In this document: positions 1 to 64,000 of the stretch, in pieces
Position numbering within the stretch: the stretch's first letter is position 1
Layout of the letters: every line of letters begins with the position of its first letter
Assembly (NCBI RefSeq): GCF_004138485.1
Contig: NZ_RYEV01000004.1
Span: 370,803 to 434,802, forward strand
Direction of reading: 5' to 3'
Origin: Peristeroidobacter soli
GTDB lineage: Bacteria; Pseudomonadota; Gammaproteobacteria; Steroidobacterales; Steroidobacteraceae
DNA length: 64,000 bases
Program-made: the position numbers and the translations under genes
The notes under the pieces: model-generated
Databases searched by the model: none
Seen by the model: only the letters and a program-made list of their open reading frames with translations
Told to the model about the DNA's origin: nothing

Positions 1-643
1 TTTCCAGCAGCTGCTCCGGAATGGCAGCGCAGTTGATGGCGACGAACTTGCCCTCGCGACGGCCGCTCTGCTTGTGGATCGCGCGCGCGATCAGTTCCTT
101 GCCCGTGCCGCTCTCACCCAGGATCAGCACCGATACCGCGGCCGGGGCGACCTTCTCGATCATGCGACGGACTTTGAGCATCGCATCGTCGGTGGCGATC
201 ATGCCTTCGAACGGCTCGGTGAACTGCGCTTCCTGCAGCTGACGGTTCTGGTTCTCCAGCGCGTGGATGTGGAAGGCGCGGCTGACGATCAGTCGCAGCA
301 CGTCGGTGTCGACGGGCTTTTGATAAAAATCATAGGCACCGAGCGACACGGCGCGCACGGCGTTGTCACGATCGTTGTTGCCGGTGACCACGATGACCTT
401 CGTGGCCGGCGCGAGGCTCAGCGTCTCGCGCAGCGTCTGCATGCCTTCGTTGACGCCTTCCGGATCGGGTGGCAGGCCGAGATCCTGCAGCACCACCGGC
501 GGCTCGAACCGGCGCAGTTGCGCCAGCGCTTCGGCGCGGGTGCCTGCAATCAGCACCTCGTGCTCGTCGAAGCACCACTTCAGCTGCTTTTGCAGCCCGA
601 GGTCGTCTTCGACGATCAACAGTTTGGGCTTGTCTTCGCTCAC
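1..643 (-). CDS. prsR: PrsR, sigma-54-dependent response regulator (C-terminus outside window)
   Basis: Only the first 214 residues are in the window. They show a receiver domain (LLIVEDD acidic start, DLGLPP with the phospho-acceptor Asp, VVTGNND, and QKPVD with the conserved Lys) joined to the start of an AAA+ sigma-54-activator domain with the Walker A motif GESGTGKE. The start is GTG at 643 behind AGGAGAG. prsK ends 22 bases upstream, so the two are cotranscribed. In the known XrtA/PEP-CTERM system, PrsR is the partner of PrsK and drives RpoN-dependent genes for the extracellular matrix. The DNA-binding domain and the GAFTGA loop lie beyond the left edge and cannot be checked. Naming rests on fusion type and the neighbour prsK. 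Confidence 0.9.
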
Positions 644-665
644 GATTCTTCTCTCCTGTGAGAGC

Positions 666-2756
666 TCAGCTGTTCACGGCGTTGCTGTTCGGCGCAGCCG
701 CGGTCGCGTCCTGGCCCTGAGAAAGCGGAAGGCTAACCGCAAAACGGGTTCCCTGTCCGGGACTGCTCTGCACTTCCACGTCTCCCCCCAGCAAACGTAT
801 GTATTCACGCACCTGATAGGCGCCGATGCCCATGCCCTTGGCGCCCTTGGTGCTGTCGAACGGACGGAACAAACGGTTGCGGATGAAGTCCGCATCCATG
901 CCCGCGCCGGTATCTTCCACCAGAAGCAGGGCTTCGCGCCCGTTTTGTCCGATGCTCACCGACACCGAGCCGCTCTCGCTGGTGGCGTCCTGCGCATTGC
1001 GGATGATGTGCTCGATGACCACCGACAGTCGCTCGGCGTTGGCCATGACCATCGTCGGCGGCCCCGCCTGCAGTTGCGGCTTGGGCGCCCGATAGCTGCA
1101 GCGGGACACGGCCCGCTCGGCAAGCTCACGCAGATCGGCGGCGACGTGACGGTCGGCCGAGGTCGAGCCCCGCAGCTGCTCGATCAGCTTGGTCATCCGG
1201 TCGGCCGCGTTGGCAATCGTTTCCATCGCGTCGTCGATGAATTCCGGCTTGTGCTTGTGACGCGGAGCATTGGCGACGATGAGCTTCAGCTGGGCCACCG
1301 AGTTCTTCAGATCGTGCATCATGAACGCAGTCAGCCGGTTGTAGGCTTCGAACTGACGGCTCTCGGCCAGACGGCGGTCCGCATCCTGTTGCGCGATGTG
1401 GGTGGCCACGTGGCGGCCCAGGGTCTTCAGCAAGTCGCGGTCTTCGTAGGTCAATTCGAACGGCGGTGGCGGATCGTACAACACCACGAAGCCCACCAGC
1501 CGATCCAATTGCAGCATCGGCGAGACGATGCGCAGCTGCTCCTTGTCGAGCAGCCAGGGCGGCATGGCGATGTTGCCGTAGAAGTCCGGCGCGCGGCGGA
1601 ATTCCTCGGTATCGATGATCCATTGCTTGCCGGCCAGAAACTGCGGCAGGTCGTCGTCCGCCGAGAGGCTCGCCGGCAGTCCCAGCGAGTCGATACTCAT
1701 CGGCCAGGCTGCATACGGCAGGAATTTCTTGCCGGTCTCATCGCGCAGGAACAGAAATCCGCCGGGACTGGTGAAGATCTGCGCCATGGAGCGCAGCGCG
1801 GTCCGTCCCACGTCTTCCTCATCGGTCGAGGACAAGGTGCGAATGAAACGCAGCCACTCGATGCGATAGTCGTACTTGTTCCGGTAGAAGTGCTTGCTGA
1901 TGAAGACGCGCGCGTGCCGCCGAAGCGCCGCCGACGTGACCAGGCTCGCGAGCACCACGACGGCACCGGCGAAGAACACGATCTGGCCGACATTGCCCCA
2001 CGCGCCGCCGATCTCGCGGACATACAGCCCGCCGAGCGCCATCACCGTCAGATACGAGCCGATGACCAGCACCGTCGTCGTATAGAAAACAATCTGGCGC
2101 GACACGAACACGTCCAGCGACCACTCCGGATTGCGCCGGGCGGCAACGGCGATCAAAGGCATCGCAAAGGCGTTCAGGATGCCGCGCGAGGTCCAGGCAT
2201 CGATGGACACGGCATGCAGCAGCTCGGTCTGCGAATACAGGAACAGATCGTAGGCGAACAGCGTGCCTACGCCGATGATGAAGTACTTCAGCGACCGGCG
2301 TGCCACCTGCGATGAATTGCGAAAGATCTGCTCGAGCAGGATCAACGCCAGCAATGCGACCGCGAGCCCCGCGCGAGACAGCAGCAGCGTCGGATTGACC
2401 ATCGCGACGCCGTAGTGTTCGAGCGCCGGCAGCACGACGGCCGCCGCCAGCAAGATCACGCACAGCCCGCGCGCCGCCATGGCGAGCCAGGCAGGCGCCG
2501 CGATGCCGGCGACCGCGACCAGCGCGAGCAGCCAGGCGCCGCCCCGAATCGCCTCAGCGAGATAGATGACGAGCACCGGTACGTGGCCGGTATAGCTCTG
2601 CACAGCGAGGATCCCGGCCCAGATGGCCGTGACCGCGCTGGCAACGATGAGGTGCCCACCCTGCTGCCGACCACGCCAGGCCGTGATCAGCAGGAGGGTC
2701 AGCACCAGAAAGCTCAGCGCCGCTATGCCATAGCTGGCAATACCGAACGCATTCAT
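666..2756 (-). CDS. prsK: PrsK, XrtA/PEP-CTERM-system membrane histidine kinase
   Basis: A 696-residue sensor kinase. About the first 290 residues are a run of hydrophobic membrane segments. A GAF-like region follows, then a HisKA-like helix with the phospho-acceptor in MMHDLKN (His481), an N-box (HIIRNAQDA), a G1 box (VEDTGAGMD) and a [10 protein letters not shown]2 region near the end. This multi-TM plus GAF plus kinase arrangement and length are those of the PrsK family. It presumably phosphorylates PrsR, encoded immediately downstream. The priming glycosyltransferase gene sits 10 bases upstream of it on the same strand, giving the usual glycosyltransferase-prsK-prsR order of exosortase XrtA loci. 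The signal sensed is unknown. Confidence 0.92.
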
Positions 2757-2766
2757 TCAGGGAATC

Positions 2767-4164
2767 TCAACGCGCGCCTTTTCTCCACACGATCACTTCC
2801 ACCGTCTGCACCAGGATGGCCAGATAGAACAGCAGACTGTGGTTTTTGACGTAGAACAGATCGTATTGCAGTTTCTCGATCGCGTCCTGCTCGGAGGATC
2901 CATACGGATAGCAAAGTTGCGCCCACCCGGTGATGCCCGGCTTGATGGTGTGACGCTCGCGATAATACGGGATACGCTCCTCGAGTTGTCCGACGAACTC
3001 GGGACGCTCCGGGCGCGGGCCGACGAAGCTCATCTCCCCCCGCAGCACGTTCAAGATCTGCGGCAGCTCATCGATGCGCGTGAGCCGGGTAAACGCGCCG
3101 ATCGGCGTGACGCGGGAGTCGTTCTTCACCGCCCACTGCGCGCCGTTCTTCTCCGCATCCTCGCGCATGCTGCGGAACTTCAAGAGCCGGAACGGCCGGC
3201 CGTACTGCCCGACACGCACCTGGCGATAGAAGATGGACGCCTTCGGGCCTTCGACGATTTTGATGGCGAGCGCCGTCAGCACCATGATCGGCGCGGCGAC
3301 CACCAGCAGCGCAAAGCTCGCCAGGATGTCGAACGCCCGCTCCAGCGTGTCGTGGAGCCGGCCGCGTCCGAAGCCTTCGGAGAAAATCATCCAGCTCGGA
3401 TTGAGCAGATCCAGGCGCACCTTGCCGGTCTCGCGCTCCAGGAACGACACCAGCTCCAGGATGTCCACGCCCTCCAGCCGGCACTCGAGCAGCTGATCCA
3501 TCGGGAAGCGGCGCCGGCGATCGTCCATCGCCACCACGATCTCATCGACCCGATGCCTCTCGCACAAGGTGAGCAGATCGACCGTGGTCGGCAGCTTCTC
3601 GTTCTCAGGCACCTCGGAGCCCTCGTCTCCTTCGGCCGGCACATAGCCGATGACCACGAAGCCGCGACGATCCGAGCGACGGCGCAACCGGGCGATGCTG
3701 GCGCCCCGCCGCCCCGAGCCGTAAACCAGCACGCGACGCTTGAACAGGTCCTCATCGACCAGCGTGTCGAACACGATGCGCGCGATCACCGAGCCGCTGA
3801 AGGCGATCACCAGGCTGATCAGTAGCGCGCCCCGGCCGATGTGCAGGTCCGGGAACAGGTAAAAGAGAATGGTGATGAACATGGCGCCGCCGAACACGCT
3901 GGCGGCGACCCGGGCGATCAACCCGGCCAGGCGCGAGCGCTGACGGGAGTTGTACAGGCCCATCGCGGCCATGCTGATGAACAGCACCCCGGCGAAGACC
4001 AGCCCCCGGGGCAGCATGGGCCCCAGCATCTCCTCGGCCAGCGGCTGCGAGTTGAAGCGCAGGTAGGCCGCCGCATAGGGCGCAAAAAAGAAGATCACAC
4101 CCTCGATGACCGCGAGAACGGCCAGGTGCAGGTGCCAATAGTGTTGAAAAATTCGAATCGCCAC
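2767..4164 (-). CDS. XrtA-type EPS priming glycosyltransferase (TIGR03013-like sugar-phosphate transferase)
   Basis: A 465-residue membrane protein with four or five N-terminal transmembrane segments, a central nucleotide-binding-like region (VLVYGSGRRG, CoA-binding fold typical of long polyprenyl glycosylphosphotransferases), one more membrane segment near residue 280, and a C-terminal bacterial sugar-transferase domain with KFRSMREDAEKNG, RIDELPQ, NVLRGEMSFVGPRPERPEF and KPGITGWAQL. These enzymes load the first sugar phosphate onto undecaprenyl phosphate at the inner membrane. Position beside prsK/prsR matches the EpsB-like enzyme of exosortase loci. It is one of two priming transferases in the window (see 44155-44715). 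A weak GG-N10-GC element lies at 4230-4245 upstream. Confidence 0.88.
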   Translation of the reverse strand: MAIRIFQHYWHLHLAVLAVIEGVIFFFAPYAAAYLRFNSQPLAEEMLGPMLPRGLVFAGVLFISMAAMGLYNSRQRSRLAGLIARVAASVFGGAMFITILFYLFPDLHIGRGALLISLVIAFSGSVIARIVFDTLVDEDLFKRRVLVYGSGRRGASIARLRRRSDRRGFVVIGYVPAEGDEGSEVPENEKLPTTVDLLTLCERHRVDEIVVAMDDRRRRFPMDQLLECRLEGVDILELVSFLERETGKVRLDLLNPSWMIFSEGFGRGRLHDTLERAFDILASFALLVVAAPIMVLTALAIKIVEGPKASIFYRQVRVGQYGRPFRLLKFRSMREDAEKNGAQWAVKNDSRVTPIGAFTRLTRIDELPQILNVLRGEMSFVGPRPERPEFVGQLEERIPYYRERHTIKPGITGWAQLCYPYGSSEQDAIEKLQYDLFYVKNHSLLFYLAILVQTVEVIVWRKGAR

Positions 4165-4397
4165 GCGTTATTCGAGCCTTGTTCGCTGCTGATCGGTCCT
4201 ACGGTTCCGGCCGGCTATTGAGCGCGAGTTGCCTGCGGTGCACCAGCGGCCGTAAGTCTAGTCATCTCACCCTCACCAACCGCGTGAAGGCAGTCACAGG
4301 GGCTACTGTCAAATCCACGATCTCGTCCCAGCCTGACCAAAAGCCCCGGAGATAGACCGTGGGCGGCGGCCGGCGTGCTGTAAGAGGAGTCGTCAAT

Positions 4398-4412
4398 TGA
4401 CAATCATTCGCA
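4398..4412 (+). promoter_or_regulatory. Fur-type box upstream of bfd
   Basis: The 15 bases TGACAATCATTCGCA match 11 of the 14 defined positions of the 7-1-7 Fur consensus TGATAAT-N-ATTATCA, in an AT-rich island 66 bases before bfd. Iron control of bfd by Fur is well established in other proteobacteria; here it is predicted. The rest of the 4165-4478 intergenic stretch holds the divergent promoters of bfd and the glycosyltransferase and no gene. Confidence 0.6.
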
Positions 4413-4478
4413 TTTATATTTACATGATGGCCAATCGGCGCGACTCATGCCAGTCGCCAGGATCGAGAGCCTGCAATC

Positions 4479-4667
4479 ATGTACATCTGTGTGTGCCATG
4501 CCATCAGCGATCGTCAGATCCGCGAAGCCGTCGACAAAGGCGCGGCATCGTTGCTGGATGTCCAAATGCGCCTGCCGGTCGCCAGCTGCTGCGGCCGATG
4601 CGAAGATTCTGCGCGAGAAGTGATTGAGTCTCATATCGAATCTGCGAATCGTCCCGTTGCCGCCTGA
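4479..4667 (+). CDS. bfd: Bacterioferritin-associated ferredoxin
   Basis: A 62-residue [2Fe-2S] protein beginning MYICVCHAISDRQI. Cysteines 4, 6, 38 and 41 occupy the same positions as the cluster ligands of the E. coli protein (CxC near the N-terminus and CxxC within SCCGRCEDSAREV). Bfd reduces the haem of bacterioferritin so that stored iron is released when iron is scarce. The gene lies just after a Fur-type box and 142 bases before bfr, the expected partner. Length and start agree with the family. Confidence 0.95.
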   Translation: MYICVCHAISDRQIREAVDKGAASLLDVQMRLPVASCCGRCEDSAREVIESHIESANRPVAA

Positions 4668-4809
4668 GCCGACCTGCGTATTCTCGCGGTAATTCGTCGA
4701 TTCGTCTCCCCTCTCCTCATGCTGCGCCGACGCGCAGTTGCCTCGTTCCGCATCGCTCCTCCACCATTCACGGCTGATTTGTCATTCATTCGAGTCGGAA
4801 GGAGCACCC

Positions 4810-5289
4810 ATGCAGGGTAACGCAACGGTTTTGCGTCATCTCAACGTCGTTCTGAAGAACGAACTGACCGCCATCAACCAGTATTTCTTGCATGCTCGCA
4901 TGTTCGAGCACTGGGGCCTGAAGAAGCTCGGCGAGTACACCTATAAAGAATCCATCGACGAGATGAAGCATGCCGACAAGCTCATCAAGCGCATCCTGTT
5001 CCTGGACGGTCTGCCGAATCTGCAGGACCTCGGCAAGCTGCTGATCGGCGAGAACGTCGAGGAAGCGCTGAGCTGCGATTTGAAGCTCGAGATGCAGGCG
5101 CATCCGGACCTGCGCGCGGCGATCGCCGATTGCGAACAGGCGTCCGACTACGTGTCGCGCGAGCTGTTCGAGGACATCCTCGAATCCGAGGAAGAGCACA
5201 TCGACTGGCTGGAGACGCAGCTCGATCTGATCAAGCGCGTCGGCATTCAGAACTACTGCCAGTCGCAGATGGACACGGACCAGGATTGA
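4810..5289 (+). CDS. bfr: Bacterioferritin
   Basis: A 159-residue four-helix ferritin. It carries Glu18, Glu51 and His54 of the dinuclear ferroxidase site, Met52 (haem ligand) in IDEMKHAD, and the later EEEHIDWLE pair, all in register with E. coli Bfr. Twenty-four subunits normally form a cytoplasmic shell that oxidises and stores iron. The ATG at 4810 is chosen over in-frame upstream codons because GGAAGGAG precedes it and the N-terminus [12 protein letters not shown] aligns with the family. It follows bfd on the same strand. Confidence 0.97.
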
Positions 5290-5297
5290 TCAAAAGA

Positions 5298-5344
5298 AAC
5301 GGGCGGTCCCGAGCCCCGACATCCAGGGATCGCGACCGCCCGTT
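5298..5344. terminator. Inverted repeat between convergent bfr and lipoprotein genes
   Basis: AACGGGCGGTC (5298-5308) is perfectly repeated in inverse at 5334-5344, separated by 25 bases. It lies between the stop codons of two converging genes and could end transcription in both directions. There is no clear T-run, so intrinsic termination is not certain. Confidence 0.45.
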
Positions 5345-5365
5345 CGGTTCGCTCGAGTCGTTCGA

Positions 5366-6043
5366 TCAGCTGATGGTCTTGCTGGCCGTGTTGGACAACT
5401 GGCTGGCGACGCCGGAAGCGTTCACCGCCACCACCGCGAAGTACCAAGTGCCGGAGCTCAGATTCTCCACCACGTAGCGGTTGATCGACGGATTGTCGAT
5501 GTTCGCCGTCTGATCCAGGTTGGCCGCCGTCCGGCCATACATCACTCGAAAGCTCGCGAGATTGGCCAGCGTGCTGCCGTCGGAGTTCTGGGTCGGCGGC
5601 GTCCACGACAGCGTCGCGCTGCCATTCGCATTGGCCACGTCGCTCACCGTGATCGTGAACGGTCCGACCGCCGCACTGGCCTTGCCGTCCGAAACCGTGA
5701 CGGTGATGTTGGCGTACGAGCCCACCTGCGCCGCCGTCGGCGTGCCGGAGATCCGGCCAGTCTGTGCATTGAAGGTTGCCCAGCCCGGCAGGTTGGCCAC
5801 CGTGTACGTCAAGGCATCGCCGTTCGCGTCGGTCGCCGCCGGTTGGAAGCTATAAGCCTGGCCGACCACGGCGGTCGAGCCCGGCGTTCCTGTCACCGTC
5901 GGAGCAGCATTGGTGGAGCTGGTCGGCGGATTCACATTGCTGGAAGAGTCACCACCGCCCCCGCCGCCGCCGCAACCGGTCAGCAATACAGAGCTCAGGA
6001 GCAGGCAGCCGGCTAAAAATCCCGGAAAATAAGTACGTCGCAT
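5366..6043 (-). CDS. Putative lipoprotein with Ig-like (He_PIG) and fibronectin type III domains
   Basis: A 225-residue surface lipoprotein. The signal peptide ends in the lipobox LLTGC (Cys24) followed by a polyglycine/serine linker. Residues about 45-130 form a putative-Ig (He_PIG) module, recognisable from PGWATFNAQTGRISGTP and ITVTVSDGKA. Residues about 135-225 form a fibronectin type III module (ATLSWTPPTQNSDGS, WYFAVVAVNASGVAS). Such modules bind carbohydrate or protein in the cell envelope. There is no PEP-CTERM anchor. The gene stands alone behind a near-consensus sigma-54 promoter (6183-6197), which suggests membership of the PrsR/RpoN regulon encoded at the left edge. Exact function unknown. 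Confidence 0.8.
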   Translation of the reverse strand: MRRTYFPGFLAGCLLLSSVLLTGCGGGGGGGDSSSNVNPPTSSTNAAPTVTGTPGSTAVVGQAYSFQPAATDANGDALTYTVANLPGWATFNAQTGRISGTPTAAQVGSYANITVTVSDGKASAAVGPFTITVSDVANANGSATLSWTPPTQNSDGSTLANLASFRVMYGRTAANLDQTANIDNPSINRYVVENLSSGTWYFAVVAVNASGVASQLSNTASKTIS

Positions 6044-6182
6044 GATTCTCCACTGTGGCGGTCCGGCGCGCGCTGCTTGGCATCGGCGACGCGTTTCCGC
6101 TGTAAGTCTTTGATATCTGTTCGATATCTGGAGCTGAGACTCGCTCGGCCCAAGGGCTTGGCGAGGGCATGCGGGAGTAATA

Positions 6183-6197
6183 ACAAGACCTGTGCCA
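6183..6197 (-). promoter_or_regulatory. Sigma-54 (-24/-12) promoter for the lipoprotein gene
   Basis: On the minus strand TGGCAC-AGGTC-TTGT matches the RpoN consensus TGGCAC-N5-TTGC at 9 of 10 defined bases with correct spacing. It lies about 140 bases upstream of the start at 6043. A tandem GATATCTG repeat (6112-6119 and 6123-6130) sits in the leader. PrsR is a sigma-54 activator, so this is a plausible target; that link is inference. Confidence 0.65.
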
Positions 6198-6634
6198 GCC
6201 GCCGGGGGGCACTGTTGAATCAGCGAGTTACCTAGTAACTATAATTTTTCGGCAGGGGTGGAACCGGGGCCTTTCGTCGCCAAACGGGGACGGTTTTCGG
6301 TCAGGGCACTTCAAGCCGGTCTTATAAACTGCTGATTCCCAAGGAATCAATCCTTTGTAGGCAAACAGAGACAGTGTGACGTCGTGCGCGCTGAGACCAG
6401 CCCTTAGGACCGAGGCTGACGGGCGCAAGACCTCCCTGCGTGCGGCTATTCGCTCCCCGAGCCGCGGCCGATTCACGCCAAGAGTCTCGCGACCGACACG
6501 GGTCCGCCGGCTCGACAAAAGCGCGGCCATTCAATCGCTTCTTCCCTCCCCTGCGCACTGGTGCGCGAGCGCGGTTGAGCGCACGACGCATCCAGTCCAA
6601 TTAGGCAGGGGCATCAGAACCAAGGAGCGGATTC
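6198..6634. other. 437-base intergenic region with no gene seen
   Basis: Region between divergent transcription units. Short open frames have no coding character. TATAAA near 6324 on the plus strand is a possible -10 element for the methyltransferase gene at 6635. No RNA gene or riboswitch consensus was recognised. Confidence 0.4.
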
Positions 6635-7930
6635 ATGTACCGACAGATCTCCGAGTGCCGCATTTGCAAGAACACGCAGTTGGTCGAAGTCCTCGACCTG
6701 GGCATTCAAACGCTCACCGGCGTGTTTCCAAGAACGCGGGCACAGGAGATCACCGCCGGTCCCTTGAAGCTCGTGAAGTGCACTGGCGAGGACACTGTCT
6801 GCGGATTGTTACAACTTCAGCATAGCTACGATCTGGGCGAGCTGTATGGCGACAACTATGGGTACCGCTCCGGGCTCAACTCGAGCATGGTGGCGCACCT
6901 GCATGGCAAGGTCCGACGGATTCTCGAGCGTGTGACGCTATCCGACGACGCTCTGATCATCGATATCGGCGCGAATGACAGCACGACCCTGCAGGCCTAC
7001 CCCGCGCGAGGCTGCACGCTGGTCGGCGTCGACCCTACCGGTGCGAAATTCCGGAAGTTCTATCCGTCGCACATCCAGCTCATCCCGGACTTTTTCTCCG
7101 CGGCCACCGTCCGCCAGCACTTCGGCGAGCGCAAGGCGGCCGTCGTCACCTCGTTCTCCATGTTCTACGATCTGGAAGCACCGATGACGTTCATGAAAGA
7201 GATCGCCGAGGTGCTCGACGACGACGGCGTCTGGGTGCTCGAGCAGAGCTACATGCCGACGATGCTGGCGCGCAACTCGTACGACACCGTCTGCCACGAG
7301 CATCTGGAGTACTACGCGCTCAAGCAGATCCAATGGATGACCGATCGGCTCGGCCTGAAGATTATCGACGTCGAGTTCAACGACATCAACGGCGGCAGCT
7401 TCTCATTGATGGTGGCCAAGCAAGGCTCCCGGCACACCGAATCGCCACAGGTCGCCGCGATCCTCGAAGAGGAAGCGCGCACCGGGTTGAATACGCTGCA
7501 GCCCTTCCACGACTTCGCGAAGAACGTCGCCGCGAGCCGAGCCACCCTGCGCGCGTTCCTGGATGAAGCGAAGCGCTTCGGCAAGACCGTCTGCGCGCTC
7601 GGCGCATCGACCAAGGGCAACGTGCTGCTGCAGTACTGCAAGATCACCGAAACGGACATCGCCCGGGTCGGCGAAGTGAATCCGGACAAGTATGAGGCGT
7701 TCACGCCCGGCAGCCTGCTGCCCATCGTCTCCGAACAGGAGGTCCTGGCCATGCAGCCGGACTATCTGCTGGTTCTGCCGTGGCACTTCCGGGGCTTCTT
7801 CGTCGAGCATCCGCGCTACTTCGGTCACAGCCTGGTCTTCCCGCTGCCGCAACTCGAGCTGGTCCGCACCACCGCGCCGGCCGACGTATCGCAGCCGACG
7901 CGCACGACGAGCGAAGCAGCGCGGGCCTAG
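6635..7930 (+). CDS. NDP-sugar C-methyltransferase of the NovU/TylCIII type
   Basis: A 431-residue protein with the three-part layout of sugar C-3 methyltransferases: an N-terminal zinc-binding part (CRIC at residues 8-11, further Cys at 49 and 56), a class I SAM-binding domain (LIIDIGANDSTTLQ), and the C-terminal domain marked by GASTKGNVLLQYC. These enzymes add a methyl branch to a 4-keto-6-deoxy nucleotide sugar. ATG at 6635 follows GGAG. Next to it lie a glycosyltransferase-like gene and two gmd paralogues, so the acceptor could be GDP-4-keto-6-deoxymannose, as proposed for virenose in Coxiella. The substrate is inference; family membership is firm. Confidence 0.85.
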   Translation: MYRQISECRICKNTQLVEVLDLGIQTLTGVFPRTRAQEITAGPLKLVKCTGEDTVCGLLQLQHSYDLGELYGDNYGYRSGLNSSMVAHLHGKVRRILERVTLSDDALIIDIGANDSTTLQAYPARGCTLVGVDPTGAKFRKFYPSHIQLIPDFFSAATVRQHFGERKAAVVTSFSMFYDLEAPMTFMKEIAEVLDDDGVWVLEQSYMPTMLARNSYDTVCHEHLEYYALKQIQWMTDRLGLKIIDVEFNDINGGSFSLMVAKQGSRHTESPQVAAILEEEARTGLNTLQPFHDFAKNVAASRATLRAFLDEAKRFGKTVCALGASTKGNVLLQYCKITETDIARVGEVNPDKYEAFTPGSLLPIVSEQEVLAMQPDYLLVLPWHFRGFFVEHPRYFGHSLVFPLPQLELVRTTAPADVSQPTRTTSEAARA

Positions 7931-7943
7931 GCCAGGCTCGTTC

Positions 7944-8678
7944 GTGGTCGCCGTTTTCGTCTGCGGCAGCGACAACCGCATCGATATCCTCGAGCGCACG
8001 CTGCCGGCGCTACAGAAGTTCTGGCCGGCGTGTCCCTATCCGATCCATGTCGGCCTCAACACGTGTGCTCGCCCGCTGGCGGTCGGCCGGCCGATCCTCG
8101 CCCCGCCCTCCGATTGGCGTCGCGAGTTCGGACAGCAACTGACGCAGCTCGATCATGAGCACGTGATCGTCCTGCTGGATGACTTTCTGATTCAGGCGCC
8201 CGTGGCTCAGCAGCGCCTCGCGACGCTCGTCGAGGATGCCGTGCGGATGAATCTCGACTATCTGCGACTCATCCCGATGGGACGCTCGCTGCTCGCGCGA
8301 GCCATGGGCAGCCAGCCCGCTGAAATCGCCCGCGGCATCCAGCGAATCCGCGAACGTCATCCGTTCTATTCGGCGCTGCAGATTGCGATCTGGCGCAAAC
8401 GCCACCTGCTCTCGATGCTGGAGCAGCCGCTGAGCATCTGGGAGTTCGAGCGTCAGTCGCTCGGTGAAGCACACCACTGCGCGATCACGACCGACCCGCC
8501 GATCGCCTATCGGCATCTGGTCGAGAAGGGACGCTGGCTGCCCTATGCCCGCTCGCTGCTGCGCCAGGCGGGATTTCCGCCAGAGCTCGGCGATCGCCCG
8601 GCCTGGCCGGCCACGCGCTATGGCCAATTGTTGGTCGATCAGCTGCGCTGGGTCGTGCTCGGCTATGCCACTTGCTGA
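7944..8678 (+). CDS. Glycosyltransferase-like hypothetical protein
   Basis: A 244-residue soluble protein starting at GTG 7944, 13 bases after the methyltransferase stop, so very likely cotranscribed with it. VAVFVCGSDNRIDI resembles the opening strand of a GT-A nucleotide-binding fold and HVIVLLDDFLIQ holds a DD pair where such enzymes bind metal. The N-terminus RTLPALQKFW also fits a family of small polysaccharide-locus transferases. No exact family was recognised. The last 16 bases overlap the convergent gene at 8663-9625. Glycosyltransferase activity is inferred from motif and context. Confidence 0.55.
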   Translation: MVAVFVCGSDNRIDILERTLPALQKFWPACPYPIHVGLNTCARPLAVGRPILAPPSDWRREFGQQLTQLDHEHVIVLLDDFLIQAPVAQQRLATLVEDAVRMNLDYLRLIPMGRSLLARAMGSQPAEIARGIQRIRERHPFYSALQIAIWRKRHLLSMLEQPLSIWEFERQSLGEAHHCAITTDPPIAYRHLVEKGRWLPYARSLLRQAGFPPELGDRPAWPATRYGQLLVDQLRWVVLGYATC

Positions 8679-9625
8679 GCGGCGATGTCGGCGTCGACCA
8701 TCATGGTCACGAGCTGCTCGAACGACATGGACGGTTGCCATCCCAGCACGCGCCTTGCCTTGGCCGCATCTCCCAGCAGCGGTACCGATTCCGGCGCCCG
8801 TCGCACGAGCGGGTCGGTTTGAACGTACGCCCGGTAGTCGAGGCCCACGTGATCGAACGCAAGATCACAAAACTCGCGCACTGAATGACTCACGCCTGTC
8901 GCGAGCACGTAGTCGTCGGCAGTCTCCACCTGCAACATCCGCCACATGGCGCGCACGTAGTCGCCCGCGAAGCCCCAGTCGCGCGTCACGTCGAGCGTCC
9001 CGAGAGACAGCGAGCGAGTCAGCCCCGCCCGAATGCGCGCCACGCTCATCGAAATCTTGCGAGTCACAAACTCCGGTCCGCGGCGCGGGCTCTCGTGATT
9101 GAACAGGATGGCCGAGCAGCCAAACACACCGAAGTTCTCGCGATAGGTCCCGACCATCCCGTGCGCGAACAACTTGGCGACACCATAGGGATTGCGAGGT
9201 CGAAATGGCGTGAGCTCGTTCTGCGGCGAGCCGGCGACCGTACCGAACATCTCGCTGCTGGAGGCCTGGCAGAAACGTATCCTGGGATTGACGGCACGGA
9301 TCGCTTCCAGCATCCGCACGACCGCGAGCCCGTTGTATTCCGCCGTCAGCGTCGGATCGGTCAGCAGCTGACTGCTCGATGCCCTGGCCGCGAAGTTGTA
9401 GATCTCCTCGGGCTCGTGCCGCTCGAGCAGTCGCCGCAGCGATGCATCGTCCAGCAGACTGCCTGGAACGATCTCGAGCTGACTGCGGATGTGCTGGATA
9501 CGATCCAGGCGCTGACCCGCATCCTCACGCACCAGCCCGACGACCCGATAGCCGCGATCGAGCAGCAGCTCCGCAAGATAGGAACCATCCTGCCCGTTGA
9601 TGCCGGTGATCAGTGCGCTCCGCAT
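8663..9625 (-). CDS. GDP-mannose 4,6-dehydratase paralogue (short, NAD(P)-dependent SDR)
   Basis: A 320-residue extended SDR beginning ALITGINGQDGSYLAE, the GMD-type cofactor loop. It keeps the catalytic Ser-Glu and Tyr-Lys elements (QASSSEMFG and NPYGVAKLFA) and the GMD-type motif LFNHESPRRG. It is shorter and more divergent than the neighbouring full gmd (9636-10733), from which it is separated by 10 bases. Keeping the Glu suggests a true dehydratase, while GDP-4-keto-6-deoxymannose reductases (Rmd) are a related alternative. In this setting it may process the GDP-sugar made by its neighbour before or after C-methylation. It overlaps the convergent gene at 7944-8678 by 16 bases. Confidence 0.75.
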   Translation of the reverse strand: MRSALITGINGQDGSYLAELLLDRGYRVVGLVREDAGQRLDRIQHIRSQLEIVPGSLLDDASLRRLLERHEPEEIYNFAARASSSQLLTDPTLTAEYNGLAVVRMLEAIRAVNPRIRFCQASSSEMFGTVAGSPQNELTPFRPRNPYGVAKLFAHGMVGTYRENFGVFGCSAILFNHESPRRGPEFVTRKISMSVARIRAGLTRSLSLGTLDVTRDWGFAGDYVRAMWRMLQVETADDYVLATGVSHSVREFCDLAFDHVGLDYRAYVQTDPLVRRAPESVPLLGDAAKARRVLGWQPSMSFEQLVTMMVDADIAAQQVA

Positions 9626-9635
9626 GCGGAGCGCA

Positions 9636-10733
9636 TCAGGAGGCGATGCGCGATCCGAACACCGCCGGGAATCCGTGAGGCTTGAGCAACTCCTCGCACT
9701 GCGCTTCCTTCAGATCTTCCTTGACCATCTCCGCCACCAGATCGGCGAAGCTGGTCTTGGGAATCCATCCCAGCCTGGCACGCGCCCTGGCGGAGTCGCC
9801 CAGCAAGGTTTCCACTTCGGTCGGGCGGAAATAGCGAGGATCGACCGCGACCACGCAGTTGCCGGCGCGATCGTAGCCCTTCTCCTCGACGCCCTCGCCG
9901 GTCCAGCGAATCTTCATTCCCAGATTGTCCGCCGCTACATCGACAAACTCCCGAACGCTTCGCTGCTCGCCGGTGGCAACGACGAAGTCTTCAGGCGCCG
10001 CCTGCTGCAGCATCAACCACGCCGCCTCCATGTAGTCGCGCGCATGCCCCCAGTCTCTCAACGCATTCAGATTGCCGAGGTACAGACATTCCTGCAGACC
10101 GCATTTGATACGCGCGAGCGCGCGCGTGATCTTTCGCGTCACAAAGGTCTCGCCCCGGTTCGGCGACTCGTGATTGAACAACACGCCGTTGCAGGCGTAC
10201 ATGCCGTAAGCCTCGCGATAGTTGATCGTGATCCAGTACGCATACAGCTTGGCCGCGGCATAAGGAGAGCGTGGATAGAACGGCGTCGTCTCCTTCTGCG
10301 GAATCTCCTGAACCAGACCGAACAGCTCGGAGGTCGAGGCCTGATAGAAACGAACGCGCTTCTCCATGCCCAGAATGCGCACCGCCTCGAGGATGCGCAG
10401 CGTTCCGAGCGCATCCGAATTCGCGGTGTACTCGGGCTCTTCGAACGAGACCGCGACGTGACTTTGCGCGGCGAGGTTATAAATCTCATCGGGCCGGGTC
10501 TTCTGGATGACTCGCATCAGGCTGCTGCTGTCCGTCATGTCTCCATAGTGCAGATACAACCGCGCATTCGGTTCGTGCGCGTCCATATACAGATGATCGA
10601 TGCGATGAGTATTGAACAGGGACGTCCGGCGGCGGATGCCGTGAACGACATAACCCTTCTTCAATAGAAATTCGGCGAGATACGCGCCGTCCTGACCGGT
10701 AATCCCTGTGATCAAGGCCGTCTTCTGTTTCAT
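9636..10733 (-). CDS. gmd: GDP-mannose 4,6-dehydratase
   Basis: A 365-residue enzyme with the GMD signature throughout: [19 protein letters not shown] at the N-terminus, [24 protein letters not shown] with the catalytic Thr/Glu, [10 protein letters not shown] with Tyr and Lys, and [17 protein letters not shown]. It converts GDP-D-mannose to GDP-4-keto-6-deoxy-D-mannose, the precursor of GDP-fucose, GDP-rhamnose, perosamine or branched sugars. GDP-mannose itself can be supplied by ManC and the phosphomannomutase at 32-35 kb. It is followed in the same direction by a GMD paralogue, suggesting a two-gene operon. Neither fucose synthase nor perosamine synthase is visible. Confidence 0.93.
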
Positions 10734-10837
10734 GAGCAGGTATCCAGTTGCGCCGTCCGTAGGGCCATGGCTGGATTCTGCCCCGATCGTCGCGAGCGCA
10801 GCCGGCCCGCTCGCAGGCTGCGTTGGCCCGCAGTGCT

Positions 10838-11203
10838 TTAGCGTTTCGTATCGACCATTGGAGTCTTGCAGACCTCCGCTGCGTCGTCCTCGTCCGCTTC
10901 GCGCGGCGGGACCGGTGGCAACGCGACCACATTGGTGGCATCGGCGGGAATGTCCGGTCCGGCTGGCAACTCGAGGCCGCCCACCCGGGTATCTTTCAAC
11001 AATTGTTCGAGCTGCACCAGCTCGAGCACTTCGCGGATGTGCTTCGGGGAGCGTTTCAGCCAGCGCACGTAACCGAGCTTCTGTTCTTCGGTCACCTCCT
11101 CGGACCGAAGCACGACCAGCCAGTCGGCCGCCTGCTCACTGATCGACCTGGACCGACTGCTCGACTTGGACTTGGGCTTTCGTTTCTGGGGACGGTTAGG
11201 CAT
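10838..11203 (-). CDS. FecR N-terminal-like stub (DUF4880-type), possible soluble anti-sigma protein
   Basis: A 121-residue protein. After a Lys/Arg/Ser-rich start, residues about 20-70 ([36 protein letters not shown]) match the small helical DUF4880 domain that opens FecR proteins and binds sigma factors. The transmembrane helix and periplasmic FecR domain are absent; the rest is a proline- and acid-rich tail. It lies 134 bases downstream of an ECF sigma gene on the same strand, so it may be that factor's cytoplasmic partner. Alternatively it is a decaying FecR. The domain match is good; function is inference. Confidence 0.55.
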
Positions 11204-11337
11204 CCGTCATCCTCGCCAACGCGCAACGGCTCAGGTGCGACGGATTTTTATCGATCCCGCTCGCTCCTCCTCCCCAGCAAGCTAGACCGGACCATGATTG
11301 TGCATGGCCCTTGACATGGATGGGACGCGGATCTGCC

Positions 11338-11958
11338 TTATCCGACCTTTCTGCGCACGGGCTGCTGCGCGTCCAGATCCGGCGAGCCCAGATCCGAGCG
11401 CAATTCGGCATAAGCGCGAGCGATGTCTCTTCGCACGACACGCGGGGTCAACTTCAGTTTGGCGGCAATCTGCTTATACGTCAGATCCTCCCGGATGTGG
11501 AGTAGCAGCACCTGGCGTTGCCTCGGCGGCAACCGGTTGACCGCTTTACGGACGTGCAGGTTCACCAGGTCGTGCTCGACGGTGCTCTCCGGCTCGGCGT
11601 CCGGTTCGATCTGCAGGTCAGACAGCCAGACATCGTCGTGAGGCAGGCTGTTGCGTGCCCGCTCGCGCCATTCGTTGACGACGTTGGTCGCGATCCGGAA
11701 CAGATAACTCTGGGGATATTCGACGACCGCGTCGTCGCTGTACCGAAGCAACCGGAGGAAGACCTCCTGCGCCACGTCGTCCAGGTCCGCCGACTGCATC
11801 GAGGAGCGGCTGGACAACCAGCGTTTCATCGCGCCCCGCCAGCTCTCGAACCATTGGGTCAGACGCTCGTTGCGGCTTTGTGTATCGACGACGACTTCCC
11901 TGACTTCACCCTCTGTCGTGCTCTGGTCCATCGGGCAACGTTCGGGAATGGCGCTCAC
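11338..11958 (-). CDS. ECF-type RNA polymerase sigma factor
   Basis: A 206-residue sigma-70-family factor with region 2 (DLDDVAQEVFLRLLRYS, YPQSYLFRIATNVVNEWRER) and region 4 (RLPPRQRQVLLLHIREDLTYKQIAAKL, a helix-turn-helix). These short two-domain factors direct transcription of small regulons and are usually held by an anti-sigma protein. The start shown is GTG at 11958; ATG at 11931 is an alternative, and neither has a clear ribosome site. Downstream lies a FecR-like stub. A second, divergent ECF gene lies at 12278-12799. Confidence 0.85.
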   Translation of the reverse strand: MSAIPERCPMDQSTTEGEVREVVVDTQSRNERLTQWFESWRGAMKRWLSSRSSMQSADLDDVAQEVFLRLLRYSDDAVVEYPQSYLFRIATNVVNEWRERARNSLPHDDVWLSDLQIEPDAEPESTVEHDLVNLHVRKAVNRLPPRQRQVLLLHIREDLTYKQIAAKLKLTPRVVRRDIARAYAELRSDLGSPDLDAQQPVRRKVG

Positions 11959-12277
11959 GTGAGTCGTACCCCGCTGCTTGCATCGTCACTGGTTCGCCGG
12001 TCTGTCGCGCGAGGTGGTGTGAGCATGGCCTTTTCCCCCTAGGACATTCACTTAGTTATTGGCAGGGCTGCATTTACCTGGACAGGTGATCCCAATAGAT
12101 ACGGGGTCTGTCCATTCAACTAGTCGGGTCTGGCGGCAAAAAGTCGGTAGTAGTTCTGTCACATTTTCGCCAAGTCAGTTTCATGACGCGGCCTCGATGC
12201 ACAGCTGCTGCAGTGCTTTGTTGTTGTCTGCTCAACGAAAGTGTCGTTGTGCCCGATGCGTACAACAGTGATGCAGA
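11959..12277. other. Divergent regulatory region between two ECF sigma genes
   Basis: 319 bases without a gene. Both sigma genes start outward from it, so it must carry both promoters and is a candidate for autoregulation. No clear -35/-10 pair, inverted repeat or RNA gene was recognised. Confidence 0.4.
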
Positions 12278-12799
12278 ATGACCACCGCAGCCCCTGATAC
12301 CCGGCTCCCCTTCACTCTCGATGCCACGTCGTTCCGGACCTATGACAAGCAACTGCACCGTTTTCTGGCGCGCCGTTTGACGCAGCGCCAGGACGCGGAG
12401 GATCTGGCCCAGGAGGTTTATTTACGCTTGCTGCGGATCGACGCCGCCAAGAGCGTCCAGAAACCGGTCGCGTATGTTTTTGGAATTGCGTCCCATGTGG
12501 TCGCGGACTTCAAGAGAGGCGCGCGGCCGGGGTACGAGCGCCTCGAGGACCGCGAGGACGATTCGGACGAGCGCGCCAGCTCACCGGACGATCTGGCCGA
12601 CCGGTTGAATCTGCAACAGCAGCTCGAGCGCGCCTTCGCACGCCTGCCTCGCACGCACGCGATGGTCCTGATCGCGCACAAGCACTGCGGCCTGTCGTAT
12701 GAAGAGGTGGCCGCCGAGCTCGGGCTGAGCGTTCACACCGTCGAGAAGTACCTCACCCAGGCCAAGGCCGTCATCCGGACCATGACCTGGGAACGTTGA
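12278..12799 (+). CDS. ECF-type (FecI-like) RNA polymerase sigma factor
   Basis: A 173-residue sigma factor. Region 2 is seen in DKQLHRFLARRL and AEDLAQEVYLRLLRID, followed by VAYVFGIASHVVADFKR. Region 4 is RLPRTHAMVLIAHKHCGLSYEEVAAELGLSVHTVEKYL, whose wording is close to FecI-like factors. An acidic linker (EDREDDSDE) joins them. No FecR or TonB-receptor gene follows: three bases after its stop is the end of a convergent RAYT-like gene. It is therefore an orphan unless it works with the FecR-like stub at 10838-11203. Confidence 0.85.
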   Translation: MTTAAPDTRLPFTLDATSFRTYDKQLHRFLARRLTQRQDAEDLAQEVYLRLLRIDAAKSVQKPVAYVFGIASHVVADFKRGARPGYERLEDREDDSDERASSPDDLADRLNLQQQLERAFARLPRTHAMVLIAHKHCGLSYEEVAAELGLSVHTVEKYLTQAKAVIRTMTWER

Positions 12800-12802
12800 G
12801 GA

Positions 12803-13816
12803 TCAATACATCGCGTCCTGATCGGTGCCGCTGGCGTGTGCCGCGGACTGTCCCATTTCCAGGAAGTCCTCGCTCGAGACGGGGTGGCCGCCCAGCCCGA
12901 TCGGCATCATGTGCGACAGCGCGTCCAGCTTGAACAGATCCGGCTGCCGCTTCCGATACGAAGTGATGGTCTTGGACAGCGTCGAAGACACCCGGCCGAG
13001 ATAGCGAGAGATCTCCGCCAGCGTCGCGATACCCCGCACCGTCGTGTGCCAGGCGATCACCGCGCGAGCGAGCGCCAGTCTGCGCAAACGCGACTTCGAC
13101 AATACGTCCTCCCGCGTCACATCCAGCATCCGGCAGACATCGTGGATGATTTGATCCGGCGTCATGCGCGTCGATCGCTTCGGCCGATGACCCGCCGCCT
13201 CGGCCAGCTCCGGGCCGCCGAGAATGCCCGGCGTCTTGGGCATGCCCCGCTCCACCAGTTTCACCGACTCCGGCGTCGGCGCCTCGGCCATCAACCGCTG
13301 ATAGGCCGCCAGCTGCTCGTCACGCTTGCCCAGCAGTCGTCGAGCGGTGCCGCAATGGAGCCAGGGCACCTCACGCGCATTCGTGTATGCATGATGACTG
13401 GAGTACGCGAACTCCTCCGGCCGATCCGCCAGCCCCTTCAGCACCGGTACAAAATGGATGTAGTGGAGCAATGCCGTGAGATAGGTTTTCGGATCGATGA
13501 TCACCGAGTCATAACGAACCTGAAACAGATGCCCCCGCTCACCGAGCTTGCGTTGAATGCCGCGCGCATAGCGGCTCTTCACCCATTGCATGAAATGACC
13601 CAGCGAGATCTCATCGATCTGCACGGCCAGATATATGGCTTCGGTGGTCCAGCAGTAAGCGTGCAGCCGCGCGCCGGTACTACGCAGCGCCGCCTGCAAC
13701 ACCGATTCGAACAGTTCATAGTCCTCCGGCTGAGAGAAGATCGGACGCTGCCTGGTGCCGCGTTGGACGACATGATAAGTGCCGCCAGGAATGTGGATCC
13801 GTCGGCGATATGACAT
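12803..13816 (-). CDS. RAYT-like Y1-transposase protein with DnaA-C-type domain, HUH motif lost
   Basis: A 337-residue protein whose first 140 residues follow the REP-associated tyrosine transposase pattern (IPGGTYHVVQRG, GERGHLFQVRY, LLHYIHFVPV with Tyr119). Where the family has MPNHxHLLV this protein has TTEAIYLAV: both metal-binding histidines are replaced (Ala60 and Tyr62). The C-terminal part (about 210-290, including IIHDVCRML and EDVLSKSRLRRLALARAVIAW) resembles the DnaA C-terminal DNA-binding domain found in longer RAYTs. The frame is intact over more than 1 kb, so it is not simply decaying. It probably binds DNA but cannot cleave by the usual mechanism. No obvious flanking REP palindrome was seen. 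Confidence 0.75.
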   Translation of the reverse strand: MSYRRRIHIPGGTYHVVQRGTRQRPIFSQPEDYELFESVLQAALRSTGARLHAYCWTTEAIYLAVQIDEISLGHFMQWVKSRYARGIQRKLGERGHLFQVRYDSVIIDPKTYLTALLHYIHFVPVLKGLADRPEEFAYSSHHAYTNAREVPWLHCGTARRLLGKRDEQLAAYQRLMAEAPTPESVKLVERGMPKTPGILGGPELAEAAGHRPKRSTRMTPDQIIHDVCRMLDVTREDVLSKSRLRRLALARAVIAWHTTVRGIATLAEISRYLGRVSSTLSKTITSYRKRQPDLFKLDALSHMMPIGLGGHPVSSEDFLEMGQSAAHASGTDQDAMY

Positions 13817-14203
13817 TGTTTACTCTCCGTTCAGAAGCAAAGACTCTTCCTAAGCACTTGCGACTGCTTTCTCACGCGCAGCGGAGGCGGAGCTTCCATC
13901 GCTGCTGTTGCCATTGATATGACATCGAGTGAAAGCCACCAGCGGCGCGCGATGTCTCGAAGTCTCACAGCAAGGTTATTTGCTTTTTCCTGAAACGCTG
14001 CGTGAGCGCTCGATGCTGAGCCTCGACGAACGAAGCGATGCGCCGTCGTAGCAGCGTGAACCAGCGAGCGGCACGCGAGCAAACAAGCGAACGTCTGCGC
14101 ATATCGATGTCGGCCGGCGACACGACGCGAGCGCAATCAGCATCGCCAGTAACCCGGCCCACATTACGAACCGTTCACGATGCGCGGCGTCTGACACGGA
14201 CTG
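13817..14203. other. Intergenic stretch with no gene seen
   Basis: About 390 bases upstream of the RAYT-like gene. Short open frames are arginine/serine-rich and look like chance readings of GC-rich DNA. It contains the promoter side of the RAYT-like gene. Confidence 0.35.
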
Positions 14204-14340
14204 TCAGAACTTCGGCTCCAACAAGTGCTGCACGTGCTCGTGCGCCGACACCAGCAACGTGGCATCGGCATGCGCGCGCAACGGATCGGAGGTATGGCAG
14301 GTGACAGAGACGATCTTGTCTTGCCGATCGCGAAACTGAC
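14204..14340 (-). pseudogene. Possible remnant of a SIS-domain (RpiR-like) protein C-terminus
   Basis: The minus-strand frame ending at 14204 reads DKIVSVTCHTSDPLRAHADATLLV, a pattern like the SIS fold of RpiR regulators (V-x-V-T, then PL-x3-AD-x-x-LLV). Upstream of about 14340 the similarity stops and no start or DNA-binding domain is present. Short match, so tentative. Confidence 0.3.
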
Positions 14341-14359
14341 GGCAGCGCCGATTGAGCGC

Positions 14360-14574
14360 GGCGTGTTGTCCGTGTTCGGAGAACGCATGGGCTGGCGCAT
14401 CACGCAGGAGCCGATCGGCGGACGGATCGTGTGGCACTCCGGCGAGACCGTCGGCTTTCGCAACGTGATCATCCGCTATCCGCAGCGGCGACTCACCCTC
14501 GTGCTCTTGAGCAATCGCAACGACCCGGAGCCGTATCAGACGGCCGGGCCATCGCGAATCTGCTGTTGAGGTAA
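14360..14574 (+). pseudogene. C-terminal remnant of a serine hydrolase (beta-lactamase-like)
   Basis: The frame reading MGWRITQEPIGGRIVWHSG, then ETVGFRNVIIRYPQRRLTLVLLSNRND, is the C-terminal strand-turn of class C beta-lactamase/serine hydrolase proteins, which carry an HSG motif in WHSG. Near 14545 the frame is broken: the present frame ends GPSRICC, whereas a one-base shift gives RAIANLLLR followed by TAA at 14572-14574, the expected ending. The Ser-x-x-Lys nucleophile region and the N-terminal two thirds are missing. It is a decayed fragment. Confidence 0.6.
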
Positions 14575-14741
14575 CGCCGAAGCTCAACGCCGCGTCTTGC
14601 GCGGGGGATTTTCACGGGCGCGACTTTGCCAAAGGAATGTCGTCGAGCTTCTCGACGGCCAGTGCTTGCTCGCCCACACGAATGTCTCCTGTGCTGGAAG
14701 GTTGTGACAGGAGGATGACGGCGGATTTCACGGAGCTGTCA

Positions 14742-14761
14742 TGCAAGCCACTTAGCTTGCA
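14742..14761. repeat. Short hairpin before the GT2 gene
   Basis: TGCAAGC (14742-14748) and GCTTGCA (14755-14761) form a perfect 7-base stem with a 6-base loop, ending five bases before the GTG start at 14767. It could occlude the ribosome site or end transcription from upstream. The rest of 14575-14766 shows no gene. Confidence 0.35.
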
Positions 14762-14766
14762 CGCCT

Positions 14767-15576
14767 GTGCTGCCCGTTACTCTCATTGTCATCGCCAAGA
14801 ACGAAGCGCCCGTGATCGGACGGTGCCTGGACAGCGTACCGTTCGCCGCCGACAAAGTAGTCGTTGATTCCGGCAGCATGGATGGCACGGCGGACATTGC
14901 CGCCGCGCATGGCGCGCGCGTCGTGCATCAGCAATGGCTGGGCTTCGGTCCACAACGGAATTTCGCAACCGGCGTCGCGAAACACGACTGGATCCTCGTG
15001 CTCGACGCCGACGAGCAGCTCTCGCCTGCGCTCGCCGCCGAGCTCGAGCGGCGTCTGCCCTCGATCATGGAATCGTCACTGGCCGGCGCTCATTTCCGAC
15101 GGGCGACCCGTTTCATGGGCAAGGCCATGCGCTGGTACCGGCCGATGAGCGGCGAGCGGATCGCACGGCTCTATCATCGCGAACGCGCCCGCTGGAGCGA
15201 CAAGAGAGTGCACGAGTCGCTGCAGTTCAAAGGCGCTGTCACGTCGTTCCGCGAACGATTGTTACATGATCACAATCCGACCCTGGTTCACCGTCACATC
15301 AAGATGCTCCGCTACACGGAACTGCGCGCGCAGGACTGGCACGAGCGGGGCCGCAAGGTGCGCATGTGGCTGTGTCCGCTGGTCTTCATCACTACATTTC
15401 TGAAAGATTACTGGTTGCGCCTCGCCTTCCTGGATGGCTGGCGCGGCTACATCGTGGCGCAGACCGCGGCGTCATATGCCGTTTACAAACGGCTGCGTTA
15501 TTACGAACTGGATGTCGACCCCAGCTCCGCCGCGCTCGCCTCTGAATTGCTCAGAAAGCACGGCCTCGAGCCGTAG
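14767..15576 (+). CDS. Family 2 glycosyltransferase, LPS-core (WaaE/KdtX) type
   Basis: A 269-residue GT-A enzyme. LIVIAKNEAPVIGRCLDSV and VVVDSGSMDGT are the nucleotide-binding strands, and LVLDADEQLSP holds the DxD-like metal motif. RWSDKRVHESL is the conserved segment of the WaaE/KdtX subgroup, which adds beta-glucose to the lipopolysaccharide inner core at the cytoplasmic membrane. The C-terminus has a hydrophobic, membrane-hugging segment (LVFITTFLKDYWLRLAFLDG). Start GTG at 14767. It is followed in the same direction by another glycosyltransferase, together possibly a small core-modification unit. Exact sugar unknown. Confidence 0.85.
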   Translation: MLPVTLIVIAKNEAPVIGRCLDSVPFAADKVVVDSGSMDGTADIAAAHGARVVHQQWLGFGPQRNFATGVAKHDWILVLDADEQLSPALAAELERRLPSIMESSLAGAHFRRATRFMGKAMRWYRPMSGERIARLYHRERARWSDKRVHESLQFKGAVTSFRERLLHDHNPTLVHRHIKMLRYTELRAQDWHERGRKVRMWLCPLVFITTFLKDYWLRLAFLDGWRGYIVAQTAASYAVYKRLRYYELDVDPSSAALASELLRKHGLEP

Positions 15577-15677
15577 CACGGAACTGTAACTCAGCGTCCA
15601 TCCAGCCTTCGCACAAACGTCCGTCGGACGTCACTTCGCTTCGGCACCTTGAACTCACGATGCGAGGGAGTCCGACC

Positions 15678-16580
15678 GTGCGAATTGCAGTCATTCTGAG
15701 CACCTACAACGCGCCGCATAGATTGGCTCCGACACTCACCGGCTACGCCGCCCAGCGTGGCGCCGAGTTTGAGATCATCGTCGCCGACGACGGCTCGACC
15801 GATGCCACTCGCGAAGTCATCGAACAGGCCGCGCACACCTACGGCATCGTGATCCGTCGCGTGTGGCAACCCGATGCCGGTTTCCGTAAGTGTCGCATTC
15901 TGAATCAGGCCGCGATCGCGACCGATGCGGACTATGTGATTTTCTCGGACGGCGACTGCGTGCCACGCGCCGACTTCGTCGCAACTCACGCGGCACACGC
16001 ACGGCCGGGCCGCTTTCTCTCCGGCGGCTATTTCAAGCTGACCGATGAGACCAGCAAGCGGCTCACCCCGGAAGTCATCTTCAGCGGTCACGCCACCGAT
16101 CCTGAGTGGCTGCTCGCGAACGGCACGCCGCGCTCCGCCAGACTCGGCAAACTGCGCGCACGTGGCTGGCACGCCAAGCTCATGAATGCCATGACACCGA
16201 CGCGCCCGAGCTGGAACGGTCACAACTCATCGTGCTGGCGCAACGATCTGCTCGAGGTCAACGGACACGATGAGCGCATGGCTTACTGGGCGCAGGATCG
16301 TGAGTTCGGCGAACGCCTGGCCAACGCCGGCGTCACGGGCCTGCAGATCCGCTACTCGGCGATCTGCGTACACATCAATCACGACCGGCCCTACAAGACC
16401 GAACGCAGCCGCGAGCTCAACAAGCAGATCCGTGCCGAAACCAAAGCACGCCGTGCCACCTGGACCGAGCACGGCATTCTGAAAACGACGCAGCGACCCG
16501 ATAGCTTCGCGACCCGCCTGGAGAGCGACGTGATCGTGGCCACGTTTGGGGGATCGCTCTACCGCCGAAGCGCGGCTTGA
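15678..16580 (+). CDS. Family 2 glycosyltransferase with galactosyltransferase-type C-terminus
   Basis: A 300-residue GT-A protein: IAVILSTYNAPHRL at the N-terminus, EIIVADDGSTDAT, VIFSDGDCVPRADF with the DxD-like metal motif, and a C-terminal galactosyltransferase-like segment (SSCWRNDLLEVNGHDER, WAQDREFGERL). The start is GTG at 15678 because GAGGGAG lies eight bases upstream; the ATG at 15660 has no ribosome site. It runs in the same direction as the core-type transferase about 100 bases before it and probably acts on the same glycan, adding sugars to the LPS core or an O-chain. Convergent with the esterase gene at 16654. Confidence 0.83.
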   Translation: MRIAVILSTYNAPHRLAPTLTGYAAQRGAEFEIIVADDGSTDATREVIEQAAHTYGIVIRRVWQPDAGFRKCRILNQAAIATDADYVIFSDGDCVPRADFVATHAAHARPGRFLSGGYFKLTDETSKRLTPEVIFSGHATDPEWLLANGTPRSARLGKLRARGWHAKLMNAMTPTRPSWNGHNSSCWRNDLLEVNGHDERMAYWAQDREFGERLANAGVTGLQIRYSAICVHINHDRPYKTERSRELNKQIRAETKARRATWTEHGILKTTQRPDSFATRLESDVIVATFGGSLYRRSAA

Positions 16581-16653
16581 GCAAAGAGCCTGTGGCTCCA
16601 TGGCCCAGAAGGCTTGGATGCTGAGCAAAGACGCATGCTTGCTGTCGGCTCGT

Positions 16654-17631
16654 TCACAGCGTCAGCGCGAAACGCAGGCCGCGGCTGATCGTTGCGGGAA
16701 GGACGCTCAAATGGGTTTCGCGCTCGAAGACGATGACCTCGACCTCGCGACCGGCGGGGGCTTTGGCACTCTTGAGTCGGTCGCCCAGCGCGCGGACCTG
16801 GGTGACCATGCCGAAGGCGGTCAGCATCGCCTGCATCTGTTCGCGTGTCACGCCTGGGTACGTCTTCACATGGTCGGCCAGCTTCTCCTCATATTCCCCG
16901 GCGGTGAGCAGCACGCGAGGCGCGACTTTGCCGGCCGCCAGTAACTTCACGAGATTGGCTTCGTGCTTCAGGATCGCGCCTTCGTTCCAGTTGATCGACG
17001 GGCTGTTGACCAGATAGGTCTGGTAGGCCTCTGGATGATTGAACAGAACATGCAGCGCGAACAGCCCGCCGAAGGAATGCCCCCATAAAATGGTGTTGCG
17101 GCGGTCGATCGGGTAGGCGGCCTCGATCACTGGTCGCAACTCCTCGGTCAGAAAGCGGTGAAAGCCCTCGGCCTCCCCGTAAGTGGCGCCCTTCGTCAAT
17201 GGCGAGGCCTCCAGGGCAGCACGAGTGGCGGCATCGGGCCCGGTCGGAGTCAAGTCGGCGCAGCGCGTGCGCGACGCCGTCTGCCAATCCTTGCCGTAAC
17301 CGATGCCGACAACATAGGCGGGCTGAACTTCCAGGCCGATCCCCTGCATCATCACTGCATCGGCGGCGGTTTGGAAATTGAAATCGCCATCGGTGAGATA
17401 GATGACTGGATAGCTTTTGGCGGGCGCCCCCAACACCACCGGCTTGGCCACATAGATGCGATAGGTCCGGCCAGTGATCCTGGAGGTCATATCCCACTGT
17501 TCGGCGCTCGCGCGTACCACAGGGGAACGACTCGGCGCCTCAGCGCGCGCCGTCGCTGCGTTGAAGCCAGCCGTACTCAACGCAGCCGTCAGCCCCACAC
17601 CTGACATCAAAAACTCTCGTCGTGCAACCAT
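16654..17631 (-). CDS. Exported alpha/beta-hydrolase esterase (Fes/IroE-like, PF00756 type)
   Basis: A 325-residue hydrolase. The N-terminus ARREFLMSG followed by a hydrophobic stretch and ATARAEA is a twin-arginine-like signal peptide, so it should act in the periplasm. YPVIYLTDGDFNFQ, GIGYGKDW and the nucleophile elbow GHSFGG are typical of the esterase-D/siderophore-esterase family; a His near the C-terminus (ERETHLSV) completes the triad. ATG at 17631 is chosen because GGAAGGA precedes it. It is the last gene of a minus-strand row that begins with FecI, FecR and a TonB receptor, 37 bases after the fusion hydrolase. It may cleave an ester in the imported substrate. Confidence 0.82.
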   Translation of the reverse strand: MVARREFLMSGVGLTAALSTAGFNAATARAEAPSRSPVVRASAEQWDMTSRITGRTYRIYVAKPVVLGAPAKSYPVIYLTDGDFNFQTAADAVMMQGIGLEVQPAYVVGIGYGKDWQTASRTRCADLTPTGPDAATRAALEASPLTKGATYGEAEGFHRFLTEELRPVIEAAYPIDRRNTILWGHSFGGLFALHVLFNHPEAYQTYLVNSPSINWNEGAILKHEANLVKLLAAGKVAPRVLLTAGEYEEKLADHVKTYPGVTREQMQAMLTAFGMVTQVRALGDRLKSAKAPAGREVEVIVFERETHLSVLPATISRGLRFALTL

Positions 17632-17668
17632 TCCGCGTTCCTTCCTGCTGCTCATTGCAAACTTCATC

Positions 17669-20600
17669 TCAAATATCACCAGGTGCCGCGGGCCGGCACG
17701 GCTGCATCGGCAGCGAGCCACACTCTGGCGCCGGCGCTTGAGCGCTCTCGCCGGGCACCACGGGCAGACTCAACATCGAGCGATGGCGACTGGAGTGATA
17801 GACCTTGTTAATCGATGGTCCGCCCGAGGGCACACTGCCCATGACGGGGGAGGGAATTGGATTGGGTGCGAGAATCGACAGCTGGAGTCGATGGCCCTTG
17901 CGCACCACGTGGCCAATGGCGCCCAATGACAATTTGATCTCGTAGATCTTCCCGGGAACCAGCTTTTCGTGCCGTCGGAATGAGTGAGCGATGTAGTCCG
18001 GCGTGGTGCGGCTCGGATCGATCCTGCGCAGCGACGCTCGCAGGTACGCCCGTTGTAGAAACAAGGTGTCGCCACGGGCATCGATGTCCTTCAAAGTGAA
18101 CAGGAAGTCCGTGTCCCGCTGATCCGAACTGAAGTAGAACGTCAGGATGGGGGTTCCCAACAGCGCCAGATCTTCGCTCATGACCTCCGTCTCATAGTTG
18201 AGCGAGCCAATCGGCAGCGGAGCCAGCGCAAAGTGTTCGTTACTCCCAACCAGCTCCGTGCCCATGGGATACACGTAGCTACGAATGCCTTGCTCGTCGC
18301 TCGACGGCGGCGGCTCTCGGGTCAGCTCACCACTGCCCGTCAAATAGAGCGCCTGCCGCTGCAGTCCAGGAACCGGCCAGCTCGGGTAGCTCGTGCTCCA
18401 ACCCGAGGATCCGCTGCCGCCGTGCTCCCAATTGATGAGCACGGGCGGTTCGTTTTCGACGCCGTTCTTCTCTCCTTTCACCCAACGGTCGAACCAACGG
18501 ATCAGGCGCGGTGTCGACGATGCATCTCCATGGCCCCCGTTCTGTACGACGAGCCGCTTGTTCTCGCCGCTCAATCGCTCGAACAGCCGCAGAGCGCCAT
18601 CGGGCATGTCCCATGGGTCCTGCCAGGTCTGTTGTATCAGCGTGGGGACTCGAACTTGATGCACGGTATTTTCGAGGGCTCGGCTCTCCCACCACCGATC
18701 TTGCAAAGGGTGCGCGAGAACATCTCGATAGAAGCTGGTCTCGGCGGGGCGTGTGGCGCGGATCGCGGTGCATTCCGTATCGCCTCCCTGGATGCGAGCC
18801 TCCGCGCCGGCCCGCGCCACCTTCGGTTGCAGGTCGAAGGTCCAGCTCGCCGCCTCGCCCAGATGAATCATTCCACCGGCCGTCGCGCCCTCTTCTCGAT
18901 ACAAACTGCCGGCGATGGCGGTCGGTGCGATGGCTTTCAAGTGCGGAGGCCGTCGAGCCGCCACTGCAAGCTGACTCATGCCTGCGTTGGAACCGCCAAA
19001 CATTCCGATATTTCCATTGCTCCACGGTTGTGCCGCGGCCCACTCCACTACCTCCGCGCCGTCCGGCGCTGCCTGAGGATCGAGGAAACTGTAGCCGTCC
19101 CCCTCCGAGCATCCCGTGCCTCGCGCGTTGACGCCGAGGACGGCATACCCCGCTTCGAGAAACTCTTTGGCGCGATTGAATGGCAGACCGCCGGCGTTGT
19201 ATTCGCTGTAGGTGAGCAGCGTTGGATAACGCCTTTCTTTGCCGGGTCGCCAGAGGACGTGCGCGAGCCGGGTGCCATCCTTCAATGAGATGTACCCATA
19301 TTCACGGTACGCATCCGCTTCCGAGAACGTTTGTTCCGCGATCCACTGGTCGACGCGCCGTTCGAGCAAGTCGAGCGGCATCTGGCCGCGACCGAGAATC
19401 GTGTCGTGGAAGCCGCGAATGTCGAACTTGCTACCGAGCCGCTCCTCGGCCCGCCTGCGCAGTTCCAGAATCTTGATCATGCCGATCTTGTAGCCAGTCG
19501 CCTGCCCCGGCGCGATGATGTACCGCTGCACCTCGGCTCGGATCTGTCGTTCGGCGGCCGGCGAATTCTCGCTGAAATATTTCACCGACTGCGCCTCGGT
19601 CCAGCCCTTCGAATGCAGCCCGGTGTCGATCACCAGTCGGATCGCGCGCCAGATCTCGGCACTCAGCCGACCGAAGTCGGAATAAGGATCGCGGTATGCG
19701 CCCATCTCCTTCGCGAGCTGCTCCGTGTACAGTCCCCAGCCTTCCTGATAGGCATTGATGGATAGATATTTGCGAAATTTCGGAATGTCCGTCAGCTCGC
19801 TGGCGATCGCGAAGTTCAGGTGATGACCGGGCAGCGCTTCGTGATACGCGATCACCTCCAGCTGGGGGATGGGCATTGCATGCATGTCCGAGAGATGCGC
19901 GTAGTACACGCCCGGCCGTGAGCCGTCCGCTGCCCCTATGAAATATTCCTGAGGCGCGCCCGGGATCTCGCGATACGCCTCGACGCGCTTCACGATCACA
20001 TCGGCCTTGGGCAGGATGCCGAAGTACCTGGGCAACTGCTGCTTCATGAAGGCGATGTGCGCCGTGGCGGCGTCGATATACGCTTGCCGTCCGACATCCG
20101 TGTTTGGATAGTAGAAGCGCGGATCGTCACGCACGAATTTGAAGAATTCCTGCAGCGTGCCCGCGAAGCCGACCTGTTGCTTGATCCGCTCCATCTCGCC
20201 TTTGATGCGTGCGACTTCGTCGAGACCGAGCTGATGCACCTGGGCCGGCGTCAGCCTGGTCGTGGTCGAGCTGGCGAGCATCGCCTCATAGAAGGCCTGG
20301 CCGTTCGGATGCTTGCCGACGCCGGTCGCGATCGTATCGGCTTTGGTCAGTTCGGACTCGAACCAGGCGATCACTCGATCGTAGGCCGGCTGCCACTGCG
20401 CCAGCAGCGCCTTGCGCGCGCTGAGCTTGTAGGCTGCGGCTCTGGCGGAATCGATCTTGCCGGTCCTGACCAACCCGTCCACCTTGGCCTGAATGTCGGT
20501 CCACACGGCGCTGTCGCCTTCGCCACCGAACGGTGCGCCCGTGATCAGCGCGCGGGCCTGCAGGATCATCGCCTCATAGGAAAAGCGTGGCACTCGCGAT

Positions 20601-21127
20601 CCAGCCGCCGCATTTTTCCTGGCGATGTCGAGAAGCTGGAGCTGTGCACGCGCGACACCACCGATGCGCGCGATATAGGCATCCATGTCCGCCGGCTCGT
20701 CGACGCGATGAACCTGCATCAGGAACTGCGGAATCCGAGTGTGCGGTCCGAGCAGTTGGTTGAAGACGTAGACGTTGCGCTTGAACCGGGCGAGCGACGC
20801 GGCATCCTGGTACTGGTAAACCCAGAGATCGTACGAAAGCTGCGCATCCGGCGGCAGCTTCGCCCGATCGAATTTCGCCCGCAGCTCTTCGACCGACTTG
20901 CGCTGCCATTCCAAGGCCCGATCCGCCGCCGCTTCGGACAGGTCGTCGATCTTGTCATAGTCCTTCTTCTCGCCCGCATAGGCGCGAGCCATCGGACTCA
21001 GATCGAGCTGTTCCTCATACTTCGCATCGAACCACGCGTTGATGCGTGCGGTCTCCTCTTGCGCCGCCGACGCGCTGGCAAATGCCAGCAGCGACGCGCC
21101 AATGAACCACGCCTTGGAAATATCCAT
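17669..21127 (-). CDS. DUF885 metallopeptidase-like :: CocE/NonD-type serine hydrolase fusion
   Basis: One uninterrupted 1152-residue frame carrying two enzymes. After a signal peptide (DISKAWFIGASLLAFASASAAQ), residues about 25-585 form a DUF885 protein with the zinc motif HEALPGHH (429-436) and the downstream YQEGWGLYTEQL glutamate. Residues about 590-1140 form a CocE/NonD (X-Pro dipeptidyl-peptidase S15-like) hydrolase: DGTRLAHVLWRP, ARGTGCSEG, the nucleophile loop GGSNAG (Ser713), WQDPWDMPDGA and NGGHGD for the Asp and His. Families of this kind are normally separate proteins of about 550-600 residues. The ATG overlaps the stop of the upstream gamma-glutamyltransferase gene (TGATG), implying translational coupling. 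Likely periplasmic peptide or amino-ester cleavage; substrate unknown. Confidence 0.85.
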   Translation of the reverse strand: MDISKAWFIGASLLAFASASAAQEETARINAWFDAKYEEQLDLSPMARAYAGEKKDYDKIDDLSEAAADRALEWQRKSVEELRAKFDRAKLPPDAQLSYDLWVYQYQDAASLARFKRNVYVFNQLLGPHTRIPQFLMQVHRVDEPADMDAYIARIGGVARAQLQLLDIARKNAAAGSRVPRFSYEAMILQARALITGAPFGGEGDSAVWTDIQAKVDGLVRTGKIDSARAAAYKLSARKALLAQWQPAYDRVIAWFESELTKADTIATGVGKHPNGQAFYEAMLASSTTTRLTPAQVHQLGLDEVARIKGEMERIKQQVGFAGTLQEFFKFVRDDPRFYYPNTDVGRQAYIDAATAHIAFMKQQLPRYFGILPKADVIVKRVEAYREIPGAPQEYFIGAADGSRPGVYYAHLSDMHAMPIPQLEVIAYHEALPGHHLNFAIASELTDIPKFRKYLSINAYQEGWGLYTEQLAKEMGAYRDPYSDFGRLSAEIWRAIRLVIDTGLHSKGWTEAQSVKYFSENSPAAERQIRAEVQRYIIAPGQATGYKIGMIKILELRRRAEERLGSKFDIRGFHDTILGRGQMPLDLLERRVDQWIAEQTFSEADAYREYGYISLKDGTRLAHVLWRPGKERRYPTLLTYSEYNAGGLPFNRAKEFLEAGYAVLGVNARGTGCSEGDGYSFLDPQAAPDGAEVVEWAAAQPWSNGNIGMFGGSNAGMSQLAVAARRPPHLKAIAPTAIAGSLYREEGATAGGMIHLGEAASWTFDLQPKVARAGAEARIQGGDTECTAIRATRPAETSFYRDVLAHPLQDRWWESRALENTVHQVRVPTLIQQTWQDPWDMPDGALRLFERLSGENKRLVVQNGGHGDASSTPRLIRWFDRWVKGEKNGVENEPPVLINWEHGGSGSSGWSTSYPSWPVPGLQRQALYLTGSGELTREPPPSSDEQGIRSYVYPMGTELVGSNEHFALAPLPIGSLNYETEVMSEDLALLGTPILTFYFSSDQRDTDFLFTLKDIDARGDTLFLQRAYLRASLRRIDPSRTTPDYIAHSFRRHEKLVPGKIYEIKLSLGAIGHVVRKGHRLQLSILAPNPIPSPVMGSVPSGGPSINKVYHSSRHRSMLSLPVVPGESAQAPAPECGSLPMQPCRPAAPGDI

Positions 21128-22827
21128 CAGTAGCCGACCACCCGTCCGCCCATCGCCAGTTCGCGGATCGCGCCTCCCTGCAGCTCGCCGCTCTTCGAGT
21201 CGATTTGCACGCCGATCCAATAACCGCGCATCTGATCGTTCTCGACCAATGGCTGTCCGAGCCGGCCCACCTCGGCGATGAACTCAGGCTTGAATTCGTT
21301 CTTGCCAACGGTGAGCACCGCGCCACCGTCCGCGTCGAAGCTGAAGCCACCGAGGCTCGGCTCGTCGATCGCCCGTTGTGGTGTCATGCCGAAATCCAGA
21401 ACGTTGATGAGCGCCGTCACCGTGCGTGAATGCAAGCCGGCACCGATGGCACTGAACCCCATGAACGGTTTGCCCTTCGCGACCACGAGGCCCGGGCTGG
21501 TCTGGTCCGGCAGTCGCTCGCCCGGAGTGAGTTTCGCGATCTCGGCGCGCTGAAACGACGCGGAGTCCGGGATGGAAACGCCCGCCACGTTGATGCCCGT
21601 CGCTCCCCAGCTCACGGCATTGATCGAGTGGCAGATCGCCGCGATGTTGCCCCACTGATCGATCGAGACGATGGCGTCCGAATGCGCGGGTACCGACGGA
21701 ATCGCCGGCACCCTCGGCATCCGTCCAGAGCGCATGACGTCCCACAGCTTCACCGCGGATTCCTTTTTTGCTCGTGCTGCCAACGACCGATCCAAGCCGA
21801 GCGATTCGAAGATCTTCGGATCCATGGACACAAAGTCGAACAGCTCCGCGGGCTTGAGGATCTGTGCGAGCGTGAACGTCGCCTGGGGTGATTGCGCGTA
21901 CCGGCCCAGCTTTGCGACATTCGATACATCCGCCAGATTCATCGCCTCGACCAGACCGACGCCGCCGGTGGCGGGCGCGCCGGGCACGTAGATGTCGTAA
22001 CCGTGGTAGCTCGCATGCATCGGCTCGGTCCACATGACCTGGTAGCTCGCCAGATCGTCGAGCGTCATGCGACCGCCGTCGCGTTGCAGGGCCGCGATGA
22101 ATTGCTTCGCCCATTCACCGCGGTACATATAGTCCGCACCATGCAGGGAGACCTGGCGCAACGTTTTTGCGAGCGCCGGTTGTTTGAATGTTTCTCCCGG
22201 TTGATAGGCCGTGCCATCGGCCTTGGTGAAGACTGCTCTGGTCTCGGGCAGACGACTCAGCACATCTTTGCGAAACGCATATTGCGCGGCGAGCCCGGGA
22301 TTCCATTCGACTCCCTGCTCCGCGCAGCGAATGGCCGGCTCGAACACCTTTGCGAAAGGCAGCTTGCCGAACCGCCTCTGAGCGGCGTCCACGCCCGCCA
22401 TGAAGCCCGGCACCAATGCGGTCCGTCCACTCGGTGGATAGCTGCCATTGCGCAGATCCTTGAGCAGTTCGGTCAGATCGACGCCAGGCATCGCCATGGC
22501 ATCGGTCTCCGCCTTGACCGTGTTATATGCTGCGTTGAGGTTATAGATCTTCCCCGTGGCAGCGTCGAAATACATCATCGTCATGATGCCGGCATAGCTC
22601 ACCCACGAGCCCGCGGCCATGCAGACCTGCGTAAGCGCAGTCGCCACGGCCGCGTCCGCAGCGCTGCCGCCAGCCTTCAATATCTCGATGCCTCCCTCGA
22701 TGGCGGCCGAACCGGTGGTGGCCGTGATCATGCCGTGGTGAGCAGGCACCGGATTCGCCGTATCCGCAGCCTGCACTATTGACGAGGCAACACTCATTCC
22801 GAGCAAAAGCAGTGAGCACCTGCGCAT
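21127..22827 (-). CDS. Gamma-glutamyltransferase-like exported hydrolase (divergent, Ser nucleophile)
   Basis: A 566-residue protein with a signal peptide (RRCSLLLLGMSVASSIVQA) and the GGT fold: GMITATTGSAAIEGGIEIL, GGSAADAAVATAL, and the autoprocessing region. In place of the canonical TTHYSVVD it reads SDAIVSID, so the predicted N-terminal nucleophile is Ser383 instead of Thr; the following GN and SIN positions are kept. GGTs are Ntn hydrolases that self-cleave and remove or transfer gamma-glutamyl groups in the periplasm. The divergence suggests another amide substrate. The gene lies 25 bases after a TonB receptor and is coupled to the fusion hydrolase gene. Confidence 0.82.
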   Translation of the reverse strand: MRRCSLLLLGMSVASSIVQAADTANPVPAHHGMITATTGSAAIEGGIEILKAGGSAADAAVATALTQVCMAAGSWVSYAGIMTMMYFDAATGKIYNLNAAYNTVKAETDAMAMPGVDLTELLKDLRNGSYPPSGRTALVPGFMAGVDAAQRRFGKLPFAKVFEPAIRCAEQGVEWNPGLAAQYAFRKDVLSRLPETRAVFTKADGTAYQPGETFKQPALAKTLRQVSLHGADYMYRGEWAKQFIAALQRDGGRMTLDDLASYQVMWTEPMHASYHGYDIYVPGAPATGGVGLVEAMNLADVSNVAKLGRYAQSPQATFTLAQILKPAELFDFVSMDPKIFESLGLDRSLAARAKKESAVKLWDVMRSGRMPRVPAIPSVPAHSDAIVSIDQWGNIAAICHSINAVSWGATGINVAGVSIPDSASFQRAEIAKLTPGERLPDQTSPGLVVAKGKPFMGFSAIGAGLHSRTVTALINVLDFGMTPQRAIDEPSLGGFSFDADGGAVLTVGKNEFKPEFIAEVGRLGQPLVENDQMRGYWIGVQIDSKSGELQGGAIRELAMGGRVVGY

Positions 22828-22852
22828 CGATAACCCCTACGGAACGAAAGAC

Positions 22853-25264
22853 TCAGCGGAAGCGGTAGCTCATGTTCAGGCCGACCGTGCGCGGGCGCGG
22901 TCTCGCGGTCGGCAGAGCCAGGCCATTGACCACGCCGGCGACGGACATGGCTGCGTTCTCGTCAGTGAGATTGTCGCCAAACAGGTAGATCCCCCACGAT
23001 TGCCCTTCCGCGCCGAGCCGTGTACCGAGCAGCGTCACGTCATCCGACGGTGCGAGATTGTTGATGAGATCGACCTGGTCGGAGGTGTATTGGGCCTGCC
23101 CGAACACGAACGCATCGAGCGTGGCTGTCAGTGGCCAGCGATAAGTTGCCGACGCGGCCAGCGTGTTTTCCGGGACTCTGGTAACACGGTCGCCCTTGCG
23201 AACATTTACGCCCGCGTCCGCTTCGGTGTATTCCGCCTCCACGTGGCTGGCCGAGAGCTGCAGATTCAAGCCTTCGATCGGTTGCGCCGAGAGACTGAGC
23301 TCCGCGCCGATGGTCCGGGCCGCCGCGCCATTCTGCAGGGCACTCAACTGCGTCACCGGTTCGACGACGACGTTGAGCATCAGGTTCCGCCAGTCGTTGT
23401 AATAGACCGCAGCCTCGACGGACGCGCGACCAGCAGCGAACGTACCTTTGGCGCCGAGCTCATAGCTCCACACGATCTCCTCTTCGATGCCCACCGGTAT
23501 GTCCATCCCGATCAGCGCCGCGGATATGAGCGATACCGTGGGCTGAACCTGACCGGCGCGAAAGCCCTTGGCAACGTTGGTGTACAGCAGCCAATCGTCG
23601 CTCACATGCCATGCCAGGTTCAGACGCGGATTGAGGGTGTCGATGGAGCTCTCGACGCGTCCGGTGAAACTCGGATCGATGGTCTGAATGAGCGCGAGCG
23701 TCGCCGGATCGATCGGATCCGCGCGCAGGCGATCGTCCTTGAAGTAGCGCAGTCCCAAGGTGAGGTCGAGCTTGCGATCGAGCAGCGGCCAGGTGCCTTC
23801 GCCGAAGACCGCATAGGACTCGCTCTGCGCATACTCCCCGAAATTCAGGCCGAGGACCTGGGCAGTGACCGGGCGTTCGATCTTTCGGTAGAAGAGTCCG
23901 CCGGTCCAGCGAAACCCGCCATCGTTGGATGAAGTCAGTCGCAACTCCTCCGAGCGCACCTCTTGCGTCTGATCGCTGAGCACGGGCAGGCCCAGCAACG
24001 TGCCGGCGTTGAACAGACTGAAATCCATGTACGAGGTGGCACTCACCAGATCGGCGAAACCCAGGTCGTAGCGCACCGTCAGGCTGTACAGGTCGTACGC
24101 CATGTCGTTGCTGACCGGCGTGAGATCCGTCGTCTGATTTTCGTAGGCGCCGTTGGAACCGGCCGCTTCCGAGTCGGTGCGCCAGAACGACAGGATCACA
24201 TCCAGCCTGTCATTCGGCGCCAGCCGCAGCTTGCCGCGATAGGTGTCGATGCTGCGCTCGTTCTCATCCGCAACGCCCGTCGCAATGTTGTCGGTCCAGC
24301 CGCCGATATCTTCTTGTGAAGCCACCAGGCGCAGCGCCGCTTTGCCTGCCACGATCGGCAGATTGAGCATGCCTTTGGCCGCCCAGCTGTCCTCGCCGTG
24401 CTCGGTCGATGCGATCGTGAGATCGACGTCGCTCTGCAGATTGCTCAAGTTGGGCTCGGCCGTGAGCACGCGAATCGTGCCACCGAGGGAACCGTCGCCG
24501 TACAGCGTGCCCTGCGGGCCTCGCAGCACCTCGACCCGCTCCAGATCGAACGTGCGTACATCCGGCACCACGGGCTGGGAGATGAAACTGAATGGCAGCT
24601 CGTCGAGGTAGTAGCCGATCGGCGCGTCGCCGAACGTCGAATTGATGCCGCGGATCTGGATGCTCTGTGTTCCGGCCTGCGTATCGACGATGCTGACGCC
24701 GGGCGCCGCCTGCAAAAAATCGGCGAGCTGCACCGAGCCTTGCTCGCGCATTCTGTCGCTGGTGAAAGCGGTGATCGACTGCGGCACATCGAGGATGCGC
24801 TCGGCGCGCTTGGTCGCGGTGACGATGATCTCCTCGACGGCAAAGTGCTTCTCGGATTCCGAGGCAGCCGCACCCGCCTCATTTGTCGATCTACCGCCAG
24901 GCGCGCCGGACTGGGTCACCCACGTCGCCGATGTCCGCACAGCGGCGCTGACGATCAGCAAACCGGACTCACCGGTACGCACCCTCAACCCGGACCCGCC
25001 CAACAATCGATCCAGCGCGTCGCGAGTCGTGAATTCCCCCTTCACGGCGACGCTGCGCTTTCCCTTGACGGCCTCGTCCTCGAACACCACCTGCTGCAAC
25101 GATGCCCGCGCGAAGGCTCGCAGAGCCGAGTCCAATTCCTGGGCGGGAATGTCGAACGCTTGCAGCTGCTCTCGTGCAACAGCCTGCGACGGATGAGTAG
25201 TGATCGATACGGCGAGCGTCGCGCAACTCAGCAAGATCGAGCGGCAACATTCTTTGAGCATCAT
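22853..25264 (-). CDS. TonB-dependent outer-membrane receptor with STN signalling domain
   Basis: An 803-residue FecA-type receptor. After a signal peptide, residues about 35-110 form an STN domain (FDIPAQELDSALRAFARAS, ALDRLLGGSGLRV), which contacts FecR. A TonB box (EEIIVTATKR) and a plug domain (VPQSITAFTSDRM, QIRGINSTFGDAPIG, VEVLRGPQGTLYGDGSLGG) follow, then a 22-strand barrel ending in aromatic residues (LNMSYRFR), as needed for outer-membrane insertion. It lies directly after fecR and before the hydrolase genes, so ligand binding should both import a compound and switch on FecI. The STPR-like plug wording resembles Caulobacter-type receptors for sugars or peptides instead of classic siderophore receptors. 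Ligand unknown. Confidence 0.92.
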   Translation of the reverse strand: MMLKECCRSILLSCATLAVSITTHPSQAVAREQLQAFDIPAQELDSALRAFARASLQQVVFEDEAVKGKRSVAVKGEFTTRDALDRLLGGSGLRVRTGESGLLIVSAAVRTSATWVTQSGAPGGRSTNEAGAAASESEKHFAVEEIIVTATKRAERILDVPQSITAFTSDRMREQGSVQLADFLQAAPGVSIVDTQAGTQSIQIRGINSTFGDAPIGYYLDELPFSFISQPVVPDVRTFDLERVEVLRGPQGTLYGDGSLGGTIRVLTAEPNLSNLQSDVDLTIASTEHGEDSWAAKGMLNLPIVAGKAALRLVASQEDIGGWTDNIATGVADENERSIDTYRGKLRLAPNDRLDVILSFWRTDSEAAGSNGAYENQTTDLTPVSNDMAYDLYSLTVRYDLGFADLVSATSYMDFSLFNAGTLLGLPVLSDQTQEVRSEELRLTSSNDGGFRWTGGLFYRKIERPVTAQVLGLNFGEYAQSESYAVFGEGTWPLLDRKLDLTLGLRYFKDDRLRADPIDPATLALIQTIDPSFTGRVESSIDTLNPRLNLAWHVSDDWLLYTNVAKGFRAGQVQPTVSLISAALIGMDIPVGIEEEIVWSYELGAKGTFAAGRASVEAAVYYNDWRNLMLNVVVEPVTQLSALQNGAAARTIGAELSLSAQPIEGLNLQLSASHVEAEYTEADAGVNVRKGDRVTRVPENTLAASATYRWPLTATLDAFVFGQAQYTSDQVDLINNLAPSDDVTLLGTRLGAEGQSWGIYLFGDNLTDENAAMSVAGVVNGLALPTARPRPRTVGLNMSYRFR

Positions 25265-25327
25265 CGTCGGTTCTCCCCGGTCCTGCCGTTGCTCGGCAGT
25301 GTTATCGGGTAGAACGCACCAGGGTCG

Positions 25328-26395
25328 CTAGCGGACAGTGGCGCTCGAATCTATTTTTGTAGCGACCGCGTGCAGCACCCGTCGGTCCGGGCGACGCTCG
25401 ACCTGGACCGGAAAGAACGTCGTCACACCCTCGATGAAGGCATCGATATCGCCGGCGGCGAACACTCCGCTGATGCTGAAGGCAGCGACCTGAGCATCAC
25501 CCAGTTCCAGCTGCTCCTTGGAATAGCGGTTCATCCGTTCCACCGCCGAGAGCAACGGCTCGTTGACGAAATTGAGCTGTCCGGCCTCCCAGGACAGCGA
25601 CCGGGGCGCATCCGTCGGTAGAATTTTTGCCGTCGATCCGGCAGCTGCAACCAGCTCTCGGCCTGGTACGAGCGTGCGCTCTGGAGCCGCGAGACTCTCA
25701 TCGAAGCGTAGCGGCCGCGGCTCGGCCACAGCGTCGACGTGCTCCAGCACCTCGATGCGACCTTCATATAGAACGACGCGGACCTCTTCGCGCAGACGTT
25801 CGACGCTGAAGCTGGTGCCGACCGCGACGACCACCTTGCCTTCCGCCTCCACACTGAATGGACGCAACGGATTCTTGGCGACGTCGAACTTTGCCCGCCC
25901 GGAGAGCAGCTCCAGCTTGCGACGCTCGTCAGTGAAACGCACCTCGACGCGAGTCGCCGCGTCCAGTGACAACTTCGATCCGTCATCGAGCACCGCGACG
26001 CGCCGCTCGCCGATGCCGGTCTCGTAAACCTGAACCCTATCGCCCATCCAATAGACCGCACCGCAGATTGCCAGCACCAGCGCTGCCGCCAGACCCGCCG
26101 GCCAACGCCACCCATCGGAGAATCGCTTCGCCCAGCGGCGGCTGTTCGCCTGTCGGAAGCTCTCCAGCGCCTGGCCACGAGCGCGAATCAATTCCGGTTG
26201 ATCGTCGAGCCCCTCCAGCCCTTGCCAGACCGCGACCGCATCTGCAAAGGCTTCGCGGTGGCCGGCATGCGACAACCATGCGTCGAAGTCCCGCTGTTCC
26301 GCGGACGTGAGTCGCCCCTCCGCCATGCGCATGCACCAGGCTACGGCCTCTTCGTCCCTGCCCTCCGGGAGCTCCTGGTCAAAGCCGTTGCTCAT
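25328..26395 (-). CDS. FecR-family anti-sigma/sigma-regulator
   Basis: A 355-residue inner-membrane protein with the full FecR plan: N-terminal DUF4880 (EEAVAWCMRMAEGRLT, FDAWLSHAGHREAFADAV), one transmembrane helix near residue 95 (LAAALVLAICGAVYWMG), the FecR core (RRVAVLDDGSKLSLDAATRV, LLSGRAKFDVAKNPLRPF) and a C-terminal DUF4974-like domain that meets the receptor STN domain. It relays receptor occupancy to the sigma factor. Its ATG overlaps the stop of the sigma gene (ATGA), so the two are coupled. The TonB receptor starts 63 bases downstream. Confidence 0.92.
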   Translation of the reverse strand: MSNGFDQELPEGRDEEAVAWCMRMAEGRLTSAEQRDFDAWLSHAGHREAFADAVAVWQGLEGLDDQPELIRARGQALESFRQANSRRWAKRFSDGWRWPAGLAAALVLAICGAVYWMGDRVQVYETGIGERRVAVLDDGSKLSLDAATRVEVRFTDERRKLELLSGRAKFDVAKNPLRPFSVEAEGKVVVAVGTSFSVERLREEVRVVLYEGRIEVLEHVDAVAEPRPLRFDESLAAPERTLVPGRELVAAAGSTAKILPTDAPRSLSWEAGQLNFVNEPLLSAVERMNRYSKEQLELGDAQVAAFSISGVFAAGDIDAFIEGVTTFFPVQVERRPDRRVLHAVATKIDSSATVR

Positions 26396-26988
26396 CGGAA
26401 GTCCCTCACCTGAGCCATCAACATCGCCATCGCCTTCATCACATGTTTCTTGACCGCGCTCTTGGAGATGCCGAAGCTGCGAGCAATCGTATCCAGCTCC
26501 AGATTCTCGATACGATAAAGAATGAAAATGGAACGAGTGCGTTCCGGGAGCGCGTCCAGCCCGGTGATGAAAGCCCCGAGCGCATCGCGAGCGGCAACGA
26601 CACGCGACGGATCCAGCCGTTCCGCATCCTGCTCATCGAGCAGCACTGCGTCCCGCAGATACTCCATCCGAACCTTGCTCCGGCGCGCACCGTCCCGAAG
26701 CAGGTTCATGGCGACCTGAAAAATGTAGCTATCCGGGGATTGGCTCGGCCGCCCGCCATCCGTCAGCAGCCGGGCGAACACCTCCTGAGTCAGATCCTCC
26801 GCCTCAGCGTGGTTGCGCACCCGGCGCAAAAAGAACGACATCAGCGCCGGGCGCCAGCGGCGGTTGAGGTGGTTCGAGTCACTTGCTGCCTGCTGAGACA
26901 CGATTGCGACGCCGTCGGAAACCCGCCCATTTTGAACGAACGCTCGTTGAGCAGTGTAAGACGCACCAGCGCAGCGCGCGGACAGCAC
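26392..26988 (-). CDS. FecI-type ECF sigma factor
   Basis: A sigma factor of up to 198 residues. Region 2 is RNHAEAEDLTQEVFARLL and SPDSYIFQVAMNLLRDGARR; region 4 is ALPERTRSIFILYRIENLELDTIARSFGISKSAVKKHVMKA. It belongs to the iron-starvation/FecI group that serves TonB receptors with STN domains. The start is uncertain: GTG 26988 is the longest reading, GTG 26901 would give 168 residues, closer to family length, and neither has a strong ribosome site. First gene of the FecI-FecR-receptor-hydrolase row. Confidence 0.88.
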   Translation of the reverse strand: MLSARCAGASYTAQRAFVQNGRVSDGVAIVSQQAASDSNHLNRRWRPALMSFFLRRVRNHAEAEDLTQEVFARLLTDGGRPSQSPDSYIFQVAMNLLRDGARRSKVRMEYLRDAVLLDEQDAERLDPSRVVAARDALGAFITGLDALPERTRSIFILYRIENLELDTIARSFGISKSAVKKHVMKAMAMLMAQVRDFR

Positions 26989-27190
26989 TCGTGAGCGAAT
27001 GTTTCTAATTCATTGGAGCCAACGACCGCTGACCCTCGAAGAGGGCAGCGGCGCTGTCGAGCGGGAGAAAACGAGGAGTTTCGACGACGCGGGACGCGTG
27101 GCCAATCGCGTTCCGAGGGGCTCAGAGCCCCTGATTTCTCGCTACCATTCAGGTGGTTGGAGGCAACCACCACCGACGCCGTTGCAAAGT

Positions 27191-27266
27191 TGGCGTCCCC
27201 ACGGGGATTCGAACCCCGGTTACTACCGTGAAAGGGTAATGTCCTAGGCCTCTAGACGATGGGGAC
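27191..27266 (-). tRNA. tRNA-Glu (anticodon TTC)
   Basis: A 76-base cloverleaf including encoded CCA. Acceptor GTCCCC pairs with GGGGAC, the anticodon loop reads CTTTCAC with TTC, and the T-arm is GGGGTTCGAATCCCC. It closely resembles E. coli tRNA-Glu. It lies 185 bases beyond the 3' end of gltX, which charges it. Confidence 0.97.
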
Positions 27267-27284
27267 ACATCGAACGTCGGGACT

Positions 27285-27360
<76 letters not shown>

Positions 27361-27451
27361 ACGCGAGAGGCGCGCAATGTAGGGAAGCGGCGCCGGACTG
27401 TCAAGGAGCGTTCGCCAAATAATTGTATTTGGCCGGATTTCGTGCAGAACC

Positions 27452-28855
27452 TCAGCCCTGCCCGCGCGCGTAGGCCAACGCCCGCTCCAGCCGCGCGATC
27501 GTGACGTCGCGTCCGAGCACCTCGAGCGTGACATCGATCGGCGGCGACACGGTGCCGCCCGAGACCGCCACACGAATCGGCTGAGCGATCTTGCCCATGC
27601 CCAGGCTCAGCTCGGTTGCGGTCTGATTGACCACGTCGTGCAGCGCCGGTGCGACCCACTCGGTCAGCGCCGACAGCTTGCTCAGCACCGCGGTGAGCGG
27701 CCCGACGGCTTCGGCGGTGAGATTCTTCTTCGCCGCCTTCTCGTCATAGCCAGTCACGTCCTGGAAGAAGAACAGGCTGTTCTGCGCCATCTCCTTCAGC
27801 GTCTTGGCCCGCTCCTGCTGCGACTTCGCGACGGCGGCGAGCTTGCGATCGTCGGTGACGATCACGCCGAGCGCCGCGAGCTGCGGCTTCAGGTACTTCG
27901 CCACGTGCTCGGGCGTCGAGCGCATGATGTGTTGCTGGTTCAACCATAGCAGCTTGTCGGGATTGAACGCGGAGGCGGACTTGTTCACATCCTTGATATC
28001 GAACAGCTGCGTCATTTCTTCCATCGAGAAGACTTCCTGATCGCCATGCGACCAGCCCAGACGCACCAGATAGTTGAGCAGCGCCTCCGGCAGGAAGCCC
28101 TCCTCGCGATACTGCAGGACACTGACGGCGCCATGACGCTTCGAGAGCTTCGCGCCGTCCTGACCGAGAATCATCGGCACGTGCCCATACACCGGGATCT
28201 CGGCACCCAGCGCCTTGAGCATGTTGATCTGGCGCGGCGTGTTGTTGAGATGATCGTCGCCGCGAATCACGTGCGTGCACTTCATGTCGCTGTCGTCGAC
28301 CACGACGCAGAAGTTGTAAGTCGGCGTGCCATCGGAGCGCGCGATGATCAGATCGTCGAGCTCCATGTTGTCGAACACCACGTTGCCGTGAATCACATCT
28401 TCGACCACGACGCTGCCTTCGATGGGATTCTTGAAGCGCACCACCGGCGACACGCCGGGCCGCGGCTCGGTGCGATTCCGGCAGGTGCCGTCGTAGCGCG
28501 GCTTCTGTTTGGCCGCGAGTTGACGGTTGCGCATCTCTTCCAGCTCTTCCTTCGAGCAGTAGCAGTGATACGCATGGCCGGCTTTCAGGAACTCGCCGAT
28601 GACCTCGCGATAGCGATCCATGCGGCGGGTCTGATAGAACGGGCCTTCATCGGCGCTCAATCCCAGCCACTCCATGCCATCCAGGATGACCTGCGTCGCC
28701 TCGTCGGTGGAACGCTCGCGGTCGGTGTCCTCGATACGAAGGATGAACGTGCCGTTGTGACGGCGCGCATACAGCCAGGAGAACAGCGCGGTACGCACGC
28801 CGCCGATGTGCAGCAGGCCGGTGGGGCTGGGAGCGAAACGAGTGCGGATTGCCAT
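27452..28855 (-). CDS. gltX: Glutamyl-tRNA synthetase
   Basis: A 467-residue class I synthetase. [15 protein letters not shown] contains the HIGH-equivalent motif, [11 protein letters not shown] the GluRS signature, and [13 protein letters not shown] the KLSKR motif. It attaches glutamate to tRNA-Glu in the cytoplasm. The ATG at 28855 is chosen because the conserved [13 protein letters not shown] start follows it; an in-frame upstream codon adds ten unconserved residues. It lies within a tRNA cluster (Val upstream, Ala and Glu downstream), all on the minus strand. Confidence 0.98.
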
Positions 28856-28900
28856 GGCGCCTTGTCCATGGCGCCGGGATTCCACCCGAATCGTAAGGAG

Positions 28901-28975
28901 TGGTGGGCGGTACAGGGATTGAACCTGTGACCCCTGCCGTGTGAAAGCAGTGCTCTACCGCTGAGCTAACCGCCC
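28901..28975 (-). tRNA. tRNA-Val (anticodon CAC)
   Basis: A 75-base cloverleaf with encoded CCA. Acceptor GGGCGGT pairs with ACCGCCC, the anticodon loop TTCACAC gives CAC (codon GTG), and the T-arm is ACAGGTTCAATCCTGT. It lies 45 bases upstream of gltX. Confidence 0.96.
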
Positions 28976-29060
28976 GATGCCGGCCCCACGAACCGTCTGA
29001 GGTTTGAAGGGGCGCGTAGTTTAGGGATGACGATGGGCGCGGTCAATCGAGTCACGTGCA

Positions 29061-29507
29061 TCATGTCACATGGACTGGCGGCGGCCGGTTCAGCATCACC
29101 CAGTACAGGCCCAGGCTGCTGACCGCCTCGACGAACGCCCCGAATTCGACCGGCTTGCGGACATAGCTGTTGGCGCCCAGGTTGTAGCTGGCGATCACGT
29201 CGGCGTCCTGGCTGGAGGATGTGAGCACGACCACCGGCAGATTGCGGGTCCGCTCATCGGCACGCAGCCGTTTCAGTACGCCCAGCCCGTCGAGCTTGGG
29301 CAGCTTCAGATCGAGCAGGATCACCGTGGGTGCATTCATCACGTCCCGGCTCGCGTACTGGCCGGTGGCGAACAGGTATTCGATGGCTTCCACGCCGTCG
29401 CGGACCACCACGATCTCGTGCGCCAGGTTGTTCTTGCGCAGGCTGAGCAGCGTCAGCTCCTCGTCGTCCGGGTTGTCCTCGACCAGCAGGATGTAGCGCT
29501 CGGTCAT
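29061..29507 (-). CDS. Single-domain response regulator (CheY/Rcp-like)
   Basis: A 148-residue receiver domain with no output domain: [16 protein letters not shown] (acidic pocket), [17 protein letters not shown] (phospho-acceptor Asp), [13 protein letters not shown] and [11 protein letters not shown] (conserved Lys). This wording is that of regulators paired with phytochrome-like and PAS/GAF hybrid kinases. Its start overlaps the stop of the histidine kinase gene (ATGA), so they form a pair. With no DNA-binding domain it probably acts by protein contact or phosphotransfer. Confidence 0.92.
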
Positions 29508-32053
29508 TGCGGCCCCTTGGCAATGCTGAAGTAAATCGTCGCCCCTTTATCGACGGCGGCATCGGCCCAGATGCGCCCGCCATGCCGTTGCACGATGCGC
29601 TGGACCGTGGCGAGGCCCACCCCCGTGCCGGGAAACTCCCCGGCCGCATGTAAACGCTGGAACACACCGAACAGGTTCGCCGCGTATCGCGGATCGAACC
29701 CGACGCCATTGTCCTGCACGAAGAACGTCCTCTGGTTTTCGTCTACGTCCGAATTCGTCACTGCGCCGAAGCGTATCTGGGTCACCGGCCGGCCGGCAGT
29801 GAACTTCCAGGCATTGTCCAGCAGATTCTCCAGCGCACTCTCCAGCAGCCCGGGATCCCCGTCCACGATCAGCTGCGGCTCGATGACGATCGCGGCGGCC
29901 CGCTCCGGATTCGCTTCGCGCAGCCGTGCCACGGTGGCACGCGCGTACTCGGACAGATCCACCTGCCGCCGCCTGAATTCCACCCGCGTGACCCGGCCCA
30001 GCTCCAGCAAGTCATCGATCAAGTTCGACATTCTTTGCGTACCGGCCAGTACGCGATCGATGTAGCGCCGACCGTCCGCATCGATCGTCTCGTAATGCCG
30101 GTCGCGCAGCAAGCCGGTAAACCCCGCTATGGCGCGTAACGGTCCCCGGAGGTCATGCGACACCGAATAGCTGAAAGCTTCCAGTTCTTTATTGGACTCC
30201 TGTAGCTCCGTGGTCCGTTTTCTCACTCGTTCCTCGAGCTCGGTGTACAAACGTGCGTTTTCCAGGCCGACCGCCGCCAGATCGGCGAGCTGGATGAGCA
30301 CGCGCTCGTCATTGGCGGCGAAATCACCGCCCTGCTTATCGGCCACGCACAGCACGCCGATGTGGCGCCCGGAGGCCGCGGCCAACGACACGGTGATACC
30401 GCCGCACGCCTGCCATTCCGTACCCCACGCCGCGCCCTGCTTCATCGTGGACCGCTCGATGCGCACGACTTGTGGCGCCTGTGCCCCGCCCCGGTGGCCA
30501 TCATCGTCGAGCAGCAGCGAGCCCGGCGCCACCAACGCATATTTTTGGGAATGCGAGGTCTTGCAGTTCTCGACCGTGCGCCCATCGGCACTCTTCAGGA
30601 CACCGACCGAGACATGCGCGCCAACCAGGTTGCGGGCGATGTCTGTAATCACCTGCAACAGCTCATCCACCGTGAGCACCGAATTCACTTTGCGGGCCGC
30701 CGCTGCAAGCGACGATAGTTGCGTGAGATGCCGCTGCCGCTCGAGGTCGGCCTCGTTGCGCTCGGTCACGTCCTGCATCGTGCCGATGATGTGAGTGGTG
30801 CGTCCGGTCTCATCTCGAATCGCGCGACGCTCGGCGTGCACGTGGCGCACCGACCCATCGGGATGTCGTACGCGGAACTGCATTGCGCCGCCGGCATCGC
30901 CGCGATTCGCTTCACCGTAGGCGGCAATGAGCGTCGGCCGGTCTTCTTCGAGCACGACCGCGAGGAACGCCTGCAGACTGATCGAGCGCTCCGAGGGAAT
31001 GCCCAGGATCGCGCTGGTCTCGCCATAGATATTGAGCCGGTCGCTCGACAAATCGCGCTCCCAATATCCCAACCGGGCAATGCTCTGCGCCAGCTCCACG
31101 CGAGTGAGGCTCTCCCGCAACTGCGTCTGCGCATTCGAATGCGCGATCGCCAGCGCCACCAGACTCACCGCCGCCTGCACGAGCACCAGCTCGCGATCGG
31201 TCGGTGCGTACGGATGCGGGTAGTAAACAGCTATGACAGCGATCAAGCGTCCGCGCGCCCCGAACACTGGCGTGAACCAGCAAGCTCGCAAGCCATGCTC
31301 AGTGCCGAGCGCGAGCAGCTCGGCCCATTCCGGATCGCTCGACATATCGGCGCACGTTGCCGTTTGCCCGCTGCGTAACGCGCTGGCGCATGCACCGTGC
31401 GGCATGCCGAGCAATGTATCCTGGACCACGGAGAGGAAACGCGATGGCAGACTCGGACTCAACGCGGCGCGCACGCGCTCACCCATCGCATCGAGCACGG
31501 TCACCGCGCATTTAGCATCGGCGTCGAAGGCTTCCATGATGGTGCAGATCCGGCGCAGGACGTCCGAGAGCGGCGCGCCGCTGACGATCAACTGCAGAAC
31601 TTCACGCTGCGACTCACGCAGTCGCTCGGCGCGCTTGCGATTGGTGATGTCGCGCGCGACCGAATAAGTCGCGCCCGCGCCGTCGGCGCCCGCGATCCAC
31701 GAGGACGTCCAGCTCAGCTCGACCGTCGAGCCATCCTTGCGAACATAACGATTCTCGAATTCGACGACTTGCGCGCCCCGAAGTATCGACTCGTGCGCAA
31801 GCAAGGTCGCCTGCAGATCGTCTGGATGCACCAGATCGAGAAACTTGCGCCCGTGCAGCTCCCCGGGCCGATAGCCGAGGATGCGGGCGGATGAGGCGCT
31901 CAGACGCAGGAAACGCGTCTGAGCGTCAGTCACGCACATCAAATCTTGAGAGAGATCGAAGACCCGCTGCAGATCGAGCAGCGCGTCTCCCGCCTCGACC
32001 GAGGCCGTGCCGGCGTCCGTTACCGATGCATCGCGCGAACCATGCTCTGCCAC
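29504..32053 (-). CDS. Soluble PAS/GAF sensor histidine kinase
   Basis: An 849-residue kinase with no membrane segment. Domain order: PAS (about 30-145, [15 protein letters not shown]), GAF (about 160-305), PAS (about 320-440, PAC wording [14 protein letters not shown]), GAF (about 455-600), then HisKA with phospho-acceptor His633 in [13 protein letters not shown], and HATPase with [24 protein letters not shown] and [13 protein letters not shown]. The kinase module resembles that of bacteriophytochromes, but there is no PHY domain or recognisable chromophore Cys. The start is GTG at 32053. The signal is presumably a small cytoplasmic ligand or redox state, bound by the PAS or GAF domains; this is inference. 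Confidence 0.88.
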
Positions 32054-32233
32054 CGCCGATACTCCCTGGCGCGTCCATTGACGTTGTCGATGCGGTCACG
32101 CTCCTGTGACCGGAACGAGCCTACAGCTGCCGTGCGCGCCTGCAGATTGCTCGAAGTCGCACGTCCCTCACCGAATCCAGAGGCGGTGCGACTTCGCGGA
32201 TTATCGGTGATGGCGCCCGATGTGGGCGCGCGA

Positions 32234-33616
32234 TTAGTGCGCTTCCTCGCCGCCGATCATCTGCAGCAGCTCTGCAGTGCGCGACTTCATCAGCGCCTCG
32301 TTGCCGCGGCTCTCCACGTTCAAGCGAATCAAGGGCTCGGTATTGGAGGAGCGCAAGTTGAAGCGCCAGTCGTCGAATTCGATGGAAAGACCGTCGGTGA
32401 AATCGATGGCCTTGGACCCCGGCTGATAATGCTGCTGCACGCGGGCGATGGTGGCCTTGGCGTCGGCCACTTTGCGATTGATCTCGCCGCTGGCGGGAAA
32501 CGCCGCGATACGCTCACCGACCAGCTGCGACAGGGATTTGCCCGTTTCGCACAGAATCTGGGCCACCAGCAGCCAGGGAATCTGGCCGGTGTCGCAATAA
32601 CCGAAGCGACGGAAGTAATGATGCGCGCTCATCTCGCCGCCATAGATGGCATCCGCCTGGCGCATCACGTCCTTCATGAACGCATGGCCCGACTTGGACA
32701 TCACGGCCTTGCCACCGAGCGAGGCCACCATGTCGGTGGTCGCCCAGGTCAGCCGCGGATCGTGCACGATGCGCGCGCCCTGCTCCTGCTTCAGGAACAC
32801 CGAAGCCAGCAGGCCGACGATGTAATAGCCCTCGATGAAGTTGCCGTTCTCATCGAACAGGAAGCAACGGTCGTAGTCGCCGTCCCAGGCCACGCCGCAA
32901 TCGGCCTTGTGTCGTTTGATGGCTTCGATGGTGGCGATGCGGTTCTGCTCCAGCATCGGATTCGGCACGCCGTTCGGGAAGCTGCCGTCGGGCTGATGAT
33001 TGATCTTGATGAACTCGAACGGCAGGTGCGGCTCGAGCTGATCGACGATCAGACCGGCACCGCCGTTGCCGGCGTTGACCACGATCTTCAGCGGCTTGAG
33101 CCTGGAGCGGTCCAGGTACGACAGCAGGTGATCGATATATTTCTTGCTGACGTCCAGCGTGTGATGCGTGCCGGGCTTCGACGGCGTCGCGTACTGGTTC
33201 GACTCGGCGATGCGCTGGATATCTTTCAACCCGGTGTCGCCGCTGATCGGCCGAGACTGCTCGCGCACGAACTTCATGCCGTTGTAGTCGGGCGGGTTGT
33301 GGCTCGCGGTCACCATGATGCCGCCGTCCATGCCTTCGCTGAAGGTCGCGAAATACACGACCTCCGTGCCGCACAGGCCGATGTCATAGACATCCACGCC
33401 CGAGTCGAGCAGACCTTTGGTCAGCGCCGCGCACAGCTCTTCGCTGGACTTGCGGATGTCGCGCCCCACGATCACCCGCTTGGGCTTCAGGAACTCCGCA
33501 TACGCCCGCCCGATGCGATAAGCCACCTCGGGATTGAGCTCGTTCGGAATCCGGCCACGATAGTCATAGGCCTTGAAGCCGACGATGGCGGAAGACGAAG
33601 GGTTGGACATGCGCAC
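32234..33616 (-). CDS. algC: Phosphomannomutase/phosphoglucomutase
   Basis: A 460-residue alpha-D-phosphohexomutase with all four domains: the active-site serine loop TASHNPPDYNGMK, the metal-binding loop DGDYDRCFLFDE, the sugar-recognition loop GGEMSAHHYFR and the C-terminal phosphate loop RSSNTEPLIRLN. It interconverts 1- and 6-phosphates of mannose and glucose, supplying Man-1-P for ManC and Glc-1-P for RmlA, RfbF and UDP-glucose. It lies 100 bases downstream of manC and probably shares its transcript. Confidence 0.94.
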   Translation of the reverse strand: MRMSNPSSSAIVGFKAYDYRGRIPNELNPEVAYRIGRAYAEFLKPKRVIVGRDIRKSSEELCAALTKGLLDSGVDVYDIGLCGTEVVYFATFSEGMDGGIMVTASHNPPDYNGMKFVREQSRPISGDTGLKDIQRIAESNQYATPSKPGTHHTLDVSKKYIDHLLSYLDRSRLKPLKIVVNAGNGGAGLIVDQLEPHLPFEFIKINHQPDGSFPNGVPNPMLEQNRIATIEAIKRHKADCGVAWDGDYDRCFLFDENGNFIEGYYIVGLLASVFLKQEQGARIVHDPRLTWATTDMVASLGGKAVMSKSGHAFMKDVMRQADAIYGGEMSAHHYFRRFGYCDTGQIPWLLVAQILCETGKSLSQLVGERIAAFPASGEINRKVADAKATIARVQQHYQPGSKAIDFTDGLSIEFDDWRFNLRSSNTEPLIRLNVESRGNEALMKSRTAELLQMIGGEEAH

Positions 33617-33716
33617 TCGTTCCTCGAATCAACCAAACAAACCGTTGTTATGGAGCTTGGGCACGGATGCCCTGATGCAGCGGGCACATGGACGTGCAGG
33701 AGCTGCCCGGCAGAGA

Positions 33717-35159
33717 CTACTTCTCGCCTTCCCGTCCGTAGCGATCCTCGAAGCGCACGATGTCGTCCTCGCCCAGATAGCCGCCCGACTGCACCTCGAT
33801 GATGTGCAGCGGAATCTTGCCCGGGTTCTCGATACGGTGTTTGACGCCCAGCGGGATATAGGTCGATTGATTTTCCTCCAGCAGGAAAATCTCCTCGCCG
33901 CGTGTGATCCTCGCCGTGCCCGATACCACGATCCAGTGCTCGGCGCGGTGATGATGCAGCTGCAGTGACAGCGTCGCACCCGGCTTGACCATCAGACGCT
34001 TCACCTGGAAGCGCTGGCCGTTATCGATGCTGTCGTAGCTGCCCCACGGCCGAAACACTTCACGATGCAGCGAAGTTTCGTAGCGGCCCTGTTTCTTCAA
34101 CTGATTGACCAGTTCCTTCACGTCCTGAACGCGATTCTTCGGTGCCACCAGCACCGCGTCCTTGGTCTCGACCACGACGTGATCCTGCAGACCGACGGCC
34201 GCGACCAGACGGCTGGTCGAATGCAGATAGTTGCCATGCGAATCGGCGGTGAGCACATCGCCGAGCGCGACGTTGCCGTCGCCATCGGCCGGAATGGCTT
34301 CATGCAGCGCCGACCAGGAGCCGACGTCGCTCCAACCCGCATCGAGCGGCACGACCACGCCGTGCTTGGTCTTCTCCATCACCGCGTAGTCGAACGAATC
34401 GCTCGGACAGGCGCTGAACTCCTTGGTGGGAAGACGCGTGAAATCCAGATCGCGTTTCGCGGCGGTGACCGCCTGCGCGCACGCTTCATAGATCTTCGGG
34501 GCCAGCTCGCGCAGCTCGCCGAGCACGGTCGAGGCACGGAACAGGAACATGCCGCTGTTCCAGAAATATTCCTTCGACTCGACGTAGGCCTTGGCCGTGG
34601 CGAGGTCCGGCTTCTCCACGAAGCGATCGATGGCGTAGGCCGGGCCGGCGCCGCTCACTCGCTTGATATAGCCATAGCCGGTTTCCGGCTTGTTCGGCAC
34701 CACGCCGAACGTGACGAGCTTGCCTTCAGAGGCAGCCTTGCGACCGATTTCCAGCGCCGCACGGAAAGCGGCCACGTCGCGGATCACGTGATCGGCGGGC
34801 AGGATCAGCAGCAACGGATCGTTGTCGTTGCCCGCGCCTTTGGTCTGCGGCAGATCGGCCACGGCCGCCATCGCGGCGACTGCCACCGCCGGCGCGGTGT
34901 TACGACCCACCGGCTCGAGCACGATGGCTCGCGACTTGATGCCCGCTTCGAGAATCTGCTCGGCCACCAGGAAGCGATGGTTCTCGTTGCACACCACGAC
35001 CGGTGCGCCGAGCCCCTCGACTCCAGTGACTCGCGCCAGCGTCTCCTGCAGCATGGTCCCCTTGCCGACCAGGGGCAGCAGTTGCTTCGGATACAGCTCG
35101 CGCGACAACGGCCACAGGCGCGTGCCCGAGCCGCCGGAAAGAATCACAGGAATCAACAT
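33717..35159 (-). CDS. manC: Mannose-1-phosphate guanylyltransferase / mannose-6-phosphate isomerase
   Basis: A 480-residue bifunctional enzyme. The N-terminal nucleotidyltransferase has [18 protein letters not shown] and [10 protein letters not shown]; the C-terminal cupin has [17 protein letters not shown] and the zinc-site residues of type II phosphomannose isomerases. It makes fructose-6-P into mannose-6-P and mannose-1-P into GDP-mannose, the substrate for the gmd gene at 9.6 kb. Its start overlaps the end of ugd by seven bases, so the genes are coupled. Confidence 0.95.
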
Positions 35160-36487
35160 ACGCTGTCACCCCGCCCGATGGCGTAGTACTTCAATCCAAA
35201 CCGTTTCACAAAGGCCGGGTCATACAGGTTGCGGCCGTCGAAAATCACTTTCTTGCCGAGCTGCGCGGCGATCAGGTCGAAATCGGGGCTGCGGAACTCC
35301 TGCCATTCGGTGGCGATCGCCAGCGCATCGGCGCCTTGCAAGGCCTCGTTGGCGGTTTTCACCAGCTGCAGGTCGGGGCGGTCGCCGTAAATGCGATGGA
35401 CTTCTTCGTGCGCCACCGGGTCGTAGGCCCGCACCTTGGCGCCGGCGCCCCACAACGATTCCAACAGCGCGCGGCTGGGCGCCTCACGCATGTCGTCCGT
35501 ATTAGGTTTGAACGCCAGGCCCCACAAGGCAATCGTCTTTCCGGTCAGGTCACCGTCGAACACCGCGCGCATCTTCTCGAACAGCACCGCCTTCTGGCGC
35601 TTGTTCACCGCTTCGACGGCATTCAGCAGCTCCGCATTGAACTTATGATCGGCGGCGCTGCGCGAGAGAGCCTGAACGTCCTTCGGAAAACAGGAGCCAC
35701 CATAGCCCATGCCGGGATAGATGAAGTGATAACCAATGCGCGGATCCGAACCGATGCCCTGTCGCACCCGTTCGATATCCGCGCCCATGCGCTCGGCGAG
35801 ATTCGCGAGCTCGTTCATGAAGCTGATCTTGGTCGCAAGCATGGCGTTGGCAGCGTACTTCGTCAGCTCCGAGGAACGCACGTCCATCACGATCATGCGC
35901 TCGCGGTTGCGAGTGAAGGGATCGTAGAGCGCCTTGAGCAGCTCGGCGGTGCGCGGGTTGTCGGTGCCCACCACGATGCGATCGGGCTTCATGAAGTCGT
36001 TGATCGCCGCGCCTTCTTTCAGGAATTCGGGGTTGGAGACCACATCGTATTCGGCCTGCGCGCCGCGGGCCTGCAGCGTCGTGGCAATCTTGGCCTTTAC
36101 CTTGTCCGCCGTGCCCACAGGCACCGTGGACTTGGTAACCACCACCCGATACTCGCTGATGTTCTTGCCGATCGTTTCGGCGACCGCCAGCACGTACTTC
36201 AGATCGGCCGAGCCGTCCTCATCGGGCGGCGTGCCGACCGCGATGAACTGAAACAGGCCATGCTTCACGCCCTCGACGGCGTCCATGGTGAATTTCAGTC
36301 GGCCGGCTTCGAGGTTCTTTCTCAACAGCTCGTCCAGACCGGGCTCGTAAATCGGCGACTCGCCGCGCTTGAGCATCTCCACCTTGCGCTCGTCGACATC
36401 GACGCACAGCACGTTGTTACCAACCTCGGCCAGGCAGGCGCCGGTCACCAGGCCCACATAGCCGGAGCCGAAAATAGTCAAACGCAT
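35153..36487 (-). CDS. ugd: UDP-glucose 6-dehydrogenase
   Basis: A 444-residue enzyme of the UDP-glucose/GDP-mannose dehydrogenase family. The N-terminal NAD loop is [17 protein letters not shown]; the catalytic cysteine lies in [12 protein letters not shown]; the central helix region contains [22 protein letters not shown]-glucose specificity is inferred from overall wording ([16 protein letters not shown]). It oxidises UDP-glucose to UDP-glucuronate for acidic polysaccharide. It heads the ugd-manC-algC row; the 732-base gap upstream presumably holds the promoter. Confidence 0.94.
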
Positions 36488-37219
36488 GAGGGGGATAACT
36501 CGCTGGACTTAAAAGGAAAAATGATCCGCGAGCTTAACGGACCCGGACAGTGCGGTAAAGGCGTCGGCCGGCGGGGACGCGCGAGTTCATCTGCCGTAAC
36601 CTGAAAAATTTTCAGCTGCTTGCGAGGGAGAAAGCGAGGCGTTGTCGCTTTATCTATTAGGAACAGCAGCTTTGCCACGGACGGCAATAGCTGTCCAAAG
36701 GAAGCGCGGGTCGTGCACGGAGGCACGCAGCGGTCGGATACCGACAGGATGTCGGCAGCCGGCTCGCGACTGCTACGGACCCAGTGGACTCGCAACTCTT
36801 CCTGAAAGTCGCCATCGCGCTGCTCCCACGGCTCGAGAACGACAGCTCACAGGGAAAGTGGTTGTCAAAAGAACAGGATGAAGAACGCGTGCGCCCGCGG
36901 TCCTGGCCAGGGAGGCTGGATCGCATGGCAGGCACTCTCGACTCGGTCGCCGCGAGTCGCCGCCCACAGCGGCTCGCGGCACCATTCGACCCGACTGAAC
37001 ACGCCCGGACCTTCGGTGAGAAGGCCGGGGAGCACGTCCTGTGCTCCCCGGGTTAGCTCAGGCATGCAGTTCCTGAGGATCGTCCAGCGGGTGGGAGGCA
37101 CCGGACTGCGGGCGTTCCCTCGCCCTGGTTCGCATCATGCGACGCTCAGGGTGGCCAGAATGGCCTCAATAACGGGCGTTTCGCCCGGAAATTCGTTGTT
37201 TGTGGACGTCGAAAACGTG
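36488..37219. other. 732-base intergenic region between ugd and rfbB
   Basis: No coding frame with family likeness on either strand. It contains one strong hairpin (37025-37051) near the rfbB side and must hold the ugd promoter. No ops/JUMPstart element in the correct orientation and no RNA gene were recognised. Confidence 0.5.
37025..37051. terminator. Perfect 11-bp hairpin downstream of the rml operon
   Basis: CCGGGGAGCAC (37025-37035) and GTGCTCCCCGG (37041-37051) form a perfect stem with a five-base loop, about 170 bases past the rfbB stop. No U-tract follows on either strand, so it may pause polymerase or protect the 3' end instead of terminating alone. Confidence 0.5.
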
Positions 37220-38299
37220 CTAACGGCGGTAGGCGCCGCTCAGTACGTCTCGCCACCAGGACTCGTGGGTCAGATACCAGTCGACAGTTCTTTCGATGCC
37301 GGTCTCGAACGTTTCCCGCGGCTTGAAACCGAGCTCCCGCTCGATCCTGGTGGCGTCGATGGCGTAGCGCCAGTCGTGCCCGGGACGATCGGTGACAAAC
37401 GTGATCAGGCTGTCGATGCGTCGGCCGGATGCCGCCGGGCAGTTGGGGAAGCGGCCCGCAAGGGTCGGATCCGCCGCGAAACGTCGCTCCAGCAGAGCGC
37501 ACAAATGCCGAACGATATCGAGGTTGCGCCACTCATTGCGGCCACCAACGTTGTAGGTCTCTCCGAGCGTGCCACGTTCCAGAATGGCTTCGATCGCGCG
37601 ACAGTGGTCCTCCACATACAACCAGTCGCGCACGTTCTCCCCTCGCCCATATACCGGCAATGGCTTGCCCTCCAGCGCGCTGACGAGCATCAGCGGGATG
37701 AGCTTTTCCGGGAAATGAAACGGTCCGTAGTTGTTCGAACAGTTGCTGGTCGTGACCGGCAGACCGTAGGTGTGATGATAGGCCCGCACCAGATGATCGG
37801 AGGCCGCCTTGCTCGCCGAGTAGGGTGAGTTCGGCGAATAAGGCGTCACTTCGGTGAACGCGGCGGCGTCCGTGCTCAGCGAGCCGTAGACCTCATCGGT
37901 GGAAACGTGATGAAAGCGCACGTCGCTACGCCATTTCCCATCGCGACACCAGGCTGCCCGCGCGGCTTTCAACAGCTCGTGCGTCCCCATCACGTTGGTT
38001 CGAATGAATTCGTCCGGCCCCGTGATCGAGCGGTCGACATGAGATTCCGCGGCAAAGTGCACGACGCAGTCGATCTGCTCCTGCTCGAATAACCGGGTCA
38101 GCAGCGCAGCGTCGGTGATGTCTCCCTGCACGAAACGAAATGCAGGATGGCCGGCGACCTCCGCCAGATTGGCGCGATTGCCTGCATACGTCAGCGCGTC
38201 GAGCACGACCAGTCGCCCATCGCGCTGGCCGCGCAGCCAGTGATGAACGAAGTTCGCGCCGATAAAACCCGCGCCGCCGGTCACCAGCAGATGTTTCAC
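37220..38299 (-). CDS. rfbB: dTDP-glucose 4,6-dehydratase
   Basis: A 359-residue SDR with the cofactor loop [13 protein letters not shown], the catalytic HVSTDEVYG (Thr-Asp-Glu) and [23 protein letters not shown] (Tyr, Lys). It performs the second step of dTDP-L-rhamnose synthesis, giving dTDP-4-keto-6-deoxyglucose. Its start overlaps the end of rfbD by four bases. The operon order here is rfbA-rfbC-rfbD-rfbB, and all four genes are complete. Confidence 0.96.
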
Positions 38300-39162
38300 G
38301 CCCGCAGTTCTCTCAATACTTGCCGAAGATTGGTACGCCAGTGCACCGGCGTCAGACCGAGTGCGGCCGTGGTCGCCGTCACGTCGAGCACACTGTAGCT
38401 GGGTCGCCGGGCTGGCGTCGGATAGTCCTTGGTCTGGATGGGCTGGAGGTCCACGGGTTTCGTCACCAGGCCAAGCTGAGTCGCCTCTTCGTAGATGGCG
38501 ACCGCGAAGTCATACCAGCTGGCAACGCCCGCGTCGGTGAAGTGCGCGATGCCCGGCAGTTTGCCAGTGGTCGCGGCGCGCCACACACATTCACTCAGTG
38601 AGCGCGCGCTCGTCGGCGTGCCGATTTGATCTGCTACCACTCGGATCACGGACCGCTCGTTGAACAATCGCAACATCGTCAATACAAAGTTGCGGCCGCT
38701 GCTCGCATAGACCCAAGCCGTGCGCACGATCGTCCAGTCGAGCCCCGCATGGCCTGCGATCTTCTGCTCGCCGGCCAATTTGCTCGCGCCGTAGACACCG
38801 AGCGGATGAGTTGCATCGTCGGGGCGATAGGGTCGCCCCGACGTGCCGTCGAACACGAAATCGGTGGAGATGTGGATGAAACGAATGCCCTGCGCCGTGC
38901 ACAGGCCGGCAAGACCGCCGACAGCCTCTGCATTGATGGCGTAAGCCCGCTGTGGCTCAGACTCCGCGAGATCCACCGCCGTGTGAGCCGAGGCATTGAT
39001 CACGACTTGGGGTCGGTGCGAACGCATCGCCTGCTCGACCGCATCTCGCCGCGTGATATCCAACTGCGTGCGATCGAGAGTCACCGCATCGACACTGGCG
39101 GGAATGTTTCTGAGTAGCGCGCGGCCGAGCTGACCCGCCGCGCCGACGATCAGAGTTTTCAT
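38296..39162 (-). CDS. rfbD: dTDP-4-dehydrorhamnose reductase
   Basis: A 288-residue reductase: [14 protein letters not shown] at the N-terminus, [12 protein letters not shown] and [10 protein letters not shown] with the catalytic Tyr and Lys, and [20 protein letters not shown]. It is the last step to dTDP-L-rhamnose. The ATG at 39162 overlaps the rfbC stop (ATGA) and is preferred over a longer in-frame start that would add 41 unconserved residues. Confidence 0.95.
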
Positions 39163-39707
39163 GGCAGGGTTTCGAGCCGACTCCAAGGGGCGCCGTTGCG
39201 ATCCTTCTCGGAAACGACGGGCTCGACGCCCGCCGGTATCGGCCATTCGACCCCGATCGCCGGATCGTTCCAAAGCAAGGTGCATTCGCTGGAGGGATCG
39301 TAGTAGTCAGTGCACTTGTAGAGGAAGTCCACGCGCTCGCTGAGCACCAGGAAGCCATGCGCGAACCCGGGCGGCACCCACATCATGCGCTGGTTTTCGG
39401 CGCTCAGGCACTCACCGACCCATTGTCCGAACGTCGGCGAGGATTTGCGCACGTCGACGGCAACGTCGAAAACTGCGCCTTCGGTGACGCGCACCAGTTT
39501 GCCCTGGGTATGACGCAACTGATAATGCAGGCCGCGCAGCACCCATCGGCTGGAACGACTGTGATTGTCCTGCACAAAGTGCGCGTCGATGCCACCCTCG
39601 GCGAACTTCCGCGCGGCCCAGGTTTCCACGAAGAAGCCGCGCGTATCGCCAAATACCTTCGGTTCGATCAGCACGACCTCCGACAGGCGGGTCGGTTTGA
39701 AAATCAT
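39159..39707 (-). CDS. rfbC: dTDP-4-dehydrorhamnose 3,5-epimerase
   Basis: A 182-residue cupin-fold epimerase with [32 protein letters not shown] (catalytic His region), [25 protein letters not shown] and the ending wording [15 protein letters not shown] with the catalytic Tyr. It inverts C3 and C5 of dTDP-4-keto-6-deoxyglucose. Coupled on both sides by four-base overlaps with rfbA and rfbD. A CDP-pathway paralogue lies at 59392-59952. Confidence 0.96.
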
Positions 39708-40588
39708 TCGATGACTCGTTCTTCCAGCATGCGCAGCAGGTACTTGCCGTACTGCGTATTCTTGAGCGGGCGCGCCAGCTCACGCACCTGAGTGGCGGTG
39801 ATGAAGCCCCGCCGGTAGGCAATCTCTTCGGGACAGGCGACTTTCAATGCCTGCCGCGTCTCGATCGCTTCGATGAAGGTCGCGGCGGCAATCAGCGATT
39901 CGTGCGTGCCCGTATCGAGCCAGGCATAGCCGCGCCCCATGACCTCGACCTGCAATTCGCCCCGGCGCAAATATTCCTTATTGAGATCGGTGATCTCCAG
40001 TTCGCCACGCGCCGACGGCGCCAGCTGTTGGGCGAATCGATAGGCGCGCTCATCGTAAAAATACAAGCCGGTGACCGCGTAATTGGAACGGGGTTTGGCG
40101 GGCTTCTCTTCGATGCCGAGCGCACGGCCCGCCGCATCGAACTCGACCACGCCGTAGCGTTCGGGATCCTGCACGTGATACGCGAACACGCTTGCGCCGG
40201 CGGTCTTGGCCGCCGCCGAGCGCAGCAGCTCGGTCATGCCATGGCCGTAGAAAATGTTATCGCCGAGGACCAGTGCGAACGCTTGATCGCCATAGCGCTG
40301 ACCGGCGATCAGGACGGCTTCCGCGATGCCGCCGGGCCGAGGCTGTTCGGCGTAGTCGAACTTCATGCCCCACTGCTCGCCGGTACCGAGCAGCTGACGA
40401 AAGCGCTGCAGGTCCTGCGGCGTGGAAATGATCAGATGCTCCCGGATCCCCGCCAGCATCAATACGCTGAGCGGATAGTAGATCATCGGCTTGTCGTAGA
40501 CCGGTAGCAGCTGCTTGCTGGTGACGAGCGTCAGCGGGTACAGCCGCGTTCCGGAGCCGCCGGCAAGAATGATTCCTCGGTAAGCCAC
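39704..40588 (-). CDS. rfbA: Glucose-1-phosphate thymidylyltransferase
   Basis: A 294-residue nucleotidyltransferase: [16 protein letters not shown] is the nucleotide loop, [17 protein letters not shown] follows, LGDNIFYG holds the metal-binding Asp and FEEKP-like wording appears as [22 protein letters not shown]. It makes dTDP-glucose, the first step of the rhamnose pathway. First of the four rml genes, starting ten bases after the WbpM-like gene, so the two units probably share a transcript. Confidence 0.96.
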
Positions 40589-40597
40589 GGGCTACCT

Positions 40598-42601
40598 CTA
40601 GTGCGAGCCGGGCGCGGATGGCGGGCTCAACCTGGCACGACGCGTCTGCAATGCCGTGACGTTGGTCAGCTCGGTCTGCGCAACCTCGGTCTTGCGATTC
40701 CACACCAAGTCCTGGATGCCTTCGGTCGGCCGATATTCGGCAACCGTCTGCATCAGCAGCTGGCGCGCGCGATCGCAGTCGAAGCGGCTCAACGCCAGCG
40801 ACATGTCATCCAGGATCTGTTGCACCTGATGCCAGGGCAACGAATGCTCCATGGCACGCATGATCATCGAATGCTCGGTGCCGGTGACGTTGGTACCGAT
40901 CAGCAGCTCTTCGAATAATTTCTCCGCCGGACGCAGTCCGGTATAGACGATCTCGATATCGCCGTCCGGATTCTCGTCATCGCGGACCGTCAGACCCATC
41001 AGGCTGATCATGCGCTTGGCGAGATCGGCAATGCGCACCGGCTTGCCCATGTCGAGCACGAAGACGTCGCCGCCCTTGCCCATCGAGCCGGCCTGCAACA
41101 CCAGCTGCGCGGCTTCGGGAATGGTCATGAAGTAACGAATGACGTCCTTGTGCGTGACCGTCACCGGGCCGCCCTTGCGGATCTGTTCGCGGAACAACGG
41201 CACCACCGAGCCGGACGACTCGAGCACATTGCCGAAGCGAACCATGCAGAAACGGGTATGCACGCTCCGTGCCTGCAGCCCTTGCAATACGATCTCGGCG
41301 AAGCGCTTGGTCGCGCCCATGACATTCGTGGGGTTCACCGCCTTGTCGGTGGAGATCAGAACGAAGGTCTCGACGCGGCACTCGAGCGCGGCCTCCGCGG
41401 CGTTCCAGGTGCTGAAGACATTGTTGTAGATGCCTTCGACCACGTTCTGTTCGACGATCGGGACGTGTTTGTAAGCGGCCGCGTGGTAGATGGTCTGCAC
41501 GCCGTAGATCTGCAGAATCTCCCGCATGCGATGTTTGTGATGCGCATCGCCGAGCAGGCCGACGACATTGCTGTGCAGACCTTCGCTCGCGCTCAATACC
41601 CTCAGCTCGCGCTCGATGTTGTACAGGGCGAGCTCGGACATTTCGAACAGCACCAGTTGCGCCGGCTGCAGACGGAGGATCTGGCGACACAGTTCGGAGC
41701 CGATCGAGCCGCCGGCACCCGTCACCATGACGATCTTGCCCCGGATACAGGCATCCAGCAGACGCAAGTTCGGCGGGACCGGATCGCGTCCCAGCAGATC
41801 GCCTGCATCGACGTCCCGCACATCGTCGACACGCGCATGACCGGCGAGAATCGCCCCATAGTCCGGCACCGTTTGCACCAGCAATGCCAGGGGCTCGATG
41901 GCCTTCAAAATCTCCTGGCGACGCCGGCGCGACTGCGACGGCAATGCGAGCAGCACGGCCGCGACGCCTTCATCGCGCACCAACCCCGGCAAGGCCTGCA
42001 GCGAGAACACCTCGAGACCATTGATGATGCTGCCCTGGAGCGTGGTGTTGTCGTCGATGAATGCGACCGGGCAATAACGACCGCTGCGCCGCAAGCCGGT
42101 GGACAGCTGGACGCCAGCCGCTCCGGCGCCGTAAATCACCACCCGCAGCGTGTCGTTCGACCAGCGGTAGTTCAGCAAGGCACGCACGCCAAAGCGGCTG
42201 CCGCCGACGTAGATGAGCGCGAACGCCCAATAGATCGGCAGTGCCGTGACGGGAATGAATCGCTGGGGCCACAGCGCGGCCAGCACCGACAGCAGCACCA
42301 CGGAGACCGTCACACCGACGAAGACCGCCAGCACCGCCTTGGAGCCGATGTAACGGATCACTGCCCGATACAGCCCCATGCGAATGAAGATCGGCAAGCT
42401 GGTGAGCAACGCCGCCAGATAGATCCATTCGGTTCCGACCACGGACTGCAGGCTGCCCAGGCGCAGCGAGATCGCCGACCACAGCACGAACGGAATACCC
42501 ACCGTATCCGCAATCAGCATCAGCAGTCGTTTCTGCGAGCGAGGCAAGCGGCCAAGCTTACCCGCAAAGTCTTCGATCCAATTCTGCACAGAATCGGTCA
42601 C
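40598..42601 (-). CDS. WbpM/FlaA1-like UDP-GlcNAc 4,6-dehydratase (large membrane form)
   Basis: A 667-residue protein. Four N-terminal transmembrane segments (residues about 20-130) and a first Rossmann-like region (VVIYGAGAAGVQLSTGL) precede the catalytic SDR: VMVTGAGGSIGSELCRQIL, LISTDKAVNPTNVMGATKR with the Met-Lys in place of Tyr-Lys that marks the WbpM group, and RFGNVLESSGSVVPLF. The family converts UDP-GlcNAc to UDP-4-keto-6-deoxy-GlcNAc. With the reductase at 44699 and the priming transferase at 44155 it would make and load UDP-QuiNAc, as WreV/WreQ/WreU do in Rhizobium etli and WbpM/WbpV/WbpL in Pseudomonas. That link is inference. Confidence 0.87.
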   Translation of the reverse strand: MTDSVQNWIEDFAGKLGRLPRSQKRLLMLIADTVGIPFVLWSAISLRLGSLQSVVGTEWIYLAALLTSLPIFIRMGLYRAVIRYIGSKAVLAVFVGVTVSVVLLSVLAALWPQRFIPVTALPIYWAFALIYVGGSRFGVRALLNYRWSNDTLRVVIYGAGAAGVQLSTGLRRSGRYCPVAFIDDNTTLQGSIINGLEVFSLQALPGLVRDEGVAAVLLALPSQSRRRRQEILKAIEPLALLVQTVPDYGAILAGHARVDDVRDVDAGDLLGRDPVPPNLRLLDACIRGKIVMVTGAGGSIGSELCRQILRLQPAQLVLFEMSELALYNIERELRVLSASEGLHSNVVGLLGDAHHKHRMREILQIYGVQTIYHAAAYKHVPIVEQNVVEGIYNNVFSTWNAAEAALECRVETFVLISTDKAVNPTNVMGATKRFAEIVLQGLQARSVHTRFCMVRFGNVLESSGSVVPLFREQIRKGGPVTVTHKDVIRYFMTIPEAAQLVLQAGSMGKGGDVFVLDMGKPVRIADLAKRMISLMGLTVRDDENPDGDIEIVYTGLRPAEKLFEELLIGTNVTGTEHSMIMRAMEHSLPWHQVQQILDDMSLALSRFDCDRARQLLMQTVAEYRPTEGIQDLVWNRKTEVAQTELTNVTALQTRRARLSPPSAPGSH

Positions 42602-42767
42602 AACCTTCGGCTCCTTGATGGGCGATTCCTGTTACGGCGCGGCCGTCCGCGATTGCCACAATACAGCGTTTGTTATTCGCATCACGACGGCTTTCAGAAA
42701 CTGCGAAGTTCCTGAGTTGAAAACGATTTTGGCAAAAATACGAGTGTAATGCACTGACGCTGGATAG

Positions 42768-42797
42768 CGACAGCCGGCGACTCACGGCCGGCTGTCG
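42768..42797. terminator. Hairpin downstream of the S74 protein gene
   Basis: CGACAGCCGGC (42768-42778) and GCCGGCTGTCG (42787-42797) form a perfect 11-bp stem with an eight-base loop, about 70 bases past the S74 gene stop and upstream of the WbpM-like gene. A candidate terminator or attenuator; no clear T-run. Confidence 0.45.
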
Positions 42798-42813
42798 GTG
42801 GCGACGAGCCCGG

Positions 42814-42849
42814 CACTGCCGCTTGCCTGGTCCGCGGGGCACGGCAGTG
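42814..42849. repeat. Second inverted repeat downstream of the S74 protein gene
   Basis: CACTGCCG (42814-42821) and CGGCAGTG (42842-42849) pair across a 20-base loop, directly beside the stronger hairpin at 42768-42797. Tandem stems here could insulate the S74 gene from the downstream sugar genes. Confidence 0.35.
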
Positions 42850-42863
42850 TCAGGCACTGATAA

Positions 42864-44030
42864 TTAATGCTCGCTTAATCGAGCAGCGCCGCCGGCGGCA
42901 TCCAGCCGGCGCTCGATGTCCGCGAGCCTCGACTCCAATTCCTGAACGGCGTTGATCAACATGTACTGCAGCGCCTGGGGCGACATGACCCGCACGTCCT
43001 TGATCTCCTCGCCTGCCCGGATCGACACCATCTGCGGAGCGACCCGCTCCACTTCTTGAGCGATCAGTCCCACCTGCGGGCGCTCGCTGGAGAGTCCTTC
43101 CAGGCCGTTGTAGTGGAAACTCACGGGATGCAGCTGGCGCACGACCTCCAGCCCCGCCTTGAACGCGGTGATATCCTTTTTCAGGCGTTCATCGGAATAA
43201 ACGTCCCACACGCCGGTCTGGTTCACGGCATTGCCATTTACCACCAGGGTCGCCGCCGGATTCGTGGCATTGATACCCACGTTACCGTAGAGCAGCGTTT
43301 CGACGATGGCCGGGCTGCCCAGCACGGCCTGGTAATCCTTGGACGTCTTGGCGCGATAGCCGATACCGATCACACCGTCGTGCTGGGCCGGCGAGCTGGG
43401 CCCGGATTGATAGCCGACCCAGGTGTTATAGCTGCCGGTGACGTTCTGATTGGCGAGGTTTTCGGTGTAACCGGACTCGCCGCCCACCCCGGTGTTGCCC
43501 ATGCCGGTTTCGACCCCTGGAATGGCATCCACGCCCACCCCGGTGTTCCAGCTGCCCGTGGTGTTGGAAAAATTGGCGTCGCGGCCGATCGCAACGTTGT
43601 TGTTGCCGGTGGTGTTGGAGTAGAGCGACTGTAGTCCGACGGCGGTATTCCATTGCCCGGACTGATTCAGGTACATCGAGCTGTGGCCGATCGCGGTGTT
43701 GTCGGCACCGGCGCCGTTGGTAGCGAGGGCGACGTAGCCGATCGCCGTGTTGTGATAACCGTTGAGGTTCCCATACAGGGCATTGGTGCCGATGGCGGTG
43801 TTCTCCCAACCGGTCTGATTCAAGGACAACGTGTTCGCGCCCAAAGCGGTGTTCGCCGACGCCCAGTAGGACGGTCCGCCCGAGGGAGACATGAAATCAT
43901 TGCCGGCATTCACGCCGACGAATATGTTCTGGCCGTCGGAGAGCGGATCGGCGAAGGTGCTCAGCAAGCTTTCTTGCGCCGAAACCATCGGCGGCGTCGC
44001 AAGCAGGAAAATCAGCGCCCACTTCTTCAT
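42864..44030 (-). CDS. Secreted repeat protein with C-terminal peptidase-S74 (tail-fibre chaperone) domain
   Basis: A 388-residue exported protein. The ATG at 44030 follows GAGGAGG and begins a clear signal peptide (KKWALIFLLATPPMVSAQ). Residues about 55-190 are successive 17-residue repeats, each opening with NTAIG or a variant (NTALG, NTAVG, NVAIG, NTGVG), like YadA-type head repeats. After a linker, the C-terminal 110 residues are an intramolecular chaperone of endosialidase domain: SDERLKKDI with the predicted self-cleavage Ser279, VGLIAQEVERVAPQMV and a terminal coiled coil (INAVQELESRLADIERRLD). Such domains trimerise beta-helical fibres and cut themselves off. Its location inside a polysaccharide locus, with its own hairpins, is unusual. 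Function unknown. Confidence 0.82.
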   Translation of the reverse strand: MKKWALIFLLATPPMVSAQESLLSTFADPLSDGQNIFVGVNAGNDFMSPSGGPSYWASANTALGANTLSLNQTGWENTAIGTNALYGNLNGYHNTAIGYVALATNGAGADNTAIGHSSMYLNQSGQWNTAVGLQSLYSNTTGNNNVAIGRDANFSNTTGSWNTGVGVDAIPGVETGMGNTGVGGESGYTENLANQNVTGSYNTWVGYQSGPSSPAQHDGVIGIGYRAKTSKDYQAVLGSPAIVETLLYGNVGINATNPAATLVVNGNAVNQTGVWDVYSDERLKKDITAFKAGLEVVRQLHPVSFHYNGLEGLSSERPQVGLIAQEVERVAPQMVSIRAGEEIKDVRVMSPQALQYMLINAVQELESRLADIERRLDAAGGAARLSEH

Positions 44031-44154
44031 TACGAACTCCTCCTCGAAATGTCTTCTGCCCGAACACGCCATGTCGGTCTATAGGGCCTGTGGCCGACGG
44101 CGATTGTATGCGAGGGGGTCCGTGTAATTCCTAGCTTTGTGTCACTTTCGGGTC

Positions 44155-44715
44155 TCAATGTGAGACGCCGTCGCTCCGTATAACCCGCAACAGGGTCAGG
44201 CAAAGAATATAAACATCGAACTTGAGCGAGCGCCGCCGCAGATATTCCTCGTCGAAGCGGACCTTGACCGGAATCGGCAGGTCGTCCCGACCGTTGACTT
44301 GAGCCCACCCGGTGAGACCCGGCACCAGCTTGTGCACACCGCAGCGGGTACGCAGCTCGATCAAGTCATGCTGGTTGAACAGCGCCGGCCGAGGCCCGAC
44401 GAAGGACATGTCGCCGCGGAGAATATTCCAGAGCTGCGGCAGCTCATCGAGGCTGGTGCGGCGAATGAACGAGCCGATCGGCGTCAGAAATTGCTCCGGG
44501 TCGGTCAACAGATGAGTCGCCACGGCCGGCGTGCCGATGCGCATGCTGCGAAACTTAGGCATGCGGAAGATTTGATTGTCCCGACCGATGCGCTGCGACC
44601 AGTACAACACCGGTCCCTTGGACGTGAGCTTGACCATCAGCGCCACCAGCAGCGTGGGCACGAGCAGCACCACGCCGGCAACCACCGCCAGAAGAAGATC
44701 AGCCAGACGCTTCAC
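44155..44715 (-). CDS. Short undecaprenyl-phosphate sugar-1-phosphate transferase (PglC/WreU-like)
   Basis: A 186-residue monotopic phosphoglycosyl transferase, only the catalytic domain: one N-terminal membrane segment (LADLLLAVVAGVVLLVPTLL), then KGPVLYWSQRIGRDNQIFRMPKFRSM, RRTSLDELPQLWNILRGDMSFVGPRP with the catalytic Asp-Glu, and PGLTGWAQVNGRDD. It starts O-chain synthesis by loading a HexNAc-phosphate, plausibly QuiNAc given the adjacent reductase. GTG at 44715 is chosen by family alignment; ATG 44748 would add 11 residues. It overlaps the reductase gene by 17 bases. Confidence 0.87.
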   Translation of the reverse strand: MKRLADLLLAVVAGVVLLVPTLLVALMVKLTSKGPVLYWSQRIGRDNQIFRMPKFRSMRIGTPAVATHLLTDPEQFLTPIGSFIRRTSLDELPQLWNILRGDMSFVGPRPALFNQHDLIELRTRCGVHKLVPGLTGWAQVNGRDDLPIPVKVRFDEEYLRRRSLKFDVYILCLTLLRVIRSDGVSH

Positions 44716-45658
44716 GCAGAAATCCCGTCGCCGCAATGGATAGAGCATCGTCGACCGCGACTGGCGGCACCCAGTCGAGCACTTCCTTATTCTTGGCGAT
44801 GCTGACCTGTAGAGATCCGCATAAACGCTGCGCCACCCCCGCGCGTCCGAGCAGCGTGGCGGCCCCGATGAGCAGCTTCGCGGGCACTGGCACGAGCCGC
44901 GCCGGGCTGCCTAGGGCATTGCCGAGACGCCGCAACAGCTCGGTGGTCGAGAGGTCCGCGCCATCCGAGGCGAGGAATGCCTGATTCGCCGCGCCGGGAT
45001 GATCGATACAAACCCGGATCAAATCCAACAGATTGTCCAACGCGACCAGACTGCGACGATTGTGGATGGCGCCGAGCGGCAGGGGCACCCCCGCTTTGAG
45101 CCATTTCATCATGGCGGCAAAGTTCGCCTTGACGCCGGGACCATAGACCAGCGGCGGACGGATGATGGTGACCTCCATGCCGGTCGCGGTCGCGATCTGT
45201 CGCAACGCCTGCTCCGCTTCGAGCTTCGTGGCGCCGTATGGATCCTTCGGCGCCGGGACATCGTCGGCATGGAACGGTCGATCCAGCGGCGTTTGCTCGC
45301 CATGGACTTTGATGGAGCTGATGAAAACGAAGCGTCGGACGCCGGCCGCCGCCGCCTGCTCCGCCAGTCGGGTGGTGCCGAGCACGTTGGCTTTGCGAAA
45401 TTCGAGCAGCGGATCCCGGGCCGTCTCGTTCATCACATGGACACGGGCGGCCGTATGCACGACAGCGCGCGCGCCTCGCAGCGCCTTCGACCAGTCGGTC
45501 TCGGCGCTCAAATCACCGACGGGAATGAGATTGGCGTCGCCGGATCCGCCGGCAGTGGCGTTGCGAACAGCGCCACTGACGCTCACACCGGGCTCCCTTG
45601 CGAGTCGGCGCAGCAGCGCCGAGCCGACGAACCCGTTCGCGCCGGTGATCAGGATCAC
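44699..45658 (-). CDS. NAD-dependent epimerase/reductase, WbpV/WreQ-like (UDP-4-keto-QuiNAc 4-reductase candidate)
   Basis: A 319-residue extended SDR: LITGANGFVGSALLRRL, VVHTAARVHVMNET, FISSIKVHGEQT, and DPYGATKLEAEQAL with catalytic Tyr and Lys. The SSIKVHGE wording and close pairing with a short priming transferase are typical of the WbpV/WreQ group, which reduces UDP-4-keto-6-deoxy-GlcNAc to UDP-QuiNAc. UDP-glucose/GlcNAc 4-epimerase is the main alternative. Its start overlaps the stop of the upstream glycosyltransferase gene by four bases. Confidence 0.8.
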   Translation of the reverse strand: MILITGANGFVGSALLRRLAREPGVSVSGAVRNATAGGSGDANLIPVGDLSAETDWSKALRGARAVVHTAARVHVMNETARDPLLEFRKANVLGTTRLAEQAAAAGVRRFVFISSIKVHGEQTPLDRPFHADDVPAPKDPYGATKLEAEQALRQIATATGMEVTIIRPPLVYGPGVKANFAAMMKWLKAGVPLPLGAIHNRRSLVALDNLLDLIRVCIDHPGAANQAFLASDGADLSTTELLRRLGNALGSPARLVPVPAKLLIGAATLLGRAGVAQRLCGSLQVSIAKNKEVLDWVPPVAVDDALSIAATGFLREASG

Positions 45659-46908
45659 GACTGCACCTGCTTTCGTGCCACCGACCTCGCCTCGGTCGAC
45701 GGCACGGATTCGGTATCGCGGCCCGCCAGTCCCGCAATGATTTGATTGACCGCGGTCCGCGGCGAAAACATGAGCTCGCTCAATTCGCGTCCCCGCCGGC
45801 TCATCGCCGGGCCCCGTTCCTGGTCATCGACCATCGACTCGGCAATCGCGCTCAGCTCGCCGGCGAGCTCGCCGACGTACACGCGGCCGACCGCCTCGCG
45901 TTCGATGAGATCGACGATGTCGGTACCGGCACTCACCCGCGCGAGCACCGGCAAGCCGCATTGCACGTAAGTGAGAAACTTTCCCGGGACGTTGTGAGTC
46001 TTGTGCCGTGGGTCCAGCGCCAGCAATCCAATGTGAGCCTGCGCCAGCAACCCGGGCATCTCCCGCGAATCGATCTCGCTATGGAACAGGATGTTGTCCA
46101 GCTTGCGTGCCTGGGCCAGGGCGCTCAAGCGTTCCGCATCGGTGCCGCGCCCGACGAACAGGAACCCGATGTCCTTGCGACGCTGCAGCTGTTCGGCCAC
46201 GTCGATGAAGATATCCAGGCCCTGCGCCACGCCCATGTTGCCGATGTACAGCAGGATCTTGCGGCCGGCGAGCGCGGTACGCTGGACATCGATACTGCAG
46301 CCGATGTCCGGCGCCGGGGCGAGCCAGTTCTGCAGGACTTCGAGCCGCCTGCGCGGCGGCTGTGCCCAGTACCGCAGATACGCCAGATTCGACGGCGACT
46401 GCACGCCGATCACGTCGGCCATCCGATACTGATAACGAGCGACGCACTTGAAGAAGTAATACGCCGGCCCCTTGCGCAACAGCTGCAGATCGAGCGCCCA
46501 CTCCGGAAAGATGTCGCGCAGGATCAGATACGAGCGGCATTTCGAGGCCGCCTTCAAGGCATGAATCAGCGGTCCGAAAAAGATGGTCGGCGAATACCAG
46601 ACCACGCCGTCCCAGCGGGTCCGGTGCCAGGGGCTGCGGCGCAGGCTTTTGAGCATCGCGAACGGCAACCAGGCTTCGCCGAGCGCGCGCCGGAAATAGC
46701 CGGTCCCACGAGTGCGCGGCGCCGCCAGCCGGATCACCTCGATTCCGTCCAGGGATTCCCGCGCCCAGGCCGTCGGCAATGCTTCCGACGGTACCAGGAC
46801 GATGGGCTCGTGCCCCTGCGACTTCAGCTCCTGGGCCAGGTCTCGCAACTGCACCGCCGCTGACGAACGCAGCGGCGGGTAGTCCGTGGAGATCAATGCG
46901 ATGCGCAC
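45655..46908 (-). CDS. Family 4 glycosyltransferase, WbuB-like (candidate FucNAc/FucNAm transferase)
   Basis: A 417-residue GT-B enzyme: IALISTDYPPLRSSAAVQLRD at the N-terminus, LILRDIFPEWALDL, KILLYIGNMGVAQGLD, and the nucleotide-site wording HNVPGKFLTYVQCGLPVLA. WbuB-type enzymes in E. coli and Pseudomonas loci transfer L-FucNAc and usually sit beside fnlABC, as here. GTG 46908 is preferred because IALISTDYPP opens the fold; the longest reading would overlap the upstream epimerase gene by 77 bases. Donor specificity is inference. Confidence 0.8.
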   Translation of the reverse strand: MRIALISTDYPPLRSSAAVQLRDLAQELKSQGHEPIVLVPSEALPTAWARESLDGIEVIRLAAPRTRGTGYFRRALGEAWLPFAMLKSLRRSPWHRTRWDGVVWYSPTIFFGPLIHALKAASKCRSYLILRDIFPEWALDLQLLRKGPAYYFFKCVARYQYRMADVIGVQSPSNLAYLRYWAQPPRRRLEVLQNWLAPAPDIGCSIDVQRTALAGRKILLYIGNMGVAQGLDIFIDVAEQLQRRKDIGFLFVGRGTDAERLSALAQARKLDNILFHSEIDSREMPGLLAQAHIGLLALDPRHKTHNVPGKFLTYVQCGLPVLARVSAGTDIVDLIEREAVGRVYVGELAGELSAIAESMVDDQERGPAMSRRGRELSELMFSPRTAVNQIIAGLAGRDTESVPSTEARSVARKQVQS

Positions 46909-46939
46909 TATCGACTCGAGTGCGGCCGGCGCGCCGCGC

Positions 46940-48022
46940 TTAAAAGAAGTTGGTGATCTGACTACGGATCGCGTTAACGACGACTGAAGACGGCGAGAAA
47001 TTTTCCTCCAGCTCATAGCGCGCCATCCAGGGCTGACTGACGGCGGTGATCACCGACTCGACGATGTTGTCGACCTCCATGCCGGACACGATGGTCGCGC
47101 CGCTCTCCACGGTCTCGATGCGCTCGGTCGCCATGCGCAGGCTGACGTTCGGTACCTTATAGAACAGCCCTTCCTCGGCTGCGGTGCCCGAGTCGGACAG
47201 CACGCAATAGGCTTCTTTCAACAAATGATTGAAGTCATAAAAGCCCAGCGGCGCCATGATACGTACCTGTTCGGACACCTGGATGGCGCTCAGCTTGCTC
47301 TTGGTGCGCGGATGCATCGGGTAGATCACGGGACGCTTGAAGTGCGCGGCGAGCCGGTCCATGGCCTGGAAGATGCGGCCGAGATACTCCGGATTGTCGA
47401 CGTTCTCGCTACGATGCGCGGTCACCAGGATGTAGCCCTTGGACTCGAGCCCGAGGGTCTTGAGGATGTTGCTGGCCTCGATCTGCGGCGCGAACGCGCG
47501 CATGGCTTCGAACGTGGTGTTGCCCGTGACGATGATCTTCGAGGGATGAATGTTCTCCCGGATCAGGTTCTCGCGGTGATACTGGTTGTACGGCAACAGC
47601 ACGTTGCTGATGTGATCGATCAGAATGCGGTTACGCTGCTCCGGCATGCGACGGTCGTAGGCGCGCAACCCCGCCTCCATGTGGAAGATCTTGATGCCGC
47701 GATGCGCGGCGGGCAGCACCGACAGGCCGCTGTACGTGTCGCCCAGAATCAACAGCGCATCGGGCTTGACAGCCGCCATCAGATCGTCCGACTTGCGGAT
47801 GACATCGGCCACTTCCTTGCCATAGCTCGTGGTGTCGATGCCCATCTCGTAGTCGGGCTTGCGCAGTTGCAGGTCCTTGAAAAAGAACTCGCGCAGCTCG
47901 GGCGTGAAGTTCTGCCCGGTGTGCACCATGATGTGCTCGAAATTCAGCGCGTCGAGTTTCTTCAACGTCGCCCACATCTTGATCATCTCGGGCCGGGTCC
48001 CGAAAATCGACATCACCTTCAT
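46940..48022 (-). CDS. UDP-N-acetylglucosamine 2-epimerase family (FnlC/WbjD-like)
   Basis: A 360-residue non-hydrolysing UDP-GlcNAc 2-epimerase family protein: SIFGTRPEMIKMWATLKKL, VHTGQNFTPELREFFFKDL, LLILGDTYSGL, HMEAGLRAYDRRMPEQRNR, and SDSGTAAEEGLFYKVP near the C-terminus. The TPELREFFF and AYDRRMPEQRNR wording favours the FnlC/WbjD branch, which makes UDP-L-FucNAc by C2 epimerisation, over WecB. FnlA- and FnlB-like genes lie nearby on the same strand, with a methyltransferase gene between. Confidence 0.88.
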   Translation of the reverse strand: MKVMSIFGTRPEMIKMWATLKKLDALNFEHIMVHTGQNFTPELREFFFKDLQLRKPDYEMGIDTTSYGKEVADVIRKSDDLMAAVKPDALLILGDTYSGLSVLPAAHRGIKIFHMEAGLRAYDRRMPEQRNRILIDHISNVLLPYNQYHRENLIRENIHPSKIIVTGNTTFEAMRAFAPQIEASNILKTLGLESKGYILVTAHRSENVDNPEYLGRIFQAMDRLAAHFKRPVIYPMHPRTKSKLSAIQVSEQVRIMAPLGFYDFNHLLKEAYCVLSDSGTAAEEGLFYKVPNVSLRMATERIETVESGATIVSGMEVDNIVESVITAVSQPWMARYELEENFSPSSVVVNAIRSQITNFF

Positions 48023-48062
48023 CGTTGACTCCGCAAGTTGAATTGGCTGCCCGCGGCGTCCA

Positions 48063-49385
48063 TCAGGCCGGCCGCGCGGAATGGATGCTGACGCGCGGCA
48101 ACGGCAGAATCATGCTGCCGCCGGCGTTCAGATAATCGGCGTTGCGCCGACGAATCTCTTCGAAGAAGCTCCACGCGAACACCAGCAGATGATCGGGAGC
48201 ATCGGGCTGCTCGAGCACCTTGCTCGAGTGGATCTGGAAGTGCGAGCCCGGCGTGTAGAAGCCCGTCTTGGCGGGCGCGTCGTCGATCATGTAATCCAGC
48301 TGTTGGTGATTGATGCCGCAGTACTGAATCATCGTGTTCGCGCGTCCCGAGGCGCCGTAGCCGGCGATCCGGTGTCCCTCGCTCCGCAACCGGTCGAGCA
48401 GCGCGCACAGCTCGTCCTTGTGAGCGGCCACGCTCCTGGAAAACAAACGGAATGTTTCGTATCGATCGAATCCCTGGGCCAGCTCGCGCCGCTTGAGCTC
48501 GCGCACCGCCTCGCTCTCCTGCCGGGCATGTTTACTGCCCTTCTTGCAGACATAGAAGCGCATCGAGCCGGCGTGGATGGGCACCGGCTTCACATCGAAT
48601 ACGGTCATGTCGTAACGATCGAAGTGCGCCAGCGCCGACAGCAGCGAATAGTAATAGAGATGCTCGTGGTAGACCATGTCGTACTGCATCTCGTCGATCA
48701 CCTTGCCAAGGTAATGAACCTCGAACACGAACACGCCGTCGTCCTTGAGCACCTGGCTGATGGCCCGGGTGATGCCTTGAATGTCCGGAATGTGCGCGTA
48801 GACATTGTTGGCCATCACCATGTCGAGCTTGCCGTGCTCGGCAACGATCCGTTGCGCGACCGCTTCGCCGAAGAAATCGTTGACGATGCGCACGCGAGCG
48901 TCGTCGATCGTGGACACGACGTTGGTGGCGGGATCGACGCCGATCACCGTGCGGATGCCCTGATCCGCCAACGGTCGCAGCAGCACGCCGTCGTTGCAGC
49001 CGAACTCCAGCACGCTGGCGTTCGGCGCGTCCAGAAAGCGAGCGGTCACTTCCGCGGCGTACTGCTTGAAGTGGTCGCGCAGCGTGCCGATCGAGGAAGA
49101 GAAATAGAAATAGTCGTGGAACAGCACCTCGGCGGGCACCTTATCGACCACCTGGACCGCGAAGCATTCCTCGCAGAAGAACAGACGCAGCGGAAAGAAA
49201 CGTTCGTCGGCGAAGCGCTCGGGCTTGAGAAAGCCGCCCGCCAGCGCAACGTCGCCGAAATCCATGATCAGGTGCATCTTCCGGCTGTCGCAGAACGCGC
49301 AGACCGGAACCGTATCCCGACGCAGGCGCGCGGCCTCCGCCAGCGACGACTCGGAGCGATGCGACGTCGCCATGCCCCCGCTCAT
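48063..49385 (-). CDS. NDP-sugar C-methyltransferase of the NovU/TylCIII type (in FucNAc/FucNAm cluster)
   Basis: A 440-residue protein with the same three-part layout as the genes at 6635 and 58169: N-terminal zinc-binding part (VCAFCDSRKMH, FFCEECFAVQV), SAM-binding domain (SVLEFGCNDGVLLRPL), MANNVYAHIPDI, and the C-terminal YGASGRANTMIQYC. Its start overlaps the fnlA-like gene's stop (ATGA), and it lies between fnlA- and fnlC-like genes. No methyl-branched FucNAc derivative is part of the known pathway, so either it modifies another UDP-sugar or acts on a 4-keto intermediate here. A firm family call, unknown substrate. Confidence 0.84.
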   Translation of the reverse strand: MSGGMATSHRSESSLAEAARLRRDTVPVCAFCDSRKMHLIMDFGDVALAGGFLKPERFADERFFPLRLFFCEECFAVQVVDKVPAEVLFHDYFYFSSSIGTLRDHFKQYAAEVTARFLDAPNASVLEFGCNDGVLLRPLADQGIRTVIGVDPATNVVSTIDDARVRIVNDFFGEAVAQRIVAEHGKLDMVMANNVYAHIPDIQGITRAISQVLKDDGVFVFEVHYLGKVIDEMQYDMVYHEHLYYYSLLSALAHFDRYDMTVFDVKPVPIHAGSMRFYVCKKGSKHARQESEAVRELKRRELAQGFDRYETFRLFSRSVAAHKDELCALLDRLRSEGHRIAGYGASGRANTMIQYCGINHQQLDYMIDDAPAKTGFYTPGSHFQIHSSKVLEQPDAPDHLLVFAWSFFEEIRRRNADYLNAGGSMILPLPRVSIHSARPA

Positions 49386-50404
49386 GCATTCCTCCAGCCA
49401 CGCAACTCGCGCTGGATGTAATCCAGCTTGAGCAGCAGCTCCTTCACCTGCGCGACGTTCAAGCGCTCGGTGTTGTGCGAAGTGTAGTCGTCGGCCATTG
49501 TGATCTGCTCGGTGCCATCGGTGAAATACATGGCGTAGTTCAAATCGCGGCTGTCGGCGGGAATGCGGAAATACCGGTCCATGTTCTGCACTCTGGCCAT
49601 CTCTTCGCGCGACACCAGGGATTCATAGAGTTTTTCGCCGTGGCGCGTGCCCACGATGCGCACCGGCACGTCGCGCTGGAAAATCTCCTTCAGCGCCTGC
49701 ACCAGGTCGGCGATCGTGGAGGCCGGTGCCTTCTGCACGAAAATATCGCCTTGCTTGCCGTGCTCGAAGGCATGCAGCACCAAGTCGACGGACTCATCGA
49801 GCGACATCAGGAACCGGGTCATGGTCGGATCGGTCACGGTCAGCGGCTTGCCTTCCTTCAGCTGCTGCACGAACAGCGGGATGACCGAGCCGCGGGACGC
49901 CATCACGTTGCCGTAACGGGTCGCGCACAACAGCGTCTCCTCATCGGTCAAGGTGCGCGCCTTCGCCACCATCACCTTCTCCATCAACGCCTTGGTCTGA
50001 CCCATGGCGTTGATGGGGTAGACCGCCTTGTCGGTGCTCAACACCACCACCTTCTGGACGTTGTTGGCGACCGCCGCGGCCATGACGTTCTCCGCGCCGA
50101 GAATATTGGTGCGCACGGCCTCCAGCGGATAGAACTCGCACGAGGGCACCTGTTTGAGCGCCGCGGCGTGAAACACGCAGTGAACGCCCTTGAGCGCCTG
50201 ATGAATGCTGTCGTAATTGCGAACATCGCCGATATAGAACTTGAGCTTGGCGTTGTTCAGCTCGGTGCGCATCTCCTCCTGCTTCTTCTCGTCGCGGCTG
50301 AAGATACGAATCTCGCTCACGTCGGTCGCCAGGAACCGCTTCAGCACTTGCTGGCCGAAGGAGCCCGTGCCGCCGGTGATCGCGACAATCTTGTTCTTGA
50401 ACAT
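49382..50404 (-). CDS. UDP-GlcNAc 4,6-dehydratase/5-epimerase (FnlA/WbjB/CapE-like)
   Basis: A 340-residue SDR: IVAITGGTGSFGQQVLKRFL, IFSRDEKKQEEMR, VVLSTDKAVYPINAMGQTKALMEKV with the Met-Lys catalytic pair, and ATRYGNVMASRGSVIPLF. FMDRYFRIPADSRDLNY-like wording toward the end (MDRYFRIPADSRDLNYAMYF) marks the FnlA/WbjB/CapE branch. It produces a UDP-4-keto-6-deoxy-HexNAc on the way to UDP-L-FucNAc. ATG at 50404 overlaps the FnlB-like stop (TGATG), with GAGG upstream; an in-frame GTG lies one codon earlier. Confidence 0.92.
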   Translation of the reverse strand: MFKNKIVAITGGTGSFGQQVLKRFLATDVSEIRIFSRDEKKQEEMRTELNNAKLKFYIGDVRNYDSIHQALKGVHCVFHAAALKQVPSCEFYPLEAVRTNILGAENVMAAAVANNVQKVVVLSTDKAVYPINAMGQTKALMEKVMVAKARTLTDEETLLCATRYGNVMASRGSVIPLFVQQLKEGKPLTVTDPTMTRFLMSLDESVDLVLHAFEHGKQGDIFVQKAPASTIADLVQALKEIFQRDVPVRIVGTRHGEKLYESLVSREEMARVQNMDRYFRIPADSRDLNYAMYFTDGTEQITMADDYTSHNTERLNVAQVKELLLKLDYIQRELRGWRNA

Positions 50405-51270
50405 CACTGCCTCGCTAGGCCGAATCTGTATTCATACATTTCATGTACCAGCGCCGGCCACTGCGCGGGCTGATATCCCGTGGCCGCCGCGAAGCGCGCC
50501 GCATTCAGCGAGCGATCCATGACCACCCGCTCGTCGGGCAGCAGTTCGATCTGCTTGCCGTACTCACGCGCCACGAGCGCGAGCAAATCGAACTTCGAGA
50601 TGGGGTGACTCGCCACGTGATAGATACCGGAGAGCTCCGGTCTGGGTAACACCACATCGCGCACGATCCGCCCCAGCACGACGGTGGGGAACCCGGAGAA
50701 AATGGCGCGGCTATAACATCGGCACTGGTCTTTCTGTCTCAGGAACCATTCCAGCAGCCCGGCCTCGCCCTGCAGCTCCGGACCGATGATGGAGGTCCTG
50801 AGCGTGATCGCATGGGACTCGTGCACTTCGCCGAGCACCTTGGCCGTGCCGTACAAATCAGCGGCATCGGGCAGATCGGTCTCGACGTAGCCGCCCCGCC
50901 GACCGGAGAACACACCATCCGAGCTGATCTGCACCAGTCGAGCTCCGCTCGCCTTGCACAGATGCGACAGCAGCTGCGGCAACAATCCATAGATTTCGAT
51001 GGAGCGCAGCGGATCCGCGGGCGCGGGACGCCCAGGCGCGACGCAATTGATGACGACGCCCGGCTGCGCTCGATCGAACAGCTCGCGCAGCCGTGACCGA
51101 TCCAGAAGATCGTCGACGACGACCAGTCGCGCGGCCAGCGCGGGCGTGAAGAAGTCCCGCGTGCGCGCGTCGCGGATGGACCCATACACAGCGGTCGAGG
51201 ACGCTTCGCTCAGCACGCGAAACATCGCGTTGCCGAGCAGCCCAGAGGCACCGAGTATCAGCACACTCAC
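50404..51270 (-). CDS. RmlD-like reductase, FnlB/WbjC-position enzyme
   Basis: A 288-residue SDR related to dTDP-4-dehydrorhamnose reductase: VLILGASGLLGNAMFRVL, VVINCVAPG, LVQISSDGVFSG and YGTAKVLGE with catalytic Tyr and Lys. In the UDP-L-FucNAc pathway a reductase acts between FnlA and FnlC; this gene sits exactly there, coupled to fnlA. Start GTG 51270, chosen by fold start; the longer reading runs through the HisF-like gene. The RmlD-like sequence differs from the longer classic FnlB/WbjC (about 370 residues), so it may be an alternative reductase. Confidence 0.78.
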   Translation of the reverse strand: MSVLILGASGLLGNAMFRVLSEASSTAVYGSIRDARTRDFFTPALAARLVVVDDLLDRSRLRELFDRAQPGVVINCVAPGRPAPADPLRSIEIYGLLPQLLSHLCKASGARLVQISSDGVFSGRRGGYVETDLPDAADLYGTAKVLGEVHESHAITLRTSIIGPELQGEAGLLEWFLRQKDQCRCYSRAIFSGFPTVVLGRIVRDVVLPRPELSGIYHVASHPISKFDLLALVAREYGKQIELLPDERVVMDRSLNAARFAAATGYQPAQWPALVHEMYEYRFGLARQ

Positions 51271-51283
51271 GTTGCGTGCCCTC

Positions 51284-52066
51284 TCAAGCCCCGGGCAGAT
51301 GGTTGCGGATGAGCTGATCGCGCTGGGCGGCACTGGGGTAATTGATGAGCACCGCCCGATAGGCGCCTTTGAACACGAACAGACTGCCCGCGGCCGCACC
51401 GATCACACCGAATTTGCCGATCAACTGCGCGATGTCCTCGAGCGAGCCGGCGCCGCCGAGCACGCTGAGCGGCACATCGACCGCCTCGCGCACCTGACTC
51501 ACCATGGTCAGGTCGTAGCCCTTCATGCGGCCGTCGTTGTCGATCGAATTGATCACGATCTCGCCGACGCCGAGGCGCTGCAGCTCGCTGGCGAACTCCG
51601 GCGCGGTCTTGCCGGTGTTCACGGTGCCATTGTGAGTCCACACCTCGTAGCGCGAGCTGAGTCGTTTCTTTTTCAGATCGAGCACGGCCACGACACTTTG
51701 ACTGCCGATCTCCTCGGCCATCGCCACGACCAGGTTGGGATTCTCGACCAGCGCGGCGCTCACCGCGACTTTTTCCACGCCCAGCCCGATGATGGTCTTG
51801 GCATGCTCGGCCGACTTCACGCCGCCGCCATAACACAGCGGCATGCGGCATTCGACCGCCAGTTGCTGAATCATCTTGTAGTCCGGGCCGTTGCCCTGCA
51901 CCGTCGCATCGATGTCCAGCACGACCAACTCGTCGACTTCCTTTTCATTGAAGATCTTCACCGCGTTGATCGGGTCGCCGACGTATTTCGGATCGCCGAA
52001 GCCGACGGTCTTCACCAGGCCTTTGTTGCTGACCAACAGACAGGCAATGATTCGTGGGCGCAGCAC
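51284..52066 (-). CDS. HisF-like cyclase subunit of sugar amidination (WbuZ-type)
   Basis: A 260-residue TIM-barrel HisF homologue: LRPRIIACLLVSNKGLVKT, GDPINAVKIFNEKEVDELVVLDID, CYGGGV and GGAGSLEDIA. In histidine-pathway HisF the wording CLDV carries the catalytic Asp11; here it is CLLV, so that Asp is lost. This variant, with the NEKEVDEL wording, is typical of HisF paralogues in acetamidino-sugar loci, where it channels ammonia from the HisH-like partner. GTG start at 52066, two bases after the hisH-like stop. Not a histidine biosynthesis gene. Confidence 0.9.
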   Translation of the reverse strand: MLRPRIIACLLVSNKGLVKTVGFGDPKYVGDPINAVKIFNEKEVDELVVLDIDATVQGNGPDYKMIQQLAVECRMPLCYGGGVKSAEHAKTIIGLGVEKVAVSAALVENPNLVVAMAEEIGSQSVVAVLDLKKKRLSSRYEVWTHNGTVNTGKTAPEFASELQRLGVGEIVINSIDNDGRMKGYDLTMVSQVREAVDVPLSVLGGAGSLEDIAQLIGKFGVIGAAAGSLFVFKGAYRAVLINYPSAAQRDQLIRNHLPGA

Positions 52067-52068
52067 CG

Positions 52069-52683
52069 TTACAGCTCCGCGAAATTCTGCAGCAGCCGGA
52101 CCCCGAAGCGATGGCTCTTCTCGGGATGGAATTGCACCCCATAGATGCTTCCGGCTTGTACGGCACAGGCGAAGTTGCCGGGGTAGTCGCTGGTGGCGAG
52201 CACGTTCTGCGGCTGCGCGCACTGGAAATAATAAGAATGCAGAAAGTAGAAGCGCGCGTCGGTCTGCAAGCCGGCGAACAGGCTCGACTCGCGCTCGGGG
52301 CGCACGTCGTTCCAGCCCATGTGCGGCAATCGCACCGGCTGCCCGGAGGTCGTGGTGTCGATCTTTTTCACGACGCCATCGATCCAGGACAACCCGGACA
52401 GGCGGCCTTCGTCGCTCGATTTGCCCAGGATCTGCATGCCCACGCACACGCCGAGCAGGGGCACCTGGTTCGACAGCACCACTTCATCGAGCGCCTCGCG
52501 CATGCCCGAGGCATTCAACAGCTCCATGGCGTGATCGAACGCCCCCACGCCCGGCAATATCAGTTTCGTGGCCTCGCGTACCTGCGCGGCCGTACGCACG
52601 ACCGCGACTGGCACGTGCAGCCGCTTGTAGACATTGGCGAACGCCAGGATGTTGCCCAGACCGTAGTCAATGATTCCGATCAT
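52069..52683 (-). CDS. HisH-like glutaminase subunit of sugar amidination (WbuY-type)
   Basis: A 204-residue class I glutamine amidotransferase: IIDYGLGNILAFANVYKRL, LILPGVGAFDHAM, the nucleophile in LLGVCVGMQILG (Cys80), and the His-Glu pair in GVQFHPEKSHRFG. It releases ammonia from glutamine for the HisF-like/WbuX-like machinery. It is coupled to the amidotransferase gene upstream by a four-base overlap and followed by the HisF-like gene. Other histidine genes are absent, supporting a sugar-specific role. Confidence 0.9.
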   Translation of the reverse strand: MIGIIDYGLGNILAFANVYKRLHVPVAVVRTAAQVREATKLILPGVGAFDHAMELLNASGMREALDEVVLSNQVPLLGVCVGMQILGKSSDEGRLSGLSWIDGVVKKIDTTTSGQPVRLPHMGWNDVRPERESSLFAGLQTDARFYFLHSYYFQCAQPQNVLATSDYPGNFACAVQAGSIYGVQFHPEKSHRFGVRLLQNFAEL

Positions 52684-53819
52684 CGGAAGATTCTGTTCTC
52701 GATACCGAGCAGGTTCGACAGGCGGGCTCCCAGCGTAATCAGAAAGTAATTGTTCTTATAGTCGCTGTAGCGCTTGTTCGGGCCCTTCAGGATGGCCTCG
52801 AATTCCTCCACCGTCCAGCCGAGCTTGGTGGCGACGTATTCGAATTCCTGCGCCATGGTCTGCTCGTCGAGCTCCGGACGCGAGATGCGTTCGAGCGCCT
52901 GCTCGCGCGTCAGCTGGCCGGTCAGCACTTCGCTCGACAGATACGCCCGGCGCTTGTCATAGCCGAATTTCTTGACCGTCCAGAACGATTCGAAAAAGCG
53001 CGTGAACCGCGACTCGTAATGCTTTTGCGGATAGGGCTGCCAACCGAAGCGCTCCTGCAGCTCGCGGATCGCATCCTGTTTGATGTACGGCACGGAGTCG
53101 AGCAGCTTGATGACCCGGATACCCTTGATCCAGCGGTAATAGGTCTTGTACTTGAGAATGTCGCAGGTCGGAAAGGTCTTCAGCGGCCGCGTGCCGAAAC
53201 GGCGATGGATGTCGCGCACGTGACGCATGTCGGTGGAGAAGTAGGTCCACTCCAGCGATTCGCGGACACACTCGGTGGAGTTGTTGCCGCCGGTGATGAC
53301 GTATTTGAAATCGTTCTTGGCGGCGAAGTTATAAATCGCCGAGAACAGCGCCAGGTCCTGCGGCGTGTCGACGAACGGCACCTGGGACTTGAAGAAGGCA
53401 CGCTGCAGATCCTTCATCTCCTCCCAGTTGACCACCTCGGTGACCAGATCCAGGTTGAGTCCCTCGATGATCTTCTGGATGTTGCTGACGCCCAGGTCCG
53501 AGTTCCAGCCGGCGTCGCAATGGAACAGCAGCGGCCGCAGGCCGAATTTCTCCTTCGCCACATAGGTGACGTAGGAGCTGTCCAGACCGCCGCTGATACC
53601 GATCAGGCAGTCGTGATCGCGGCCCCGCCCGTCGCGCTTGATCTTCTCGATCAGCGGCATGATCTCGCGAATGCCCTGCTCGCCCGGGTGCCAGTTGGGT
53701 TTGATGTTCTGGTGAAAATTGCGACAAAAATCGCACCAGCCTCGCTCATCGAAGGTGATGGTGGAGTCGCTGGTGTCCATGATGCAGTTGGAGCAGATCT
53801 GATAGGAACGTTTGCTCAT
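52680..53819 (-). CDS. N-acetyl sugar amidotransferase (WbpG/LfnA/WbuX-like)
   Basis: A 379-residue PP-loop ATPase. Two CxxC pairs (Cys9/12 and Cys29/32) probably bind zinc; LIGISGGLDSSYVTYVAKEKFGL is the pyrophosphate loop. VITGGNNSTECVRESLEW follows. The family activates an N-acetyl sugar and installs an amidine using ammonia from the HisH/HisF pair; LfnA and WbuX make L-FucNAm in Pseudomonas O12 and E. coli O145. With FnlA/B/C-like genes beside it, FucNAm is the likely product; bacillosamine- or ManNAcA-type amidines are less likely. ATG at 53819 gives family length. Confidence 0.88.
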   Translation of the reverse strand: MSKRSYQICSNCIMDTSDSTITFDERGWCDFCRNFHQNIKPNWHPGEQGIREIMPLIEKIKRDGRGRDHDCLIGISGGLDSSYVTYVAKEKFGLRPLLFHCDAGWNSDLGVSNIQKIIEGLNLDLVTEVVNWEEMKDLQRAFFKSQVPFVDTPQDLALFSAIYNFAAKNDFKYVITGGNNSTECVRESLEWTYFSTDMRHVRDIHRRFGTRPLKTFPTCDILKYKTYYRWIKGIRVIKLLDSVPYIKQDAIRELQERFGWQPYPQKHYESRFTRFFESFWTVKKFGYDKRRAYLSSEVLTGQLTREQALERISRPELDEQTMAQEFEYVATKLGWTVEEFEAILKGPNKRYSDYKNNYFLITLGARLSNLLGIENRIFR

Positions 53820-54173
53820 GATGACCATTGTTGACTGAAGACACTGCGCCTGGTGCTGACCGGGCAAAGTGCCGCCCGCATCGAAGAAGGTCGTGGACGC
53901 AGGCAATGGCGCCCCCGCCCCGCCGCACCTGGGGGCGAGAACGACCGATACTCGCAACTAAACGCGCTAAAGGAACTTAGGGCCGGCACCGCGTCCGTCC
54001 GTGGCAGGCGCTCGAGGCTGACGCCGTGATATGCAGATTCCCGTCCAGCTCTCGTCACCTGTCGCTCGTTCCCGCCGCTCACAAGCCCTGCCGCCCGGTC
54101 CGGCACCCTGCCAGACATATGGGTAAGTATATAGCCGGCAGTCTTGCTACACCACGCAGGACCCTAAACGGCC
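53820..54173. promoter_or_regulatory. 354-base gap with possible promoter for the FucNAm operon
   Basis: This gap splits two otherwise tightly packed minus-strand gene blocks. On the minus strand, TATACT (54131-54126) within GGCTATATACTT is a good -10, but the -35 region is poor. No gene is seen in the gap. Confidence 0.35.
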
Positions 54174-55046
54174 TCAAGTTTTTCTTCCCGTTCGGCCCAG
54201 CAGACCGTCGCGAAGCGCGGCGGCATAGGCCGTCAGATAGGCGCCGCGGCCAGGAACCAGCAACAGCAGCAGTAACCGGTTCATCCACACCGACAGGATC
54301 TCGCGCCAAGCGAACAATGCCGGCACATGCGGACGGCGCAACAGCAGAAAACAGTTGCGCAGCTGGTAATAACAACGGATCGGCACATGAACGAACACGG
54401 TCAGCCTGCCCAGTTGCACCGGCCGTAGCCCGACCGAGTGCCGCATCACCGCGCCCGGTACGACCTCGATGGGAATGTCCTTGCCCCGGCAGCGCAGACA
54501 CCATTCGGTGTCGACATAGTCGATGAACAGATCCTCATCGAGCAGCCCCGCCCGATCGAAAACTGCCAGGGTGGCCGCGGTACCCGACGCGATGACGATG
54601 TCCACCGGCTGGGGGGCGCTCGCGTCCCCGAGATACGCCGGGGTCGGCAAGCCGTGCCTGCTCAGACGAATCGACGGCAGCTCGCGGCCGCTGGCAGCAT
54701 CGAAATAAACGGGCGCGGCGATCCGGGCCCCGCCCCTGGCCAGCGGCGCGACCAGCCGCTGCAGAAAATCCGCCTCGAGCGTCGAGTCCTGATCGAAGAA
54801 AACGACCACGTCCGTACCCAACGCGCGAGCGCGGGCGACGCCTACGTTCTGGGCATGGGCGATCCCGGTGTTCTCGCCCAGCGCCGCGATCGTGCAACCG
54901 GCCAGTGCCGCTCGCTCCGCCAGACGGCTCGGCACGGAGTTGTCGACCAGAATGACGTGGGCACCCGCCGCGGCCAGCTGCTGGCAGGTGCGCTCCAGCG
55001 CCGCCAGATCGGGGTTGTAACAAACGACGATCGCGGAGATCTTCAA
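54174..55046 (-). CDS. Family 2 glycosyltransferase, rhamnosyltransferase-like
   Basis: A 290-residue GT-A enzyme: ISAIVVCYNPDLAALERTC, VILVDNSVPS, GIAHAQNVGVARA, VVFFDQDSTLEADFL with the metal-binding DQD, and FIDYVDTEWCLRCRGKDI. The DQDS and VDTEW wording is that of the rhamnosyltransferase group (TIGR01556-like). A dTDP-rhamnose donor is available from the rml operon at 37-40 kb. A hydrophobic C-terminal segment may tether it to the membrane. Donor specificity is inferred. Confidence 0.83.
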   Translation of the reverse strand: MKISAIVVCYNPDLAALERTCQQLAAAGAHVILVDNSVPSRLAERAALAGCTIAALGENTGIAHAQNVGVARARALGTDVVVFFDQDSTLEADFLQRLVAPLARGGARIAAPVYFDAASGRELPSIRLSRHGLPTPAYLGDASAPQPVDIVIASGTAATLAVFDRAGLLDEDLFIDYVDTEWCLRCRGKDIPIEVVPGAVMRHSVGLRPVQLGRLTVFVHVPIRCYYQLRNCFLLLRRPHVPALFAWREILSVWMNRLLLLLLVPGRGAYLTAYAAALRDGLLGRTGRKT

Positions 55047-55062
55047 AGCGGTCTCGAGCGCC

Positions 55063-56076
55063 CTAGCCGGCGCGCGTCTGCAGCTGATAATAGATATCCC
55101 AGAGCCAGGGAATCTGAGTACGCAGCGGCGTTTTGTTTGCTAACTCGAGCAGCCGCACCCGCGGCGACTGACTGAGCCGACCGGCCATGCCCGGCGCCTC
55201 CCGCGCGAGCGACGCCTCGATCCGTGCCAGCACGCTGGGCTCGATTCGGCGACGATTACGGCAGGCATCGATCAGCGCGTACAGATACGCGTTCTGGTGT
55301 CGATTCAGCACGAACCCCGCCTGCAGTTGCTCCGCCACCGCCCGCGACTCCGGATCGCGCTGCGTGAAGCCACGCAGGAACTCCAGGAATTGGTTGAGTC
55401 CGAGCAACATGGACGGCCAGGCCGACGGTAGCGATGCGGACTCGCTCTTGGGATGGATGCGGACCGAAAACGCCTCCCTGTCATCGGAGGCTTTGTAGCC
55501 GCGACCGGCCAGCGAGAGCCACAACGCATCGTCCGCGTAGAACAGTCGCTCGAAGCCCGGAATGCCGCCGAGCTCGTCGTAATCGCTCGAGCGCATCACA
55601 TGACCGGTACCGAACACTTCGCGCTCCAGACGAAAGCGCGCGGCCAGATACTGCGCGGCCGTTTCCCGGTGCGGTACCGGCTTGCAGCTGCGAATGGTCG
55701 CGCCTTCGGCATTGATCAAACGCGATCCGGTCTGGAACAGGGTCGCCTGCGGATGCGCTTCGATCAAGGCATCGATGGTCGCGAGAAAATGCGCATCGAA
55801 CAGATCGTCGTGGCCGATCAAGGTCATGTATTCGAGCTTGGGCTGTGTTTTGATTCGAGCCCAACTCGCCACGATCGACAGCGACTCGCTCGAGCTCACC
55901 AGCCGGATGCGTTGGTCGCGCAGCGAGCGCAGATAGTCGACCGTGCCATCGGTACTCTGATTGTCGAGAATGGTGAGCTCGAAGTGCGGATAGGACTGCG
56001 CGAGGATGCTCTCGACGCACTCCTGCACATACGGCCAGCCGTTGCGCACCGGCAGGAAGATGCTGTACCCCCTCAC
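55063..56076 (-). CDS. Family 2 glycosyltransferase
   Basis: A 337-residue GT-A enzyme: YSIFLPVRNGWPYVQECVESIL, LTILDNQSTDGTVDYL, LIGHDDLFDAHFLATID with the HDD metal motif, and ERLFYADDALWLSLAGRG. The C-terminal 100 residues are unassigned helices. It overlaps the polymerase gene by four bases and precedes another glycosyltransferase by 16 bases, as expected for O-chain assembly. Donor and acceptor cannot be told from sequence. Confidence 0.82.
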   Translation of the reverse strand: MRGYSIFLPVRNGWPYVQECVESILAQSYPHFELTILDNQSTDGTVDYLRSLRDQRIRLVSSSESLSIVASWARIKTQPKLEYMTLIGHDDLFDAHFLATIDALIEAHPQATLFQTGSRLINAEGATIRSCKPVPHRETAAQYLAARFRLEREVFGTGHVMRSSDYDELGGIPGFERLFYADDALWLSLAGRGYKASDDREAFSVRIHPKSESASLPSAWPSMLLGLNQFLEFLRGFTQRDPESRAVAEQLQAGFVLNRHQNAYLYALIDACRNRRRIEPSVLARIEASLAREAPGMAGRLSQSPRVRLLELANKTPLRTQIPWLWDIYYQLQTRAG

Positions 56077-57347
56077 GATCGCGCTCCCGCTGCCGCCATC
56101 TCTCGCCTACCCTCGATCATGAATAAATTCGCCAGGACTACCGACAAGATCAGGATACCCATGGAAGAAAACAGATTCGGATTGGACAAACACATCAGCA
56201 GATAGAAGGCGTAGCCGACCACGATGTTCTTCTGCTCGAAGTCGCGGTTCATCACGAACGCGTACACGATCGGGAACGCCAGCAGCAGACACATGAGCAG
56301 CGCGCCGAAGATGCCGAAATTGCGGATCAGCTCCAGATAGGTCAGCTCGCTGGTGAAGAACGAGGTGCCCTTGGCGGTCCAATAGCGATAGGCGCCGAGA
56401 CCTTCGCCGAACAACAGTCCCATGGTGTCGCCGAAGAAATCGCTGTAGTCGTTCAGCAACGCGAGCTTCACGCTGTTGGAGAACTCGCGCGGGTCGAGCA
56501 GCACCTCGATCTGGGTGGAAAATACCACGATCAGCCCGAATACGACCGCGACCGTCAGCACCGCGTTGATGGTTTTGTTCTTGGAATAGAGGAAGTACAG
56601 CGCAATCGGCAGCATGACCGACACAGCAAGGTTGTTACGCGTGCCGGCCAGCATCATCGCCCCCGCGTTGAGCAGCGTCAGCAGCGTGTATTTCAAACGC
56701 GCGCCGCCAGTGGCGACCCTGGCGGAATAGAAGTAATGCGCGATGGCGAATGCCAGCATCGGCGAAGTGACGAAGTAGACCTGCAGCATCACCAGGCCGT
56801 CGCCGTAGTCGCGCCGATCGACCAGCACGGTGCCGGAAACCTCGCCGAACAGATACAGCGCGCCATAGAAATCCGGCTGGAACGTCACGGTGAGATAGAC
56901 CACGATGATCACCACCGACAGCAGCGACAGCACCCGCGACAGCGCCGACATCAGATCGATCCGGTTAATGAACAGCAGCGCGCTCAATGTAATGAGCAAA
57001 TATCCCTTGAACAGCTGAAAGCCTTCGAAGGGCGTGCCGCCATCGATGAACCAGTAGCGCGCGATGGATAGCAGCGGCACTGCTACGAATATCAGCACGT
57101 AGATCAACAAGCCGATGTGCACCGAGCAGCGCTCCCGGCTCGCCGCGCACAGCACGATGGAGATGAACCAGGCCAGGACGAACAGCTGCACTTTGGCGCC
57201 GAGCAGTTTGTCAGCAGGATCGAACACGCACGACAGCAGGAACAGCACCAGCACCGGCATCAGGATCTTTTGCGACACCGAATATCGGCGCCCGCCCGAG
57301 CGAACGCTCGCGGTCTCCGGAATGCCGCTGACAGTCGCCTGCGTCAA
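56073..57347 (-). CDS. O-antigen/EPS polymerase (Wzy-like membrane protein)
   Basis: A 424-residue protein with about ten hydrophobic transmembrane segments (for example ILMPVLVLFLLSCVF, LFVLAWFISIVLC, LLFINRIDLMSALSRVLSLLSVVIIVVYL, and a C-terminal pair). One larger soluble loop lies near residues 270-340 (GLLFGEGLGAYRY). Arrangement and position between glycosyltransferase and sugar genes fit Wzy; sequence conservation in this family is too low for a firmer call. With the flippase at the right edge this indicates Wzx/Wzy-dependent assembly. Confidence 0.75.
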   Translation of the reverse strand: MTQATVSGIPETASVRSGGRRYSVSQKILMPVLVLFLLSCVFDPADKLLGAKVQLFVLAWFISIVLCAASRERCSVHIGLLIYVLIFVAVPLLSIARYWFIDGGTPFEGFQLFKGYLLITLSALLFINRIDLMSALSRVLSLLSVVIIVVYLTVTFQPDFYGALYLFGEVSGTVLVDRRDYGDGLVMLQVYFVTSPMLAFAIAHYFYSARVATGGARLKYTLLTLLNAGAMMLAGTRNNLAVSVMLPIALYFLYSKNKTINAVLTVAVVFGLIVVFSTQIEVLLDPREFSNSVKLALLNDYSDFFGDTMGLLFGEGLGAYRYWTAKGTSFFTSELTYLELIRNFGIFGALLMCLLLAFPIVYAFVMNRDFEQKNIVVGYAFYLLMCLSNPNLFSSMGILILSVVLANLFMIEGRREMAAAGARS

Positions 57348-58156
57348 GGCTCACCCCAGAACGCCATCGGCTCGTAGTCGGGGTAGGGATAGAAACCGAG
57401 ATTCAGCTCGATGTTCCAGCCGTGCTCCGCGATCCAGCCTTCCACCAGCGAGCGCACGGACACCGGTCGGCCCGAGCAGATGTTCGTGACGCCGCGATCG
57501 TTGTCGCCGAGCGCAATCTCGACCAATTGGCGCGCGACTTCGCTCACCGGCAAATAATCCCGCAACTGTTCGCCGCCCGACATGTTGAATACGGTCGCGC
57601 CCTCGCCCACCGCGCGTTGTAACTGCGACCAGAGCGATTTCTCTCCCTGCCCCTCGCCATAAAAATAGAACAAGCGCGCCCAGGTGAGATTGAACGGCTG
57701 CGTCCGCTGCAAACTCTGCAGCTGCTTGCGCAGACAATCCTTCGCCAGCCCGTAGGGATTGTCGGGATGCGTGTCGCGCGAGGCGGCCAGCGGACCGGAC
57801 TGCATGCCATATTCGAAGCAGGTCCCGGTCACCACCATCGCCAGCAGTCCCTGGCGCACCAGTGAGCTAAGAAACGCATAGTGCGAGGGCAGCTCGATCT
57901 CAAAGTGATGCAGCGAGCGATAATTCGGCAACCCGCCCCACGCCAGATGCAGCAGCACGTCTGGTTTGCCTAGCAACTCGTAGCTGTTGGCGGGGGGCCG
58001 AGTCAGATCCAGTTCGACCCAACGCAGCTTCGGCAGCACTTGCTGCCTCGCGTGTGCGGTCCGGGTCGTCGCAACCACGTCGACGTCGCGCCGGGCCAAC
58101 TCGTTCAACACGTGTCGACCGACAAACCCTCCAGCGCCCGTCACTGCGATCCTCAT
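57344..58156 (-). CDS. NAD-dependent epimerase/reductase (candidate final CDP-sugar reductase)
   Basis: A 270-residue short extended SDR: IAVTGAGGFVGRHVLNEL, LLHLAWGG, VVTGTCFEYG and NPYGLAKDCLRKQL with Tyr and Lys, RLFYFYGEGQG. Its length and HLAWGG wording match reductases acting on 4-keto sugars in rfbFG loci. It overlaps the Wzy gene by four bases and lies 12 bases after the C-methyltransferase, so it probably finishes the CDP-linked branched sugar by reducing C4. Precise product unknown. Confidence 0.78.
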   Translation of the reverse strand: MRIAVTGAGGFVGRHVLNELARRDVDVVATTRTAHARQQVLPKLRWVELDLTRPPANSYELLGKPDVLLHLAWGGLPNYRSLHHFEIELPSHYAFLSSLVRQGLLAMVVTGTCFEYGMQSGPLAASRDTHPDNPYGLAKDCLRKQLQSLQRTQPFNLTWARLFYFYGEGQGEKSLWSQLQRAVGEGATVFNMSGGEQLRDYLPVSEVARQLVEIALGDNDRGVTNICSGRPVSVRSLVEGWIAEHGWNIELNLGFYPYPDYEPMAFWGEP

Positions 58157-58168
58157 CGGGCCCGCCTG

Positions 58169-59395
58169 TCAGGAGATTTCCAGCTTGGGAACGGCGGTAA
58201 CGAACTGCGCGCCCCACTGCCGCGCGCCCGCCAGTTGCTGCGTCACCTCGGTGCGCAGATTCCACGGCAGAATCACGATGTAATCCGGCTTGTCGCGAAC
58301 AATTACCGAATCATCCATGATCGGGATTCGGCTGCCCGGCATGAACTTGCCTTGTTTGGCATCGTTCCGGTCGACCACGTAGCGGATGAGATCGCCGCGG
58401 CAGCCGGCGAAGTTCAGCAGCGTGTTGCCCTTGGCCGCGGCTCCATAGGCGATGACTGATTTGCCGCCACGCTTCGCGGCGATCAGAAATTCCATCAAAT
58501 CGTCCTTGACGCGCTCCGCCCGCTGCTGAAAGCCACGATAGTAAGCGGCCGTTCGCAGCCCAGCATCGATCTCGGCGCGCTCCAGTTCCCGCACGCGCTC
58601 GTGCACTGGATGTTTGCCGGTGTCGGCTCGCTGCGTGTAGACGCGCAGACTGCCACCATGCGTGGGCAGCTCTTCGACATCGAATACCTGCAAGCCGTTG
58701 CTCGCGCACATCTGCTGAACCGTGGTCAGCGACAGGTAAGAGAAATGCTCGTGGTAGATCGTATCGAACTGGTTGCCGTCGATGAGTCGTTGCAGATGCG
58801 GGAACTCGAACGTCACCGCGCCCTGCGGTTTGAGCGCGGCGGCGAACCCAGCCAGGAAGTCATTGATATCGGGCACGTGCGCCAGGACATTGTTGGCAGC
58901 CATCAGGTCCGCGGCGCGCCCCTGCTCCGCCAGTTGCCGGCCGAAATCACGTCCGAAAAAGACTTCGAGGGTTTCGATGCCTTTGCGCCTCGACGCCGCC
59001 GCGGTGCTGGCGGTCGGCTCCACACCCAAACAAGGAATGCCCCGGGCCTGCACATACTGCAGCAGATAGCCGTCGTTCGAGGCCACTTCGATGACACGAC
59101 TGGCCGCATGCAGGTCGAACCGCCGCACCATCGCATCCACGTAGCGCTCGGCATGCTGCAGCCAGCTGGTGGAGAAGCCGCTGAAGTACGCGTACTCGCT
59201 GTCGAACAGCTCGCTGGCCTGCGTGAAGTCCCGAGTCTGCACCAACCAGCAGCGCTCGCAGACCATGACCTTGAGCGGATACCAGCGCTCCGGCGCGGAC
59301 AGTTTCTCCTTGGTCAGATAGGCATTCGAGGGCGGAGAGCTGCCCAGATCGATCAGCTGCAGTTGCAGGGGTGAACGGCAATGGCGGCAATTCAT
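58169..59395 (-). CDS. NDP-sugar C-methyltransferase of the NovU/TylCIII type (CDP-sugar cluster)
   Basis: A 408-residue protein: N-terminal zinc-binding CRHC and CERC pairs (residues 3-6 and about 47-50), a SAM-binding domain (VIEVASNDGYLLQYV), MAANNVLAHVPDIND, and the C-terminal YGAAAKGNTLLNFAG. The family methylates C3 of 4-keto-6-deoxy sugars. It is coupled by four-base overlap to a 3,5-epimerase and thence to RfbG and RfbF, so its substrate is probably CDP-4-keto-6-deoxyglucose or its epimer. RfbH, needed for 3,6-dideoxy sugars, is absent. Confidence 0.87.
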   Translation of the reverse strand: MNCRHCRSPLQLQLIDLGSSPPSNAYLTKEKLSAPERWYPLKVMVCERCWLVQTRDFTQASELFDSEYAYFSGFSTSWLQHAERYVDAMVRRFDLHAASRVIEVASNDGYLLQYVQARGIPCLGVEPTASTAAASRRKGIETLEVFFGRDFGRQLAEQGRAADLMAANNVLAHVPDINDFLAGFAAALKPQGAVTFEFPHLQRLIDGNQFDTIYHEHFSYLSLTTVQQMCASNGLQVFDVEELPTHGGSLRVYTQRADTGKHPVHERVRELERAEIDAGLRTAAYYRGFQQRAERVKDDLMEFLIAAKRGGKSVIAYGAAAKGNTLLNFAGCRGDLIRYVVDRNDAKQGKFMPGSRIPIMDDSVIVRDKPDYIVILPWNLRTEVTQQLAGARQWGAQFVTAVPKLEIS

Positions 59396-59952
59396 ACCTC
59401 GATTCCCTTGAACTCGTCTCGCAGAGCAGGATGTCCGCGATCTCGATCAGAAACATCCGTCACGGGCAGCGGCCAGCGAATAGCCAGTCGAGGATCGAAG
59501 GCATTGAGCGCACCTTCGCTGTCCGCCACATACGGCGCACTGTGCACATAGATCAGCTCGCAATCGGCGCTGAGCGTCTGGTATCCATGAGCGAATCCGC
59601 GTGGGATCAGCAACGCGAGATTGTTCTGTTCCGAAAGCTCCACCGCATGCCAACGAAGGAATGTCGGCGAACGGGTGCGCAGGTCCACGGCGACATCCAG
59701 AACCCGGCCCCTTACACAGCTGACCAGCTTGGTCTCAGCGTACGGTGGCCTCTGAAAATGCATCCCACGGACCGCGCCACTCTTTACCGTCAGAGTGTGA
59801 TTGATCTGAGCCGCCGTCCCCTGCCAACCGGCCGCGGCCAGCTCCTCGGGATCGAACAGACGCGTCAGAAAGCCACGCTCGTCGGTGCGACGCAGGCGCT
59901 CGACGACCTTCAAGCCATCGATGGGAGTGTCGCTGACCTTGAAGCGATTCAT
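59392..59952 (-). CDS. RfbC-like NDP-4-keto-6-deoxyhexose 3,5-epimerase (CDP pathway)
   Basis: A 186-residue cupin epimerase: FKVSDTPIDGLKVVERLRR, RGFLTRLFDPEELAAAGW, QINHTLTVKSGAVRGMHFQ (catalytic His region), KLVSCVRGRVLDVAVDLR and LSADCELIYVHSAPY with Tyr. It resembles RfbC but is clearly diverged and lies inside an rfbF-rfbG operon, implying a CDP-sugar substrate. ATG at 59952 overlaps the rfbG stop (ATGA). It may invert only C3 or C5 around the methylation step. Confidence 0.85.
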   Translation of the reverse strand: MNRFKVSDTPIDGLKVVERLRRTDERGFLTRLFDPEELAAAGWQGTAAQINHTLTVKSGAVRGMHFQRPPYAETKLVSCVRGRVLDVAVDLRTRSPTFLRWHAVELSEQNNLALLIPRGFAHGYQTLSADCELIYVHSAPYVADSEGALNAFDPRLAIRWPLPVTDVSDRDRGHPALRDEFKGIEV

Positions 59953-61025
59953 GCCGCTGCAGCCTCGTAGGCATCGATATCCCGCGCGCACAACTCCGCC
60001 GCATCCGCACCGTCGATCTGTTCGCGATACCAGGTCATAGAGCGTCGCACCGCTTCATCGAGCGACCAGCGAGGTTGCACGCCGAGCACCTGGCGGGCCT
60101 TGGCGATTTCGAGCGCCAGCCACTGCGTCTCGTGTGGGCCCCTGGCGTCTCGTTCGAATTCGAAATCGCCGGTGCCGAACGCGGCGCGCGCCTGCTCCAC
60201 GACCGTTTGCACGGTCGCGCATTCGTGCGTGTGCGGTCCGAAATTATAGGCATCGGCCAGCTGCGGCTTGCTCCACAGGCGCTCGGCGAGCTGCAAATAA
60301 CCCGCGAGCGGCTCTAGTACGTGCTGCCACGGACGGACCGCGCTCGGATTGCGGATGCGGAGCGTTCGTTTGCTGCTCCAGGCACGTACGGCATCCGGTA
60401 ACAGCCTGTCCTCTGACCAGTCGCCGCCACCGATAACGTTGCCGGCACGCGCGGACGCCACTGCCACGCCCTGCTCCTTCAGATACGAATCGCGATAGCT
60501 CGCGACCACGATTTCAGCGGCGGCTTTGCTGGCGCTGTAAGGATCATGTCCGCCGAGAGGATCTGTTTCTCGATACGGGAACGCCAGCTCGAGGTTGCGA
60601 TACACCTTGTCGGTCGTGATCGCGACGACGACGCGCGTGGACGACGATCCGCGCAACGCTTCCAGCACGTTGGCCGTACCCTGCACGTTGGTGGCAAAGG
60701 TACCGAGCGGATCGCGATAACTGGCCCGCACGAGCGGCTGCGCGGCCAGATGAAACACCACGTCGGCGTCGGCGCCACGAATCAGCCTCGCCAGCGACTC
60801 AGCGTCGCGGATGTCGCTGATGTGGCTGTCGCCGAGCTCGCTCAACGCGAGTAGAGAAAACAAATTGGGCGTCGTGGACGGCGCGAGACCGATACCGGTC
60901 ACGCGCGCTCCGAGACGCGTCAACCAATAGGCCAGCCATGCGCCTTTGAAACCGGTGTGCCCGGTCAGCAGCACCCGCTTGCCGCGCCAGAAACTCACCT
61001 CGGGCCGGTTTACGCCACTGCTCAT
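59949..61025 (-). CDS. rfbG: CDP-glucose 4,6-dehydratase
   Basis: A 358-residue SDR with the RfbG signature: [64 protein letters not shown] with Tyr and Lys, and [21 protein letters not shown]. It converts CDP-glucose to CDP-4-keto-6-deoxyglucose. Four-base overlaps join it to rfbF upstream and the epimerase downstream. Confidence 0.96.
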
Positions 61026-61795
61026 GACCAGACCTTCCAGGGTGCCTTACCGGACTGCCACAGCTCCTCCAGCAGATTCTTTTCGCGCAAGGTGTCCATC
61101 GGCTGCCAGAAACCACGGTGCTCGAACGCGGCCAGCTGCCCCGAGGAGGCCAACTGCATCAGCGGCGCGGCCTCCCACGTGGTTTGATCGTCCTCGATCA
61201 GATCCAGGCAGCGCGGTGAGAGCACGAAGAAGCCGCCGTTGATCAGGCCACCGTCGCCACGCGGCTTCTCCGCAAACCCTCGCACATCCGTGCCTTGCAT
61301 CTCCAAGGCGCCATAACGTCCCGGCGGACTCACCGCCGTGACCGTGGCGAGCTTGCCGTGGCGCTCGTGAAATTCGATCGAGTCGCGGATGTTCACGTTG
61401 CCGACACCGTCGCCATAAGTGAAGCAGAACGCAGGCTCGTCCTTGACGAACTCCGCCACCCGCTTGAGCCGCCCGCCGGTCATGGTGTTGTCGCCGGTAT
61501 CCACCAGCGTCACCTTCCACGGCTCGGCTTTGCGCTGATGCACCTGCATCGCGTTGCTGACCATGTCGAATGTCACATCCGACATGTGCAGGAAATAATT
61601 CGCGAAGTACTCCTTGATGATGTAGCCCTTGTAGCCGCAGCAGATCACGAAGTCGTTCACTCCGTGCGCCGAATACAGCTTCATGATGTGCCACAGGATC
61701 GGCTTGCCGCCGATCTCGATCATGGGTTTGGGCCGCAGATGCGTCTCTTCCGAGATCCGCGTGCCCATGCCGCCGGCAAGAATCACTGCTTTCAT
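61022..61795 (-). CDS. rfbF: Glucose-1-phosphate cytidylyltransferase
   Basis: A 257-residue nucleotidyltransferase: [54 protein letters not shown] with metal-site Asp, [17 protein letters not shown] and [15 protein letters not shown]. It makes CDP-glucose and commits sugar to the CDP branch. ATG at 61795 is chosen by family alignment (MKAVILAGG). Confidence 0.96.
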
Positions 61796-61808
61796 AGTTC
61801 CGGCACCG

Positions 61809-63539
61809 TCAAGCGAAACGAGCGATCCGATTGCGCACCGAGGCGCGCAGACGCAGCGCATGTTTGCGCGCCGTTCTGAAGGAGTTCAGGCTCGATCTGT
61901 TCCATAGAAACCAGCGCAGGAAGATTTCATGGCGTTTCGCCGGCTGCCCGAACACGGCCGCCTGCAGCCGCGATTCGAGCCCGACGAATGCTTCGAAATC
62001 CCGTTTGTCCAGCTCGACGCCGAGGGCGCAGCCGATCTTCTTGATGAGCTCCGCCCCGCTGCTGCCGGTCAGCGCCGCCGGCGGCGTGCGCATGGCCTGC
62101 AGACGATGCAGGAAACCGTAGATGGCGCGGATGACGACGGCGTTCAGACGCACGCGCTCCGCCCAGGACCATTCCCGATCGACCACGGTGCAACCGCCGT
62201 CCCGCGGATAGACATTGGACCAGGTGCAATCGACGTACTCACCATCCAGATAGCGAACCCCTTCGTGCGTCGTGCTTTGTTCCTGCAGCATGCGCAGCCA
62301 GTCCCGGCACGGCTCGAAGATTTCCTGGAGCGAACGCCGGGCTGACCGGCAGCGCAGGTCCAGTGTGGTCTGTAGCGAATAACTGTCGATCCAGTCGGAG
62401 TGCGTTTCCCGCCAGCGCATGGGTCCGCTCTCGGCCGTGGCGCTGCCCCTCAGCGAGCGCTTGTGAACGCGCAGCGGGTGGCTCGGAGTCTCCGCGGCGA
62501 TCGTGGTTCTCGTCCGGAATTGCGCTTGTCGCGGCGGCGAGAAGAGCACGCCCTGCTGGCCGAACGCGACACCCGCGAGCCCCTGTTTGCCGGCCACCAC
62601 CAGAAAGGAATTCGCGAAGAACGGCAAGGCGCCATTGCGCGCCAGCTCCAGCGACACCAGCGATTCTTCCCAGCTGGGCCGCAGGTCGCCCGCGTAGTCG
62701 CGCGAATGCATTTGTGAAATCAGCTCGCCGCCGCGACCGGAGGCGACGAACTCCTCGGCCAGCACGCAGTCGGGCAGCTTGTAGTCCGGATAGGGATAGT
62801 AGAACTGCATCGCCGGGAAATACCGGCCGATGCGCCGCTGCAGCTCCTCGCGGCCGAAGGTGCGGACCTTGTTCGGCAAGCGGTGATACCCCTCGAGACC
62901 CTCGAACAGCGTGCCGAGGTGGTCCTCCCGAGCCGAATTGAAATATTTCAAGCCGAACTGATTTTCGATCGCCACGATCAGGATGCCATTCGGCGCGAGC
63001 ATGTCGGCGAAGTACCGCAGCGCCGCGTCGTATGGATCGTCGCCGGCGACGAACGAGGCGGAATATTCCAGCACGCCTATGCAGAACACCACGTCGAACT
63101 TGCTGGTGAACTGGATCTCCTGGAACGGCGCGCAAACCACCGCGACGCTGTTCAGATCGCGGGTACGCTGGCGCGCCAGCCGGGCCCGATTGAGACTGCC
63201 TTCGACCGACACGACCTGGTCGAACGTCTCGCCCAGAAAACGGGTGATGGCGCCGCAGCCGCAGCCCACTTCGAGCACTTTCAGCTGGCGATCGAACTGG
63301 AAGCCGCTCAACAGCTGCACGCGTTTGCTGGTGAGGTGATATTCGCTCGGCCAGTCCTTGATGTGACTCTCGAGCTCGACCGAACCGGCGCTCAGATCGC
63401 GCGCCTGCGAGAACACGCTCGCGAGATAACGCTCCGACTCCGCGCCATCCGAATAACCGAAATTGCGATGATCCTTCAGGACCCAGACCGAAGAGTCATC
63501 CTGGACCAGCTCGTTGCTGACTATGTTCTGCGGATTCAT
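61809..63539 (-). CDS. SAM methyltransferase fused to a kinase-like C-terminal domain
   Basis: A 576-residue soluble protein. Residues about 60-240 are a class I methyltransferase: [16 protein letters not shown] (SAM loop), [26 protein letters not shown] and [15 protein letters not shown]. The C-terminal half has a phosphotransferase-like pattern, Asp437-x4-Asn442 (VDCTWSNVY) then Asp454 (VVDREW), as in aminoglycoside- or WbdD-type kinases. WbdD caps O-chains with phosphate and methyl and so sets chain length. Here no ABC exporter is seen, so capping is speculative. It lies between the Wzx gene and rfbF, spaced by 9 and 13 bases. Confidence 0.72.
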
Positions 63540-63548
63540 GCTGACGAC

Positions 63549-64000
63549 CTAGTTGTTCCGTGGGCGGATCGAGCCGGCCAGACAGGCGCGAGCCAGCCAC
63601 CACAGCGCGATGGTACTCAAGGTGACGCGCACCACCCAGGCGATGGCGGCACCATCGATGCCCTGCCTGTCGATCAACCACCACAGATAGGGCACATACG
63701 CCAGCAACTCGGCGACGTGCAGCTTGGCGGTCAGATCCGGCCTGCCGTACGCCTGCACCAGCGCCTGCGAAAGATGACCGAAGCTGTTGATGAAAATCCC
63801 GACAGCGAGCAGCTGCGCGACCCGAGAGCCGTGCGCGGCAAAGTCCGGGTTGATCCACCATGCCAGCCCCGGCTCGGCCAGCAGATACACCACCAGCGCC
63901 GCCGGCGCCATGATGGCCGCGATGATGAGTAGGTATCTATTGTACAGGGATCGCACCATCCCGGGATCGCTCTGGAACAGCTGACTGAAGGAAGGAAACA
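63549..64000 (-). CDS. Wzx-like oligosaccharide flippase (N-terminus outside window)
   Basis: The last 150 residues of a membrane protein; the reading frame continues past the right edge. Hydrophobic segments such as YLLIIAAIMAPAALVVYLLAEP, VAQLLAVGIFINSFGHL and ITIALWWL-like ends match the C-terminal third of MATE/MOP-fold polysaccharide flippases, which move undecaprenyl-linked repeat units across the inner membrane. FSQLFQSDPG precedes the first full segment. It heads the visible O-antigen locus. Confidence 0.78.
   Translation of the reverse strand, partial: FPSFSQLFQSDPGMVRSLYNRYLLIIAAIMAPAALVVYLLAEPGLAWWINPDFAAHGSRVAQLLAVGIFINSFGHLSQALVQAYGRPDLTAKLHVAELLAYVPYLWWLIDRQGIDGAAIAWVVRVTLSTIALWWLARACLAGSIRPRNN

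What the first reader, a model, noticed from the sequence alone, without database searches (positions are those of the whole stretch)
16654..26988. FecI/FecR/TonB-receptor operon dedicated to degrading an imported peptide- or ester-containing compound
Seen: on one strand, with overlaps or short gaps, lie a FecI sigma factor, FecR, a TonB receptor with STN domain, a gamma-glutamyltransferase-like Ntn hydrolase, a DUF885::CocE fusion and a Tat-type esterase. Known: FecIR/STN receptors sense their own ligand. Inference: the ligand is imported and then dismantled in the periplasm by amide, peptide and ester hydrolysis. The logic resembles the lasso-peptide isopeptidase loci of proteobacteria, but with a different enzyme set. 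I know of no described system with these four parts.
Basis: partly seen in the sequence, partly recalled or inferred. Interest (0 to 1): 0.75.

Follow-up and report, generated by a model that had tools for sequence, protein, structure and literature searches.

The report
Self-sensing receptor operon with periplasmic hydrolases
A bacterium carries an outer-membrane receptor that probably senses and imports a peptide-like compound and is followed by export-signalled enzymes to break it down; the layout is a variant of known receptor operons, but the mix of enzymes, including a two-enzyme fusion that arose twice in this genome, looks new.

Summary
The six genes are real and lie as described, with two start sites corrected. 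The hydrolases keep plausible catalytic residues and, by eye, export signals. Its parts do recur together. A 10-row receptor clade (support 99/98) has DUF885 nearby in 7 of 10 loci and a GGT-like gene in 3 of 10, though three loci were fetched for those enzymes. In it, receptors beside FecI/FecR have a detected or likely STN domain, and receptors beside an AraC-type gene have none. The same genome holds a second receptor operon with the same two enzyme families fused in the opposite order; both halves have separate origins. The GGT-like protein has a Ser nucleophile and lacks the arginine of E. coli GGT. The esterase belongs to the siderophore-esterase family, so a siderophore remains a live rival. 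The genome has 104 FecR matches, so the FecIR/receptor layout itself is ordinary here. Import and periplasmic breakdown of a peptide-like compound is the best account; the substrate is unknown.

The parts
26392..26988 (-). FecI-type ECF sigma factor
   Evidence: Sigma70_r2 and r4_2 over cut-off; overlaps FecR by 4 bp
25328..26395 (-). FecR-type sigma regulator (DUF4880 + FecR)
   Evidence: the one NCBIfam model listed is ferric citrate FecR, below its cut-off
22853..25264 (-). TonB-dependent receptor with STN signalling domain (residues 58-106), Plug and barrel
   Evidence: in a 10-row receptor clade, support 99/98
21127..22827 (-). GGT-like Ntn hydrolase with signal-peptide-like start and Ser nucleophile (Ser383; codon 21679-21681)
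   Evidence: PF01019; Ser invariant in 8 of 8 aligned rows and at the start of a strand in the AF2 model, pLDDT 82; full-length GGT-fold matches
17669..21127 (-). DUF885::CocE/S15 fusion hydrolase, 1152 aa, signal-peptide-like start
   Evidence: PF05960, PF02129, PF08530; continuous frame
19352..20995 (-). DUF885 half (HExxPGH ... EGWxxY putative zinc peptidase site; His429, Glu430, His435, Glu462)
   Evidence: these residues invariant in 19 of 19 aligned rows; AF2 pLDDT 91, matches solved DUF885-type structures 3o0y, 3iuk, 3u24
17861..19279 (-). CocE/S15 half (Ser713, Asp837, His866, Tyr643 aligned with cocaine esterase residues whose roles are recalled)
16654..17667 (-). IroE/PfeE/bacillibactin-esterase-type serine esterase with Tat-like motif RREFL
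   Evidence: PF00756; best PDB 2qm0 E 5e-46, PfeE 6gi0 E 1e-25; start chosen

Best explanation
This is a self-regulated uptake-and-breakdown operon for a peptide-like compound that probably holds an ester or an unusual amide bond. The receptor binds the compound outside the cell. Its STN domain signals through FecR to free FecI, which switches on the receptor and the genes behind it. The compound is imported and cut in the periplasm by the GGT-like amidase, the DUF885 putative metallopeptidase joined to a CocE-type hydrolase, and a Tat-exported esterase. Shown here: gene content and order, export-signal-like starts, plausible catalytic residues, the receptor clade's repeated association with DUF885 and GGT-like genes, and two independent fusions of the same two enzyme families. 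Inferred: ligand sensing, co-transcription, periplasmic action on one substrate, and the chemical class of that substrate.
For: Families and catalytic residues. Receptor clade of 10 rows, support 99/98, with DUF885 nearby in 7 of 10 loci and a GGT-like gene in 3 of 10. Of the 7 relatives found by receptor sequence, 5 have DUF885 within 10 kb, against 3-6% per locus expected from DUF885 density (5 of 7 would have p about 2e-5 if independent, which they are not). In ten own-genome regions 25 receptor-like calls (24 distinct, fragments included; one is the clade member of L096) had no DUF885 and no GGT-like gene. Two DUF885/CocE fusions in opposite orders, both in FecIR-STN operons, with independent origin of both halves. 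GGT-like relatives lie in an unbroken same-strand run with a receptor in 3 of 5 other loci (L092, L116 and the out-of-class L153). Enzymes scanned in sister loci include M19, M3, S41, S9, DPP-IV type, M81 and erythromycin esterase.
Against: The six-gene set was seen in no other genome. The DUF885 genes beside the sister receptors are distant from the window's, so the link is between families, not orthologues. Four of the five DUF885-bearing receptor relatives are one inherited cluster; by lineage and without the window it is 2 of 4 (p about 0.02, grouping chosen after seeing the data). L091, L114 and L116 were fetched because they hold DUF885 or GGT. In L114 the GGT-like genes are 9 kb from the receptor with opposite-strand genes between, and its DUF885 is on the other strand; in L115 the receptor-type gene is 5 kb away on the other strand. 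The receptors of L092 and L153 are outside the clade or were not placed. The esterase family points equally to siderophores. No expression data exist.
Confidence: 0.5

Rival explanations
1. It is a xenosiderophore uptake operon: the receptor imports a ferric siderophore with ester and amide bonds, and the esterase and amidases break it in the periplasm to release iron, as PfeE does for enterobactin.
For: The esterase's best solved relatives are bacillibactin esterase (named BES in the entry), PfeE and fungal siderophore esterases. PfeE lies next to the receptor gene pfeA and acts in the periplasm (PMC8001512, passages). FecI/FecR/STN systems are best known for iron carriers (PMC9249621, passages). 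The receptor's top NCBIfam hit is TonB-siderophore, below cut-off.
Against: No iron-related gene among the neighbour proteins that were scanned, which are only part of each locus. Sister loci carry M19, M3, P450, an MFS transporter and erythromycin esterase. The receptor is too far from any solved siderophore receptor to tell (best E 7e-22).
Confidence: 0.2
2. It is an ordinary nutrient-peptide scavenging cassette, one of many in this genome, with broad hydrolases and no special ligand.
For: 104 FecR matches in the genome; S8 or S9 peptidases in several fetched cassettes.
Against: DUF885 and GGT-like genes occur in this receptor clade's loci but not in the ten control regions; the GGT-like subfamily has a Ser nucleophile, lacks the E. 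coli Arg114 equivalent and keeps its own conserved residues, which suggests a particular acyl group.
Confidence: 0.18
3. It is a detoxification operon that destroys an antibiotic-like peptide or macrolactone entering through the receptor.
For: Erythromycin-esterase-type and beta-lactamase-family proteins lie in sister loci; a GGT-fold cephalosporin acylase and LmbA2991 are structural relatives of the GGT-like protein.
Against: A cell gains little by inducing the receptor that lets a poison in; beta-lactamase-family (PF00144) proteins are often esterases or peptidases (recalled).
Confidence: 0.07

Closest known systems
FecI/FecR/FecA and FpvI/FpvR/FpvA cell-surface signalling systems
   Same: sigma factor, sigma regulator and STN receptor together (PMC9249621, passages)
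   Different: no iron gene seen in the operon; four exported-type hydrolase domains in three proteins follow the receptor
Lasso-peptide isopeptidase loci (AtxE2, SpI-IsoP, BenE)
   Same: receptor with sigma/anti-sigma pair and a peptide-cutting enzyme (PMC9266682, passages)
   Different: no S9 isopeptidase in the operon, no lasso-type family among the 20 window proteins scanned; DUF885::CocE, Ser-type GGT and IroE-type esterase instead
PfeA/PfeE enterobactin piracy system
   Same: receptor gene plus an esterase of the same family with an export signal
   Different: PfeE is under a two-component system (PMC8001512, passages); here FecIR and further hydrolases
Gamma-glutamyltransferases and GGT-fold acylases (E. 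coli GGT, Bacillus halodurans cephalosporin acylase, LmbA2991)
   Same: whole fold
   Different: Ser nucleophile; no Arg at the E. coli Arg114 place
TonB receptor-linked carbohydrate scavenging (Xanthomonas CUT loci, Bacteroides PULs)
   Same: receptor plus matching degrading enzymes (PMC1790865 seen as search listing and start of abstract only; the rest recalled)
   Different: amidase, peptidase and esterase families; no glycosidase or SusD family in the operon

Membership tests
FecI/FecR/STN-receptor signalling system | sigma factor, FecR and STN receptor adjacent on one strand | tested here: met
FecI/FecR/STN-receptor signalling system | receptor ligand induces the operon | not testable with these tools
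   needs expression data
Lasso-peptide isopeptidase locus | S9 prolyl-oligopeptidase-type isopeptidase with beta-propeller | tested here: not met
   none of the six operon proteins has it; the Peptidase_S9 hit of the esterase is below cut-off and without a propeller
Lasso-peptide isopeptidase locus | precursor, B protease and cyclase nearby | tested here: inconclusive
   14 further window proteins (4, 10) gave no such family; small precursor ORFs and the rest of the window were not searched with lasso models
Lasso-peptide isopeptidase locus | receptor and FecI/FecR pair | tested here: met
Gamma-glutamyltransferase (true GGT) | GGT fold and PF01019 | tested here: met
Gamma-glutamyltransferase (true GGT) | Thr nucleophile | tested here: not met
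   Ser in the window and in its five closest aligned relatives; Thr in own-genome L144, L145, L147
Gamma-glutamyltransferase (true GGT) | Arg at E. coli position 114 (role recalled) | tested here: not met
   no Arg at the aligned place in the 6 HS-type rows; Arg in own L145, but Thr-type L144 and L147 also lack it
Gamma-glutamyltransferase (true GGT) | NCBIfam equivalog score | tested here: not met
   TIGR00066 190.1 bits against a cut-off of 357.85
IroE/PfeE/BES siderophore esterases | sequence family with candidate catalytic Ser and His | tested here: met
IroE/PfeE/BES siderophore esterases | iron regulation | tested here: inconclusive
   no Fur box of E. coli type
SusC/SusD-type utilisation locus | SusD-like lipoprotein beside the receptor | tested here: not met
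   no SusD among the six operon proteins

The most novel reading that the evidence does not exclude
This receptor clade defines a proteobacterial counterpart of polysaccharide utilisation loci for modified peptides (depsipeptides, isopeptides or acylated peptides). Locus by locus it exchanges its regulator (FecIR with an STN domain, or AraC without one) and its hydrolase set, and it has twice gone with fusion of a DUF885 peptidase to a CocE-type hydrolase. The Ser-type GGT-like enzyme would be an isopeptidase or acylase of new specificity.
Probability: 0.33. Interest if true: 0.65.

Novelty: new variant of a known kind. Interest (0 to 1): 0.45.

Why it matters
DUF885 has solved structures, but its Pfam entry still says unknown function. 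Two independent fusions with CocE-type hydrolases, both behind sister receptors, suggest that the two activities work on one substrate, which makes the function of DUF885 directly testable. The receptor clade also offers a natural comparison of how an outer-membrane receptor changes its regulator along with its signalling domain. The Ser-type GGT subfamily is a candidate source of amidases with new specificity.

Tried and rejected
Rejected: one conserved six-gene system; a single fusion event followed by domain swapping (AU tests); true GGT activity; lasso isopeptidase membership.

Led nowhere: Fur-box scan; promoter and terminator scan; receptor against solved structures, too distant to name a ligand; fold search of DUF885 beyond its own family, nothing significant, oligoendopeptidase F only at rank 9 with E 0.29; fusion relatives in plasmids, 0 of 466 matching records cover 80% of the query in one place; CocE half at phylum level, 1 of 398 genomes, our own; receptor at class level, 1 of 369, our own. 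Limits of these searches: only a few candidates per genome were scored (6, 3), and the genome's own reversed fusion did not reach the threshold, so diverged fusions elsewhere would have been missed. Literature: searches (DUF885, 13 papers, one opened for one passage; 0 papers; 20 papers, two opened for passages; 11, none opened; 1, not opened; 9, one opened for passages; 14, one opened for passages; 15, 8 listed; 4), of which one was opened for passages.

Rows dropped: DUF885 pieces under 430 aa, receptors under 580 aa and CocE proteins under 400 aa were left out; L002 was dropped as a duplicate of L091 and L118's receptor as a duplicate of L091's. One search used 21 of 91 DUF885 rows; one search used 18 of 20 CocE rows, leaving out two long branches. 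In both the pair tested was named after the larger tree had been seen. The control regions L093-L102 were taken for FecR matches, but I already knew that L101 held a CocE gene, so no control is claimed for CocE (L101 and L102 each have one). One receptor is counted twice in the 25 calls because two regions overlap, and three calls are fragments under 1000 bases.
Full report
What is there. Six genes lie on the minus strand between 16654 and 26988, with a tRNA-Glu gene upstream (27191-27266) and a convergent glycosyltransferase downstream (15678-16580). Pfam confirms each. Spacing is that of an operon. The fusion is better started at 21127 and the esterase at one of the ATGs 17631-17667. By eye, the receptor, GGT-like protein and fusion begin with Sec-type signal peptides and the esterase with a Tat motif; no signal-peptide program was run.

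The enzymes. The GGT-like protein matches whole GGT-fold structures at 19-23% identity. In six rows (the window and its five closest relatives in the set) the nucleophile is Ser in an HS[DA] motif, and no Arg stands at the place of E. coli Arg114. Own-genome L145 keeps both Thr and Arg; L144 and L147 keep Thr but not Arg (role of Arg114 recalled). The Ser is invariant in 8 of 8 aligned rows and opens a strand in the model (pLDDT 82). DUF885 has an invariant HExxPGH...EGWxxY pattern in 19 of 19 rows. Its model (pLDDT 91) matches only three solved proteins of its own family with significance. A passage in PMC12572635 files DUF885 in a zinc-peptidase clan marked by HExxH; the motif here is longer, so zinc peptidase is an inference. 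The CocE half aligns with cocaine esterase at Ser, Asp, His and Tyr (roles recalled). The esterase's nearest solved relatives are BES (2qm0, E 5e-46), PfeE and fungal siderophore esterases.

How common the layout is. This genome has 104 FecR matches at E 1e-5, 102 at 1e-12. Of 14 genomes of the genus one other is comparable, G198 with at least 150; the other twelve have 0-29. So a FecI/FecR/receptor cassette is an ordinary unit here. In ten own-genome regions picked for FecR, 25 receptor-like calls (24 distinct, three of the 25 short fragments, one the clade receptor of L096) had no DUF885 and no GGT-like gene. Of the 8 proteins scanned from those regions, 4 were S9 and 2 S8 peptidases.

Conservation. 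The six-gene set was seen nowhere else. In 217 genomes of the family the GGT-like gene reaches E 1e-100 in 4, the receptor 1e-110 in 6 and the CocE half 1e-45 in 5; the first two lists share only this genome. Below those thresholds G131 and G198 have a clade receptor and a GGT-like gene in one locus. None of the four other CocE matches is fused to DUF885 as far as frame lengths show (405-659 aa); diverged fusions would be missed, as the genome's own second fusion was in that call. 74 DUF885 relatives had no CocE and no GGT-like match in the DNA held; 45 of them had flanks of up to 10 kb, 29 about 1.5 kb.

The receptor clade. A tree of 28 receptors puts the window's in a 10-row clade with support 99/98. 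Partners: Window: GGT, DUF885::CocE, esterase. L119, L120, L121, L122 (four genomes, three genera): one or two DUF885 and alpha/beta hydrolases; scanned members were MFS, M19, M3 and erythromycin esterase in L121, P450 and erythromycin esterase in L120, and erythromycin esterase in L122. L091: tricorn-type S41, CocE::DUF885, beta-lactamase-family protein, amidohydrolases. L096: ABC-2 permease with M1 peptidase, and an esterase. L123: S9 peptidase on an 8.5-kb contig. L114: two GGT-like, S9, DPP-IV type, beta-lactamase-family and M81, with DUF885 on the other strand. L116: beta-lactamase-family and GGT-like. DUF885 is thus in 7 of 10 and GGT-like in 3 of 10. L091, L114 and L116 were fetched for their enzymes. 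Of the seven relatives that the receptor search returned, five have DUF885; four of these are one inherited cluster. Density predicts 3-6% per locus. By lineage and without the window it is 2 of 4, p about 0.02. The DUF885 genes beside L119-L122 are far from the window's in the tree.

GGT-like relatives. Of five other loci, L092, L116 and the out-of-class L153 have one or more GGT-like genes in an unbroken same-strand run with a receptor; in L114 they are 9 kb apart with opposite-strand genes between; in L115 the receptor-type gene is on the other strand 5 kb away. L092's receptor falls outside the 10-row clade and L153's was not placed.

Regulators. Pfam finds STN in the window's receptor, L091 and L096, all beside FecI/FecR. 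L123 also lies beside FecI/FecR; Pfam gave no STN at E 1e-4, though its N-terminus aligns with the others'. Receptors L114, L116, L119 and L122 gave no STN, and L120 and L121 align only from about the plug on; all six lie with an AraC-type gene (HTH_18: L114; L121; L116, L119, L122; L120). The direction of change was not tested.

Two fusions. The same genome has a 1205-aa protein with the domains reversed (S15, PepX_C, DUF885) in a FecI-FecR-amidohydrolase-receptor-S41 run. Holding the two DUF885 halves together costs 257 log-likelihood units (p 3e-8), the two CocE halves 278 units (p 1e-9). The window's DUF885 groups with a Parvularculaceae protein without a CocE match in its flanks, and its CocE with plasmid genes of Microvirga, Sinorhizobium and Novosphingobium; the Sinorhizobium one lies near a Xaa-Pro peptidase and a peptide ABC transporter. 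Two independent fusions of the same families behind related receptors suggest that the two activities serve one substrate.

Reading. Import and periplasmic breakdown of a peptide-like compound is the best account. A siderophore with ester and amide bonds is the main rival because of the esterase family. The closest layout in print that I saw is that of lasso isopeptidase clusters, described with a receptor and sigma/anti-sigma pair in PMC9266682 (passages; see also PMC11006600, passages); the enzymes differ. No title or start of abstract listed describes this gene set (one search listed none); most of those papers were not opened, and the library is open-access only.

Noticed in passing
whole genome G000; G198: 104 FecR matches in the window's genome and at least 150 in G198 of the same genus, against 0-29 in the other twelve genus members searched: a very large expansion of cell-surface signalling.
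   Followed up: partly
window 10838-11931, minus strand: A sigma factor followed by a 121-aa protein with only the DUF4880 domain of FecR, and no receptor called next to it; a second sigma factor runs the other way at 12278-12799.
   Followed up: no
window 12803-13816, minus strand: IS200-like Y1 transposase with a C-terminal DnaA-type DNA-binding domain.
   Followed up: no
L069 and L070 (G116, G061): A receptor followed by one long frame with two DUF885 stretches in tandem.
   Followed up: partly
L096:6839-10399: ABC-2 permease fused to an M1 peptidase, between two TonB receptors in a FecIR locus.
   Followed up: no
L094:8898-12029 and L098:6935-10153: Subtilase-domain (S8) proteins of over 1000 aa in FecIR/receptor regions.
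   Followed up: no
L114 (G131): GGT-like pair, DUF885, DPP-IV type, beta-lactamase-family and M81 (the family of microcystin-degrading MlrC, recalled) around one receptor.
   Followed up: partly
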